IMG/VR virus record: IMGVR_UViG_3300002225_000001
Coordinates: 1 to 43,380 of that record
DNA from: a virus
Reading direction: 5' to 3' (one strand)
Length of the DNA: 43,380 nucleotides
The notes under the pieces were generated by a model, which saw nothing but the letters and a program-made list of their open reading frames with translations, made no database searches and was not told the DNA's origin. This document shows, one piece after another, positions 1-43,380 of this stretch; position 1 is the stretch's first letter; the number at the start of each line of letters is the position of its first letter. The translations under genes were made by a program, and so were the position numbers.

Positions 1-75
1 GCGTTCTCATCATGCACTGATGAAATCTCTATCACATTACCATCCACCGTTATAGTTGTATAACCATGATAAACC
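1..75. repeat. terminal direct repeat (left copy)
   Basis: These 75 bases are identical to positions 43306-43380. An open reading frame runs in frame through the repeat, so the ends overlap on one circular or circularly permuted molecule. A repeat this short could be an assembly overlap rather than a packaged terminal repeat; T7-type phages usually have longer direct repeats. I cannot tell the physical ends from sequence alone. Confidence 0.95.
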
Positions 76-653
76 GGTGTTATGTCTCCAACTGAAAACG
101 CATGAGGAGCTAAACGAGGAACTGTATCAGTACCAAAACAACCAGTGATTGTATATGACAATAATGGGATAGATGCTGTCTTCATATTTACAACAGCACT
201 TGTACCAACACTAGGTTCTTTTAACTTTGGTATTGCAGCTTTGTTAACAAGGAATGTGACATCTTTAACAGTTGTAGCAGCGTACCCATTAATACCAGTA
301 AAAGGGAATAGGTAGTCTTTAGATGTTCCATCAAAAGTTAAACCACTACCATCTTTATACACTTTACCAGTTAATACGTTGACTATCTCAATATTACCAC
401 TTGTTATATTTATAGAATACTTCTCTTCTTCTCTACCACCAAGACCTCTATCGTAAGCATACGACCATAACTCTTCTGTAAATCCCACACTATTGCTTAA
501 TGTAAGTTTCTGAGTTGGATTTCTTTTAAGTAGCCCTCTGTCTAATGTTGGGAAAGCATTGACCATATCCTCTACTTGAGTTGATAGTCTTTGCTCTGCT
601 GATTGTTGGTTAACTCCACCGTACAACCCATCTAATTGATTTGATATTAACAT
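1..653 (-). CDS. tail tubular protein B (nozzle), N-terminal part
   Basis: The ATG at 653-651 opens a frame that runs off the left edge and continues at 43305 down to the stop at 41250, giving about 902 residues on the closed circle (T7 gp12 has 794). The N-terminus begins MLISNQLDGLYGGVNQQ, a typical start for nozzle proteins. It follows the gp11-like gene with only one base between the stop and this ATG, as in T7. The product forms the distal tail nozzle through which DNA leaves the virion. The assignment rests on length, N-terminal sequence and gene order. The coding frame is split only by where the window was cut. Confidence 0.85.
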   Translation of the reverse strand, partial: MLISNQLDGLYGGVNQQSAEQRLSTQVEDMVNAFPTLDRGLLKRNPTQKLTLSNSVGFTEELWSYAYDRGLGGREEEKYSINITSGNIEIVNVLTGKVYKDGSGLTFDGTSKDYLFPFTGINGYAATTVKDVTFLVNKAAIPKLKEPSVGTSAVVNMKTASIPLLSYTITGCFGTDTVPRLAPHAFSVGDITPVYHGYTTITVDGNVIEISSVHDEN

Positions 654-654
654 G

Positions 655-1242
655 TTAACTCAATACGTAGTTATCTTGACCATATTCTGAATCAAGCATA
701 TTGTATCTAGCAGTATTACCCTCACTTCTACGAGCAATAATATGTGCATCCTCTTCATCTTGTTGTGAATAACCATAAACACTTGTGTCCATTACAGTAC
801 GAGCTTGGAACTTCCTAGCTGCTCTAATAGTGATGAAGTTTCTAATAGGGTGTGTTAATGTATTAAAATCTAAATCCCAATACACTCTCATTGTCTGTGG
901 TTCATCAAAAACAGATGTTTGGTCTGACTTGTTATATAGTTGCCAGTTACGCATAATAATATTTGCATCACTTGAAGAGATGTCTAATACGTTTGCTGGT
1001 ATGCTTATGAAGCCACTAGCATCTTGTGGAAACTCGTAAGCCTCATCAGTGTTGATATCCCAACCCTCAGATAAAACTTCTTTCTTTGTTTCAATAAGAA
1101 CACTTGCTGCTAATTGAGCTTCAAGTATTTCTGCTAATTCAGTATCATCTGATATAGGCAACTCATTAATCATTTGTAGCATTATATTTACTGATGCTAA
1201 AAAGAATTTACTTGAGTCGTATTGTGGGTCTAATATTTCCAT
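655..1242 (-). CDS. tail tubular protein A (gp11-like adaptor)
   Basis: This 195-residue protein matches the usual length of T7 gp11 (196 residues) and lies between major capsid and tail tubular B, exactly as in T7. The start at 1242 is preceded by GGGAGT. The sequence is mostly helical at the N-terminus (LAEILEAQLAASVLIE), with a C-terminal stretch containing RAARKFQARTVMD, as in gatekeeper/adaptor rings. The role would be a dodecameric ring joining portal to nozzle and contacting the fibres. Context and length carry the call; no catalytic motif is expected. Confidence 0.85.
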   Translation of the reverse strand: MEILDPQYDSSKFFLASVNIMLQMINELPISDDTELAEILEAQLAASVLIETKKEVLSEGWDINTDEAYEFPQDASGFISIPANVLDISSSDANIIMRNWQLYNKSDQTSVFDEPQTMRVYWDLDFNTLTHPIRNFITIRAARKFQARTVMDTSVYGYSQQDEEDAHIIARRSEGNTARYNMLDSEYGQDNYVLS

Positions 1243-1268
1243 GATGACTCCCTTAAATAGATTTTGGC

Positions 1269-1298
1269 ATCCCCACCGAGAGGAGGCTTGATGGGGAT
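1269..1298 (-). other. intercistronic hairpin between capsid and gp11-like genes
   Basis: The arms ATCCCCACC and GATGGGGAT pair over 9 bp (one G-U) with a 12-base loop. No T-run follows on either strand, so this is not a classical terminator. The loop on the minus-strand transcript reads CCTCCTCTC, which could base-pair with a Shine-Dalgarno sequence. It may stabilise or process the mRNA downstream of the capsid gene. Confidence 0.5.
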
Positions 1299-1299
1299 T

Positions 1300-1324
1300 G
1301 AAAACCTACCGAAGTAGATTAAAC
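1300..1324 (-). terminator. intrinsic terminator after the capsid gene
   Basis: On the minus strand, AATCTAC-TTCG-GTAGGTT forms a 7-bp stem (one G-U) closed by a UUCG tetraloop and is followed by TTC within a TTTTC run. It begins at the stop codon of the major capsid gene. T7 has its main terminator at the same place, between genes 10 and 11, so position and structure agree. The short T-run suggests partial termination, which would set capsid expression above tail expression. Confidence 0.6.
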
Positions 1325-2245
1325 GTTCTTAATAGAAACAGAACACTGTGGACGTAACGCACCAACACCATTTGAAAAATAAGCATTGATAAGTTTCGCA
1401 TCAAGGAAGTCAGGTTGAGGATTGATGTCAACTTTAATATCCCATAGTTTAACCATTGCTGCTGCTTCCATACAGAATACTTGTGCAATTAGTCCAGCTG
1501 TTGCTGGTAAGTTGTTTGATGTGAATACCGTAGCACCACCAACCATTTTAACATCACCAATATCAAGACCACCGTTGTTCTTAGTGTAATCGTCAGAAAC
1601 GATTGTAAGAGCTTGTGGTAAGTATTGGAAGTTAGTTGGAGTCATACCAACATAAATCTCATCAACAACATCATTAGTACGGATAGCCGCTACCGCTGCA
1701 TAAACAGACTCGATAATCTCTTTACCAAGTAACTCTGCTGTAGCTGCTGCTGCAACACCGCCCGGCAATGCTGTATTTACAACAACTGTACCATCACCAT
1801 TTGAAACTAGACCAGTTGCTAAAGACGATGCTTCAACTGCTGCTGAAACTTTACGGTCAATAGCATTTGCAAGACGAGTACCAAGTTGACGTACATTCAT
1901 AGCAAGAGTGTCATAACGAGCAACTGCTTGTTCAAATTTGTCAATTCTACGAGACTCATATTGAGGTCTGTCAAGAGCGATGATAATCTCATCTTGTGTA
2001 CCATTGTTAACGTTAACTTGAGTACCGGCTGGGTATTCAGCTAAGTTACCATTAGTAATGTCTTCTTTACCCTCAACGATGAATGAACCAGCTGATGCAC
2101 CACCAGCGATAGTGTCAACACGAATAAGGTCAGCGTAACGAGTTTGTCTTTCTTTTGCTTGTAATACGTCAAGTGTGACATCTCTTTTTAAGTCAGCAGC
2201 AGAATCTGTACCGACATTAGGAGTAGTTGAACCAGTATAAGCCAT
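1319..2245 (-). CDS. major capsid protein (T7 gp10-like)
   Basis: The 308-residue product lies just after the scaffold gene and before the gp11-like gene. It has features of podoviral HK97-fold capsid proteins: an N-terminal helix (TLDVLQAKERQTRYADLI), an E-loop/strand region (GSFIVEGKEDITNGNLAEYP) and a long spine-like helix (LGTRLANAIDRKVSAAVEA). T7 gp10A has 345 residues. The start at 2245 follows AAAGGA. It has its own promoter, a 175-base leader with two hairpins and a terminator behind it, which fits a protein made in hundreds of copies. Confidence 0.9.
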   Translation of the reverse strand: MAYTGSTTPNVGTDSAADLKRDVTLDVLQAKERQTRYADLIRVDTIAGGASAGSFIVEGKEDITNGNLAEYPAGTQVNVNNGTQDEIIIALDRPQYESRRIDKFEQAVARYDTLAMNVRQLGTRLANAIDRKVSAAVEASSLATGLVSNGDGTVVVNTALPGGVAAAATAELLGKEIIESVYAAVAAIRTNDVVDEIYVGMTPTNFQYLPQALTIVSDDYTKNNGGLDIGDVKMVGGATVFTSNNLPATAGLIAQVFCMEAAAMVKLWDIKVDINPQPDFLDAKLINAYFSNGVGALRPQCSVSIKNV

Positions 2246-2332
2246 GATTTGTCCTTTGCTCTTTCGAGTCTTTTTAATTTGTTGATTAGTTAGTGTTAAA
2301 CCAAGTCACAAAATCAAAGGACAAAACCACGG

Positions 2333-2354
2333 CAACTATCCCAATCGATAGTTG
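2333..2354 (-). other. capsid leader hairpin 2
   Basis: Perfect 8-bp inverted repeat CAACTATC / GATAGTTG with a 6-base loop in the untranslated leader of the capsid mRNA. It lies about 90 bases upstream of the start codon. Likely roles are protection from 5' decay or RNase processing. Confidence 0.55.
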
Positions 2355-2384
2355 GTTTGTAGAGTTGTTTTAGAAGATGTTTTA

Positions 2385-2406
2385 ATGTTAGGTGTTAACC
2401 TAACAT
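2385..2406 (-). other. capsid leader hairpin 1
   Basis: Perfect 9-bp inverted repeat ATGTTAGGT / ACCTAACAT with a 4-base loop, just downstream of the predicted capsid promoter. It would sit near the 5' end of the capsid mRNA, where a stem protects against 5' decay. It could also be an operator dyad. No T-run follows on either strand. Confidence 0.6.
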
Positions 2407-2419
2407 AATCGATACGAAA

Positions 2420-2448
2420 ATTGTACCATATTTTTTTAAGAAAGCCAA
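2420..2448 (-). promoter_or_regulatory. sigma-70-type promoter for the capsid gene
   Basis: On the minus strand TTGGCT is followed by a 17-base spacer and TACAAT. TGG directly before the -10 makes it an extended -10 element. It overlaps the 3' end and stop codon of the scaffold gene. The expected start is near 2413, giving a leader of about 170 bases. A separate capsid promoter is also present in T7, although there it is read by the phage polymerase. Confidence 0.65.
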
Positions 2449-3263
2449 ACTTTGTCAGGAGTTACGTTCAATCTTTGTCTAAATTTAGCTTTATCAGCCG
2501 CAGAAGACACTCTACTATCAGCATAAGCTTTGTCTTTTAATAGACTAGCTTTATCTGTGTAAGGTTGTATAGCTGCCGCCGCTGGTGCATTACCACGAAC
2601 TCTATCAACTGGTGTTCCCTCTTCAGCACCAACACTCTTCTCATACATAGTTTGAAGACCAACCATTAGAGCTTCACTATTATTAGGGTCTTGAATACTA
2701 TGATTAAACTGCACCTTTTGTTCAGGTGTCATATTCTCAGCATGATAGTCCATAATGATGTCGTAGTTTTCTTTACCACCAACATAACTAGCATTTAAAT
2801 CAAGAGCTTCTTTAAACTCATAAGCACCTATCTTAATATCTTGCTCAGTAAGACCAGTAGCTTTTAGAGTCTCTCCCATCTCAGGTGTTACAACCATACC
2901 ATTCTTAAGGAACTCAGGCAATAACTCACGAACAGTTGTATTTTGTAACTGTAGCTTCTGAGCCTCATCAGCTGTTTGCTGTATCTCAGCATCAGTCTGT
3001 TTAGTCTTATCAGCTATATCACGAGTAAGGTTGGCATGTTTATCTTCGATGTTTTTAATATGGTCAGCCATCTCTTGAGGTGTTGACCACTTACCCATAA
3101 ACTTACCATCTTGTAAATCTTCAGGTTTAATCTCGAAAGATATAGAACCCTCACCACCTTGTTCACTAGGAAGTCCTGATGGTGCTGGGTTCTCTCCACC
3201 AGCACCACCGCCAGTTGGATTATCACCACCCTCTTCAGCCATTAATATGTATCTATTTTTCAT
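2436..3263 (-). CDS. scaffolding / capsid assembly protein (gp9-like)
   Basis: The 275-residue acidic protein sits directly upstream of the major capsid gene, the normal place for scaffold. It has a low-complexity Gly/Pro/Glu N-terminus (GGDNPTGGGAGGENPAPSG), a long Lys/Gln/Glu coiled-coil-like stretch near residues 70-115, and a basic helical C-terminus typical of scaffolds that bind coat protein. T7 gp9 is about 307 residues. The start ATG at 3263 follows GAGGAGAAC. Scaffold directs procapsid assembly and then leaves. Confidence 0.8.
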   Translation of the reverse strand: MKNRYILMAEEGGDNPTGGGAGGENPAPSGLPSEQGGEGSISFEIKPEDLQDGKFMGKWSTPQEMADHIKNIEDKHANLTRDIADKTKQTDAEIQQTADEAQKLQLQNTTVRELLPEFLKNGMVVTPEMGETLKATGLTEQDIKIGAYEFKEALDLNASYVGGKENYDIIMDYHAENMTPEQKVQFNHSIQDPNNSEALMVGLQTMYEKSVGAEEGTPVDRVRGNAPAAAAIQPYTDKASLLKDKAYADSRVSSAADKAKFRQRLNVTPDKVWLS

Positions 3264-3291
3264 AATTGTTCTCCTCTCTTATGAACTCAGA

Positions 3292-3732
3292 TTAAAATCT
3301 GAAGAAATCTTGTTTGTAATTGATAGTCGGTTGTCTATCTCTCAACTCTGCTTTAGCCAGTTTCCAAGTTAATTGTTTTAACTCTTCTTCACTTAACTGC
3401 CACATCTCTAGTAACATTGATGGCTTCCAACCTGAGTTGATATACGCTCTCAACATCTCAATAGTTGCATCTACCTTAACACCTTTCTCACCACCATATC
3501 TTGTACGACCATTCTTTTTTGAATAATCACCATATTCTTCAGCTGTAAATGTTTGAATACCTTGTGGTGCATCAATCACTTCAACCTCTAGTGGTTCAGC
3601 GGGTGTGTTATCTTTAATAATCTTACCAACCGCTTGATATGTTAACGGATTCTCTTCCGTACCCAGCTTCTCAGCAATCTCTTTGTTTGTAAAACCCTCT
3701 AACTTCATAGCTAGTATTTGTTCTATTGGCAT
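3292..3732 (-). CDS. HTH-containing protein between portal and scaffold
   Basis: I place the start at 3732 because AAGGAGG lies 7-8 bases before that ATG; an ATG nine codons further upstream has no such site. The 146-residue product begins with a helix-turn-helix pattern (LKLEGFTNKEIAEKLG ... TYQAVGKIIKD, roughly residues 9-45). Tryptophan-rich helices follow (NSGWKPSMLLEMWQLSEEELKQL). HTH plus helical C-terminus and this size recall small terminase subunits, but a gp18-like gene next to the large terminase fills that role better. Function is unknown: DNA-binding, either in packaging or late regulation. Confidence 0.7.
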   Translation of the reverse strand: MPIEQILAMKLEGFTNKEIAEKLGTEENPLTYQAVGKIIKDNTPAEPLEVEVIDAPQGIQTFTAEEYGDYSKKNGRTRYGGEKGVKVDATIEMLRAYINSGWKPSMLLEMWQLSEEELKQLTWKLAKAELRDRQPTINYKQDFFRF

Positions 3733-3767
3733 AATCAGCCTCCTTAAATTACGAGTCATAGACTCTA

Positions 3768-3792
3768 TACAGTCTTCAATATGAAGACTGTA
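3768..3792 (-). other. perfect 11-bp intercistronic hairpin
   Basis: TACAGTCTTCA and TGAAGACTGTA form a perfect 11-bp stem with a 3-base loop. It starts just after the stop codon of the 29-residue peptide gene and before the HTH gene. A second small dyad (GAGTC-ATA-GACTC, 3753-3765) follows. No T-run is present. An RNase processing or mRNA-stabilising element, or a protein-binding dyad, is plausible. Confidence 0.6.
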
Positions 3793-3797
3793 AGAAT

Positions 3798-3887
3798 TTA
3801 CTTTTTCTTCTCTCTACGAGCTTTTTCTTTTTTATTAGCTGGTAAATCTACCGCACTAACAACTTTTGTCTCTTTCTCTTTTGCCAT
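3798..3887 (-). CDS. 29-residue Lys/Arg-rich peptide
   Basis: The ATG at 3887 is preceded by a strong AGGAGG site at 7-base spacing. The peptide begins MAKEKETKVVSAVDLP and ends in a run of Lys, Glu and Arg (KKEKARREKKK). It fills the gap between the portal and HTH genes. The very good ribosome site argues that it is translated. No family is recognised. A basic tail of this kind could bind nucleic acid or a virion partner. Confidence 0.6.
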   Translation of the reverse strand: MAKEKETKVVSAVDLPANKKEKARREKKK

Positions 3888-3908
3888 AACGTCCTCCTCG
3901 CTTAAGAT

Positions 3909-5417
3909 TTATTGCTGTGGTTGCTGAGTAATATTTTTACCAGCTTGTTGACCAACAGACTTAGCACCCTCTTCTGCGAGTGTTTGTTCTGTTTGAGCAT
4001 TTTTGTTCGCTTGAGTCTCCTGAGTCACCTCTTCAGAAGTCTTCATAAGACCAACAGTATTGATACCATCAAACGCTGCATATCTACTAAGTAGCTCATT
4101 GTCTTTAACCCAATGATTAAGTTGTAAGTTAGCTGCTCTACCCATGAAGTTGTCCATTTTTTGTGCTTCAGCTGAACGACCAAGAGCATCAAGACCCGTA
4201 AGAACATCAACATCTACAGCATCAAAAGTAATTTTCAACTCCTCCATTACTTTAGTAACAATCCACTTAGACCATTTTAGAGCCATCTTAGAATAGACAC
4301 CAGCAAGAGTAGAAGCTTCCAACTGTTGAGCCATAACTCTAATCTCTTCAGCTGTAACACGCTCAGCATCACGTTGAACAGAACCGGTATCTAAGAAGTT
4401 AGACATCAATTCTCTTTTGATAGCTGTCTCTCTTTCATTAGATACTTGAAAGTCAAAACCTTTATTTAGTTGAAATGCTGTGATGTCTTCAGCAGACCCA
4501 TCGATAGTAGCTCCATTACTTGCTTTAGTAACATCAGCCTTACGAGTACGACCACCACGTTGATTAACTAGGATAATACTCTTAGCAGCAATAACAGCAC
4601 CTTGAGTATTAAGTTTACCAAGCTTATCTATCTGCTCCATATCTGCATAGTAGTCTTCTGCAAATGGTCTATGGTAAGCGTCACCTTGTACCCAGTTCCA
4701 ACCGAAATATCTGAATGGTAAAGAGTCATAATCTTTATATGACTTCTCTTTACCTACAATCTCACCATCGATGTCTTGCTTCATCATCCACTTGCTTGTA
4801 TCTTTATCTATAGCTAGTAAAGTATAAAGCTCGTACTCTTCTTTCTCTTCTTTAGGTGTAATCCCATCAGGCAACATCGCTAGTTTCTCAACTATACACA
4901 TAGCTAATGGCTCACCTCTCGAGTCTAGCTTAACTACAAATGAGCGAAGAGGAAAGATTGATATACCCTCTCTCTCATTCTTCTCTACTATAACACTACC
5001 CACAACGATTTGTTGTAGTAACATGTCAAATAGTGAGCTTCTGATTTGCTGGTTCTCTATCTCTGAGTTGATAGCATCTGTATTGAGTGATAGTTGTTGA
5101 CGAATACGCTCAATCGCTTTCTCGTTGCCTTGAAACAACTTCACCATAGCCAGTGCATCAGGCTTGAGACGAAAAGAAGATGTTGCTGGTGGTAATAGTG
5201 CCATACCCATTTTAGATTTTAGGTTGTTTACTTGTCGTCCATTGAATGATTGTGCTGCTGATTTGAATAACTCAGACCCACCATCACTACCATCGGCTCT
5301 GAACACATAAGGCAATGAAATCTCTGATATTGCTTGTGCTCTGTCCTCGTAAGGTTTACGGTCACTAAGGTTTTTATCGAAAAACTCTGATGGTATTGTG
5401 TTGGCTATATCAATCAT
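3909..5417 (-). CDS. portal (head-tail connector) protein
   Basis: The 502-residue protein has the size and features of T7-type portals (T7 gp8, 536 residues). It has an N-terminal region (YEDRAQAISEISLPYVF), a glycine-poor helical core with FNGRQVNNLKSKMGMALLPP, and the conserved RVTAEEIRVMAQQLE helix before a Gln-rich C-terminus. It overlaps the upstream 62-residue gene by four bases. Twelve copies form the ring that docks the terminase and carries DNA. Gene order (portal, scaffold, capsid) supports the call. Confidence 0.9.
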   Translation of the reverse strand: MIDIANTIPSEFFDKNLSDRKPYEDRAQAISEISLPYVFRADGSDGGSELFKSAAQSFNGRQVNNLKSKMGMALLPPATSSFRLKPDALAMVKLFQGNEKAIERIRQQLSLNTDAINSEIENQQIRSSLFDMLLQQIVVGSVIVEKNEREGISIFPLRSFVVKLDSRGEPLAMCIVEKLAMLPDGITPKEEKEEYELYTLLAIDKDTSKWMMKQDIDGEIVGKEKSYKDYDSLPFRYFGWNWVQGDAYHRPFAEDYYADMEQIDKLGKLNTQGAVIAAKSIILVNQRGGRTRKADVTKASNGATIDGSAEDITAFQLNKGFDFQVSNERETAIKRELMSNFLDTGSVQRDAERVTAEEIRVMAQQLEASTLAGVYSKMALKWSKWIVTKVMEELKITFDAVDVDVLTGLDALGRSAEAQKMDNFMGRAANLQLNHWVKDNELLSRYAAFDGINTVGLMKTSEEVTQETQANKNAQTEQTLAEEGAKSVGQQAGKNITQQPQQ

Positions 5418-5602
5418 GTCTCATCCTCTTTATTGTCTTCTTCCCCATCTTTAGGTGGAAGACCTTTCTCACGTATCTCTTTAACCTCATCTATTAAAGC
5501 TAGTTGTCCTAATAGAAAGTTCCTCTCATCATCAGGAAGAGCCAAGTCTTCCATAGTGATAGCGTATGTTTCCTCTAAATGAGCAATTATTTCATCAATC
5601 AT
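5414..5602 (-). CDS. small acidic protein upstream of portal
   Basis: This 62-residue protein has a helical N-terminus (MIDEIIAHLEETYAITMEDLAL) and a strongly acidic tail (PPKDGEEDNKEDET). It overlaps both neighbours by four bases, so it is translationally coupled within the head operon. I do not recognise a family. Small acidic proteins before the portal are common in podoviruses and may be virion or assembly factors. Confidence 0.7.
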   Translation of the reverse strand: MIDEIIAHLEETYAITMEDLALPDDERNFLLGQLALIDEVKEIREKGLPPKDGEEDNKEDET

Positions 5603-5958
5603 ACTGTAAATCCTAACCCACTGCGACCACCAGTTGAGCCACCAAGGGCTGAAGTCTTGGGTATTAAGAAGTCTTGGGTAGAGCCTCCAACGTCTGTCGC
5701 ATCATCCGCACCAAACTTAGTCTCACCAAGAGCCTCCTCTTCAGGTTTAGTCTCTCTAGCAATACGGTCAGCTTCAGCTTTAGAGGCTGCTGCTTCTTTC
5801 TCTCTACGTTTACGGTCTGCTTCAGCAGCTTTCTCTTGCTGCTTCTGTGCATATATAGTAGAACCAGCACCAACAGCAACAGCTAAAACCGTAGCTGAAA
5901 CTGGGTCTCTATATACTGCTGGACAATTACCAACCAATTTGTTATGTAAATTAAACAT
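5599..5958 (-). CDS. probable virion/tail assembly protein (gp7.3-like)
   Basis: The start at 5958 is chosen because GGAGG lies 5 bases upstream; an ATG 14 codons earlier lacks such a site. The 119-residue product has a hydrophobic N-terminal segment (ATVLAVAVGAGSTIYA, about residues 22-37), a charged Ala/Lys/Glu coiled coil (about 38-75), and a Gly-rich C-terminus ending SGLGFTV. A small protein with a charged middle and a Ser/Gly-rich C-terminal tail upstream of the portal matches T7 gp7.3, which is needed for tail assembly. The match is by architecture and place, so it is tentative. Confidence 0.65.
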   Translation of the reverse strand: MFNLHNKLVGNCPAVYRDPVSATVLAVAVGAGSTIYAQKQQEKAAEADRKRREKEAAASKAEADRIARETKPEEEALGETKFGADDATDVGGSTQDFLIPKTSALGGSTGGRSGLGFTV

Positions 5959-6298
5959 TTTTACCTCCATAAGCATAAAGTATATCGTTATTGTATTCAA
6001 ATCTGAACTTAAATCTACTCAGACCTTTACGTATATTGTTTTCTCTATCTTTCGTTCCCGATAGCAGACATATCTCACCCTTGTTATAGAAGTTAATGAT
6101 GTCTCTTATCATACCTATAGTAAAATCATAGTCAGTATTTATTGCTGTAGTTGCAAGATATGTTATACCATGCAACTCTTTGCTACCGATTAGTCCAAAT
6201 GGCTCATTATCTTTATAGTAGATTTTTGGTTTTAATGTAAACCAATAGTTCTTATATTCTTCACCAACAATTTCTGCTATAATATTTTCATAATCCAT
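5951..6298 (-). CDS. first gene of the head operon, unknown (possibly GNAT/gp13-like)
   Basis: The 115-residue protein has an alternating beta/alpha pattern (PKIYYKDNEPFGLIGSKEL, FTIGMIRDIINFYNKGEICL, RFEYNNDILYAYGG) that resembles a degenerate acetyltransferase-type fold found in some podoviral proteins; I cannot confirm it. No Shine-Dalgarno site precedes the ATG. Instead an extended -10 element ends 7 bases upstream, so the mRNA may be leaderless. It overlaps the next gene by 8 bases and diverges from the gene at 6335. Confidence 0.7.
   Translation of the reverse strand: MDYENIIAEIVGEEYKNYWFTLKPKIYYKDNEPFGLIGSKELHGITYLATTAINTDYDFTIGMIRDIINFYNKGEICLLSGTKDRENNIRKGLSRFKFRFEYNNDILYAYGGKNV
6276..6283 (+). 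promoter_or_regulatory. extended -10 promoter for the rightward gene at 6335
   Basis: TGCTATAAT at 6275-6283 is a perfect extended -10 element (TGN plus TATAAT) on the plus strand. No good -35 is seen, which extended -10 promoters can tolerate. It lies inside the first codons of the divergent minus-strand gene, so the two transcripts overlap. The same 13 bases (TTTCTGCTATAAT) recur on the minus strand upstream of the gene at 35770. Confidence 0.6.
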
Positions 6299-6304
6299 AG
6301 CAGA

Positions 6305-6313
6305 AGTATATCA
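6305..6313 (-). promoter_or_regulatory. extended -10 promoter for the leftward head operon
   Basis: On the minus strand TGATATACT is an extended -10 (TGN plus TATACT). Transcription starting 6-7 bases downstream would begin at or next to the ATG at 6298, so the message would be leaderless. The surrounding TTTATGATATACTT is repeated exactly on the plus strand at 13382-13394 region, supporting a phage promoter motif. Confidence 0.6.
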
Positions 6314-6334
6314 TAAAAAATTAAAATAGTAAGG

Positions 6335-6916
6335 ATGATGAGAATGACAACTGAACACATGAGTTATCTTGTACCTTTTAATAGAGAGTTGGACGTACCT
6401 TATCGTGCACCAAAGAAGTTGAAAGATATGGTGAGCTATATCTTCTCTCATGTAACCGTACCAAGTAAGCAGAGGAAGTTGTTTATCGATGTGTCCAGTA
6501 TGGGTAGTCGAAGTCTTGTCAACGATATGGCTGTAAGAGCTATAGCTATGGCTCGTCATTTTGTCGAACACCCTAATCAGTATGGTGGGTCAATGGAAAA
6601 CATACAGTTCCAAGTGTTGAGACGTATGTGGGTACAAGTATTCAACCACATGCACAAACAAGAACGTTACCCTGATGTTGACAGTGACGACTGGACATAT
6701 TTAGGTATCACGTATAAAATGTTGACCATCGAGAACGGTTTTTGGGATGAGTTGTTGCGTGTTGTAATAGATAAAGACTATCATCAGACTAATGACGACA
6801 TGGTAAAGCGACGTGATGGTATAGGTTTGCGTGAACGCAAGAACAATAAAGTGTCGGATAGAGCCTCATTGCGTGAGGGTGGTACGTATTTTGAGTATTT
6901 AAGCAGTTTGGAATGA
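6335..6916 (+). CDS. conserved-looking early protein, function unknown
   Basis: The 193-residue protein diverges from the head operon. ATG codons at 6335, 6338 and 6344 are possible starts; AAGGA at 6331-6335 is best spaced for 6344 (MTTEHMSYLVPF). It is rich in Arg, Met and aromatic residues (SMENIQFQVLRRMWVQVFNHM), with a basic stretch near the C-terminus (KRRDGIGLRERKNNK). No family is recognised. It is separated from the rest of the plus-strand genes by a 1 kb gap and overlaps a small minus-strand gene at its 3' end. An early takeover protein is possible. Confidence 0.75.
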   Translation: MMRMTTEHMSYLVPFNRELDVPYRAPKKLKDMVSYIFSHVTVPSKQRKLFIDVSSMGSRSLVNDMAVRAIAMARHFVEHPNQYGGSMENIQFQVLRRMWVQVFNHMHKQERYPDVDSDDWTYLGITYKMLTIENGFWDELLRVVIDKDYHQTNDDMVKRRDGIGLRERKNNKVSDRASLREGGTYFEYLSSLE

Positions 6917-7054
6917 TAGATTATTAGCGATACGTCTGTGTTGTAGATATTTCTCTTTAGCTTCGGTAGTAGGATTGTCTATCCATTCGAGTTGATGAGT
7001 GCGATAGTTGTATTTATAAAGCAAGTTCGTTCCGTATTGAAACCACTGTATCAT
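6899..7054 (-). CDS. 51-residue protein convergent with the 6335 gene
   Basis: The ATG at 7054 is preceded by GGGAG at 6-7 bases. The peptide starts MIQWFQYGTNLLYKYNYRTHQ, is basic and aromatic, and ends with the stop at 6899, overlapping the last 18 bases of the convergent gene. No family is recognised. Codon use is like the neighbours. The good ribosome site makes translation likely; the overlap means the two transcripts are partly antisense. Confidence 0.5.
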   Translation of the reverse strand: MIQWFQYGTNLLYKYNYRTHQLEWIDNPTTEAKEKYLQHRRIANNLSFQTA

Positions 7055-7254
7055 AACATACTCCCGTAGGCTCAGTCTTTCCTGAGAGTCAAAAAATTAT
7101 TAACCTCACTTCACACTTTACATGTGACCTTTTAAGTTAATTGAGATGACGAGTCATCCGTATAGGTATTATAGTGGAGGGCGACTTAAGCTAACTTTAA
7201 AAAGCTGGAATTTGCTAGAGAAATCGATTTAGGGCTACCCACCCCCACAGCGAT

Positions 7255-7284
7255 TTGACATTTACCCCATAGCCCTCGTATAAA
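7255..7284 (+). promoter_or_regulatory. strong sigma-70 promoter (early)
   Basis: TTGACA at 7255-7260 and TATAAA at 7279-7284 are separated by 18 bases. The -35 is a perfect consensus match and the -10 matches 5 of 6. It is the best -35/-10 pair noticed and points into the early gene block. Start is expected near 7291, which would give a leader of about 645 bases before the gene at 7937, running through the repeats. Confidence 0.7.
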
Positions 7285-7406
7285 ACGCAACTTGACTGAT
7301 AGCTTTTAGCTGTGATATTAAGTAATATTAACACTGATAGCGTACAAACTACAGCTATTTGTTATGGTCTCAACGCTGTGGAGCAAGGTCAAAGCAACTG
7401 TTCTAC

Positions 7407-7427
7407 AGCCTACACTATCAACTATCA
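7407..7427 (+). repeat. 21-bp direct repeat, copy 1
   Basis: The 21 bases beginning AGCCTACAC match positions 7619-7639 at 19 of 21 places. Each copy ends in AACTATCA, so each contains the CTATCA hexamer that recurs across this region. Confidence 0.6.
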
Positions 7428-7464
7428 ACCGCTCGCACGTGATAGTATCACTCCAAACTTAAAG

Positions 7465-7508
7465 CTATATAACATACTATATAATTTACTATATAGTATG
7501 TTATATAG
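7465..7508. repeat. perfect 19-bp inverted repeat
   Basis: The left arm (7465-7483) and right arm (7490-7508) are exact reverse complements, separated by ATTTAC. The arms are almost pure A/T and contain TATATAGTA. No T-run follows, so it is not a terminator. It could extrude as a cruciform at an origin, be a binding site for a dimeric protein, or fold in the mRNA leader. A TATAAT hexamer (7480-7485) lies inside it. Confidence 0.75.
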
Positions 7509-7525
7509 TGACAGCAGCGTGACGT

Positions 7526-7578
7526 TCAACAACCGAATACTAATAGCTATTAACTCAACAACCGAATACTAATAGCTA
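7526..7578 (+). repeat. tandem 24-bp direct repeats
   Basis: Two identical 24-bp units (7526-7549 and 7555-7578) lie 5 bases apart, giving a 29-bp period. Each unit starts TCAACAACCGAATAC and ends AATAGCTA. A period of about three helical turns would place bound proteins on nearly the same face of the DNA. They lie directly before the AT-rich tract. Confidence 0.8.
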
Positions 7579-7618
7579 ATAAAATAATAAATAAAAATAT
7601 ATTATGCAACTCTTTTTT

Positions 7619-7639
7619 AGCCTACACCATAAACTATCA
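7619..7639 (+). repeat. 21-bp direct repeat, copy 2
   Basis: Second copy of the AGCCTACAC repeat, with two substitutions relative to 7407-7427. It sits within the AT-rich tract. Confidence 0.6.
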
Positions 7640-7936
7640 CTCAGCAGTTGAGCCGATAAAAACAAATAAATAATAAATATTAAATATTAATGCAATACTT
7701 TTAATATTATGTTAACCAAAATAGCTAAATTTTACATTTTATTTCTACAAATTATTTCAGAATGTTTTTATTTTAACAAATTTCACAATTCGCTACAGCT
7801 ACCACAAACACGATGTTTTAGAGATGTTCATTTACAGTCTGTTTACTATTCGTTTACTTTTCTACGTTAAATTTTCAGGGTCGGAGGACGTTAACCTACA
7901 ACACGTGAGACAACACAAAAAAATCAAAGGCTTACC

Positions 7937-8386
7937 ATGACAACTTTAACTATTAACACTAACAATGAGACACTAGCAAATATGACTGATAACATTACTA
8001 AAGCACAAACGATACGTGCTAATACAGTTCAAAGCATTATACGTGATACACTTGACTATGCTAACGACCATAAAGAAGTATTTAGTACAAAGAAAAATGC
8101 AATAAGTGTTTTTATCAAACAACACCTTAACAGTAATGTTGATACATATACGAAACGTGCATTAAAAGTGGCGAAACTTATTCTAATAGATGGGTACAAA
8201 GTTAAAAGAGAATTGTTAACACTTGCACAAATCGAAAACCTATTAACATTTAACAAAAATACTGTTAATAAATTAATGCAATTTGATGGTGACATGTATA
8301 TCGATGAAGTTAAAGAACTAATTAAATCGGCGAAAATCGAAAAAACAACTAAAGTATTCAGTGCTAAAAAAGCAAAAGATATATAG
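7937..8386 (+). CDS. 149-residue early protein of unknown function
   Basis: The ATG at 7937 is a clear start, though with only a modest upstream AAAGG. The protein is Asn/Thr/Lys-rich and helical, with a basic middle (TKRALKVAKLILIDGYKVKRELL) and a basic C-terminus (KTTKVFSAKKAKDI). It stands alone between two non-coding blocks, flanked by two long AT-rich inverted repeats that share TATATAGTA. A DNA- or RNA-binding regulator acting at these flanking structures is a reasonable guess, but no known domain is recognised. Confidence 0.8.
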   Translation: MTTLTINTNNETLANMTDNITKAQTIRANTVQSIIRDTLDYANDHKEVFSTKKNAISVFIKQHLNSNVDTYTKRALKVAKLILIDGYKVKRELLTLAQIENLLTFNKNTVNKLMQFDGDMYIDEVKELIKSAKIEKTTKVFSAKKAKDI

Positions 8387-8406
8387 TACCAAGCCGGTAC
8401 TATATA
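8380..8406. repeat. 11-bp inverted repeat over the stop codon of the 7937 gene
   Basis: TATATAGTACC (8380-8390) and GGTACTATATA (8396-8406) pair perfectly around AAGCC. The gene's TAG stop lies inside the left arm. No T-run follows. TATATAGTA is shared with the 19-bp inverted repeat upstream of the gene. Confidence 0.65.
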
Positions 8407-8420
8407 AATATTGTGTACAG

Positions 8421-8508
8421 CTTTAAACGTTAACAGTGGTTAACCTCTTTAGAGTTGTTAGAATATTTATAGACTTTAAACGCTCACAGTGGTGAACCTC
8501 TTTAGAGT
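8421..8508 (+). promoter_or_regulatory. tandem 35-bp repeats with hairpin plus boxA-like motif
   Basis: Copies at 8421-8455 and 8474-8508 differ at three bases. Each has a dyad (GTTAAC-AGTG-GTTAAC in copy 1; TCAC-AGTG-GTGA in copy 2) directly followed by CTCTTTAG. Two of the three changes form a compensating pair (A-T to C-G), so pairing appears conserved. CTCTTTA is the core of the bacterial antitermination boxA, and hairpin-then-boxA is the order in rRNA leaders. A terminator-like hairpin follows at 8525. Function as an antitermination site is inferred. Confidence 0.5.
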
Positions 8509-8524
8509 AGAACGAGACTTTTTA

Positions 8525-8550
8525 TCTAACGTGTTGTTAGACTTTTTATT
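8525..8550 (+). terminator. intrinsic terminator-like hairpin
   Basis: TCTAAC-GTGTT-GTTAGA is a perfect 6-bp stem followed by CTTTTTATTT. It lies just after the tandem hairpin/boxA-like repeats and upstream of the small genes and AAA+ operon. The stem is short and AT-rich, so efficiency may be modest. Confidence 0.5.
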
Positions 8551-8851
8551 TAAAAACTTTATAAGGCAAAAACAATTATTTATATGGTGCCGAAACTGTA
8601 TAGAAACCTAATGTTATCCGATGGTACGTCGGCACTCTAAACTTAGATATAAACGAGTGAAAAAAAGTAAACAAGCAAATATACAATTTGCGGTTATTGA
8701 ATCAAAGCAATAACAAATATATTGCTACATGTAACGAGACTATAATTATTTAGTTTCATTATTACATGGAGCGTATATCTTTATTAAGCATAAAGTTGTG
8801 AACTCATGGGAGCTTTTACAAAATTATCTTTATGTTTAAAGAGGTATAAAA

Positions 8852-8977
8852 ATGTATGTATTAAAAAATAGATGGAACGATACTTGTATCAGTGGTAGTT
8901 ATCATGTATGTTTAGAGTATGCAAAAACTCACAAAAACGAAATGGGCGGGTGTTATGTAATTACACCGGAGGCTTAA
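8852..8977 (+). CDS. 41-residue small protein
   Basis: The ATG at 8852 follows AAAGAGG at 7 bases. The peptide begins MYVLKNRWNDTCISGSYHVC, has three Cys, and ends ITPEA. It is the first gene of the AAA+ operon, with the next ATG two bases after its stop. No family is recognised. Confidence 0.6.
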   Translation: MYVLKNRWNDTCISGSYHVCLEYAKTHKNEMGGCYVITPEA

Positions 8978-8978
8978 A

Positions 8979-9086
8979 ATGATTACTTTAGATGATATAC
9001 ATTTATTAGGGTTATCAATGTTCATGGGTGCGATGGTAGTTTACATCGGAATTATAATAAACGAAATAATAACAGAAGAGGGATAA
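8979..9086 (+). CDS. 35-residue single-pass membrane peptide
   Basis: The ATG at 8979 follows a perfect GGAGG. The peptide has one hydrophobic helix (LLGLSMFMGAMVVYIGIIII) flanked by acidic ends, so it should insert in the inner membrane. Similar small membrane peptides occur at 11958 and 19403 in this genome. Its function is unknown. Confidence 0.6.
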   Translation: MITLDDIHLLGLSMFMGAMVVYIGIIINEIITEEG

Positions 9087-9090
9087 AAAG

Positions 9091-10134
9091 ATGGATGGAT
9101 TAAAAATAGATTTGAGTGGAGTTATTAACACGGCTATTGATGAAAAAATGGCTGAGTTTGATGTTGAAGCACAGATAAAAAATATGTTAGAAGATGTAGC
9201 GAAAAATGCAAGTAAAATATTAACTGTAAAAGTTGAGGGTGGTGCTAAAGAGGGTAAAAAATTCCCTTTGGTGCACAAACAATTTGAGGACTTATTAGCT
9301 GTTGCTAGTATGCAAGGTATTAACACGCTTTTAACTGGTGGTGCCGGTTTGTCAAAAAGTACGGCTGTAGAACAATTAGCTGAAGCTTTTGAGTTGGGCA
9401 TGGGTAGTATATCGTTTTCAAACCAAACTACTAAAACCGATTTATTGGGTTTTGTTGATGCAAATGGTATCTATCGTAAAAGTGGTTTTGTTGATGCGTT
9501 TGAAAATGGTAAAGTGTTTTTAGCTGATGAAATGGATGCGTGTAGTGCTAATGTTTTGGTATTGTTAAATAGTGCCATCTCTAATGGTTTTATAGAAACT
9601 CCTGATGCAAAAGTTATCCATGCTCACGAAAAATTTAGATTTGTTGGAACTGCTAATACCAATTTACGTGGCTCTAAAGATGGTTTTACTGCTAGAAATA
9701 AATTAGATAGTGCAACGATTGATAGATTTGTTGTTATTGATTGGGAACTAGATAAAGACCTAGAAGAAAAACTTACTAATAACAATGGTTGGTTAAAGAT
9801 TGTACGCAAGTGTCGTAAAATCGCAAGTGAACAATTAGAGGGTATTACTATTACTCCTAGAAGTTCTTATGATGGTGCAAAGCTTTTAAAAGCTGGTATG
9901 GACGTTGATAAAGTTATTAGAATGGTAATAATTAAAGCAATGGGTATTGATGAAGAGGAAACTCTACTAAAACCTATTACTGCAAATATGAAAGCAAGTG
10001 CTGTGAAAGATGCCGGTATTAAAAAAGAGAAACGACCTGAAGTGGTAATACCTGAAGTGGGAACACCTAAAGAGGTAGAAGAGCCTGAGTATGAAGAAAT
10101 AGATGATGACGACGTTGAGCCGTTTCAATGGTAA
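9091..10134 (+). CDS. MoxR/CobS-like AAA+ ATPase
   Basis: The 347-residue protein has a Walker A at 83-91 (GGAGLSKST, with Ser where Gly usually precedes Lys), a Walker B at 143-147 (FLADE), sensor 1 around N189 (VGTANTN) and an arginine finger at R212 (DRF). Region order is that of MoxR/CobS-type AAA+ proteins, which remodel partner proteins, often ones with a VWA-like domain. The C-terminus is acidic and repetitive (PEVVIPEVGTPKEVEEPEYEE). The next gene, 12 bases downstream, is the likely partner. The role in infection is unknown. Confidence 0.85.
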   Translation: MDGLKIDLSGVINTAIDEKMAEFDVEAQIKNMLEDVAKNASKILTVKVEGGAKEGKKFPLVHKQFEDLLAVASMQGINTLLTGGAGLSKSTAVEQLAEAFELGMGSISFSNQTTKTDLLGFVDANGIYRKSGFVDAFENGKVFLADEMDACSANVLVLLNSAISNGFIETPDAKVIHAHEKFRFVGTANTNLRGSKDGFTARNKLDSATIDRFVVIDWELDKDLEEKLTNNNGWLKIVRKCRKIASEQLEGITITPRSSYDGAKLLKAGMDVDKVIRMVIIKAMGIDEEETLLKPITANMKASAVKDAGIKKEKRPEVVIPEVGTPKEVEEPEYEEIDDDDVEPFQW

Positions 10135-10146
10135 AAAGGATATATT

Positions 10147-10992
10147 ATGCAATTAGATACTGAAGTAATAGAGGGTTGTAAATCTCTTCATAAAATACCT
10201 ACTTATTTGGAAAAGGCTAATATCCGCAAAGATGATAAGATTATCGAAATGGGTACATTAAGCAACTATAAAAAATTTATGCTTTTACACAAAGACTTTA
10301 GAGGTGCAAGTGAACACTCTTCTATGCAAAATGGTGGTGGAAGTTTTACGGGTGTTAATAATTATGATGACTTCCTAACTCTACTAGATACGGGTGATGA
10401 AGATGTTATGCGAAAAATTAAAATTGAGACAACTAAGCAAGTAGCTGAACTTAGTAAAAAGTATGAAGAGGTTATAGCTAGATATAAGTTTGACACTTCA
10501 GGTCAGTTCTTTGATGTTGGTTTAGTGTTAACGGGTATTCCTGAAACATGGTTAGAGCCTGATAATGTTGAGGAAGAAAAAGTTAGAGTTGAGATTATAA
10601 TCAATGGTACATTCCATTCGGGTGTTAGTAAAGATGATGTTGTGGTTGGTGCTGGTCGTATCTTAGCAATAATAAAAATACTTGAAGATAATGATGTTGA
10701 GGTCAGACTTAAAATTGTATCTTGTATTGATAATTGTGGTCATGGTCACAATTTGTATGTTGCAACTGATGTGAAAGATTATGATGAACCTATTAACTAT
10801 AAAAAATGTTCGGCACTTTTAAGTCCTACATATTTAAGAAGAGGTATGTTTAAAGTAATGGAACTTGTTGCAAAGAAAAAATTGTCTAGTAGTTATGGTC
10901 GTCCAATAAATGTTAATGGTTTTATTGAGATACATCAAAGAAAAAGCATTGATGCGTTAGAAAAAAGATTATTTAAACAAGGAGCAAAATAA
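10147..10992 (+). CDS. probable VWA-like partner of the AAA+ ATPase
   Basis: The 281-residue protein follows the ATPase with AAAAAGGATATATT before its ATG. The C-terminal half has alternating strands and helices (VRVEIIINGTFHSGV, GAGRILAIIKILEDNDVEVRLKIV) in the manner of a von Willebrand A-like fold, without a clear MIDAS DxSxS. Phage MoxR/CobS-like ATPases often have such partners. The substrate and role are unknown. The one-base overlap with the next gene (10992) indicates coupling. Confidence 0.65.
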   Translation: MQLDTEVIEGCKSLHKIPTYLEKANIRKDDKIIEMGTLSNYKKFMLLHKDFRGASEHSSMQNGGGSFTGVNNYDDFLTLLDTGDEDVMRKIKIETTKQVAELSKKYEEVIARYKFDTSGQFFDVGLVLTGIPETWLEPDNVEEEKVRVEIIINGTFHSGVSKDDVVVGAGRILAIIKILEDNDVEVRLKIVSCIDNCGHGHNLYVATDVKDYDEPINYKKCSALLSPTYLRRGMFKVMELVAKKKLSSSYGRPINVNGFIEIHQRKSIDALEKRLFKQGAK

Positions 10993-11288
10993 TGAAAAAG
11001 TTTACGAAAGGTATGAGTTATATATTCAATGGTAAGTTACGTATAAAGTATATAGTTCACCAAACCGGATTAAAATCATGGAGGGCTACAGTTTTTTCAC
11101 ATGTTATGGTTGACAGTCTTGAGTGGAATTTTGTTGTGTTAGAGGGTAACGCAACAAGTTTATTTGAAAGGCTTATAGAAGTTACCAACAGTGAAGAAGA
11201 TGGTTATGAGGTACGAGCCTACAACACAAACGAAAGTTTGAGAAAAGATATGTTTAATATCTTAAAATTTGGAAAGTTTGAGGAGTAA
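10992..11288 (+). CDS. 98-residue protein of unknown function
   Basis: The ATG at 10992 overlaps the previous stop and follows AAGGAGC. The protein is a compact mix of strands and helices (SYIFNGKLRIKYIVHQTGLKSW), with an acidic C-terminal part. It is translated with the AAA+ gene pair. No family is recognised. Confidence 0.75.
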   Translation: MKKFTKGMSYIFNGKLRIKYIVHQTGLKSWRATVFSHVMVDSLEWNFVVLEGNATSLFERLIEVTNSEEDGYEVRAYNTNESLRKDMFNILKFGKFEE

Positions 11289-11291
11289 ATT

Positions 11292-11822
11292 ATGGGTGCA
11301 TATTATGAAGCAACAATCGGTGAGGGTGAGAACGCTAGAAGATTTTGTACTCACAAAACGGGTAACGGGTTAAAGTTGATGGAACATAGTTATATCAGTA
11401 ATGATTATTGTATGGTTATTATGAGTATGTTGTTAAACAAACCTCAACCTTTAGTGTGGTTATGTGATTACCACGAGGCTGATGATTTAACAAGTCTCAC
11501 ATGGGATAATGTTAAAGAATTTGAGGGTTATGACCAAACTAATCACTTTGAGAAAAGTAATTGTTATGTTTTCAATCACACTAAAAAACTCTTCATTAAT
11601 CTTGGTCAACTACATAATAAAGGTAAAGCTGAAAATGATGGTTGGGCTATACACCCTATACCTATATTGTGTAACTCTGATGAACGTTCACGAGGTGGTG
11701 GTGATTATCACCCTGAAGATAGTCGTAGAGCAACTTGGTGTGGTGACTTAATAGAAACATCTAAGTCACCTCGTAATATAGGTTATGAAGATGTAACCGA
11801 AGACTGTTGGTTTACAGAGTAA
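11292..11822 (+). CDS. 176-residue protein of unknown function
   Basis: Begins MGAYYEATIGEGENARRFC and follows a GAGGAG site. It is rich in Cys, His, Trp and Asn (CDYHEADDLTSLTWDNV; CGDLIETSKSP), so metal binding is possible. The N-terminal pattern MGxYxEAxI is shared with the product of 12280-12804, suggesting distant relatives or a shared fold. It overlaps the next gene by one base. Confidence 0.75.
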   Translation: MGAYYEATIGEGENARRFCTHKTGNGLKLMEHSYISNDYCMVIMSMLLNKPQPLVWLCDYHEADDLTSLTWDNVKEFEGYDQTNHFEKSNCYVFNHTKKLFINLGQLHNKGKAENDGWAIHPIPILCNSDERSRGGGDYHPEDSRRATWCGDLIETSKSPRNIGYEDVTEDCWFTE

Positions 11823-11986
11823 TGAGTCCTAAAACTATTAGAGCCATACTAAGGGCTTATGAAGATGGTGTGACATTGGAAGCTTTGAGCCATTTGTTTA
11901 AAGTAACTCAGCATGAACTGATTATCATGGTTCATGCTTACAAAATAGGAAAGAAAAATGTCAGATGTAATGATATTAACACTTGA
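11822..11986 (+). CDS. 54-residue HTH-like protein
   Basis: The ATG at 11822 overlaps the preceding stop (TAATG). The sequence MSPKTIRAILRAYEDGVTLE followed by ALSHLFKVTQHELIIMVHAYKI reads as a short helix-turn-helix. It may be a small DNA-binding regulator. It overlaps the next gene by 29 bases in another frame. Confidence 0.6.
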   Translation: MSPKTIRAILRAYEDGVTLEALSHLFKVTQHELIIMVHAYKIGKKNVRCNDINT

Positions 11987-12056
11987 TGTGTTATTGGTTC
12001 TAGGTATATTTATTTACGTAAAGAGATTATGGAAAGGGAGTAAGTACGATGGGTAA
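11958..12056 (+). CDS. 32-residue single-pass membrane peptide
   Basis: The ATG at 11958 follows AGGAAAGAAAA. One hydrophobic segment (VMILTLDVLLVLGIFIYV) is followed by a basic end (KRLWKGSK), which predicts an N-out/C-in inner-membrane peptide. It overlaps both neighbours. Function unknown. Confidence 0.55.
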   Translation: MSDVMILTLDVLLVLGIFIYVKRLWKGSKYDG

Positions 12057-12276
12057 TATAACTGTAATGAGTACGAGTGCAACTATGAACTATTTAATGA
12101 GTATAGAAAGGTTGACACTTAAAGAGGTTCGCATAATATTGGGTGAACCTTTAAGAGAAGCGAGACTGTTGGTTAGTGGTAAAAGAGATTTTACTAAACA
12201 AAACTATTTAGATGTAATTTTTAACTTCCCTCAGTTGGTGGGTCGTATCGAAAATTTTGAAAATGTAAAAGGATAA
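12049..12276 (+). CDS. 75-residue protein of unknown function
   Basis: The ATG at 12049 is preceded by AAAGGGAGTAAGTACG. The protein is helical (MSIERLTLKEVRIILGEPLREARLL) with an HTH-like feel and basic middle. It lies in a tight run of small early genes and is followed after 3 bases by the next. No family recognised. Confidence 0.7.
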   Translation: MGNITVMSTSATMNYLMSIERLTLKEVRIILGEPLREARLLVSGKRDFTKQNYLDVIFNFPQLVGRIENFENVKG

Positions 12277-12279
12277 GTT

Positions 12280-12804
12280 ATGGGCTTATATGTTGAAGCA
12301 AAAATAAATGGTAAGAAATTAAATTGGTTGACGAGTAATGGTAGATTAGCAACTTATATGGGTATAGCTAAAGCTGACGAGTTTAAAGTGTGTTGGGTTG
12401 ACAATGGAGCGTTTGAAGCTGTTGCTGTAGCGTTTGATGATAGAGAGTTAGAGATGTTATCAAAACCTGATGGTAGAAGCAAGTTATGGTTCATAGTGAG
12501 TAAAGCTAAACTAAAAGAGGTGTGTCCTGAATGGGATACTTATGTTAAGCCTACTGCTGGTGGTCGTATGAGAGAAGAGATGAAAAAACACGATGAGATG
12601 AAAAGTGGTATTCACGCAACGTTTGAAGATACCGGTGATGGTATTACGGTGAAAGCTAGTGTTAATGCTAACCAACATGAGGTTGAGGCTTTAATTAAAA
12701 GTCTTTTAAACATGATAGCTAGGAATAAAAAGGTTCATGTAACTACAGTGTTGAAAGATATAGTTACGGGCATGATGATTGATGAACTTGGAAAGGATAA
12801 GTAA
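12280..12804 (+). CDS. 174-residue protein of unknown function
   Basis: Start at 12280 follows AAAAGGATAAGTT. It begins MGLYVEAKINGKKLNWLTSN, resembling the start of the 11292 gene product, and has a C-terminal region with a strand-helix pair (GITVKASVNANQHEVEALIKSL). It ends one base into the next gene. Function unknown. Confidence 0.75.
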   Translation: MGLYVEAKINGKKLNWLTSNGRLATYMGIAKADEFKVCWVDNGAFEAVAVAFDDRELEMLSKPDGRSKLWFIVSKAKLKEVCPEWDTYVKPTAGGRMREEMKKHDEMKSGIHATFEDTGDGITVKASVNANQHEVEALIKSLLNMIARNKKVHVTTVLKDIVTGMMIDELGKDK

Positions 12805-13037
12805 TGACTATTCAATATGAAGGAAATGATATGCACACTATCTATTTGGAAAATAGAAGTATTATAATATCTAAAGCCGAAATCAATGAAATTCAAGAGT
12901 TTAATTTAGAAACTGAGAGGGATTTTGAAAAAACTCGTGAAGAAATGCAAGATGAGATTGATGCAAAAGATGACAAAATCTTAGAATTGACTCTTCAAAT
13001 CATGGAGTATGAGGGAAAAGGTAGTAACGACACCTAA
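12804..13037 (+). CDS. 77-residue coiled-coil protein
   Basis: Start at 12804 follows AAAGGATAAGTA; a second ATG at 12831 also has a fair site (AAGGAAATGAT). The C-terminal half is a charged heptad-like coiled coil (ERDFEKTREEMQDEIDAKDD ...). It is the last gene before the repeat-rich gap, and its 3' end already contains one GTAGTA repeat. Confidence 0.65.
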   Translation: MTIQYEGNDMHTIYLENRSIIISKAEINEIQEFNLETERDFEKTREEMQDEIDAKDDKILELTLQIMEYEGKGSNDT

Positions 13038-13051
13038 AATCTTACTACTTT

Positions 13052-13121
13052 TTACTACCTCGTTACTACCGCTGTACTTCCACGCACAAGGAGGCTACAG
13101 CCAAAGGTAGTAAGGTAGTAA
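13052..13121. repeat. compound inverted repeat
   Basis: Two TTACTACC units (13052-13059, 13063-13070) face two GGTAGTAA units (13106-13121). Between them GCTGTA (13071-13076) pairs with TACAGC (13096-13101). Together these make a long interrupted stem with a 19-base loop. The loop carries AAGGAGG. Confidence 0.65.
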
Positions 13122-13191
13122 TCTTATATGTCACAAGGAAGAAGTTTTAATTTAGAAAAAAATAAAAGATATTTAGTAAAGGAGGGAATAT

Positions 13192-13277
13192 TTACTACTT
13201 TACTACACCATATATTTTATTCTTATCAAACCACCACCACCACGGCACAAAACGGGGTAGTAAAGTGGTAGTTTTTA
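13192..13277 (+). terminator. long-stem terminator-like element
   Basis: Positions 13192-13206 pair with 13257-13271 over 15 bp (about three G-U pairs), and the right arm runs directly into TTTTTAGGG. The 50-base loop is unusually large for an intrinsic terminator. It would end early-operon transcription before the replication genes. Confidence 0.45.
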
Positions 13278-13347
13278 GGGAGTAAAATGTAGTAATGAAA
13301 AATTTTAATAACATGGTTCGTTGCCCAACGCAACGATGTTTGAGATG

Positions 13348-13374
13348 GTAGTAATACCCATTACTACTTTTATT
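13348..13374 (+). terminator. short intrinsic terminator-like hairpin
   Basis: GTAGTAAT-ACCC-ATTACTAC is a perfect 8-bp stem with a 4-base loop followed by TTTTATTT. It lies directly upstream of the promoter at 13385, a sensible place to insulate that promoter from upstream transcription. The stem is AT-rich. Confidence 0.5.
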
Positions 13375-13384
13375 TACAAATTTA

Positions 13385-13393
13385 TGATATACT
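13385..13393 (+). promoter_or_regulatory. extended -10 promoter for the replication operon
   Basis: TGATATACT (13385-13393) is an extended -10 within TTTATGATATACTT, identical to the minus-strand element before the head operon. No convincing -35 is seen. Start is expected near 13400, at the foot of the long leader hairpin. Confidence 0.6.
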
Positions 13394-13405
13394 TTCAACA
13401 TAAGA

Positions 13406-13513
13406 ACGATTAATCTCGTGTCTCCCATGACACAACTTTTCCATCTTCGGATGGAGACACGAGATTAGTCGTAACTTTTAACTAAGTCCAAAGAGAATTG
13501 TTGTGGGAGACAC
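13406..13513 (+). promoter_or_regulatory. leader with mutually exclusive hairpins (putative attenuator or RNase III site)
   Basis: A 20-bp stem forms between 13406-13425 and 13453-13472 with one G-U pair. Inside is CCATC-TTCG-GATGG, a UUCG tetraloop hairpin (13441-13454). The GTGTCTCCCA segment (13418-13427) can instead pair with TGGGAGACAC at 13504-13513, extendable to 15 bp with two wobbles, and that arm is followed by TCTTTTT. The two folds cannot coexist. This is the logic of attenuation, or the long stem may be an RNase III cut site as in T7. The downstream gene starts at 13557. Confidence 0.55.
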
Positions 13514-13556
13514 TCTTTTTGTAGGCTATACAAACTTATACCCAAAAGGAGGAAAC

Positions 13557-13751
13557 ATGTTGAAAGAGATGTTAATCAAAGAAACGTTTACGTACGACAA
13601 GTCTACGGACGAAATCGGTTGGTTACATTTGAACGCTCACAGCAGTAACAAACCTACTGTTCACAAGGGTAAGTATAAGAGACCACCCTATTGCGTTGCT
13701 AGGAATGGTAAACACTGTGCTGTTACATTAATCAAGGAGGTGTTAGGATGA
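13557..13751 (+). CDS. 64-residue protein upstream of primase
   Basis: I choose the ATG at 13557 because AAAGGAGG lies 4-5 bases upstream; an in-frame GTG at 13503 would fall inside the leader structure. The protein begins MLKEMLIKETFTYDKSTDEI, is basic in its second half (HKGKYKRPPYC) and contains two Cys and several His. It overlaps the primase gene by four bases, so translation is coupled. No family recognised. Confidence 0.7.
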   Translation: MLKEMLIKETFTYDKSTDEIGWLHLNAHSSNKPTVHKGKYKRPPYCVARNGKHCAVTLIKEVLG

Positions 13752-16132
13752 ATAATACTCTCAAAGATGCTTATGAACAATATCGTTCTAAAGGGTTTAT
13801 ATTACAAAAATCTGCACGATACAAAAAACATGCGTTCAGAGAGGGTGCTTACGCTGACCGTGAAAACGAGAAATTAGTTGACAGTGCTACGGGTTATGTT
13901 GGTATCATTCCACCAAATCTGATTATTGTTGACAATGACAAGTATGAGGAACATAATGAGTTTGATAAACTACTCAAAGACCTTGACTTAGACTACACAC
14001 CCGAACCATTTGCTTTAACACCTAGTGGTGGTGAGCATTACGCTTTTGAAAATCCAAACACTGACATGGTAATCGGTACACACGGTTACAAGGCTGTTGA
14101 CATATACGCTGGTTATCAATCGGTTATTCCTATCGTTGGTACAACTGTTAAAAACAAGCAAGATGTTCTAGCCTCATACGAATGGGCTGATGATATTACT
14201 GAAGAGTTTATTGTCAACAAATTTGATGACTCGATGTTGGAAGTTCTAAAAATGAGGGAACGGGCTGAAGCTTCAAATAATCCATACGATGATGACATGG
14301 GTTTAAGTGTTGCTATCAAAGCTGAGAATATGCCCGATGAAGAAATCAAATCTTTACTCGAAGCATTACCTGAGAATTTAGACTACGACACTTGGATAGC
14401 TGTAGGTATGTGTATCTATGACAGATATGAAGCTAACGAAGATGGTTTAAAACTCTTCAAAGAATTTTCTAAGAGGTCTTCAGAGAAATATGAAGAAGAG
14501 TTAACTCTTAAAAAGTGGAACTCAGGAGCATTAAAACCTACTCAAACTACCTACAAGAGATTGAGAAGTATCACCAACGAGTTATCTCTGAAAGATATTG
14601 AGACAGACATAACAACTGCTAGTGAGAAAGATTTGCGAAAGATTATTAAAAACGTAGCATCTATGCCTCGTTTAAATACTCGTGGAAAACTTGATGACAA
14701 GGTTCGTGATGATTTGGCTGTTAAGATAAACACTCGTATGAAAGACCTTAAAAAACTTGACCCGACTGTAAAGGTTGTTCAAGCACGTACTCTTACAAAA
14801 GAGATGCAACATGAGGTTAGTGAGGAAGAGATTGAAGAGAAAGGTATTGATGCTAAAGCCTACCTAAAGGGTACAAAATATGTAGTCCGTATTGGTAAGA
14901 AAAAAGTTGAAGACCTCAGTGCTACAAGTGCTGTAACCACTCTGACAAATCTTGGAATACCAAACGCTATGGCTAAGACAATAGTTAACAAAGCTACTGT
15001 AATCAGCGGTACAGAGATGACAACAGATTATATGCTGGGTCAAGATATTTCTTACAACATTGAGAACGCAGAGGGTGTTGAGAAACTTCCACTGCTTGTT
15101 GCTAGAAAAGACCCGTTCTATGATGTGAAAAGTTACATCGAGAACGAGGAGATAATCAATGACTTCATGCAAAAGATTTGGAACGGTAAGGCTCAAGATA
15201 TTGTTGAGTTAATCGCTCTAAGTATTCGCTATGGTGAACAAAAGTTAAATCGTTTAATGACAGTTGCACCCTCTAACACGGGTAAGACTGAGATTTATAC
15301 GATGCTTGGTTTTCAAAAGATAACTATGCCTCGTTTACTTAACGGTTTACGTGGTGACAAAGGTATTGGTACACAAGTTGTCAACGGTGTTAAAGACAGT
15401 GGGTTACTCCTGATAGATGAGGCTAACAAAGCTTTAGAAGCTGAGATTAAAGACCTTGATAAAGACTTGTATGTTGATGAGTTTGGTGCCGGTGGTGGTA
15501 CGCAAAAGATTAAGTTGCACTTCACTGCATTGACATCAACACACAAGACAGCCACACGTAATAATTCAGATGAATTATACAATCGTTTCTTACAAGTGGA
15601 GTTATTGGAAAGTGAGACAGCATATCACGTTACACACAGTCCTATATTCCAACAAGACAGCGTGTTATATACTGAGGTAATAAGCTCGTATCTTCGTTAC
15701 CATTTCAAAAAATGTTTGACTGAAGACATGTACGACAAGCAATACTTTAGTGAGCTGCAAGGTAAGTACAGACTACCTCTCAACAATGACCTAGATGAGT
15801 TCCTTTATGGTGTCTCTGAACAAGTCATATCTAATCTAAAGCATTTAGCTTCAGATGAGGGTGACATACTTATCAGACAAGGTGAGTATTACGCTAAACG
15901 CAAGGGTGATATAACAGCTATGATAGAAGACCTACTCAAAGAAGTATCTTCAATAGACCACGGTAAATACGGGGAAAAAATAGCTAGTCATTTCATCGGT
16001 GCTCAAAGCAAGACAATTAAAATCAACGGTAAACCCGTTAAGTATTACCCGTTAAATCTAAAGACATATACTCAAGACAAAGAACAACAAGTTGTTGACG
16101 AATTTGAGGACTTGGACTTAGAAGAATTTTAG
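13748..16132 (+). CDS. prim-pol primase / D5-like (SF3) replicative helicase
   Basis: The 794-residue protein has an N-terminal prim-pol domain with the three motifs VDND (61-64), SGGEHY (93-98) and VDIYAGYQ (117-124). A PriCT-2-like region follows (DYDTWIAVGMCIYDRYEAN, about 215-270). The C-terminal helicase has a Walker A at 508-514 (PSNTGKT), a Walker B at D557-E558 (LLLIDEAN) and a downstream NRF arginine finger. It would prime and unwind DNA at the fork, replacing T7 gp4. Start follows AAGGAGG and overlaps the previous stop. Confidence 0.9.
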   Translation: MNNTLKDAYEQYRSKGFILQKSARYKKHAFREGAYADRENEKLVDSATGYVGIIPPNLIIVDNDKYEEHNEFDKLLKDLDLDYTPEPFALTPSGGEHYAFENPNTDMVIGTHGYKAVDIYAGYQSVIPIVGTTVKNKQDVLASYEWADDITEEFIVNKFDDSMLEVLKMRERAEASNNPYDDDMGLSVAIKAENMPDEEIKSLLEALPENLDYDTWIAVGMCIYDRYEANEDGLKLFKEFSKRSSEKYEEELTLKKWNSGALKPTQTTYKRLRSITNELSLKDIETDITTASEKDLRKIIKNVASMPRLNTRGKLDDKVRDDLAVKINTRMKDLKKLDPTVKVVQARTLTKEMQHEVSEEEIEEKGIDAKAYLKGTKYVVRIGKKKVEDLSATSAVTTLTNLGIPNAMAKTIVNKATVISGTEMTTDYMLGQDISYNIENAEGVEKLPLLVARKDPFYDVKSYIENEEIINDFMQKIWNGKAQDIVELIALSIRYGEQKLNRLMTVAPSNTGKTEIYTMLGFQKITMPRLLNGLRGDKGIGTQVVNGVKDSGLLLIDEANKALEAEIKDLDKDLYVDEFGAGGGTQKIKLHFTALTSTHKTATRNNSDELYNRFLQVELLESETAYHVTHSPIFQQDSVLYTEVISSYLRYHFKKCLTEDMYDKQYFSELQGKYRLPLNNDLDEFLYGVSEQVISNLKHLASDEGDILIRQGEYYAKRKGDITAMIEDLLKEVSSIDHGKYGEKIASHFIGAQSKTIKINGKPVKYYPLNLKTYTQDKEQQVVDEFEDLDLEEF

Positions 16133-16135
16133 TAA

Positions 16136-16155
16136 GGCTTAAGGAAACTTAAGCT
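16136..16155 (+). other. hairpin with GAAA tetraloop after the primase gene
   Basis: GGCTTAAG-GAAA-CTTAAGCT forms an 8-bp stem (one G-U) closed by a GNRA-type loop. Only CTTTC, not a true T-run, follows. It may be a weak terminator or an mRNA-stabilising stem. ACTTAAGCTAA here also occurs near 7183 in the control region. Confidence 0.45.
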
Positions 16156-16193
16156 AAACTTTCAATATACAAATAAAACTAAAAGGATAAAAA

Positions 16194-16574
16194 GTGAAAA
16201 TCACATTTAACACATTATGCGAAAAAGAAGTAAATGAGGCGGTCTCATATTTACAAAGTATAGGTATGGTTCCAATAGATATACCACAAGTGGCTGTCAG
16301 CGTAACAGAAACAGTACCAGAAGAGCCAAACGAGGTTGAAGTAATACCTGAACCTACCCCTAAGCCTAAAAGAGCTTCTAAGCCAAAAGCTGAGCCTAAA
16401 AAAGAAACGGGAATTACATTAGCTGATTTAAAAGAATCTGCTAAAAATGCTGTAACTCGTTCTTCAAGAGAAGATGTTAAGAAGACTATTGGTGAGTTCG
16501 CTGAGAAATTAGTTGAAGTTAAAGAAGCTGACTACGGTAAGCTTTATAAAAAACTTCAAGAATTAGGTGCGTAA
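16194..16574 (+). CDS. 126-residue protein in the replication operon
   Basis: Begins with GTG at 16194 after AAAAGGATAAAAA. It has an N-terminal helical segment, a Pro/Lys-rich linker (PTPKPKRASKPKAEPKKE) and a helical C-terminal domain (ITLADLKESAKNAVTRSS; KLYKKLQELGA) of the kind often encoded next to phage DUF2800/DUF2815 genes. The basic linker suggests nucleic acid binding. Function unknown. It ends one base into the next gene. Confidence 0.7.
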   Translation: MKITFNTLCEKEVNEAVSYLQSIGMVPIDIPQVAVSVTETVPEEPNEVEVIPEPTPKPKRASKPKAEPKKETGITLADLKESAKNAVTRSSREDVKKTIGEFAEKLVEVKEADYGKLYKKLQELGA

Positions 16575-17695
16575 TGAAACACGCTAGATTAAGCCCATCG
16601 AGTTCTGCTCGTTGGTTAAGTTGCACAGCTTCGGTTGAAGCCTCTGAGAGTTATGAGAACAAAGGTAACTCTGCTTCTATATGGGGTACTAATGTACACT
16701 ACTTAGGTGAGCAATTACTTATTGGTAATGATGTTGAAGTTGGTCAAGAACACACTGAGCAAGGTGTTAAGTTCACAGTTGATGAAGAGATGTTGCGTGT
16801 TGCTGAAGAGTATGCTGACTATGTTAACTCATTCATTGACAATGAGAGTGTTACACTAATCGAAGAACAATTTGATTTAGGTTTTATATCACCTAATCAA
16901 TTCGGTACTTCTGATGCAACGGTTCTTAATGGTACACATCTTCACGTTATGGACTTAAAAACTGGTCACGGTATAGTGATGGCTGAACATAATACTCAAC
17001 TAATGTTATACGCTCTTGGAGCATTGCATGAGTTGGAAGATATTTACGACATCGAAACTGTTACACTCCATATCGTACAAACTCGTGCCGGTCATATTGA
17101 CACGTGGGAATTAGATGTTAAAACTCTAAAGTTATTTGAGATGATTGCTAAGGCTCAGGCTGAAGCTATTATCAATGGTGACACTGAGTTCACACCATCT
17201 GAGAAAGCTTGTAAATGGTGTAACCACGCTGTAAATTGTGAGGCTCTTAAGGCTCATGTTGAAGCAACTGTAAAAGGTGCGTTTGAAAACCTAGAGGACA
17301 TTGATGGTCAAGCTGACTTGATAGACACAAACCACATCAAAAAGATACTTGACAATAAAGAGTTGATAACTAGATTTATCAAAGCTGTAGAAGCCCGTAG
17401 CCTTGAATTAATGCAAGAGGGTACAGTTATTGATGGTTACAAGTTGGTCGAGTCTAAGACTAATCGCAAGTGGGAAGACGAAGAGGCTGTTGCAAAATAC
17501 CTTAATCGTAAAATTCCAGCTGACAAGTTGTGGAGTAAAAAACTTATTCCTATGACACAGATATTAAAGCTTAGACCTAAAGATAAAAAACTACAAGAGA
17601 TGTTAATCAAGCCCGAGGGTCAACCTACTGTTGCACCGTTATCGGATAAAAGAAAACCTATCGGCGCTGTTGCTGATGAATTTGAGGAGTGTTAA
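16574..17695 (+). CDS. DUF2800 RecB/Cas4-type nuclease
   Basis: The 373-residue protein starts MKHARLSPSSSARWLSC, a hallmark of the DUF2800 family of phage PD-(D/E)XK nucleases. The nuclease core is visible as GTSDATV followed by HVMDLKTG. Cys17 together with CKWCNHAVNC near residue 215 gives four cysteines placed as in Cas4/AddB iron-sulfur nucleases. It probably processes DNA ends in phage recombination or replication. It is followed by the DUF2815 gene, the usual partner. Confidence 0.85.
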   Translation: MKHARLSPSSSARWLSCTASVEASESYENKGNSASIWGTNVHYLGEQLLIGNDVEVGQEHTEQGVKFTVDEEMLRVAEEYADYVNSFIDNESVTLIEEQFDLGFISPNQFGTSDATVLNGTHLHVMDLKTGHGIVMAEHNTQLMLYALGALHELEDIYDIETVTLHIVQTRAGHIDTWELDVKTLKLFEMIAKAQAEAIINGDTEFTPSEKACKWCNHAVNCEALKAHVEATVKGAFENLEDIDGQADLIDTNHIKKILDNKELITRFIKAVEARSLELMQEGTVIDGYKLVESKTNRKWEDEEAVAKYLNRKIPADKLWSKKLIPMTQILKLRPKDKKLQEMLIKPEGQPTVAPLSDKRKPIGAVADEFEEC

Positions 17696-17710
17696 TTCAC
17701 TCCCCTTTAT
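17686..17710 (+). terminator. weak terminator-like hairpin
   Basis: GGAGTG-TTAATT-CACTCC forms a 6-bp stem over the DUF2800 stop codon, followed by CCTTTAT. The T-tract is short, so any termination would be partial. Confidence 0.3.
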
Positions 17711-17767
17711 GTGTTGCCTGAAATGGCTTCTTAAAAACTAAAACTAAAATGCTATAAGGATAAAATC

Positions 17768-18280
17768 ATGGCAACTATTAAAATTCCAAATGCTCGTTTG
17801 AGCTTCCCAAGTCTATTTCAAAAAGCTAACTTCAATGGTGATGTTACTAAGTACGAAGCTACAGTGTTGTTTCCTAAGTCGGACACAAAAACTTATGATG
17901 CAGTTATGTCTGCTATTGAAGAGTGTAAAAAAGCTAACAAGCTAAAAGTTGGTGCTGACAAACTATTCATCAAGGATGGTGATGATAGTGAGTATGATGG
18001 TTATGAGGGTCATTGGGCTATTAAAGCTTCTAACAACAAACGTCCTACTGTAATCAATCGTGACAAAACTCCTCTTGTAGAAGAAGATGAGGTTATGTAT
18101 GCTGGTTGTTACGTAAATGCGATTATCGAACCGTGGGGTCAAAACAACTCATGGGGTAAACGTATTAATGCTAACTTGCTTGGTGTTCAATTTGTTAAAG
18201 ATGGTGAGCCGTTCTCAGATGGCGGTAAAACTGCTGATGTTGACGACTTTGAAGACATCGAAGACGAAGAAGAGTATTAG
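17768..18280 (+). CDS. DUF2815 single-stranded DNA-binding protein
   Basis: The 170-residue protein begins MATIKIPNARLSFPSLFQKA, the typical start of DUF2815 phage proteins. The acidic C-terminal tail (ADVDDFEDIEDEEEY) is the kind used by SSB proteins to recruit partners. It likely coats single-stranded DNA during replication and recombination. The start follows ATAAGGATAAAATC. Its place beside the DUF2800 nuclease and polymerase is the standard arrangement. Confidence 0.85.
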   Translation: MATIKIPNARLSFPSLFQKANFNGDVTKYEATVLFPKSDTKTYDAVMSAIEECKKANKLKVGADKLFIKDGDDSEYDGYEGHWAIKASNNKRPTVINRDKTPLVEEDEVMYAGCYVNAIIEPWGQNNSWGKRINANLLGVQFVKDGEPFSDGGKTADVDDFEDIEDEEEY

Positions 18281-18287
18281 ATTGCTA

Positions 18288-18313
18288 GACTGACCGAAAA
18301 TAATCGGTCAGTC
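18288..18313 (+). other. 10-bp intercistronic hairpin after the SSB gene
   Basis: GACTGACCGA and TCGGTCAGTC pair perfectly around AAATAA. An overlapping longer-range pair TAGACT (18286-18291) / AGTCTA (18319-18324) competes with it. No T-run follows. It may protect the abundant SSB message from 3' decay. Confidence 0.6.
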
Positions 18314-18363
18314 AATGGAGTCTAACTTCAAATAAAGTGTTTAATCACACTATAAAAGGATAA

Positions 18364-19398
18364 ATGATGACAACTGAACAAATGAAAAAAGAGTATGAAG
18401 CTAACCAAGACTTAGTAAGATATGGGTTTCCTACAAAAACGACAAATAAAAGATTTGTAAAAATAGGGAGAGGGGATAAAAATTGGCATAATTATTGGAC
18501 ATACAAACTAATCCTAAAAGAACACGAACATATTAGTGATGCAGTTATAGCTAATCCTGATGTGGAAGTGGAGTTTATGGATAGTGAAGCACTTAAATAT
18601 TTTATCAGTGTTGATAAAGGTGCTTTCTTTAATGGGTATCAACCATGTTTTGATTACAGACTAGCAAAAGCCAAATGCGATGGTAGATGGAATGGTTACT
18701 ATATCGAAGCATCAAAAGAAGCTTATGATAAGTTAGTAGAGTTGGGGTATGAAGATGACTATAATTATGAATATTATGTTAATGACGATAGACAATTCAT
18801 CGGAATAATTGATAACGAAATATGTGGGTATAAAAGAAACCCATCGCTTAAACCATTCTACCTAGTAGATGGAAAGTTTGCAGAAACTAAAGGGGAAAAA
18901 GATGAAACTGATACCATATCTACTAATACCAATATTAACACTAATAATGATGCTAATGTTAACGTTACTACCATTTCAATAAAAGACAAACAAGGCAAAG
19001 AGTATAGCTTACAAGACTTTGAAAAAGATATACATAATTTGTATGATGGAGATTTTAGAATTGATATTACTACAATGTTCAAAGATAAAAGTGTTCATTT
19101 AGATTTTTACTATGGAATAAAATTTGAATCAACTAGCACACAAATTGATGATGCTTTAAGAGCTGTTTTAAAACAAGTTGAAGGCTACCTAACACCTATA
19201 AAACCAAAATGGTATGAAGATGAGAATAATTTTCCAGCATTGATAGTTTATGAAGAAGAACCTCTTAGAATATCAGTTACAACTAAAATAGAAGATGATA
19301 AGTTTTACGACTCTCTTGATTTTATAGGACATCAATATCAATGCAGACTAGCAACCAAAGAGGAACTAATGAGCCTCCATTATTTAGATAAGGAGTAA
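18364..19398 (+). CDS. 344-residue protein with Asn/Thr linker, unknown
   Basis: Start follows AAAAGGATAA. Two parts are visible: an N-terminal region of about 180 residues rich in Tyr, Asp and Lys (WNGYYIEASKEAYDKLVELGY), and a C-terminal region (YSLQDFEKDIHNLYDGDFRI). They are joined by a low-complexity linker of Thr, Asn and Ile near residues 180-205. It lies between the SSB and polymerase genes. I recognise no family. The linker suggests two independent domains, possibly a fusion. Confidence 0.75.
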   Translation: MMTTEQMKKEYEANQDLVRYGFPTKTTNKRFVKIGRGDKNWHNYWTYKLILKEHEHISDAVIANPDVEVEFMDSEALKYFISVDKGAFFNGYQPCFDYRLAKAKCDGRWNGYYIEASKEAYDKLVELGYEDDYNYEYYVNDDRQFIGIIDNEICGYKRNPSLKPFYLVDGKFAETKGEKDETDTISTNTNINTNNDANVNVTTISIKDKQGKEYSLQDFEKDIHNLYDGDFRIDITTMFKDKSVHLDFYYGIKFESTSTQIDDALRAVLKQVEGYLTPIKPKWYEDENNFPALIVYEEEPLRISVTTKIEDDKFYDSLDFIGHQYQCRLATKEELMSLHYLDKE

Positions 19399-19402
19399 GG
19401 TT

Positions 19403-19492
19403 ATGGATAATAGAGAACAATTAAGAGTAATAGGACTAGCATTAATTACAGCAAGTATTTTGATGTCAATATTACTAATAGCTATGTTGTAA
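19403..19492 (+). CDS. 29-residue membrane peptide
   Basis: ATG at 19403 follows AAGGAGTAAGGTT. After MDNREQLRV comes one hydrophobic helix (IGLALITASILMSILLIAML) to the C-terminus. It should be an inner-membrane peptide. Its position inside a replication operon is odd; anchoring or membrane signalling is possible but not shown. Confidence 0.55.
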   Translation: MDNREQLRVIGLALITASILMSILLIAML

Positions 19493-19502
19493 AGGATAAC
19501 TA

Positions 19503-19763
19503 ATGTTATGTAAAGCAGAAAAAATAGATGGTAGTGGAGAAATTGAGGGGTATTTGCATAAACATTTAGACGAATACTCAATTTTTAAAGATGAAGTAGC
19601 AGAAAGATGGGGAGAATTAACAACAATCTCTAGTGGTTATAAAATAAAACCTGAAACACTCAAATACTCATTTGATGGTGGTAAGAGTTGGTATAGTGAG
19701 GATAAGATACAAATTATCTTAGCTAGACGTGAAGCAATGGCTATTAAAGGAGTTAAACAATGA
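19503..19763 (+). CDS. 86-residue protein upstream of the polymerase
   Basis: Start at 19503 follows AAAGGATAACTA. The protein is charged and helical-strand mixed (EIEGYLHKHLDEYSIFKDEV), with a C-terminal basic helix. It overlaps the polymerase start by four bases, so the two are coupled. Function unknown; a polymerase accessory factor is conceivable. Confidence 0.7.
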   Translation: MLCKAEKIDGSGEIEGYLHKHLDEYSIFKDEVAERWGELTTISSGYKIKPETLKYSFDGGKSWYSEDKIQIILARREAMAIKGVKQ

Positions 19764-21559
19764 CTAAATTAATCTGCCTTGACATAGAGGTTCTTCCCAA
19801 TTATTTTTTGATAGTTATTAAAGGTTTACAATCTAATAAATATCTAAAGATGGATATGTACGGGGCTGGTACTAAACTAACCAAAGAGCAAAGAAGTAAG
19901 CTTAACAACATGTTAAGTAAATATACTTCTTTCGGATATAACTCACTAAGATACGATATGCCTCAAATCAATTACGCACTAAGTGGTGCCACATGTCGAG
20001 AGCTTTATGAAAACTCTAAGAAGATTATTGAAAACAATCAACCTGATTTCATAACTTACCGTAACTTAGGTATTGACCCTAGACCTTACGACCATTTTGA
20101 TGTAATGGAACCATCACCAGCGGTAATGATTTCATTAAAGAATTATGGTACTCGTGTTGGCTCTAAGAAGCTGCAAGAGTTTTATCTTGACCCACATACA
20201 GCAATCAATGAAGACCAAATACGAGGACTTACAAAATATTGTGAGAATGATGTTGAAGTCACTGTTGATTTATACGAAGCGATTAAAGACCGTATAGAAC
20301 TGCGTGTAGAGATGGGTAAACAATATGGGCTTGACCTACGTTCTAAATCAGATGCACAAATAGCTGAGACAGTTATCACTTCAGAGTTAAAGAAGATGGG
20401 TGTCACTGCTAGGAAACCTGAGTTAAGCAACTCGTTTAAAGCACATTACACTGCTCCTGATTATGTTAAATTTAAAGACAAAAAGCTTAACGAATTAGTT
20501 GAGATGTTAGAAGATATAAATTTTGAAGTAGCTTCTAACGGTGCTGTTAAGATGCCTAAGATTTTAGCTAATCATAAAATTGTTATCGGTGACACGACAT
20601 ACAAAATGGGTATCGGTGGGTTGCACTCACAAGAGAAGTCTATTAGTGTTGTATCAAACGAGACACATGTTATGCGTAATGCTGACTTCGATGCTTACTA
20701 CCCGTTTATTATATTAAATCAAGGTCTTTATCCTAAACATCTAGGTGATAAGTTCTTGACTGTTTATAGGTCGATAGTTGAGAGACGTATGAAAGCAAAA
20801 CGTGAGGGTGATAAAGTTGTAAACAGTTCACTTAAGATTGTTATCAATGGGTCATTTGGAAAGTTTGGCTCAAAGTATTCTAAACTATATTCACCCAACA
20901 TGTTACTGGCTACAACGATTACTGGACAGCTAACACTGCTTATGTTAATAGAACAGATGGAACTTAACGATATTCCAGTAGTGTCTGCTAACACGGATGG
21001 TCTTGAATATTTTTGTCCTCGTGATAAAGTGGCTCTAGCTGAAGCTATTGTTTTTGACTTAGAACTTGTAACCGGATTTAATATGGAACACGGTGAGTAT
21101 AAATCTTTACACGCTAAAGATGTTAATAACTACGTTGCTGTTTATGATGGTGAGACTAAAGCTAAAGGTATTTACGCTGAGACAACATTAAGTAAAGGTC
21201 GAAGTACACCTATAGTTTATGAGGCTATCAGAAAGTATTTACTTGATGGTACAAGTTTTCACACAACAATAACTACGTGTAAAGATATAAATCAATTTGT
21301 ATCTGCCCGTACAGTTAAGAGTGGTGGAGTTTACAAAGGTGAGTATCTTGGAAAGATGGTACGTTGGTATTACTCAACAGATGGTGACAAGATTACTTAC
21401 AGTAACAACGGAAACCTTGTACCAAAGACAGCTGAGGGAAATGGTGTTAGACCTATGATGGATTTAACAGAGGACATACCTGAAGATATGGACTACGATT
21501 GGTACTTTGATGAAGCAGTATCAAAATTAAAAGACTTAGGAGTTGATTATGAGTTGTAG
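19760..21559 (+). CDS. family B-type DNA polymerase with 3'-5' exonuclease
   Basis: The 599-residue protein has exonuclease motifs LDIE (D8/E10), GYNSLRYD and YCENDVEVT. Polymerase motif A is DFDAYYPFI (309-317), motif B is KIVINGSFG (359-367), and motif C is ANTDG with D413. Motif C has Asn411 where most family B enzymes have Asp (DTD). It is short for the family and would be the phage replicase. It replaces the T7 family A enzyme, and no primer-terminus protein is evident. Start overlaps the previous stop. Confidence 0.85.
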   Translation: MTKLICLDIEVLPNYFLIVIKGLQSNKYLKMDMYGAGTKLTKEQRSKLNNMLSKYTSFGYNSLRYDMPQINYALSGATCRELYENSKKIIENNQPDFITYRNLGIDPRPYDHFDVMEPSPAVMISLKNYGTRVGSKKLQEFYLDPHTAINEDQIRGLTKYCENDVEVTVDLYEAIKDRIELRVEMGKQYGLDLRSKSDAQIAETVITSELKKMGVTARKPELSNSFKAHYTAPDYVKFKDKKLNELVEMLEDINFEVASNGAVKMPKILANHKIVIGDTTYKMGIGGLHSQEKSISVVSNETHVMRNADFDAYYPFIILNQGLYPKHLGDKFLTVYRSIVERRMKAKREGDKVVNSSLKIVINGSFGKFGSKYSKLYSPNMLLATTITGQLTLLMLIEQMELNDIPVVSANTDGLEYFCPRDKVALAEAIVFDLELVTGFNMEHGEYKSLHAKDVNNYVAVYDGETKAKGIYAETTLSKGRSTPIVYEAIRKYLLDGTSFHTTITTCKDINQFVSARTVKSGGVYKGEYLGKMVRWYYSTDGDKITYSNNGNLVPKTAEGNGVRPMMDLTEDIPEDMDYDWYFDEAVSKLKDLGVDYEL

Positions 21560-21869
21560 TAATGGTAAAGGTGATTGTTTTAAAGTAGCGTTTGAAATGC
21601 TATTGGAAGATGAAAATATGATTTTAGTGCATGGTTTACCTTTTGGTACTGGGGGTGATGCTGAGGGATTGAGATATAACCATGCTTGGTGTGAGTTGGA
21701 TGGCTTGGTTTATGATGGAACAATACCCATCATAATAAATAAAGAGGAATATTACAAGCTTGGAGATATTCAAATAACTTACAAATATAACAGAGAGGAA
21801 GCTCTTAAAAAGATTTTTGAAACTGAGATTTATGGTTGTTGGGAAGATGAGCTAAAGGAGTATCCATAA
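21549..21869 (+). CDS. small protein with cysteine-protease/transglutaminase-like triad
   Basis: The start at 21549 is chosen over an upstream TTG because AGGAG lies 6 bases before it. The 106-residue protein shows GDCFKVA (Cys10), YNHAWCEL (His45) and VYDGT (Asp56), the order and spacing of a minimal papain/transglutaminase-like catalytic triad. If active it could cut or cross-link a protein, or hydrolyse an amide. It overlaps the polymerase end by 11 bases and the helicase start by one. The reading is by motif only. Confidence 0.6.
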   Translation: MSCSNGKGDCFKVAFEMLLEDENMILVHGLPFGTGGDAEGLRYNHAWCELDGLVYDGTIPIIINKEEYYKLGDIQITYKYNREEALKKIFETEIYGCWEDELKEYP

Positions 21870-23203
21870 TGTTAGCAAAAAACAAACTTCATAACTACCA
21901 ACACCGTGCTGTTAATCACATCTTAGATATTCCTAAGTCCGCTTTGTTTTTAGATATGGGTTTAGGTAAGACAGTCTCAACGCTTACAGCCATAGAGGAC
22001 CTTATGTATAACAGCTTTGATGTTGGTAAGGTTTTAATCATTGCACCATTGCGTGTATGTAACACTGTATGGATGCAAGAGGCTAAGAAGTGGGAACACA
22101 CTCAAGGCTTGACGTTCTCAAATATGGCTGGTGGTAAACAAAAGATGCTTACGGGTTTACAACGTAAGGCTGACATTTATATAATCAACAGAGAGAATGT
22201 TAAAGCTTTAGTCCTACACTTAGGTAAGAAGTGGGATTTTGATATGGTTGTTATTGATGAGAGTTCTTCGTTCAAGTCACCATCATCACAACGCTTTAAA
22301 GCTCTAAAGAAAATGTTACCTATGATTACTCGTACCGTATTGCTTACTGGTACACCGGCATCAAATGGTTACGGTGATTTATACTCACAGTTCTTTTTAC
22401 TTGATGGTGGGTTTAGATTGGGTAGAACGCAAACGATGTTTAGAACTAGATACTTTGACAAAGACTTCATGGGTTGGACGTACACGTTGCGTGATGGTGC
22501 TGTTAAGATGATACAAGACCAAATACAAGACTTAGTATTATCGATGTCTGCTGAAGACTATCTTGAACTGCCTGACTTTATACCCACAGTGTTGGGTAAT
22601 GAGTTAGAGGGTGAGTTGTTACGCAAATATCTAAAGTTCAAGAACGATATGATATTAGCTATTGAAGCTGAAGATGATAAGATTACAGCTATGAGTGCTG
22701 CCACTTTAAGTAACAAGCTCTTACAGTTCTGTAGTGGTAACATTTACGATGAGGTTGGTACTGTTAGACACATACACGACTTAAAGATAGATACATTAAA
22801 GGAGATTATAGATGAGAACCCCAATGATAATATATTGGTCGCCTACAACTATAGACACGAATTGGAGGCTTTACAACAAGCTTTCCCTGAAGCGATACTT
22901 CTTAGTAAAAGTGGGAAAGAAGTTAAGGAGTGGAACGAGGGTAAAATTAAAATCTTTCTCGCACATCCAGCTAGTGCCGGACACGGACTCAACTTGCAAC
23001 ACGGAGGAGCACTATTAGTTTGGTACGGATTCACATGGTCGTTAGAATTGTATCAACAGTTCAACAAAAGGCTACATAGACAAGGACAAACTCAAAAAGT
23101 CCGTGCTATGCACATCGCTGTGGGAGATATTGAACACGACCTGATGACAACACTTGCTAAGAAAGATGTTGTTCAATCTGAATTATTGGAGGTATTGAAA
23201 TGA
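21869..23203 (+). CDS. SNF2-family DEAD/H helicase
   Basis: The 444-residue protein begins LHNYQHRAVNHIL and has motif I DMGLGKT (29-35), motif Ia APLRVCN, motif II IDESS, motif III LTGTPASN, motif V GHGLNLQHGG and motif VI QFNKRLHRQGQ. This is the compact phage SNF2 helicase commonly found with DUF2800, DUF2815 and VRR-NUC genes. It uses ATP to translocate on duplex DNA, probably in replication or recombination. DESS in place of DEAH is a normal variant. Confidence 0.9.
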   Translation: MLAKNKLHNYQHRAVNHILDIPKSALFLDMGLGKTVSTLTAIEDLMYNSFDVGKVLIIAPLRVCNTVWMQEAKKWEHTQGLTFSNMAGGKQKMLTGLQRKADIYIINRENVKALVLHLGKKWDFDMVVIDESSSFKSPSSQRFKALKKMLPMITRTVLLTGTPASNGYGDLYSQFFLLDGGFRLGRTQTMFRTRYFDKDFMGWTYTLRDGAVKMIQDQIQDLVLSMSAEDYLELPDFIPTVLGNELEGELLRKYLKFKNDMILAIEAEDDKITAMSAATLSNKLLQFCSGNIYDEVGTVRHIHDLKIDTLKEIIDENPNDNILVAYNYRHELEALQQAFPEAILLSKSGKEVKEWNEGKIKIFLAHPASAGHGLNLQHGGALLVWYGFTWSLELYQQFNKRLHRQGQTQKVRAMHIAVGDIEHDLMTTLAKKDVVQSELLEVLK

Positions 23204-23391
23204 TTATATTTTCAGGAGGTATGGATGGGTCAACAGAGGTTAAACCCTTTGAAGAAAAACCCATCGAGTATAGGAAATATGGCTCAAAATATATTGAATA
23301 TTATTGTCAGTTTATTGGGTGGTCTACAGCTTGTTCCTTTGATACACAAGAAGAACGAGACAGTTATTTTGAATATCTAACAAAAGATTAA
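23200..23391 (+). CDS. 63-residue protein of unknown function
   Basis: Start at 23200 follows GGAGG and overlaps the helicase stop by four bases. It begins MIIFSGGMDGSTEVKPFEEK and contains a Tyr-rich centre (YRKYGSKYIEYYCQF). No family recognised. A second AGGAGG inside the gene precedes an ATG at 23220, but spacing there is poor. Confidence 0.6.
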   Translation: MIIFSGGMDGSTEVKPFEEKPIEYRKYGSKYIEYYCQFIGWSTACSFDTQEERDSYFEYLTKD

Positions 23392-23401
23392 CTTAAGTTA
23401 A
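23388..23401. repeat. 14-bp perfect palindrome
   Basis: TTAACTTAAGTTAA lies at the end of the 63-residue gene, about 20 bases before the nuclease gene. It has no loop, so it is more like a dimer-binding site than an RNA hairpin. It may be chance in AT-rich DNA. Confidence 0.35.
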
Positions 23402-23420
23402 CTAAAGGTAAAATATAATT

Positions 23421-23696
23421 ATGAAGAAAATCGCAGAGAAAGTTATACAAAAAGAGATATTGGATTACTTGAAAGAACAAGGCTACTACGTTATTAAAGT
23501 AGTGGTTGCGAATGTTTCCGGTGTACCTGATATTTTATTTTGTAAAGATGGACGTTTCTGTGCCGTAGAAGTAAAGGCTACTGGTAAGAAGAAACAAGTA
23601 ACTGAGTTGCAGAAATTACATATAGAAATGATACATGCAAGTGGTGGTAAAGCTATCGTAGCTGATTGCCTTTGGGATGTTCAAGAGGAGTTTTAA
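23421..23696 (+). CDS. VRR-NUC nuclease
   Basis: The 91-residue protein is a minimal VRR-NUC domain: helix, then GVPDILF (D37), AVEVKA (E50, K52) and Q59 in KKQVTELQKLH. This is a PD-(D/E)XK core, found as a stand-alone structure-selective nuclease beside SNF2 helicases in many phages. It probably resolves branched DNA. Length is normal for the phage form. Confidence 0.9.
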   Translation: MKKIAEKVIQKEILDYLKEQGYYVIKVVVANVSGVPDILFCKDGRFCAVEVKATGKKKQVTELQKLHIEMIHASGGKAIVADCLWDVQEEF

Positions 23697-23873
23697 ATGT
23701 TAAAAAGATTTTACAAGTGGATGAAAGTTCCACCAACAACAGAGACAATGATTGAAGTAACTAAAGATTACTTTGCTATAGGTGATGAGTATATCAATGA
23801 AGCTAACGGTTGGGTGATGATAGCTGATGATTTCATAGAGGTAGGAGTTGATAATGAAAAAAAAGATAGTTGA
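23697..23873 (+). CDS. 58-residue small protein
   Basis: ATG at 23697 directly after the nuclease stop, with GAGGAG upstream. It begins MLKRFYKWMKVPPTTETMIE and continues in an acidic, strand-rich stretch. It overlaps the next gene by 20 bases. Function unknown. Confidence 0.6.
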   Translation: MLKRFYKWMKVPPTTETMIEVTKDYFAIGDEYINEANGWVMIADDFIEVGVDNEKKDS

Positions 23874-24015
23874 GAAACACATAACTGTTGATGAAGAGAC
23901 TTTTAAAAAGCTCGAACTGATATGTAAGCACGGTGTGAAAACAACAAAACGTGCTGAAGTTACGGTAATGATTAACAAAAAATTCGAGGAGGTATTTCCA
24001 AATGGCTCATTGTAA
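23854..24015 (+). CDS. 53-residue basic protein
   Basis: ATG at 23854 follows GTAGGAG. It reads MKKKIVEKHITVDEETFKKL followed by a helix and strand with many Lys (KHGVKTTKRAEVTVMINKKF), recalling ribbon-helix-helix DNA-binding proteins, though not diagnostic. It overlaps the next gene by 14 bases. Confidence 0.6.
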   Translation: MKKKIVEKHITVDEETFKKLELICKHGVKTTKRAEVTVMINKKFEEVFPNGSL

Positions 24016-24388
24016 ATATTGTCATGTTTATTATGAAAACACTATGAGGCTTGTTGAACACGAGACTGAGTGTTTTTATGCTACCCAACGAGTGTCGTCC
24101 ATACCTACAGCTGAAGATAAAGCTTTTGAAGTCATAGAGTGTAAGCAGAAAGAGTGTGAGAAACACCCGTTGCTTAATCCTGATAGTAAACATTATCAAA
24201 TGATAGGTGGTGTAGAGGCTATAAGTCTTATGGAGTTGATGTTTTCAACTGAAGAGTTGATGGCTTGGGCTAAGTTGACTTCTATGAAATATAGATTGCG
24301 TATTGGTAATAAGGATAACGTTACCAAAGAGGCTGAAAAGATTAAGACCTATGAAGCTTACTACGACTATTTGGAAAGCAAATGTTAG
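24002..24388 (+). CDS. 128-residue zinc-finger-like protein
   Basis: The N-terminus has CKYCHVYYENTMRLVEHETEC, positions C4-C7 and H21/C25, a C2H-C type zinc finger. A second Cys/His group (CKQKECEKH) follows. The remainder is helical (GVEAISLMELMFSTEELMAWA). It may bind nucleic acid or a partner protein. AGGAGG precedes the start. Function unknown. Confidence 0.7.
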   Translation: MAHCKYCHVYYENTMRLVEHETECFYATQRVSSIPTAEDKAFEVIECKQKECEKHPLLNPDSKHYQMIGGVEAISLMELMFSTEELMAWAKLTSMKYRLRIGNKDNVTKEAEKIKTYEAYYDYLESKC

Positions 24389-24585
24389 CCAACGAGTATC
24401 TGTATGGTGAAGAGGTTGAGGTTCCTGAGATACCACAAGAGGTTGTAGTACGTAGGTTAGAGTTGTTGAAAGAACACTTAGCAGAACTGCTTGACCACAC
24501 ATACTACGATAGAGATGCTGCTAGATGTAATGCTGTACTCAAAGCTATTAAGTTTTGGGAAAACATAAACAAAGAGGGTGAGTAG
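24382..24585 (+). CDS. 67-residue helical protein
   Basis: Begins MLANEYLYGEEVEVPEIPQE and continues as Leu/Arg-rich helices (VVRRLELLKEHLAELLDHTY). It overlaps the preceding gene by 7 bases and abuts the next. Function unknown. Confidence 0.65.
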   Translation: MLANEYLYGEEVEVPEIPQEVVVRRLELLKEHLAELLDHTYYDRDAARCNAVLKAIKFWENINKEGE

Positions 24586-24948
24586 GTGGGTAGGTATCAG
24601 GTGGTTGAACACATCACTTACACGTGTGAAGCAGAGGGTTGTAACAAGGAAAGAACAAGCTTGTTATCAACGTATAGATGTAATGCTAAACACTACTGTT
24701 CTCTTGACTGTAAATTTGAGGCATCTAGGACTAGAACACTAGAAGTCAGTGGTGATTGCAGTCGCTGTGAAACACCCTTGCTTGACTCAGATTTTTATAT
24801 GTCAAGTAGCACCATCTCTTCCACTTGTAAGAAGTGTAGGCATGATGCACATGTAAAAAGTGTTGAAGAAAAGAAACGTAACCAACGAAAGGTTGCTGAA
24901 GAATTTAAAGAGTATTGGAGAGTAAATGCCGGATATAGAAAAGATTGA
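24586..24948 (+). CDS. 120-residue multi-zinc-finger protein
   Basis: A GTG start at 24586 follows GAGGGTGAG. Cysteine pairs appear at CEAEGC, C/HYCSLDC, CSRC and CKKC, enough for two zinc knuckles, the second as CSRCETPLLD ... CKKCRHD, like HNH-associated or recombination zinc ribbons. The C-terminal tail is basic (KRNQRKVAEEFKEY). No HNH catalytic motif follows. Likely a nucleic-acid-binding accessory protein. Confidence 0.65.
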   Translation: MGRYQVVEHITYTCEAEGCNKERTSLLSTYRCNAKHYCSLDCKFEASRTRTLEVSGDCSRCETPLLDSDFYMSSSTISSTCKKCRHDAHVKSVEEKKRNQRKVAEEFKEYWRVNAGYRKD

Positions 24949-25078
24949 AATAAAACAAGATACGTTATCAGATTATTGGGTGGTTAGCATCAATGGTGGT
25001 GAACCTATGATGAAAGCTAAGACAAAATATAAGTTACTTAAAAACTTATTGGGATATGTGAAAGGTCAGGAGACATAA
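24926..25078 (+). CDS. 50-residue small protein
   Basis: ATG at 24926 lies within the end of the zinc-finger gene, in another frame. The peptide MPDIEKIEIKQDTLSDYWVV continues with a basic C-terminal helix. Its stop overlaps the dUTPase start (TAATG). Function unknown. Confidence 0.5.
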   Translation: MPDIEKIEIKQDTLSDYWVVSINGGEPMMKAKTKYKLLKNLLGYVKGQET

Positions 25079-25605
25079 TGTTTAAAATATTCAAAGATGG
25101 TCAACTGCCAACAAGAGGTACAAAGTATTCTGCTTGTGTAGATTTATATGCAAGAGAAGATATTGTTATTGGTGCTGGTGAGACTAAGCTGATTCCACTT
25201 GGGGTTTGTATTGATTTGGAAAAATGGCTTAATAGAAATATCATCCTCAGTGATGAGCAAGTGGACATCTATATGAGGTCACACTATCTACAGCTAATGC
25301 TTAGAAGCTCGTTGTCTAAAGCACTCATCATTGCTAATGGTATCGGTGTGATTGATATGGACTATGAGGGTGAGATTATGATTAGAGTGCATAATCCAGT
25401 TAAGACTTTTCAGAAAGTTAATTTGATGCTAAATGATAATCAAGGACACAATGAAGTTCAGTTTATTCAGAATACTGTTGTGATTGAAAAAGGTGATAGC
25501 GTTGCACAGATAACTTTATTGGAACACAAGTCGTATCTGTTTGGTATAGATACAGAAGATGAAAGAACTGGTGGCTTTGGGTCAACAGATAAAAAGGATA
25601 AGTAA
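25078..25605 (+). CDS. dut: dUTPase (dUTP pyrophosphatase)
   Basis: The 175-residue protein carries the five trimeric dUTPase motifs: ACVDLYA (19-25), LRSSLSK, ANGIGVIDMDYEGEI with its catalytic Asp and Tyr, GDSVAQI, and a flexible C-terminal GGFGST. It hydrolyses dUTP to dUMP and pyrophosphate, keeping uracil out of phage DNA and feeding dTMP synthesis. There is a modest insertion between motifs 1 and 2 (EKWLNRNIILSDEQ). The next gene starts one base into its stop. Confidence 0.9.
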   Translation: MFKIFKDGQLPTRGTKYSACVDLYAREDIVIGAGETKLIPLGVCIDLEKWLNRNIILSDEQVDIYMRSHYLQLMLRSSLSKALIIANGIGVIDMDYEGEIMIRVHNPVKTFQKVNLMLNDNQGHNEVQFIQNTVVIEKGDSVAQITLLEHKSYLFGIDTEDERTGGFGSTDKKDK

Positions 25606-25952
25606 TGGCACATATACACATAGAGTTTAACGATAAAGGTCAAGCTGAGTTTGACATAAAGACTGACAACGATAGTCAAATATTTACAGCACTGTTAGGC
25701 ATAGAGGCTTACATAGGTGCTAAGAGTGAGTTGCCAGTATCTGAAATACGTTCTATTATGGACGAGATGAAGAACGATTTGCAAGTAAAGGGTGTTGAAC
25801 CGGTTGAGGATAACTTAGAACTGATGAATCGAATACACGCTGATAAGGATTTCAAAAATAGCAAGTTTCATAGCTACACATCCAATGATGTCGCTGCTGA
25901 TTATCGAAAATATTTGGAAAGTTTAGAGACGTTGGAAGATTTAGAGTCTTAA
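25605..25952 (+). CDS. 115-residue protein, last gene of the plus-strand operon
   Basis: Start follows AAAAGGATAAGTA. The protein is acidic (SELPVSEIRSIMDEMKNDLQ; SLETLEDLES at the end) and mixed helix/strand. Its stop codon overlaps the stop of the convergent large terminase gene by two bases, so no terminator separates them. Function unknown. Confidence 0.7.
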   Translation: MAHIHIEFNDKGQAEFDIKTDNDSQIFTALLGIEAYIGAKSELPVSEIRSIMDEMKNDLQVKGVEPVEDNLELMNRIHADKDFKNSKFHSYTSNDVAADYRKYLESLETLEDLES

Positions 25953-27682
25953 AACACATCACCATAGTTGTTAGTACCAGCCTCGTACTGACCAAAGGTG
26001 TTAAGGACAAAATCTAAATTGTCCTTACCCTCATCTTCTTTATACTGCTCCATTCCGAACTCCTCATCATCACTCATGTGCTCAATCATATAAATAACAC
26101 CATTAGCTAGACTATCCAATCTGTCATCTGCTCTTAATGAGTCACGCTCTTTAGTAATCTTACTGAACTGATACGTGAAACTATTTATAGCTGGTGCATT
26201 TTTATCTTTATCTAAAGTGTCTTTATCGATAATTAACTTATGCTGATTAACTAAAGGCTCAAGATTTTCGATGATACGAATTTCTTTCTGACCCTTAACA
26301 TTCACCTCAACAAGTTTAGTCTTAGGGCTTATCATTCTTAAGTGAGGCTCAAGCATCTTCGTGAACATTCCCCCACCCCAATTTTCCTCAATTAACAATT
26401 CATCAATCCCATGTATCTTACAAAGCGTTGCAATATTAATCATATTCTCATCTTCGTAACCACCCTGAAGACCTGTAATCTTTTTCAAAAACAATCTAGT
26501 ATTAAGTGAGAAGATTAAAGATATACCTATCTCATCTTTACCTTTACCCGATGGGTCAAGTGACATCAGCTTCATCTCATAAGGTGCGACTTCTTCAGAC
26601 ACATGTGATGGTGAGTAAAGTTTATCTGCTTTAAACCCATTGTGCTTGATGTATAGGTTATTCTCAGGCATAGATGAGTGAGACACTTTTAATGGTGCAA
26701 CATCATTATCTATATCCATCACGATTAAGTCAGACAGTTTCAGAGGATAACGCAAGTCATCTGCATCTGATACGTCTAGCATATATTGTAGTTTATATTT
26801 AGACTTACCAATACGCATCTTCTTAGACATCAAGAACTCTTTATCAAGCCTCTCATCTACAGCCATACCAATAAGACCCTCAGCCATCATCTCTACAATG
26901 TGGGGAGCTAGGCTACCGAAGTAAGCACTATCATCTTCAGGTACTTCAGCCGGTAATGCTAATAGTTTATATCCAGCATCTAACCAGCCTACATACATCG
27001 ATGACATAGAGTGTGGTGTTGATAGACATATAGACTCATCTTTACCTGACATCAAAAGATTCTGCGCCTCTTTAGCAAAGGTATCTATCTTATCCATCAT
27101 CGTCATTGACTCAACAGTTTGTGCTGTCTCAATATCGTCATAGATAACAAGACTTGCTCTCATACCCGTAACTTGATTACCAGCACCAACAGCGTACATA
27201 CTTGGACTATCTGAAGCAGTGGAACCAGCGACATCAAACGATTGCCCTGAAGTCCTCTCAACATTGTGTCTAGGTGTCATATCTTTAGTTACTGGAAGCA
27301 TCTTGATTAACTTCTGTACGAACTGAGTGTAGTTAATGGCTCTAGCAGCACCGGCAGACATCACGAGTATCTTTTCATTAGGGTCATTGAGATATCGCCA
27401 TACAGCGTAAATTTGAGACGCTAAGGACTTACCTAGACCACGAGAAGCCCAAACCATTCTGTGAGGATTACTCGAGTCTTGTAACCATAATGCAATAGCA
27501 TATTGACCTTTAGTTGGTCGAGGTAGGTTTAACCATGCAAAGACGTAGGTAAAGAACACAATGAAGTTGTCCATAAGTTCCGCATCTTCAAAATACTTAT
27601 CGTCCTCGTAGTGCTCACCCCAATCACAATTAGTAAAATACTCAACGGTTTCTTCAGGGGATAGTTTACAAAAGTCAATCAA
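25949..27682 (-). CDS. large terminase subunit (DNA packaging motor)
   Basis: The 577-residue protein matches T7 gp19 in length (586). It has a Walker A at 80-86 (SRGLGKS), a Walker B in LVIYDDIE, and an RNase H-type nuclease domain with LDPSGKGKDE and a C-terminal DDRLDSLANG. It starts with TTG at 27682, overlapping the small subunit stop as TTGA; no in-frame ATG is near enough. It translocates DNA into the procapsid and cuts concatemers. Confidence 0.92.
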   Translation of the reverse strand: MIDFCKLSPEETVEYFTNCDWGEHYEDDKYFEDAELMDNFIVFFTYVFAWLNLPRPTKGQYAIALWLQDSSNPHRMVWASRGLGKSLASQIYAVWRYLNDPNEKILVMSAGAARAINYTQFVQKLIKMLPVTKDMTPRHNVERTSGQSFDVAGSTASDSPSMYAVGAGNQVTGMRASLVIYDDIETAQTVESMTMMDKIDTFAKEAQNLLMSGKDESICLSTPHSMSSMYVGWLDAGYKLLALPAEVPEDDSAYFGSLAPHIVEMMAEGLIGMAVDERLDKEFLMSKKMRIGKSKYKLQYMLDVSDADDLRYPLKLSDLIVMDIDNDVAPLKVSHSSMPENNLYIKHNGFKADKLYSPSHVSEEVAPYEMKLMSLDPSGKGKDEIGISLIFSLNTRLFLKKITGLQGGYEDENMINIATLCKIHGIDELLIEENWGGGMFTKMLEPHLRMISPKTKLVEVNVKGQKEIRIIENLEPLVNQHKLIIDKDTLDKDKNAPAINSFTYQFSKITKERDSLRADDRLDSLANGVIYMIEHMSDDEEFGMEQYKEDEGKDNLDFVLNTFGQYEAGTNNYGDVF

Positions 27683-27924
27683 AACTCATCCTCGTCTTCA
27701 TCAGCTGTTTTGCCGTTACGTCTCTCTTTAGCATCTTTCAATTTTTTAGCTGTATTGTCTTCTACCGAACTCTTACTCTTTTCAGATACAACATTGTTCT
27801 TAGCTAGATAAGATACAACTGGGTTGAGTTCAGGGAGTAAATCTGTCTTACCACTCGTTAAACAGCTTATCATCTTTGTTCTAACCAGCCTATCAATTTC
27901 TTCTAAATCTTCTTTCTTACCCAT
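27679..27924 (-). CDS. small terminase subunit (gp18-like)
   Basis: This 81-residue protein lies directly upstream of the large terminase and overlaps it by four bases. T7 gp18 has 89 residues and the same position. The N-terminal half is helical (LEEIDRLVRTKMISCLTSG) and the C-terminus is charged (RRNGKTADEDEDEF). The start follows AGGAGG. The call rests on position and size. Confidence 0.7.
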   Translation of the reverse strand: MGKKEDLEEIDRLVRTKMISCLTSGKTDLLPELNPVVSYLAKNNVVSEKSKSSVEDNTAKKLKDAKERRNGKTADEDEDEF

Positions 27925-27939
27925 AATAAGTCCTCCTAC

Positions 27940-30900
27940 CTACTTAGTATAATTATATAAGTCTATGACTTCACTTACCTCACCCATAGTTTTTGTTGTC
28001 GGTGAGTGTAATAAACCCATCGCTGTACCATACACACCACTCATCGGCATATTCATAAATCCAGCATACATCAATGACACATCATCTTGCTCTCTACCAT
28101 TGATTTCATTTCTAATCATTGATTGTACCATACCAGCCTGAAACCACATCATAGCTTGAGTCATTGCAAAAGTATCACCTTGCAACATACCTCTACCCAT
28201 AAAAGAACCTATATTAGAATAGGCTGTCATAGGGAACTTCAACATAGGCATCAATGCAACACCAATAGCTGAATGTCTTGAGAACGCTGAAGCTGTACCC
28301 ATTGTAGCTTTATTCATTCTCTTCATCATAATTCTATCTACAACAGACTTAAATTCTATTTGGTCTTTCAAGTTCCATTTAGTATAATCAAAGAACGCAA
28401 CATGACCTTTCTCATTCAATGTCAACGCTCCTTTAAGTTTATTCTCCATGTGCTTACTGATACCAAAAGCTTTAATCTCGTAGTCTTTAAAAGTAATCTT
28501 ACCATCAAAGTGACCCTTTAATGTGTCAAGAGTATCTTGTAGATTCAATCTCTCTAGCAAGTCAGAAGAACGAACAAACGGTAACGTATGTAATGTGAAA
28601 TCTCTCCATATCTCAGTAACTTTACCAACACCCTCAATACTGCTTTCAATATTACCAAACTCATCAAAAGTTCTAAACTGTCCGTATGTAGCTCCATATT
28701 GGTGCATACCGTATCCAAAGCCATCTTCTTGTGAAACTATTGAGTGAAGAGCGAAACTGTCATCACCTAAAGTATTTCTAGCTTTACCGGTAACAGTCTT
28801 AGCCATACCCATCACACCTGAAGAACGTACCATATTAGCTAAAGCTACAGCACCCTCAGACATAAGTGAAATGGTTGATAAAAGCATACCTCTACCAATC
28901 GCCGCATTAGCTATATTTTTAGCTACGATATTTGCTGTTTGTGAGTAGTCTATGCTTGACACACCCACTGTAGCCATAATATCTTTAGACAATGTGTTTT
29001 TATAAGATGGGTCTATCTTAGACGAGTTCACAACACCAAGTAAGTCATCGACACTTGAATATCCTTTATGTGCCATAGCAATGTGACCTGAAGCACTGTT
29101 AAACAATGATGACGATGCAGACATAATATCCGAATTAAATATATCATCATATCCTATTGATGCTGTAGTACCATCCCCGTACTTAACTTCAACATTACCA
29201 AACTTACTATAGTCCATATCTATTCTAGCTTTAGTTCTACCATACTGACCTGAAGTTGTAGAGATAATATCTTCTATCATATCGTCAGCTAACCCTTTAG
29301 CTTTCAATTCTTTAATTAAAGACTGTCTAGCATCTTTAGTGAACGTCTTACCAGCATCGGAAGTATTAATAATTGCATTTATATACACCCTCGCAACCTC
29401 TTCAGCATCCTTAGTTTTTGTTAACATATTAGAAAATGACTTTACCACCAACTCAAAACTTTCATCGGTGATGTTAGCCATCTTATTAGAAAAGCCAATC
29501 GAGTCAACAACTCTAGGTACATGATATTTACCAGTGGTTTTCACCATTTTATCAGCACCCTTAACACCAGCATCTATTGTCTTATCAAAGATACTCTTGT
29601 AATACCTTTGCGTTATATTAGCGGCGGAAGCTAAATGCACGTTGTCCTGATGTTTACCTAACTCCATAAATTCAAATAACTCTTTGTTGAATTTAACTCT
29701 AAAACTCATTGAGTTAAATATACCACCAAGTTCATCAACCTTAGTTACCTTACCATCTTTCAACCATTCTTTATATATTGGTTGAATTTCTTTGTTCATA
29801 CCTAAGAAATGTGTATCTTTAATCTGTCTCTTTATTGTTTCTATTGTTGAACCAATAGCATCAAGAGGATTGTAGTACAAGTCTCCAACTATCTTTCTCA
29901 TCTCTTTATTTTGTATATTTCTATACATCGGCTCAACTGTCTCAGTCAATGTTGTTCTAGTCTTCATCATAGTATCACCAATACGTGCACGTATTGACCT
30001 AGTGTTATCAGAGTTACGCATATCACTAACTATTGATGAGGCTTTTTGATACAGTGTTGACCCATTAGCAGATTTCATTGCATTAATAGCTTTAACACCA
30101 AGTATTCCAGCAACTATCATTGCTCCAACACCTACAGCAACATCACCACTATCGGCAGCAGATACAACAGTTGTAGCTAATGCACTAGCACCAACCACTT
30201 TAGCCACTTTACCATTGATTTTAATCTTAGCACCCTTACCATTTTTTGTAGGAGTTATTTCAATTTTTGGATGAGCAAAACCCTCACCAGCTCCTTTTTT
30301 AAAAGATGCTTCGATTTGACCCATTGATGATTTAGAGATGTGACCCTCTTTATGCAATGCTCTGTAAACTTCAACAATGTCTTCAACTAAAGCTCTATCA
30401 CCACCTTTACCAAGAGCTTCAACAGATTTCTTAACATCAGCTATTTCCATTTCTATCTTAGCACCTATAGCTTCAACATCGGTAATCGTCTCATTAATCA
30501 ATCTTAACGCATCTGAAGACAAAGCAGATTTAGATGGGCTTTTAACTATCTTCTGTAAGTTTTTAAAACCAGTGTTCATAGCCAGTTTCATTCTTGATTC
30601 TATAAGGCTCTTTGTGTACGCTTGTGCTTGAGGTGTTAACGTCTTAGGTGCTTTTGGTTTCACTCCAATATCATCGTATGATTTTATTTGCTTCTCTAAA
30701 TTATCTATCTTTTTTGACATAGCAATATGCTCGTCACTACCTTTAGCTAGATTTTCTAACTCATCTTCTAGGTCTATCTTACGACCCATAACCTCGTTTC
30801 GTTCCACCTTAACTCTCTCGACCTTAAGACCCTCATCTATCTGTGCTCTAAGCTCGTCTTGTTTAGATGATGTTTCTGCTTGACTTGAGGTTTTAGCATC

Positions 30901-31719
30901 CTTACTAGCAAGATTATTTGCTAACCCATCATTTGTTTTTAAACCTCTAACCAGTTTATAATCTATAAAACCAATAGTACCATATATTGATAAGGCTTCA
31001 GCCATACTCATATCATCATCTATAGCACCAACCGTAGCACCATACCCAACATCTGCACCAGCACTCCAACCAGCGATTTGCTTATTTGCTAATGTTGATA
31101 GCTTATCTGCTTTTGATAAAGCTTTAGCACCAGCGTAAGCCATCGGTACTACCCACGTTGTAGGGTCTGTAACAACTTCCGCAGCAAGTGTGTACCAAAA
31201 GTTTTCTGAAGATGTCAATGAGCTTTGAACTTTAGCTAAAGACTCTTTTTTCATTTTCTCTAGTGTAGCTAAATCATTAGCATGTTCTAAACTTACAGCA
31301 TCTTTTACAATACTGTAACTATTGTCATCAAGCCCGTACTGATTTAAAATAAGTTCAACATCATCGTCACCAAAGCTATTTCTAAAACTTTCATCCTCAT
31401 CTCTTAAGAAAGCATTATCGTACTTGAAATAATCTATAACTCCGGCAGCCATCGTATCTGATGCAACACCTTTTATACCCTCTACTTTTTCATCAAATCC
31501 AGCTTGTTGCACTTTCAGTTGTTTCTCTTGAGACATCTTAGTGATAGCTGTTTGTTGTTGTGCGAACAAACTTGCTTCATTAGTTGTTGCTTGGAACGAT
31601 GGTACTATGCGGTCAGTTGTTTCCGTAGCTGGTGATTTACCATTTACAACAGCTACGGCATCTTCTGTCTCTTCAATAGATGCTTCGCTATGTTGGTAGA
31701 AATATCCGTTAGCACCCAT
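27940..31719 (-). CDS. internal virion protein, gp16-like (DNA ejection)
   Basis: The 1259-residue protein is close in length to T7 gp16 (1318) and follows the gp15-like gene with a one-base overlap. It is largely helical, with a Gly/Ala-rich hydrophobic segment around residues 510-545 (VGVGAMIVAGILGVKAI). The C-terminal region (RHSAIGVALMPMLKFPMTAY) is like other gp16 C-termini. I see no lytic transglycosylase motif at the N-terminus, unlike T7. It would form part of the ejection channel through the cell envelope. Confidence 0.8.
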   Translation of the reverse strand: MGANGYFYQHSEASIEETEDAVAVVNGKSPATETTDRIVPSFQATTNEASLFAQQQTAITKMSQEKQLKVQQAGFDEKVEGIKGVASDTMAAGVIDYFKYDNAFLRDEDESFRNSFGDDDVELILNQYGLDDNSYSIVKDAVSLEHANDLATLEKMKKESLAKVQSSLTSSENFWYTLAAEVVTDPTTWVVPMAYAGAKALSKADKLSTLANKQIAGWSAGADVGYGATVGAIDDDMSMAEALSIYGTIGFIDYKLVRGLKTNDGLANNLASKDAKTSSQAETSSKQDELRAQIDEGLKVERVKVERNEVMGRKIDLEDELENLAKGSDEHIAMSKKIDNLEKQIKSYDDIGVKPKAPKTLTPQAQAYTKSLIESRMKLAMNTGFKNLQKIVKSPSKSALSSDALRLINETITDVEAIGAKIEMEIADVKKSVEALGKGGDRALVEDIVEVYRALHKEGHISKSSMGQIEASFKKGAGEGFAHPKIEITPTKNGKGAKIKINGKVAKVVGASALATTVVSAADSGDVAVGVGAMIVAGILGVKAINAMKSANGSTLYQKASSIVSDMRNSDNTRSIRARIGDTMMKTRTTLTETVEPMYRNIQNKEMRKIVGDLYYNPLDAIGSTIETIKRQIKDTHFLGMNKEIQPIYKEWLKDGKVTKVDELGGIFNSMSFRVKFNKELFEFMELGKHQDNVHLASAANITQRYYKSIFDKTIDAGVKGADKMVKTTGKYHVPRVVDSIGFSNKMANITDESFELVVKSFSNMLTKTKDAEEVARVYINAIINTSDAGKTFTKDARQSLIKELKAKGLADDMIEDIISTTSGQYGRTKARIDMDYSKFGNVEVKYGDGTTASIGYDDIFNSDIMSASSSLFNSASGHIAMAHKGYSSVDDLLGVVNSSKIDPSYKNTLSKDIMATVGVSSIDYSQTANIVAKNIANAAIGRGMLLSTISLMSEGAVALANMVRSSGVMGMAKTVTGKARNTLGDDSFALHSIVSQEDGFGYGMHQYGATYGQFRTFDEFGNIESSIEGVGKVTEIWRDFTLHTLPFVRSSDLLERLNLQDTLDTLKGHFDGKITFKDYEIKAFGISKHMENKLKGALTLNEKGHVAFFDYTKWNLKDQIEFKSVVDRIMMKRMNKATMGTASAFSRHSAIGVALMPMLKFPMTAYSNIGSFMGRGMLQGDTFAMTQAMMWFQAGMVQSMIRNEINGREQDDVSLMYAGFMNMPMSGVYGTAMGLLHSPTTKTMGEVSEVIDLYNYTK

Positions 31720-33968
31720 TAGTTACTCCTCTTATCAAACAACATATCAAGACCTTTATTTTTGTAAGACGTATTTAACCTAGCTTTCTTCTCTTGGTCA
31801 ATACCTTTAATCCACTCATCATCATCTATGATAGCTCTACTCACAACAGTACCATTATCAATTATTTCTACTATTGTCTGTAAACCGTTTACACCATCGT
31901 TTACTTGTCTAGTTTGTATCTTATCAGTTTCATCAACAAAGTCAGTAAAATCTATTTGTAACAACTTTGCATTTTCATGTAGCTTAAACTTGATAACATC
32001 TATAAGGTTTGTGGTTAACTCACTATCAGTTTTGCTTCCAATAACGGGTTTAGCTAATGCGATTGATGAGCCGAATATCGGAAGACCTGATTTATCAAGT
32101 ACCAACATCTGACCTTTAACACCTTTTTTAACACCATCCACATTTGTATAAGATATTCCGCTAGTTTTCATATTGTCTAACGCAATATCTAAAGAACCAT
32201 CACTGAATGTACCCTCACCAACTACCCATCCAAAGAAACCACCACTTAAAACCTCATCAGCCTCATCACCATCTCTTAAGCCCATTTCAGCAAGAGCCTC
32301 AGTAGTTCTTTTATGTGCTGTTTTAGCACTAGAATTAATGTTAGCACTTGTCATTATTTGTAACTTTCCTAATATTGTTGAGTCAGTATAAGTTTTTGGG
32401 TCTTCTTCTTGTCTCTTAAGCAACTCAGCATAAAATGATTGAACACTTCCCAATGTTTGAGGAGTTAAACCTTTATAGCTAGTATTACCAGTTGTAGCTT
32501 TGTACGATACAGCAAATTGCAGATTGTTTAATAGTTGACCAGCAGTTTTAGCTTTTGTAATGTTAGCCATATTAGACACTTGTTTCATTGCGTTATTAGC
32601 AGAACCTATTGAAACTCCACTAACACCACCATTTTGTAAAGAACCTATCTTTTTAGCCAAATCACTTGAAGCGTTTATATCCGCTTCATCGCCACCAAGC
32701 AATCCAGTTAACTGTTGGTTAAAATAAGTATGTGTGTACTCATGTAATTCTTTTGGTTTAACTTCTGCCGGTCTTGTAACTTGTTTAAAACCTGAGAAGC
32801 TATCTACTGTTACAGCTATATCACCACCTGAATTTAATATGGCAATATCGTTATTATCACTCCCAATAAAAGCATTTAGCTTTCCATCAAGAAAATTCTT
32901 TTTCTCTGTTACTACAGCTAAATCAACTTGTCTATCTCTGTATTGAGGCAACTTCGCACAAGCCTTATCGTTACCACGTGAACACGCTGTGGCAACTTCG
33001 GACATTTGTAAAGTCAATTCTTTATCTGTATTAGCAATGGTTTTAAGACCCATAGATGTAGTTATAGCATCTACGCTTTTTAATATTGTTCCATCAATAG
33101 CTGGTGTTCTTCCTTTTTTCGGAGCGAAAGAATCTATCCACCCGTTAAAAGACTTTTTCATTGCTTCGTAAGCTTTATCGCCCATATCACTATGTTGTCT
33201 ATTAAACTCACCATTAGTTCTTGTAGCGAAAGGAGCATAGGTATCATTAAATACTCTATCTAAACCATCTTGAGTAAGAAGCCCGTCCTCTAAGTATTGT
33301 TTTAATGCAACGCTATCCATTCCATCTTTAAACTCATCAGTGAATGATGAGTTTAATCCGACAGCTGTCTCATTCCATATTAACTGTGGGTCTTCACCAA
33401 TACCTACAAGTCTTTCTTGCCAAGCTCTAATATTCTTCTCAGTGTAAACACCGCTTGTTGCTGTCATTTCAGCTTGAATATTACGTTTCTCTTCTTTTTT
33501 AAATAGGTCGTTCCCTAATGACTTATTAGCTTCTTTATTCTGAAATAAGTCGTTGGTAGCTGGGATAGCGTATGTATCTTTAAAGGCTTGGTTAGCAAGG
33601 TCGTTACCACTGAAAGAACCCTTTTGCATATAGTCTTCATAGATACCTTGTTCAAGACGAGTTTTTTCACGCATCTCAGCAGAAGTAACATCGGGTCTAT
33701 CATAGAATTGAGCTATCTTACTCATCTCTTTTTTATACTCTACAAGGTTATCTGTACCAACTCTTTTACCAGCGTACTCTGAAGCCTCTTGATGTGAGCC
33801 TACAACAGCACCAAACATCTTTTCAATGTCTTTAGTTAACGCTTCCGACTTGTCCACAATTTGAGTTGCTTGTATATTCGTACCACCAGCAGAACCTACT
33901 GAACCTGATTGTGCTGAACCTACATTTGTTGTCTGTTGTGTTTGTGCTAATTCGCTAAGTGTTGGCAT
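31719..33968 (-). CDS. internal virion protein, gp15-like
   Basis: The 749 residues equal T7 gp15 (747) in size, and the position between gp14- and gp16-like genes is the same. The N-terminus is Gln/Thr/Gly-rich (LAQTQQTTNVGSAQSGSVGS) and the rest is helical. Start at 33968 follows GGAGAATAATA. It should assemble with gp16-like protein into the transperiplasmic ejection tube. No enzymatic motif is visible. Confidence 0.8.
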   Translation of the reverse strand: MPTLSELAQTQQTTNVGSAQSGSVGSAGGTNIQATQIVDKSEALTKDIEKMFGAVVGSHQEASEYAGKRVGTDNLVEYKKEMSKIAQFYDRPDVTSAEMREKTRLEQGIYEDYMQKGSFSGNDLANQAFKDTYAIPATNDLFQNKEANKSLGNDLFKKEEKRNIQAEMTATSGVYTEKNIRAWQERLVGIGEDPQLIWNETAVGLNSSFTDEFKDGMDSVALKQYLEDGLLTQDGLDRVFNDTYAPFATRTNGEFNRQHSDMGDKAYEAMKKSFNGWIDSFAPKKGRTPAIDGTILKSVDAITTSMGLKTIANTDKELTLQMSEVATACSRGNDKACAKLPQYRDRQVDLAVVTEKKNFLDGKLNAFIGSDNNDIAILNSGGDIAVTVDSFSGFKQVTRPAEVKPKELHEYTHTYFNQQLTGLLGGDEADINASSDLAKKIGSLQNGGVSGVSIGSANNAMKQVSNMANITKAKTAGQLLNNLQFAVSYKATTGNTSYKGLTPQTLGSVQSFYAELLKRQEEDPKTYTDSTILGKLQIMTSANINSSAKTAHKRTTEALAEMGLRDGDEADEVLSGGFFGWVVGEGTFSDGSLDIALDNMKTSGISYTNVDGVKKGVKGQMLVLDKSGLPIFGSSIALAKPVIGSKTDSELTTNLIDVIKFKLHENAKLLQIDFTDFVDETDKIQTRQVNDGVNGLQTIVEIIDNGTVVSRAIIDDDEWIKGIDQEKKARLNTSYKNKGLDMLFDKRSN

Positions 33969-33970
33969 TA

Positions 33971-34621
33971 TTATTCTCCATCAGGCTTTATTCCAAAAGC
34001 CTCTACTCTTTCTGACATTGGTATCATTCCTAACACATCAGTAACTCCACCCATTCCACCAGCTATACCAGCTAGTAATGGGTCAGTACCTATCTCAACC
34101 CCACCACCAAGCAATGTTGAATCGATTGTATTTTTAATACCGACCTCTGCAATGTCCATACCTATAAATATATTTCTACGTTGTTGTCTAGCAGAACTTA
34201 CAATATTTGCTTTGTCCATATTCTCATTTATAAACGCTTCTTTAACAGCCATATCTGTAGTACCACCACTCGTACCAGTTTCAGCGGAAGCAGCTTTAAG
34301 CAGTGAGGCTTCTTTCATTGCATTTAGACCACGCTCAGAAAGTTTGTCTCCAAGCACATGATTAATATTTTCTACTTGTTCTTTATTCTTAACTTGTTGT
34401 AGCTCGAAGCTAGTGACAGCATTACCAACATTTTGTATAGCAGCGTTAGTACGGGCATTTAACTCAGCTTTAAAAGCTTTAGTAGCCATTTGGTCGCCGA
34501 CAACACTGGATATTGCAGATATACCAGCAGCGTATGGTGCATAGTTGTTCCCACTACCACCTATTGAAGTTAAATCAGGAGCATCTTGTACTCCTCGTGA
34601 TTGCAAAGACGCTAAAGCCAT
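33971..34621 (-). CDS. internal virion protein, gp14-like
   Basis: The 216-residue protein precedes the gp15-like gene with a 2-base gap and is similar in size to T7 gp14 (196). A Gly-rich N-terminus leads to a long amphipathic helix (FKAELNARTNAAIQNVGNAV), then the SARQQRRNIFIGMD region and a Gly-rich C-terminus (AGIAGGMGGVTDVLGMIP) that may insert in the outer membrane. The start follows AAAGGATAAGTT. Confidence 0.75.
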   Translation of the reverse strand: MALASLQSRGVQDAPDLTSIGGSGNNYAPYAAGISAISSVVGDQMATKAFKAELNARTNAAIQNVGNAVTSFELQQVKNKEQVENINHVLGDKLSERGLNAMKEASLLKAASAETGTSGGTTDMAVKEAFINENMDKANIVSSARQQRRNIFIGMDIAEVGIKNTIDSTLLGGGVEIGTDPLLAGIAGGMGGVTDVLGMIPMSERVEAFGIKPDGE

Positions 34622-34648
34622 AACTTATCCTTTGTGTAATTTTATCAT

Positions 34649-34670
34649 AATTCCCTCCAAAGAGGAAACT
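34649..34670 (-). other. intercistronic hairpin upstream of the gp14-like gene
   Basis: AATTCCCTC and GAGGAAACT pair over 9 bp (two G-U pairs) with a 4-base loop in the 57-base gap between genes. No T-run follows. It may be an mRNA processing or stabilising stem. Confidence 0.45.
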
Positions 34671-34678
34671 AAATAAAA

Positions 34679-35770
34679 TCATGTCTCTATAGAAACAGAT
34701 TTAATATAGAATATAGCTGTATCAAATGTAACGTCAATAGCCTCTGAACCATATACTCTGATTTTATGCACATTCCCAGCAGCCTCATCTATTGGGTATG
34801 AGAAACTTAATGAATCCTCAGTTGCATTTCTTGGTATATTTTTAGCATAAGTATAATGTATTTCAGCACCAGTTTCATCATACAACTCAAGAGAGATAGT
34901 TCTTGTAGTAGTTGTTGATGGGAATGATATATTAGCTGTAAACACAGCCTCATACTTACCATCATTAGGTAATGTTATTGTACCGAGAGTTAAATCAGCG
35001 GTAGTTACAATTTCTTCTTTAGCAACATAGTTTGTAATATCTACAGCAGATGTGGTCACATTAATTAAAGGTGTGGTCAATTCTCTCATCTCAGCATACA
35101 CTGTTGGTATATTTTGATTAGGAGTTATGTCTAGTCTAAGTACACCGACAGTTGCATCAGCTACAAACACACCACCAACAACTGTCTTAATAGCTGGAAT
35201 AGTTGATGAATATGTACCAGCAACAGTATCACTTAGGTATTGTGGAACACCGACAGCTAACCCATTAGTATTAAGATTAGTTAAAATACCTCTAGTTGCA
35301 ACAGCACTTTCAGCACCATTAGGAATATCAATAACAGCTACACCAAGAACTCTAGCATGTGCAAATGTGTCAGCAAGTGCTTTAACAACTTGTATGATAC
35401 CACCTGAAACACCAGCAGCCCTTACAGCCATTCCAGCTTCAATGGTCGCACCTGAGTTATTAATAACATGCACATGTTCACCGTGACCCGGCTGTACCTC
35501 AATACCCTCAAATGGACCCATTAAATTGAACGTTTCAGTGTTTTCGTCATAGTAAAATCTACCCTTAGAGTATGCAACTGGGTCTAGTTGCGGTTCCATA
35601 TCAGCGTAAACAGCTGGTGCTGTCAATACAGCTAGTGTAGATGTGTTTGTATTAACTTGGGCTATAGCTAAATCTATATTGGCAAACGCTGTATCAAAAC
35701 TATCCGACACATTCTGTCCACTTGATGTTAAATCAACTATAGATGACCATGCTGTTAAACTTAAAGCCAT
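34679..35770 (-). CDS. virion decoration- or fibre-like protein
   Basis: The 363-residue protein has three regions: a helical N-terminus (about 1-55), a beta-rich middle (EHVHVINNSGATIEAGMAVR ... VGVLRLDI) resembling phage head-decoration domains, and a C-terminal jelly-roll-like domain (YEAVFTANISFPSTTTTRTI). T7 has nothing at this place. It heads the ejection-protein/terminase operon behind its own promoter. It is probably a structural protein on the head or fibre. Confidence 0.6.
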   Translation of the reverse strand: MALSLTAWSSIVDLTSSGQNVSDSFDTAFANIDLAIAQVNTNTSTLAVLTAPAVYADMEPQLDPVAYSKGRFYYDENTETFNLMGPFEGIEVQPGHGEHVHVINNSGATIEAGMAVRAAGVSGGIIQVVKALADTFAHARVLGVAVIDIPNGAESAVATRGILTNLNTNGLAVGVPQYLSDTVAGTYSSTIPAIKTVVGGVFVADATVGVLRLDITPNQNIPTVYAEMRELTTPLINVTTSAVDITNYVAKEEIVTTADLTLGTITLPNDGKYEAVFTANISFPSTTTTRTISLELYDETGAEIHYTYAKNIPRNATEDSLSFSYPIDEAAGNVHKIRVYGSEAIDVTFDTAIFYIKSVSIET

Positions 35771-35802
35771 AATTTATCCTTTTATTTAGATTCGATTAGC
35801 TA

Positions 35803-35811
35803 ATTATAGCA
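35803..35811 (-). promoter_or_regulatory. extended -10 promoter for the 35770 operon
   Basis: On the minus strand TGCTATAAT is a perfect extended -10, inside TTTCTGCTATAAT, which is identical to the plus-strand element at 6271-6283. It lies in the 46-base gap after the amidase gene. The palindrome ATTAGCTAAT (35796-35805) overlaps its downstream edge and could be an operator. Confidence 0.6.
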
Positions 35812-35816
35812 GAAAC

Positions 35817-36191
35817 TTACAGACTTATAGAAGTCAAGTATTGTTCTACATTGAAATTAGGACATGACTTTTCTTTATTGACTGCGTAATGCCCTACAAC
35901 CTCGTTATGTTTATACCCATGACCTTTTAGTAATCCCTCGAGAGCAATAAACTGAGAGTGAGTAAACTTGTCATCACCAATAAGGCAAATGCCAACAGCA
36001 TCATTATAACCTTTAGCATGAGAACCTTTCCAATATTCAGGTCTTCCGTTTTCGATAGTACCATCTTCTAGGATTACATAATGATAACCTATACCATCCC
36101 AACCTCTTTCTAAGTGCCAGTTATGTATAGTCTCAGCGTTATCACCTCTACCTTGTGGTGAGTCTGAGCAATGTATTACAGCTTTAATCAT
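35817..36191 (-). CDS. N-acetylmuramoyl-L-alanine amidase (T7 lysozyme-like endolysin)
   Basis: The 124-residue enzyme has the amidase-2 zinc ligands H7 (IHCSDSP), H101 (VGHYAV) and C110 (KSCPNF), with Y36 and K108 at the catalytic positions seen in T7 lysozyme. It lacks a signal peptide, so holin is needed for release. T7 lysozyme also inhibits the phage RNA polymerase, but no such polymerase is encoded here, so that role would be absent. It is slightly shorter than T7's 151 residues, mainly at the ends. Confidence 0.92.
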   Translation of the reverse strand: MIKAVIHCSDSPQGRGDNAETIHNWHLERGWDGIGYHYVILEDGTIENGRPEYWKGSHAKGYNDAVGICLIGDDKFTHSQFIALEGLLKGHGYKHNEVVGHYAVNKEKSCPNFNVEQYLTSISL

Positions 36192-36192
36192 C

Positions 36193-36255
36193 TTATTTTC
36201 TCGTTCTTGGTTTTACTTTTCCAGTTGATTTCTTTCTTGGTTTTGGCTTTACCAT
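36193..36255 (-). CDS. 20-residue Lys/Arg/Pro-rich peptide
   Basis: ATG at 36255 has AAAGGA 7 bases upstream and the stop is just before the amidase ATG. The peptide begins MVKPKPRKKSTG and is about half Lys and Arg. It fills the whole gap between the two lysis genes. It could couple translation, or be a cationic peptide that acts on membranes or nucleic acid. Very short, so uncertain. Confidence 0.35.
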   Translation of the reverse strand: MVKPKPRKKSTGKVKPRTRK

Positions 36256-36256
36256 T

Positions 36257-36754
36257 TTATTTTCCTTTAGCGTGTATTTGATTCACAACTCTAGTCATTT
36301 GCATTTCCAAAGTGTTTAGTCTTCCTTGTGCTTCGGTCACTTGCTTGGGTAAGTTCTCTCTAAAAATCATCCATCTTAGAGTTTCTTCATTACTATCTAC
36401 ACTTTTCCCTAGTCCTGATAACTCTATTCTAGTGAGTTGGTTTTGATTAGCATTTTCCATACTATTATTTTGTACCACAGCTAATGTTTGTGATACTTGT
36501 GTCAATGCAGTTATAACCGGTGCATTTGCAGAATTAGTCATATATATCATACTACCAAATATTAGAGCTAATATACTCAGTATTGACAATGCGATACCAA
36601 TATACCCAGCAACTCCTATTGGTTTAGGTTGATTCTTTTCAATATAACTATCAAACTTATCAAATAGGGTCTTAACTAAAGTATTAAGCGTGTGAACTTC
36701 TGACTCTAACTTACCTATCTTACCTGATTGTTCTAACTCATCACCGTTAGCCAT
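36257..36754 (-). CDS. membrane-anchored coiled-coil protein in the lysis cassette
   Basis: The 165-residue protein has an N-terminal coiled coil (KIGKLESEVHTLNTLVKTLF), one transmembrane segment near residues 48-71 (VAGYIGIALSILSILALIFG) and a C-terminal helical part (QGRLNTLEMQMTRVVNQI). One-TM proteins of this type in lysis regions can be holin- or antiholin-like. It lies between the spanins and amidase. Start follows AAGGGTAAACA. Confidence 0.6.
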   Translation of the reverse strand: MANGDELEQSGKIGKLESEVHTLNTLVKTLFDKFDSYIEKNQPKPIGVAGYIGIALSILSILALIFGSMIYMTNSANAPVITALTQVSQTLAVVQNNSMENANQNQLTRIELSGLGKSVDSNEETLRWMIFRENLPKQVTEAQGRLNTLEMQMTRVVNQIHAKGK

Positions 36755-36803
36755 TGTTTACCCTTATTTGAATATATTAATCGTATGATAACATAATACT
36801 AAA

Positions 36804-37037
36804 CTATTTACATACCTTTGAATTTTTCTTTAACTCAATTATACATTCCATCATTCTTATTGGCTTCTCTAAAAGAGTAGCATCTTTCCATTTACAACCA
36901 ATAGGTTCAGGAACTATGCACTTTTGAGGCACATTAACAATAACTTCTTTATCTACGTACTTTATCTCTTTCTTACAACAACCGCTAAAGGTTATCGTAA
37001 TCAATAGTGCTGAGAGAATCCACAATACTTTTAACAT
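36804..37037 (-). CDS. outer-membrane spanin lipoprotein (Rz1-like)
   Basis: I start at 37037, where AAAGGTGTGAAG precedes ATG, not at the GTG five codons upstream. The 77-residue protein has a lipoprotein signal, MLKVLWILSALLITITFSG then Cys20, and a Cys/Pro-containing periplasmic part. Its 5' end lies inside the Rz-like gene in another frame, as in classic Rz/Rz1 pairs. It would fuse outer and inner membranes with its partner at the end of lysis. Confidence 0.85.
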   Translation of the reverse strand: MLKVLWILSALLITITFSGCCKKEIKYVDKEVIVNVPQKCIVPEPIGCKWKDATLLEKPIRMMECIIELKKNSKVCK

Positions 37038-37362
37038 CTTCACACCTTTCACTTGATAGATTTATATCTGCTGGTATAGTTTTATAAATTACTTCATACC
37101 TAACTTCTTCAGGTTTATTCTTCCAAGTCTCTAACTCTATCATAGACTCATTTATATCAACACGAAGATTACCTATTGCAATATTCTGTCTAGCTAAAGA
37201 ACTAGAGCAAGTATTATAATTAGCTTTAGATAGAATAATCTCATTCTGCTGCTTAAGTATTGTCGCATCTCTATTATCTATTTTAGTGTCCATCACAAAC
37301 CAGCCACCAAACAGTGTCGTAGCTAAACCAGCAATAACATATTCTTGAATACCTAACATCAT
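36985..37362 (-). CDS. inner-membrane spanin (Rz-like)
   Basis: The 125-residue protein has an N-terminal membrane anchor (MMLGIQEYVIAGLATTLFGG) and a periplasmic coiled coil with two Cys (NTCSSSLARQNIAIGNLRVD). The 3' end overlaps the Rz1-like gene. It overlaps the holin by four bases. It forms the envelope-spanning complex with the lipoprotein. A Gram-negative host is implied. Confidence 0.85.
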   Translation of the reverse strand: MMLGIQEYVIAGLATTLFGGWFVMDTKIDNRDATILKQQNEIILSKANYNTCSSSLARQNIAIGNLRVDINESMIELETWKNKPEEVRYEVIYKTIPADINLSSERCEDVKSIVDSLSTIDYDNL

Positions 37363-37568
37363 GCTTCAACCTTACTTTGGAATATGAATTTTAATACCAA
37401 TACTAATACACCGTATGTTGAAGCAACTACACCAGCAAATTGCATAGTGAGTTTACCAGCAAGTTCTAGCTCATACGCTTTCATAGACATATCATAAGTA
37501 CCCAACATCACTAAAGCAATTATGATATATCTGATTATCTCTTTATATATTACTGGTATCATAACCAT
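37359..37568 (-). CDS. putative holin
   Basis: The 69-residue protein has two hydrophobic helices (about 8-23 RYIIIALVMLGTYDM and 43-62 FAGVVASTYGVLVLVLKFIF) and a charged C-terminus (QSKVEA). Starts at 37568 or two codons later (ATGATA, better spaced from AGGGG) could give the dual-start arrangement typical of holin/antiholin. It lies directly before the spanins and would make holes that release the amidase. Confidence 0.75.
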   Translation of the reverse strand: MVMIPVIYKEIIRYIIIALVMLGTYDMSMKAYELELAGKLTMQFAGVVASTYGVLVLVLKFIFQSKVEA

Positions 37569-37777
37569 CCCCTATCAAATCTGTACCAACCCAATACTCT
37601 AACACCTAAGAACATAAGTATTGCTATTGGCTTAGACTTTTGCTTAACACACTGATATAAATACTTATCAGCTTGAAACCTAGATACTGTACTCATAGTT
37701 GAATAATGAAAATCATGTGCTTGACAGCAGTGACCCCAATTACCCTCAAACCATGCAGTACAGTAATCTTTAACCAT
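37559..37777 (-). CDS. phospholipase A2-like small protein
   Basis: The 72-residue protein contains CCQAHDFHY (C17, C18, H21, D22, Y25), which matches the PLA2 active-site signature CCxxHDxCY except that Cys is replaced by His. Downstream DKYLYQC (D37, C43) matches the second PLA2 site DxxAxxC carrying the catalytic Asp. The usual Ca2+-loop is not obvious. It has no signal peptide and sits at the head of the lysis genes. It may attack membrane phospholipids during release. Confidence 0.6.
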   Translation of the reverse strand: MVKDYCTAWFEGNWGHCCQAHDFHYSTMSTVSRFQADKYLYQCVKQKSKPIAILMFLGVRVLGWYRFDRGWL

Positions 37778-37779
37778 TA

Positions 37780-38115
37780 TTATCCACCTATAATAGTTCC
37801 CTTAGCTTGTAGTCCAAGCATCCTAGCTTCTTTCATTTCAGCCAAAGTAACCAAAGTAAAACCTTGAACTGGTAGCTTCCACATAACTTCTGTCTGACCA
37901 GTCTCACCAGCAATAGCAATAGCATCTGTCATATCGGCTCTACTGATTGGGTCAGCATAGAATTGTTTACCATTAGTAATAGTAACAACTATGCTCATTA
38001 TTGACTCTTCTTTAACTTTATCTTTCTCAGATATTCCATCTTCCAATACTTGAGAGTAAGTAACCGGTTTAACTAGAAACTTATCTCTTTTTCTTGCATT
38101 TTTTTTATACTTCAT
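37780..38115 (-). CDS. tail-fibre assembly chaperone-like protein
   Basis: The start at 38115 follows GGGAG, just after the fibre stop; an ATG six codons upstream lies inside the fibre gene. The 111-residue product has a C-terminal domain (RADMTDAIAIAGETGQTEVMW ... TLVTLAEMKEARMLG) matching the pattern of DUF4376-type fibre-assembly proteins. These are encoded right after tail fibres and help them fold. The N-terminus is basic. Confidence 0.6.
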   Translation of the reverse strand: MKYKKNARKRDKFLVKPVTYSQVLEDGISEKDKVKEESIMSIVVTITNGKQFYADPISRADMTDAIAIAGETGQTEVMWKLPVQGFTLVTLAEMKEARMLGLQAKGTIIGG

Positions 38116-38116
38116 C

Positions 38117-41100
38117 TTATACTCCCTCTTCATATAGTGCTGAGTAAATAGCTGTTGTCTTAGTATCTACATCTTTGTGTTTAGCTATAAATCCTAAGTT
38201 AATTCCAGCATTAGCTGATATACCAGTAGCATCATGTATCTCTTTTACTGCTACAATAGGTACATACCCATTTTCCAATACCGATGCATCATCAAGTACA
38301 CTTACACAATCACCACCACCGGATTTTAACAATATGTAAATAGTACCAACAGTTGCAGTATAGGGATATTGATATAATCCAGCAGATAAAGCACCACTAT
38401 TAACTATTTCAGAACCACCCTCAGTAGTTCCTATAAAAATTCTTGTATCATTTGTACTACTACTAATTATATCAACACTAATATCATAATCTTTACCTAT
38501 TTCAAGTGATATGGCTTGTGATATTTGTTCTATTGAAGTACCGCTTCTTGTTAATGTCAGTTGTCCACCAGAAACATTTGAAGCATCAACTGTTTCTAAC
38601 ACAGATAAATCAGTCCATCCAGTTACATCTGTGTCAAAAGTGCCATTTACTACAAGTTCAGGTGCAGTAAGCTGACCCTCAAATGTATGACCAGTAGCAC
38701 TTTTAACTAATACTTCATAATTAGCACCATTATCATAAGTTAACTCCAAAGATGTATTATCTTGTTCACAAGCAAATGTAGGAGTGAAAGCTTGACCATG
38801 AGTAAAGTTTGTTTTAGCTTCTATAAGTTCTATCTCTTCTTGTTGAACATAAGTAGCATCACCATTATTTGCAGTACAATCTATTCTATAATATAGATAA
38901 GCTGTATCATTCACAAATGTAAAAGTTTTGATAGCTGGATGAGCCCAATCAGTAATTCCTACTTGAGTTGATAACACTACTTCTTCGCCACCCCAAGCAC
39001 CAGTGTTGGATGCCTCAATAGTAAAGTCTTTCATACCTCTTGAGTCTCTAGTTATTGATGTTTGCATTGTAATCTTGTTAATTACAATAGCTGTACCATA
39101 CTGCATCTGAATCCAACCAGTAGTTACACTGTTTGTTACCCAACCATTAGCTAAACTATCAGCAAATGCATTCCAAGCTTCTTTACCAGCTAACTCAGTA
39201 GAAGCACTAGCTATATAATCAGGTGAAGATGATGTATTACTTGATAATGTAGGAACTGTATCAACAGTATTAGCATTTAAGCTACCATCAGAATAAGTAG
39301 CACCAGTTAGTACAACACTCTCAAAGTCTGTACCATCTCCTAGATAAATTGTATCTGTAACTAGATGTTCTCCATTTAGCAGTAGGTCAGTAGCATCAGC
39401 ACTATATAGAATATCAGGCAACTCACTTGTTAGAAATGCACCAGCTTGAGCACCATTCCAATTACCCTCACCATCTGTTTTAGCTACTATAGCTGATGTG
39501 TATATAGCTTGATTTCCAAAAGTTAAATCATTCCATTCTAAATAACCAACTGGAGGTGTATATGCAAAGTCGCTTGTACTTAAATACATCTCTACTGTTT
39601 CAGTAGTACCTATAATTGCACTTGCTGGAGCATAAGAAACACCACTTGGTATTGTATATGCTGAGTTTTGTAACACATCATTTTTTCTAATCTCAACTGT
39701 ATTAGCATCTAAGTCAAAAGCAAAACTAATTACATCACCGACATTATATGCTGTACCGGCAGTTTGAGCTATTTGATTTATCTTTAATGTTCCGTCTGTG
39801 TGGTATGCTATTGAATTTACTGCATTTCTAAGAGCGCCATTAACAAGAGCTACCGAGTCATCACAAGCCCCAGTTTCTGTTACTACATCATGAGCTGTAA
39901 GTTTTTGCTCATAGTAAAATTTACCAGTAGATTTAACTAAGTTAGCAACCTTACCTTGAGTGTAATTTGAACTTTGTGATGTTGTGAATACGACATGTTT
40001 ATCTACAGTATAGATGTCAGAATCTGCATCAACATCTTCACCAATAGGTATTATTCCAATTATACCATCAGCAACAATTCCCTCATCTCCAACTGTTGTA
40101 TCTATGTAACCAGCAACAACAGTAGGTATATTAGTAGCATTAAATCCACTACCACTTACATCTATGTAATAGTCTGTATCAGGTACTTGTACTAGATTAA
40201 GTACATCAAAAATATGTACTGCATCTTCTGATGGAATATTACCACCTGACTCTGCTCTTATACTTACTGTATGGTCTAACTCATCTTCTGTTACACCACC
40301 AACACTAACTGTAATCTCATCAGCAACTCTAACGGCTGTACCACTTGTAGTTACTGGGTCTGAATATTCAAGACCAGCATCATAATTAGTAATAGTAATA
40401 ACTAAATCACTATTTTCATTTGCTGAACTAGCACCTGACAGTGTAGGTATAGGTGTTCTCATCACATCCCAATACGCATCAGTTCCATCGGTTGCTAATA
40501 CACCACCATCTTTACCAGTTTGTACTGGAAGACCTGAAGAAGCACCAGCTACTATAGAGCTATGTAATGATGAGTATTCTATCGGATTTGTAGGAGTATA
40601 TGTAAAGTTACCATCACCATCAGATGTTACAATATTAACTGGAACACCATAAGCTTCAGTAGCATAACTTTCAGCTGTAAGCTTTTCCGCTTCTGCTTCC
40701 CAAGCACTCAACTGAGCATTTGTCTCACTTGTAGCAGCAGCAACCTCTGAGTTACCAGCATTTGTTTCACTTGTAGCAGCAGCACTAGCTGAATCTATAG
40801 CATCTGTAGCATTAGTTAGAGCATTTAAGATAGCACTATCTGTGGGTTGGTTAGTACCAGCCCCCAAAGCGATATCATCTCCAACAAGATTTACATTTAC
40901 ACTATCTCCGGCAACAGTAACAACCTCATCTGCAATACCAGCAACGGTAACTATCTCATTTGCGATACCAGCAACAGTTGATATATCACTAGGAGCATCA
41001 TTAAGCTCATCAGGTGTGTCTGCTACACGAACTTCTAACTGTTTATATGTAGCAGTATCAAGTAATGAATTTAATACACAAGCATTGTTAATTAGTTGAT

Positions 41101-41248
41101 ATAGTCCAACGTCCATTTGAACCCATGTATCATCAGCTACAAGCTGTCTCCATACTGCCATGTGAGCTTTAGTAGCTATATGTTTTGTTGATGGGAAAGT
41201 TCTTGTATCTAATGCCGTTCCACTATACGGTGATGATTGTACTGCCAT
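38117..41248 (-). CDS. tail fibre with SPRY, discoidin-like and carbohydrate-binding-like domains
   Basis: The 1043-residue protein starts with a virion-attachment region and repeats of VAGIANEIVTVAGIADEVVT type (about 85-125), then an Ala/Ser/Thr-rich coiled-coil stalk (about 145-205). Later come an Ig-like domain (about 265-350), a SPRY-like domain (GKFYYEQKL ... EMYLSTSDFAY, about 430-560), an F5/8-type discoidin-like domain (GWIQMQYG ... YRIDCTA, about 660-810) and a CBM4/9-like domain (VVNGTFDTDVTGWTDLS, about 870-1000). It probably recognises surface polysaccharide. Domain limits are estimates. Confidence 0.75.
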   Translation of the reverse strand: MAVQSSPYSGTALDTRTFPSTKHIATKAHMAVWRQLVADDTWVQMDVGLYQLINNACVLNSLLDTATYKQLEVRVADTPDELNDAPSDISTVAGIANEIVTVAGIADEVVTVAGDSVNVNLVGDDIALGAGTNQPTDSAILNALTNATDAIDSASAAATSETNAGNSEVAAATSETNAQLSAWEAEAEKLTAESYATEAYGVPVNIVTSDGDGNFTYTPTNPIEYSSLHSSIVAGASSGLPVQTGKDGGVLATDGTDAYWDVMRTPIPTLSGASSANENSDLVITITNYDAGLEYSDPVTTSGTAVRVADEITVSVGGVTEDELDHTVSIRAESGGNIPSEDAVHIFDVLNLVQVPDTDYYIDVSGSGFNATNIPTVVAGYIDTTVGDEGIVADGIIGIIPIGEDVDADSDIYTVDKHVVFTTSQSSNYTQGKVANLVKSTGKFYYEQKLTAHDVVTETGACDDSVALVNGALRNAVNSIAYHTDGTLKINQIAQTAGTAYNVGDVISFAFDLDANTVEIRKNDVLQNSAYTIPSGVSYAPASAIIGTTETVEMYLSTSDFAYTPPVGYLEWNDLTFGNQAIYTSAIVAKTDGEGNWNGAQAGAFLTSELPDILYSADATDLLLNGEHLVTDTIYLGDGTDFESVVLTGATYSDGSLNANTVDTVPTLSSNTSSSPDYIASASTELAGKEAWNAFADSLANGWVTNSVTTGWIQMQYGTAIVINKITMQTSITRDSRGMKDFTIEASNTGAWGGEEVVLSTQVGITDWAHPAIKTFTFVNDTAYLYYRIDCTANNGDATYVQQEEIELIEAKTNFTHGQAFTPTFACEQDNTSLELTYDNGANYEVLVKSATGHTFEGQLTAPELVVNGTFDTDVTGWTDLSVLETVDASNVSGGQLTLTRSGTSIEQISQAISLEIGKDYDISVDIISSSTNDTRIFIGTTEGGSEIVNSGALSAGLYQYPYTATVGTIYILLKSGGGDCVSVLDDASVLENGYVPIVAVKEIHDATGISANAGINLGFIAKHKDVDTKTTAIYSALYEEGV

Positions 41249-41249
41249 G

Positions 41250-43380
41250 TTATCTCCTTGAGTCTCGTTTAGTTAATGCACCCTCGTAACTAACCGTATT
41301 TATTCTAAAACCTACACTATCAGCATTGGTTATACTAATCCTAATGTTTTTAGCATCACCATAAATCATTGGTTTACGATTTACTGTGTACTTTGATTTA
41401 ATTACTCTCAATGTATTTCTAGCAACATCTTCTACAAGTAAGTTAAATTCACTTCCATCTTCACTAGATATTTGAGCTGTCTTAAATTTTAAATGACCTC
41501 GTATATCTTTTTTGCCGTTACTACTTGCAACCCATTCGCCAATTTTAACTACTGTTGGTATTATAGTCTCATTATCAACAGTTGTAAAGTCATCTAAGAA
41601 ATTACCTAGATAATCTTGTGGGAATATAGGTGTTGTTTCAAATTGGTCTTTTCTATCTAAGCTGTCAGGACTCATAACCCAAACCTTAGACATATCCCAA
41701 ACTTTAGACATATCCCAAATACCAGTACCTAGAATCCAATCCGTTGCAGCGATAGCATGATTACGATTAATCATTATATTTAGATTGTTACCAAGACTAA
41801 ACGCATTATAAATCTTACCATTATAAGTCCACTTAAACCATGCTGACTGTATTCTCTCACCACCATTATCGTAATACTTATATACAAATATTGTATCATT
41901 AGCAGAAGCAGATACTAAAAATATCATATTGTTTATTGAGCTACCTGATAATCTTATTATGTCTCTAGGAACATAACTTTGTACGTGTGCTGATATATCA
42001 ACTGCTTCTGTTGAATCATTATTGGCTGATACAGCGTATTGCATCAAGGCTGTATATTCACCACGTATTGCACAGAAGAAAACTTTATCATTCATAAACA
42101 ATGGTCTAACATCAGTATTAATCTCATAAGCAGATGTTTGAGAGATTTGAATATCTTTAGGACTTAATACCCTACCACCCTCTAGCTTGAACTGAGCCTT
42201 GTCAGAGAACAACATCATAGCATCTTCAAGATATGTAGCATACTCTAATGATATAACTTTAGTAGTATCAACAACAGCATCTATATAATCTGAATCGAGT
42301 ACCGCCGCCGTAGTAGTCCTCCAAAAGTTTCCATAACCACCAACTTCAGACAACACAACAGTTCTTTCAGTAATAAAACCTAGTCTATTTTTAAAGAAGA
42401 ATATATCCTTGATTACTGGTGCTTTATTGTCAACAGTCTGTATAAAACTTGATGCCGGATTAGACTCGTTATCACCAACCCTACTATCTTCCCATTGGTC
42501 ATAAGGTGTGAATGTGAACGTATCATCACCATTTCTTGTCAACACATGAGGCAATGTATTTAAGTCTAACTCATTTACTGATAATGGGTCAACAGTTTCT
42601 TGCCATTGACTATCAGCATAAGTTAACCAGTATGTAGCAAAGTCACTTGTACCTGAACCAGTTATCTTTACTATCGCATTATCAAATCCTAAATTTTTAG
42701 GTAAGTCTGTATTAAACTGTACTTTATGTTGCCAACCAAACGAAGCTTGATTACCCCAACTGTCACTTGCATCAACTGTAGAAAGATTGTTTACACCAGT
42801 AACTTTAATAACACTACCTATCGCAACAGCTGTAAAATTAGCATCAGCACTAATATCAGAAGCTAACTGTGTTGCTGCCGCAGTAGTGGTAGTTTTTGAT
42901 GTACTAACTGATTTAGTATTAGCTAAACTATCTGTTACAGTTATACTATAAGTATATGCACTAGCTGGATTAGCAGACTTAATCCAAATGTAACCCTCTT
43001 TAACATAATTAGCTATCGGTATATATACTGTCTCATCAGCAGCCGAATAAGCTATTGTATCAAAGTAATCAGCTGTTACCAATGCTTGAGTATCACCACC
43101 GCTTGTTTTACCCTCTACAGCTATTGTTACAGCTATAGCTGTACCATCAGTTCTTTTAATATCAAGTATGTTGTCTGAACCTAATTCAATCTTATATAAA
43201 TCTATTGATAATGCTGACGTTAATTCTGATATAACTTTACCTATAAATCCTGAGTATGGTAGTATCCCACTACCGTTAGTATATGTATCACAATCCATAG
43301 CAACAGCGTTCTCATCATGCACTGATGAAATCTCTATCACATTACCATCCACCGTTATAGTTGTATAACCATGATAAACC
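41250..43380 (-). CDS. tail tubular protein B (nozzle), C-terminal part
   Basis: This is the continuation of the gene starting at 653. The reading frame is open through the terminal repeat and ends at 41250. The sequence includes a GFRINTVSYEGALTKRDSRR end and VWDMSKVWVMSPDS, typical of nozzle proteins. An internal duplicate of VWDMSKVW (about residues 540-555 of this part) is visible. The fibre gene starts two bases downstream after AAGGAG. Confidence 0.85.
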   Translation of the reverse strand, partial: VYHGYTTITVDGNVIEISSVHDENAVAMDCDTYTNGSGILPYSGFIGKVISELTSALSIDLYKIELGSDNILDIKRTDGTAIAVTIAVEGKTSGGDTQALVTADYFDTIAYSAADETVYIPIANYVKEGYIWIKSANPASAYTYSITVTDSLANTKSVSTSKTTTTAAATQLASDISADANFTAVAIGSVIKVTGVNNLSTVDASDSWGNQASFGWQHKVQFNTDLPKNLGFDNAIVKITGSGTSDFATYWLTYADSQWQETVDPLSVNELDLNTLPHVLTRNGDDTFTFTPYDQWEDSRVGDNESNPASSFIQTVDNKAPVIKDIFFFKNRLGFITERTVVLSEVGGYGNFWRTTTAAVLDSDYIDAVVDTTKVISLEYATYLEDAMMLFSDKAQFKLEGGRVLSPKDIQISQTSAYEINTDVRPLFMNDKVFFCAIRGEYTALMQYAVSANNDSTEAVDISAHVQSYVPRDIIRLSGSSINNMIFLVSASANDTIFVYKYYDNGGERIQSAWFKWTYNGKIYNAFSLGNNLNIMINRNHAIAATDWILGTGIWDMSKVWDMSKVWVMSPDSLDRKDQFETTPIFPQDYLGNFLDDFTTVDNETIIPTVVKIGEWVASSNGKKDIRGHLKFKTAQISSEDGSEFNLLVEDVARNTLRVIKSKYTVNRKPMIYGDAKNIRISITNADSVGFRINTVSYEGALTKRDSRR
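43306..43380. repeat. terminal direct repeat (right copy)
   Basis: Identical to positions 1-75. Together the copies close the sequence to a 43,305-bp circle. See the left copy for interpretation. Confidence 0.95.

Follow-up and report, generated by a model that had tools for sequence, protein, structure and literature searches.

A candidate cis-acting RNA switch with interlocked alternative helices in the leader of a phage primase operon

Described leaders with competing folds

Translation of the plasmid replication initiators repZ (ColIb-P9) and repA (IncL/M) requires an upstream stem-loop to pair with a distal sequence; both systems need the translation of a leader peptide (repY or repB) and use an antisense RNA. 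In attenuators of the pT181 and pIP501 type, the leader of a replication gene combines alternative pairings with an intrinsic terminator with a U-tract and a countertranscript. The leader of the MS2 maturation gene is metastable, and the order in which it folds decides the opening of the Shine-Dalgarno (SD) sequence, while HDV-like ribozymes are built from segments in the order P1, P2, P3 hairpin, P1′, P4 hairpin, P2′, with a P1 of about 7 bp. In the timP leader of the timPR type I toxin-antitoxin system, an SL1-SL3 pseudoknot is essential for translation (PMC11228461), and the repZ leader has a translation-activating pseudoknot according to the titles cited in a further paper (PMC10724649). 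The aapA3 leader is also metastable, its folding order decides SD opening, and its hairpins keep translation off during transcription (PMC6733600).

We analysed a phage leader within a window of 43,380 nt (the whole stretch of DNA studied, positions 1 to 43,380 of IMG/VR record IMGVR_UViG_3300002225_000001). It shares with the repZ and repA leaders a position ahead of a replication gene, and neither a leader peptide nor an antisense RNA was seen here; with the pT181/pIP501-type attenuators, it shares the alternative pairings but not the U-tract, which is not conserved. The segment order of the HDV-like ribozymes also recurs in the phage leader, but such a ribozyme was rejected, since in the seven scanned leaders the helix corresponding to P1 runs uninterrupted for 11-20 bp. 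Like timP, the phage 5′-UTR has mutually exclusive folds that would control translation initiation and an upstream stem-loop that can pair with a stem-loop near the ribosome-binding site, with support from covariation (PMC11228461). The timP pairing is a 7-bp activating pseudoknot in an enterobacterial toxin gene with a known antisense sRNA (PMC11228461), whereas the phage pairing has 14-19 bp, is predicted to repress and precedes a phage primase gene, with no sRNA found. The aapA3 leader differs in layout and its early fold is off, whereas the early fold of the phage leader is predicted to be on (PMC6733600). The phage leader is most like the loop-to-loop leaders of replication and toxin genes, with a much longer pairing. 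Rfam gave no match in the window (the best weak match, preQ1-II, reached 20 bits against the 47 needed), and no description of this leader was found in the open-licence papers searched. We regard it as a putative cis-acting leader switch, the layout of which was not matched here to any described family.

Architecture of the leader in the window

The window phage carries T7-like tail, connector, gp2.5-like, exonuclease and DNA polymerase genes; the proteins scanned from this group of T7-like phages showed no viral RNA polymerase. The leader and the genes that follow it comprise these parts:

13385-13393, plus strand: extended -10 promoter element TGATATACT, read directly; transcription start predicted at about 13400
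13406-13425, plus strand: arm a, the 5′ strand of hairpin 1 (HP1), from the pairing scan and covariation with a′
13418-13432, plus strand: segment X, reaching from upper arm a into the HP1 loop, able to pair with X′ instead, from three-way covariation
13440-13455, plus strand: inner hairpin TCCATC-TTCG-GATGGA inside the HP1 loop, read directly; relatives also have an inner hairpin
13453-13472, plus strand: arm a′, the 3′ strand of HP1, from the pairing scan and covariation
13474-13487, plus strand: small linker hairpin ACTT..AAGT, one pair of which is changed on both sides
13489-13496, plus strand: arm b, CAAAGAGA, the 5′ strand of hairpin 2 (HP2), with the outward extension AGTC at 13485-13488
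13499-13513, plus strand: segment X′ within the HP2 loop, long-range partner of X, from the pairing scan
13514-13521, plus strand: arm b′, TCTTTTTG, the 3′ strand of HP2, with an outer GGCT at 13524-13527
13547-13552, plus strand: SD sequence AGGAGG of the first operon ORF (ATG at 13557), read directly
13557-13751, plus strand: ORF of 64 aa, no family match, missing at this place in the relatives L001, L002 and L013
13748-16132, plus strand: primase of 794 aa with a PriCT-2 domain and a Walker-type helicase-like part, from profile matches

A first-pass annotation of this DNA had described a 20-bp stem with a UUCG-capped inner hairpin and a competing 15-bp pairing, and both are present. The HP1 stem (13406-13425 with 13453-13472) has 20 pairs, one of them G·U, and the top of this stem has GGA in common with the inner hairpin; X:X′ (13418-13432 with 13499-13513) has 15 contiguous pairs, including two G·U, and is followed by TCTTTTT at 13514-13520. 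The promoter proposed at 13385, with transcription starting at the foot of the first stem, also agrees with the extended -10 element and the predicted start, and a -10-like element (TATACT, TATGAT, TATAAT, TACAAT or AATAAT) occupies the same place in all eight leaders of this type. A good -35 is absent, and a plain sigma-70 scan does not list the promoter. The region 13385-13556 has a minimum free energy (MFE) of -49.9 kcal/mol against -31.3 ± 3.8 for its shuffles (z = -4.85), none of 200 shuffles being as stable.

What the annotation overlooked is the third helix, HP2, which encloses the downstream partner X′. Read from complementarity, HP1 (a:a′) carries X and HP2 (b:b′) carries X′, X is complementary to X′, and the X:X′ helix is incompatible with the top of HP1, which it overlaps in most members, and probably with HP2.

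The leader presumably targets the primase (PF08707, E 3e-13; phrog_1156, DNA primase, E 6e-13). In the window, the gene immediately 3′ of the leader is the 64-aa ORF, whose stop overlaps the primase ATG (13748); this ORF is peculiar to the window, and in the relatives read the primase follows the leader directly, with no ORF in between. Immediately upstream of the promoter, positions 13020-13372 hold a block of GGTAGTAA and TTACTACC repeats, which occur in both orientations, and the centre of the block is AT-rich; it is a probable replication origin, which the primase-helicase would bind. The type of repeat differs among relatives (GGTGGTCA-type in L013, GGTTCA-type in L078, GTAGTCA-type in L070 and L076), and a distant primase relative is preceded by about nine tandem GGTTA-type pentamers, set among GTGGTCAGAGAA repeats (L096:1040-1095).

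Recurrence and covariation in related phages

Relatives were fetched from viral contigs with the primase and the helicase as queries. Seven other phage contigs have the interlocked layout immediately before the primase gene, and their primases range down to 41% identity. One leader is near-identical to that of the window (L013), two have compensatory changes and can be aligned to it (L001 and L002), and four (L005, L070, L075 and L076) have no useful sequence similarity to it, yet their parts follow one another as in the window: a, X, inner hairpin, a′, linker, b, X′, b′, SD sequence and start codon. The linker hairpin reads ACTG..CAGT in L001 and L002, and this form is confined to the group of the window, L001 and L002. 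A possible outer helix between a′ and sequence 3′ of b′ was noticed by eye in L002 (TTAGCC/GGCTAA) and L075 (TTAGGG/CCCTAA). As a side observation, the L075 primase (L075:3983-6415), which has the same kind of leader, shares its N-terminal half with that of the window and is apparently different in its C-terminal (helicase) half, suggesting a domain exchange.

A mechanical scan of both strands of the collected loci (1.96 Mb of strand sequence) searched for two strong interleaved helices, in which X had to begin close to the upper end of the first stem and X′ to follow that stem within 60 nt. The architecture proved rare: at a score threshold of at least 67 the scan gave nine pairs, seven of which are the leaders of the window, L013, L001, L002, L005, L070 and L075; the remaining two are a 28-bp inverted repeat with a short pairing (L057) and a repeat array (L058), which, like similar-scoring repeat arrays in L021 and L027, were rejected as leaders of this type. 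The L076 element lies below the threshold and was recognised by eye, with about one mismatch per helix. Other candidates were also set aside: a conserved string, GTAACTGTTAATTCAGTCCAA, in L062 and L063 is a chance match in unrelated sequence, a GACGAGYCACCAC..CTCG pattern in 25 contigs was taken as chance in all but the L076 contig, and two crossing matches in L108 and L128 lie in GC-rich sequence. Neither blastn of the leader or its surroundings against phages and plasmids nor a search of host genome contigs by primase alignment and leader pattern gave a match, and the element was not found at the distant primase relatives L094-L098. It is absent in four other primase clades (L008/L068/L074; L009/L071-L073; L077; L078), which gives it the look of a cassette that can be present or missing in the interval from promoter to start codon; in L077 and L078 at least, promoter-like sequence lies so near the start codon that only a short leader remains.

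The leader and promoter of L013 (L013:1002-1184) are 96% identical to the window over 182 nt, whereas its upstream repeats differ and its primase is only 54-56% identical, with 83% nucleotide identity over the first 500 nt of the gene only. Hence, leader and promoter would have moved, or been kept, as a block, and on sequence the L013 leader, lying between unrelated upstream DNA and a diverged primase, is a recombination block.

Between the window and L001, the a:a′ helix has four both-sided changes, one change to G·U and no broken pair. In an alignment of the window, L001 and L002, made by hand and comprising few sequences, there were seven both-sided against two broken cells for a:a′, three against one for X:X′ and three against none for b:b′. 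T13421, whose partner is A13457 in one fold and A13510 in the other, is informative for both pairings, as the three positions change together, to C/G/G in L001 and to G/C/C in L002. This three-way covariation suggests that both alternative pairings, which had been proposed as mutually exclusive from the window alone, are selected. Rapid evolution of the leader was considered and rejected, its identity among the window, L001 and L002 (0.72-0.82) being only slightly below that of the primase (0.81-0.85).

The HP2 arms also differ between lineages while their pairing is kept: CAAAGAGA/TCTTTTTG in the window, CAAAAGGA/TCTTTTTG in L001, CAAGTTG/CAACTTG in L002, GGAGCAG/CTGCTCC in L005, CAAGAAG/CTTCTTG in L070 and GAATCAAA/TTTGATTC in L075, with weak arms in L076. 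In a test devised after the sequences and the pattern had been seen, the arms paired better than shuffled 3′ flanks at p < 0.05 in six of seven leaders (combined p 6e-7). The TCTTTTT noted after the 15-bp pairing is, thus, real as sequence, but it is better read as the 3′ arm of HP2 than as the tail of a terminator, because HP2 pairs the arms that flank X′.

Ribosome-binding site, proposed switch and competing explanations

In 8/8 leaders, 40-45 nt separate the end of X′ from the start codon, and the length of the leader core is more variable. The b′ arm is pyrimidine-rich and able to pair with the ribosome-binding site, as TCTTTTTG with CAAAAGGA (13543-13550) in the window and AACTTCTT with AAGGAGTT in L070. 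For opening of the SD sequence within its local sequence, the predicted cost is 3.7-8.4 kcal/mol where the element is present and 0.4-1.9 in the four clades that lack it; compared with shuffles, SD sequestration was only modestly better (combined p 0.003 and 0.019, again in tests designed with the pattern already in view). When the folds were imposed, SD opening was costlier under X:X′ than under HP1 with HP2 in all eight leaders (4.6 and 2.0 kcal/mol, respectively, in the window, 6.0 and 2.0 in L002, 7.1 and 2.6 in L070). This gap is clear in the window, L013, L001, L002 and L070, slight in L075, and negligible in L005 (3.8 vs. 3.6) and L076 (2.1 vs. 1.9), the two leaders with weak SD sequestration.

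We tentatively favour, at a little short of even confidence, a cis-acting, multi-state 5′-UTR RNA switch acting on translation of the phage replication operon. Our account of the direction of the switch, of folding order and kinetics, of translation and of any trigger is inferred. HP1 and HP2 would fold as soon as they are transcribed; b would then hold b′, leaving the ribosome-binding site freer, and the operon would be translated. Pairing of X with X′ would open HP2 and release b′, which could then pair with the SD sequence and turn translation off. HP1 alone would not free the SD sequence, since the unconstrained MFE fold of the window has HP1 formed and the SD sequence still paired by b′.

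A plausible use is a self-timed message, translated when new and switched off as refolding proceeds, because the hairpins would fold early and X:X′ is predicted to be more, or nearly equally, stable; a trigger (a protein, an antisense RNA or temperature) would be equally possible. X:X′ is ahead of the two hairpins by about 3-12 kcal/mol in L001, L002, L005, L070, L075 and L076. In the window and L013 the difference is small and slightly favours the two hairpins, so that in these two a timer would stop before refolding was complete. More speculatively, and with only a modest chance of being right, the leaders may constitute a family of phage RNA timers, conserved in architecture and not in sequence, in which the hairpins allow synthesis of the replication protein and refolding is the off state, giving the message a built-in lifetime without protein or ligand. 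If so, a T7-like phage group would govern its entry into DNA replication through the folding of one leader RNA. Keeping the layout and not the sequence would make such leaders invisible to sequence search and explain their absence from Rfam, and they would provide natural compensatory variants for asking whether refolding kinetics can time gene expression.

The best rival is a pseudoknot activator of translation, in which the HP1 loop (X) and the HP2 loop (X′) pair to give the active form, a ribosome stand-by or entry site, and the unpaired form is inactive; it is the best rival because the timP leader and, by the titles cited (PMC10724649), the repZ leader act in this way. We consider it unlikely on the whole, with a minor chance worth keeping in view. 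A 5′ hairpin loop complementary to a hairpin upstream of the start codon is the SL1-SL3 layout of timP (PMC11228461), complementarity of this rep/timP type between a hairpin loop and a downstream element near the start codon, with covariation, is found across the eight leaders, and the constant spacing from X′ to the start codon would fit equally well. However, the 14-19 bp of X:X′ greatly exceed those of timP and overlap HP1, HP2 lies about 30 nt before the SD sequence and does not sequester it, and the predicted cost of SD opening rises when X:X′ forms.

RNase III processing, or protection of the 5′ end against a 5′ exonuclease, would require the alternative pairings only to maintain double-stranded RNA, which needs no conserved sequence, as is seen here; HP1 also begins about 0-6 nt from the predicted transcription start in all members. 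Such a role seems unlikely to us, since it leaves unexplained the complementarity of X′ to the HP1 loop, the retention of the three-way covariation, and the location of X′ in the HP2 loop at a fixed distance from the start codon.

Transcription attenuation, with X:X′ and TCTTTTT as an intrinsic terminator and HP1 as the antiterminator, was the first-pass interpretation and is not supported by comparison with the relatives. The mutually exclusive pairing expected of an antiterminator does exist, as judged from the three-way covariation, and a U-rich tract directly follows X′ in the window, L013 and L001, with six T in the first 8 nt. However, L002, L005, L070, L075 and L076 have only two to four T there, so that a terminator stem followed directly by a U-tract is present in at most three of the eight leaders; the terminator scan gave no match, the loop would be 66 nt long, and the tract is accounted for by HP2 and SD pairing. 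Nor was a conserved short ORF or an SD sequence found within the leader, as would be expected of an ermC-like system: the 13-codon ORF of the window has no counterpart in L002 or L070, which lack an ATG-started short ORF. Judged on these features of its sequence, the leader is neither an intrinsic-terminator nor a leader-peptide attenuator, and we hold attenuation to be very unlikely.

The position of the leader directly after GGTAGTAA-type repeats, which resemble origin iterons, would suit a DNA-level element of the adjoining replication origin, acting through extruded single-strand hairpins or an RNA primer. We find this highly improbable, as the placement tracks the promoter and the start codon, and not the repeats, in every member, the L013 leader is kept next to different repeats, and related phages that retain such repeats (L008 and L078) lack the element. 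The exposed loops of changing sequence in a replication-initiator leader also bring to mind the targets of trans-acting antisense or immunity RNAs in satellite P4 and the I-complex plasmids. We find such a role scarcely credible, given that no 12-nt match to the leader complement occurs elsewhere in the collected sequence of the window, L001, L002, L070 and L075, that L005 has a single match at chance level, and that no promoter was called on the opposite strand.

Outside the finding, positions 9091-10992 of the window encode an AAA_5 ATPase (phrog_249, 'porphyrin biosynthesis') and, after it, a DUF7192 protein.
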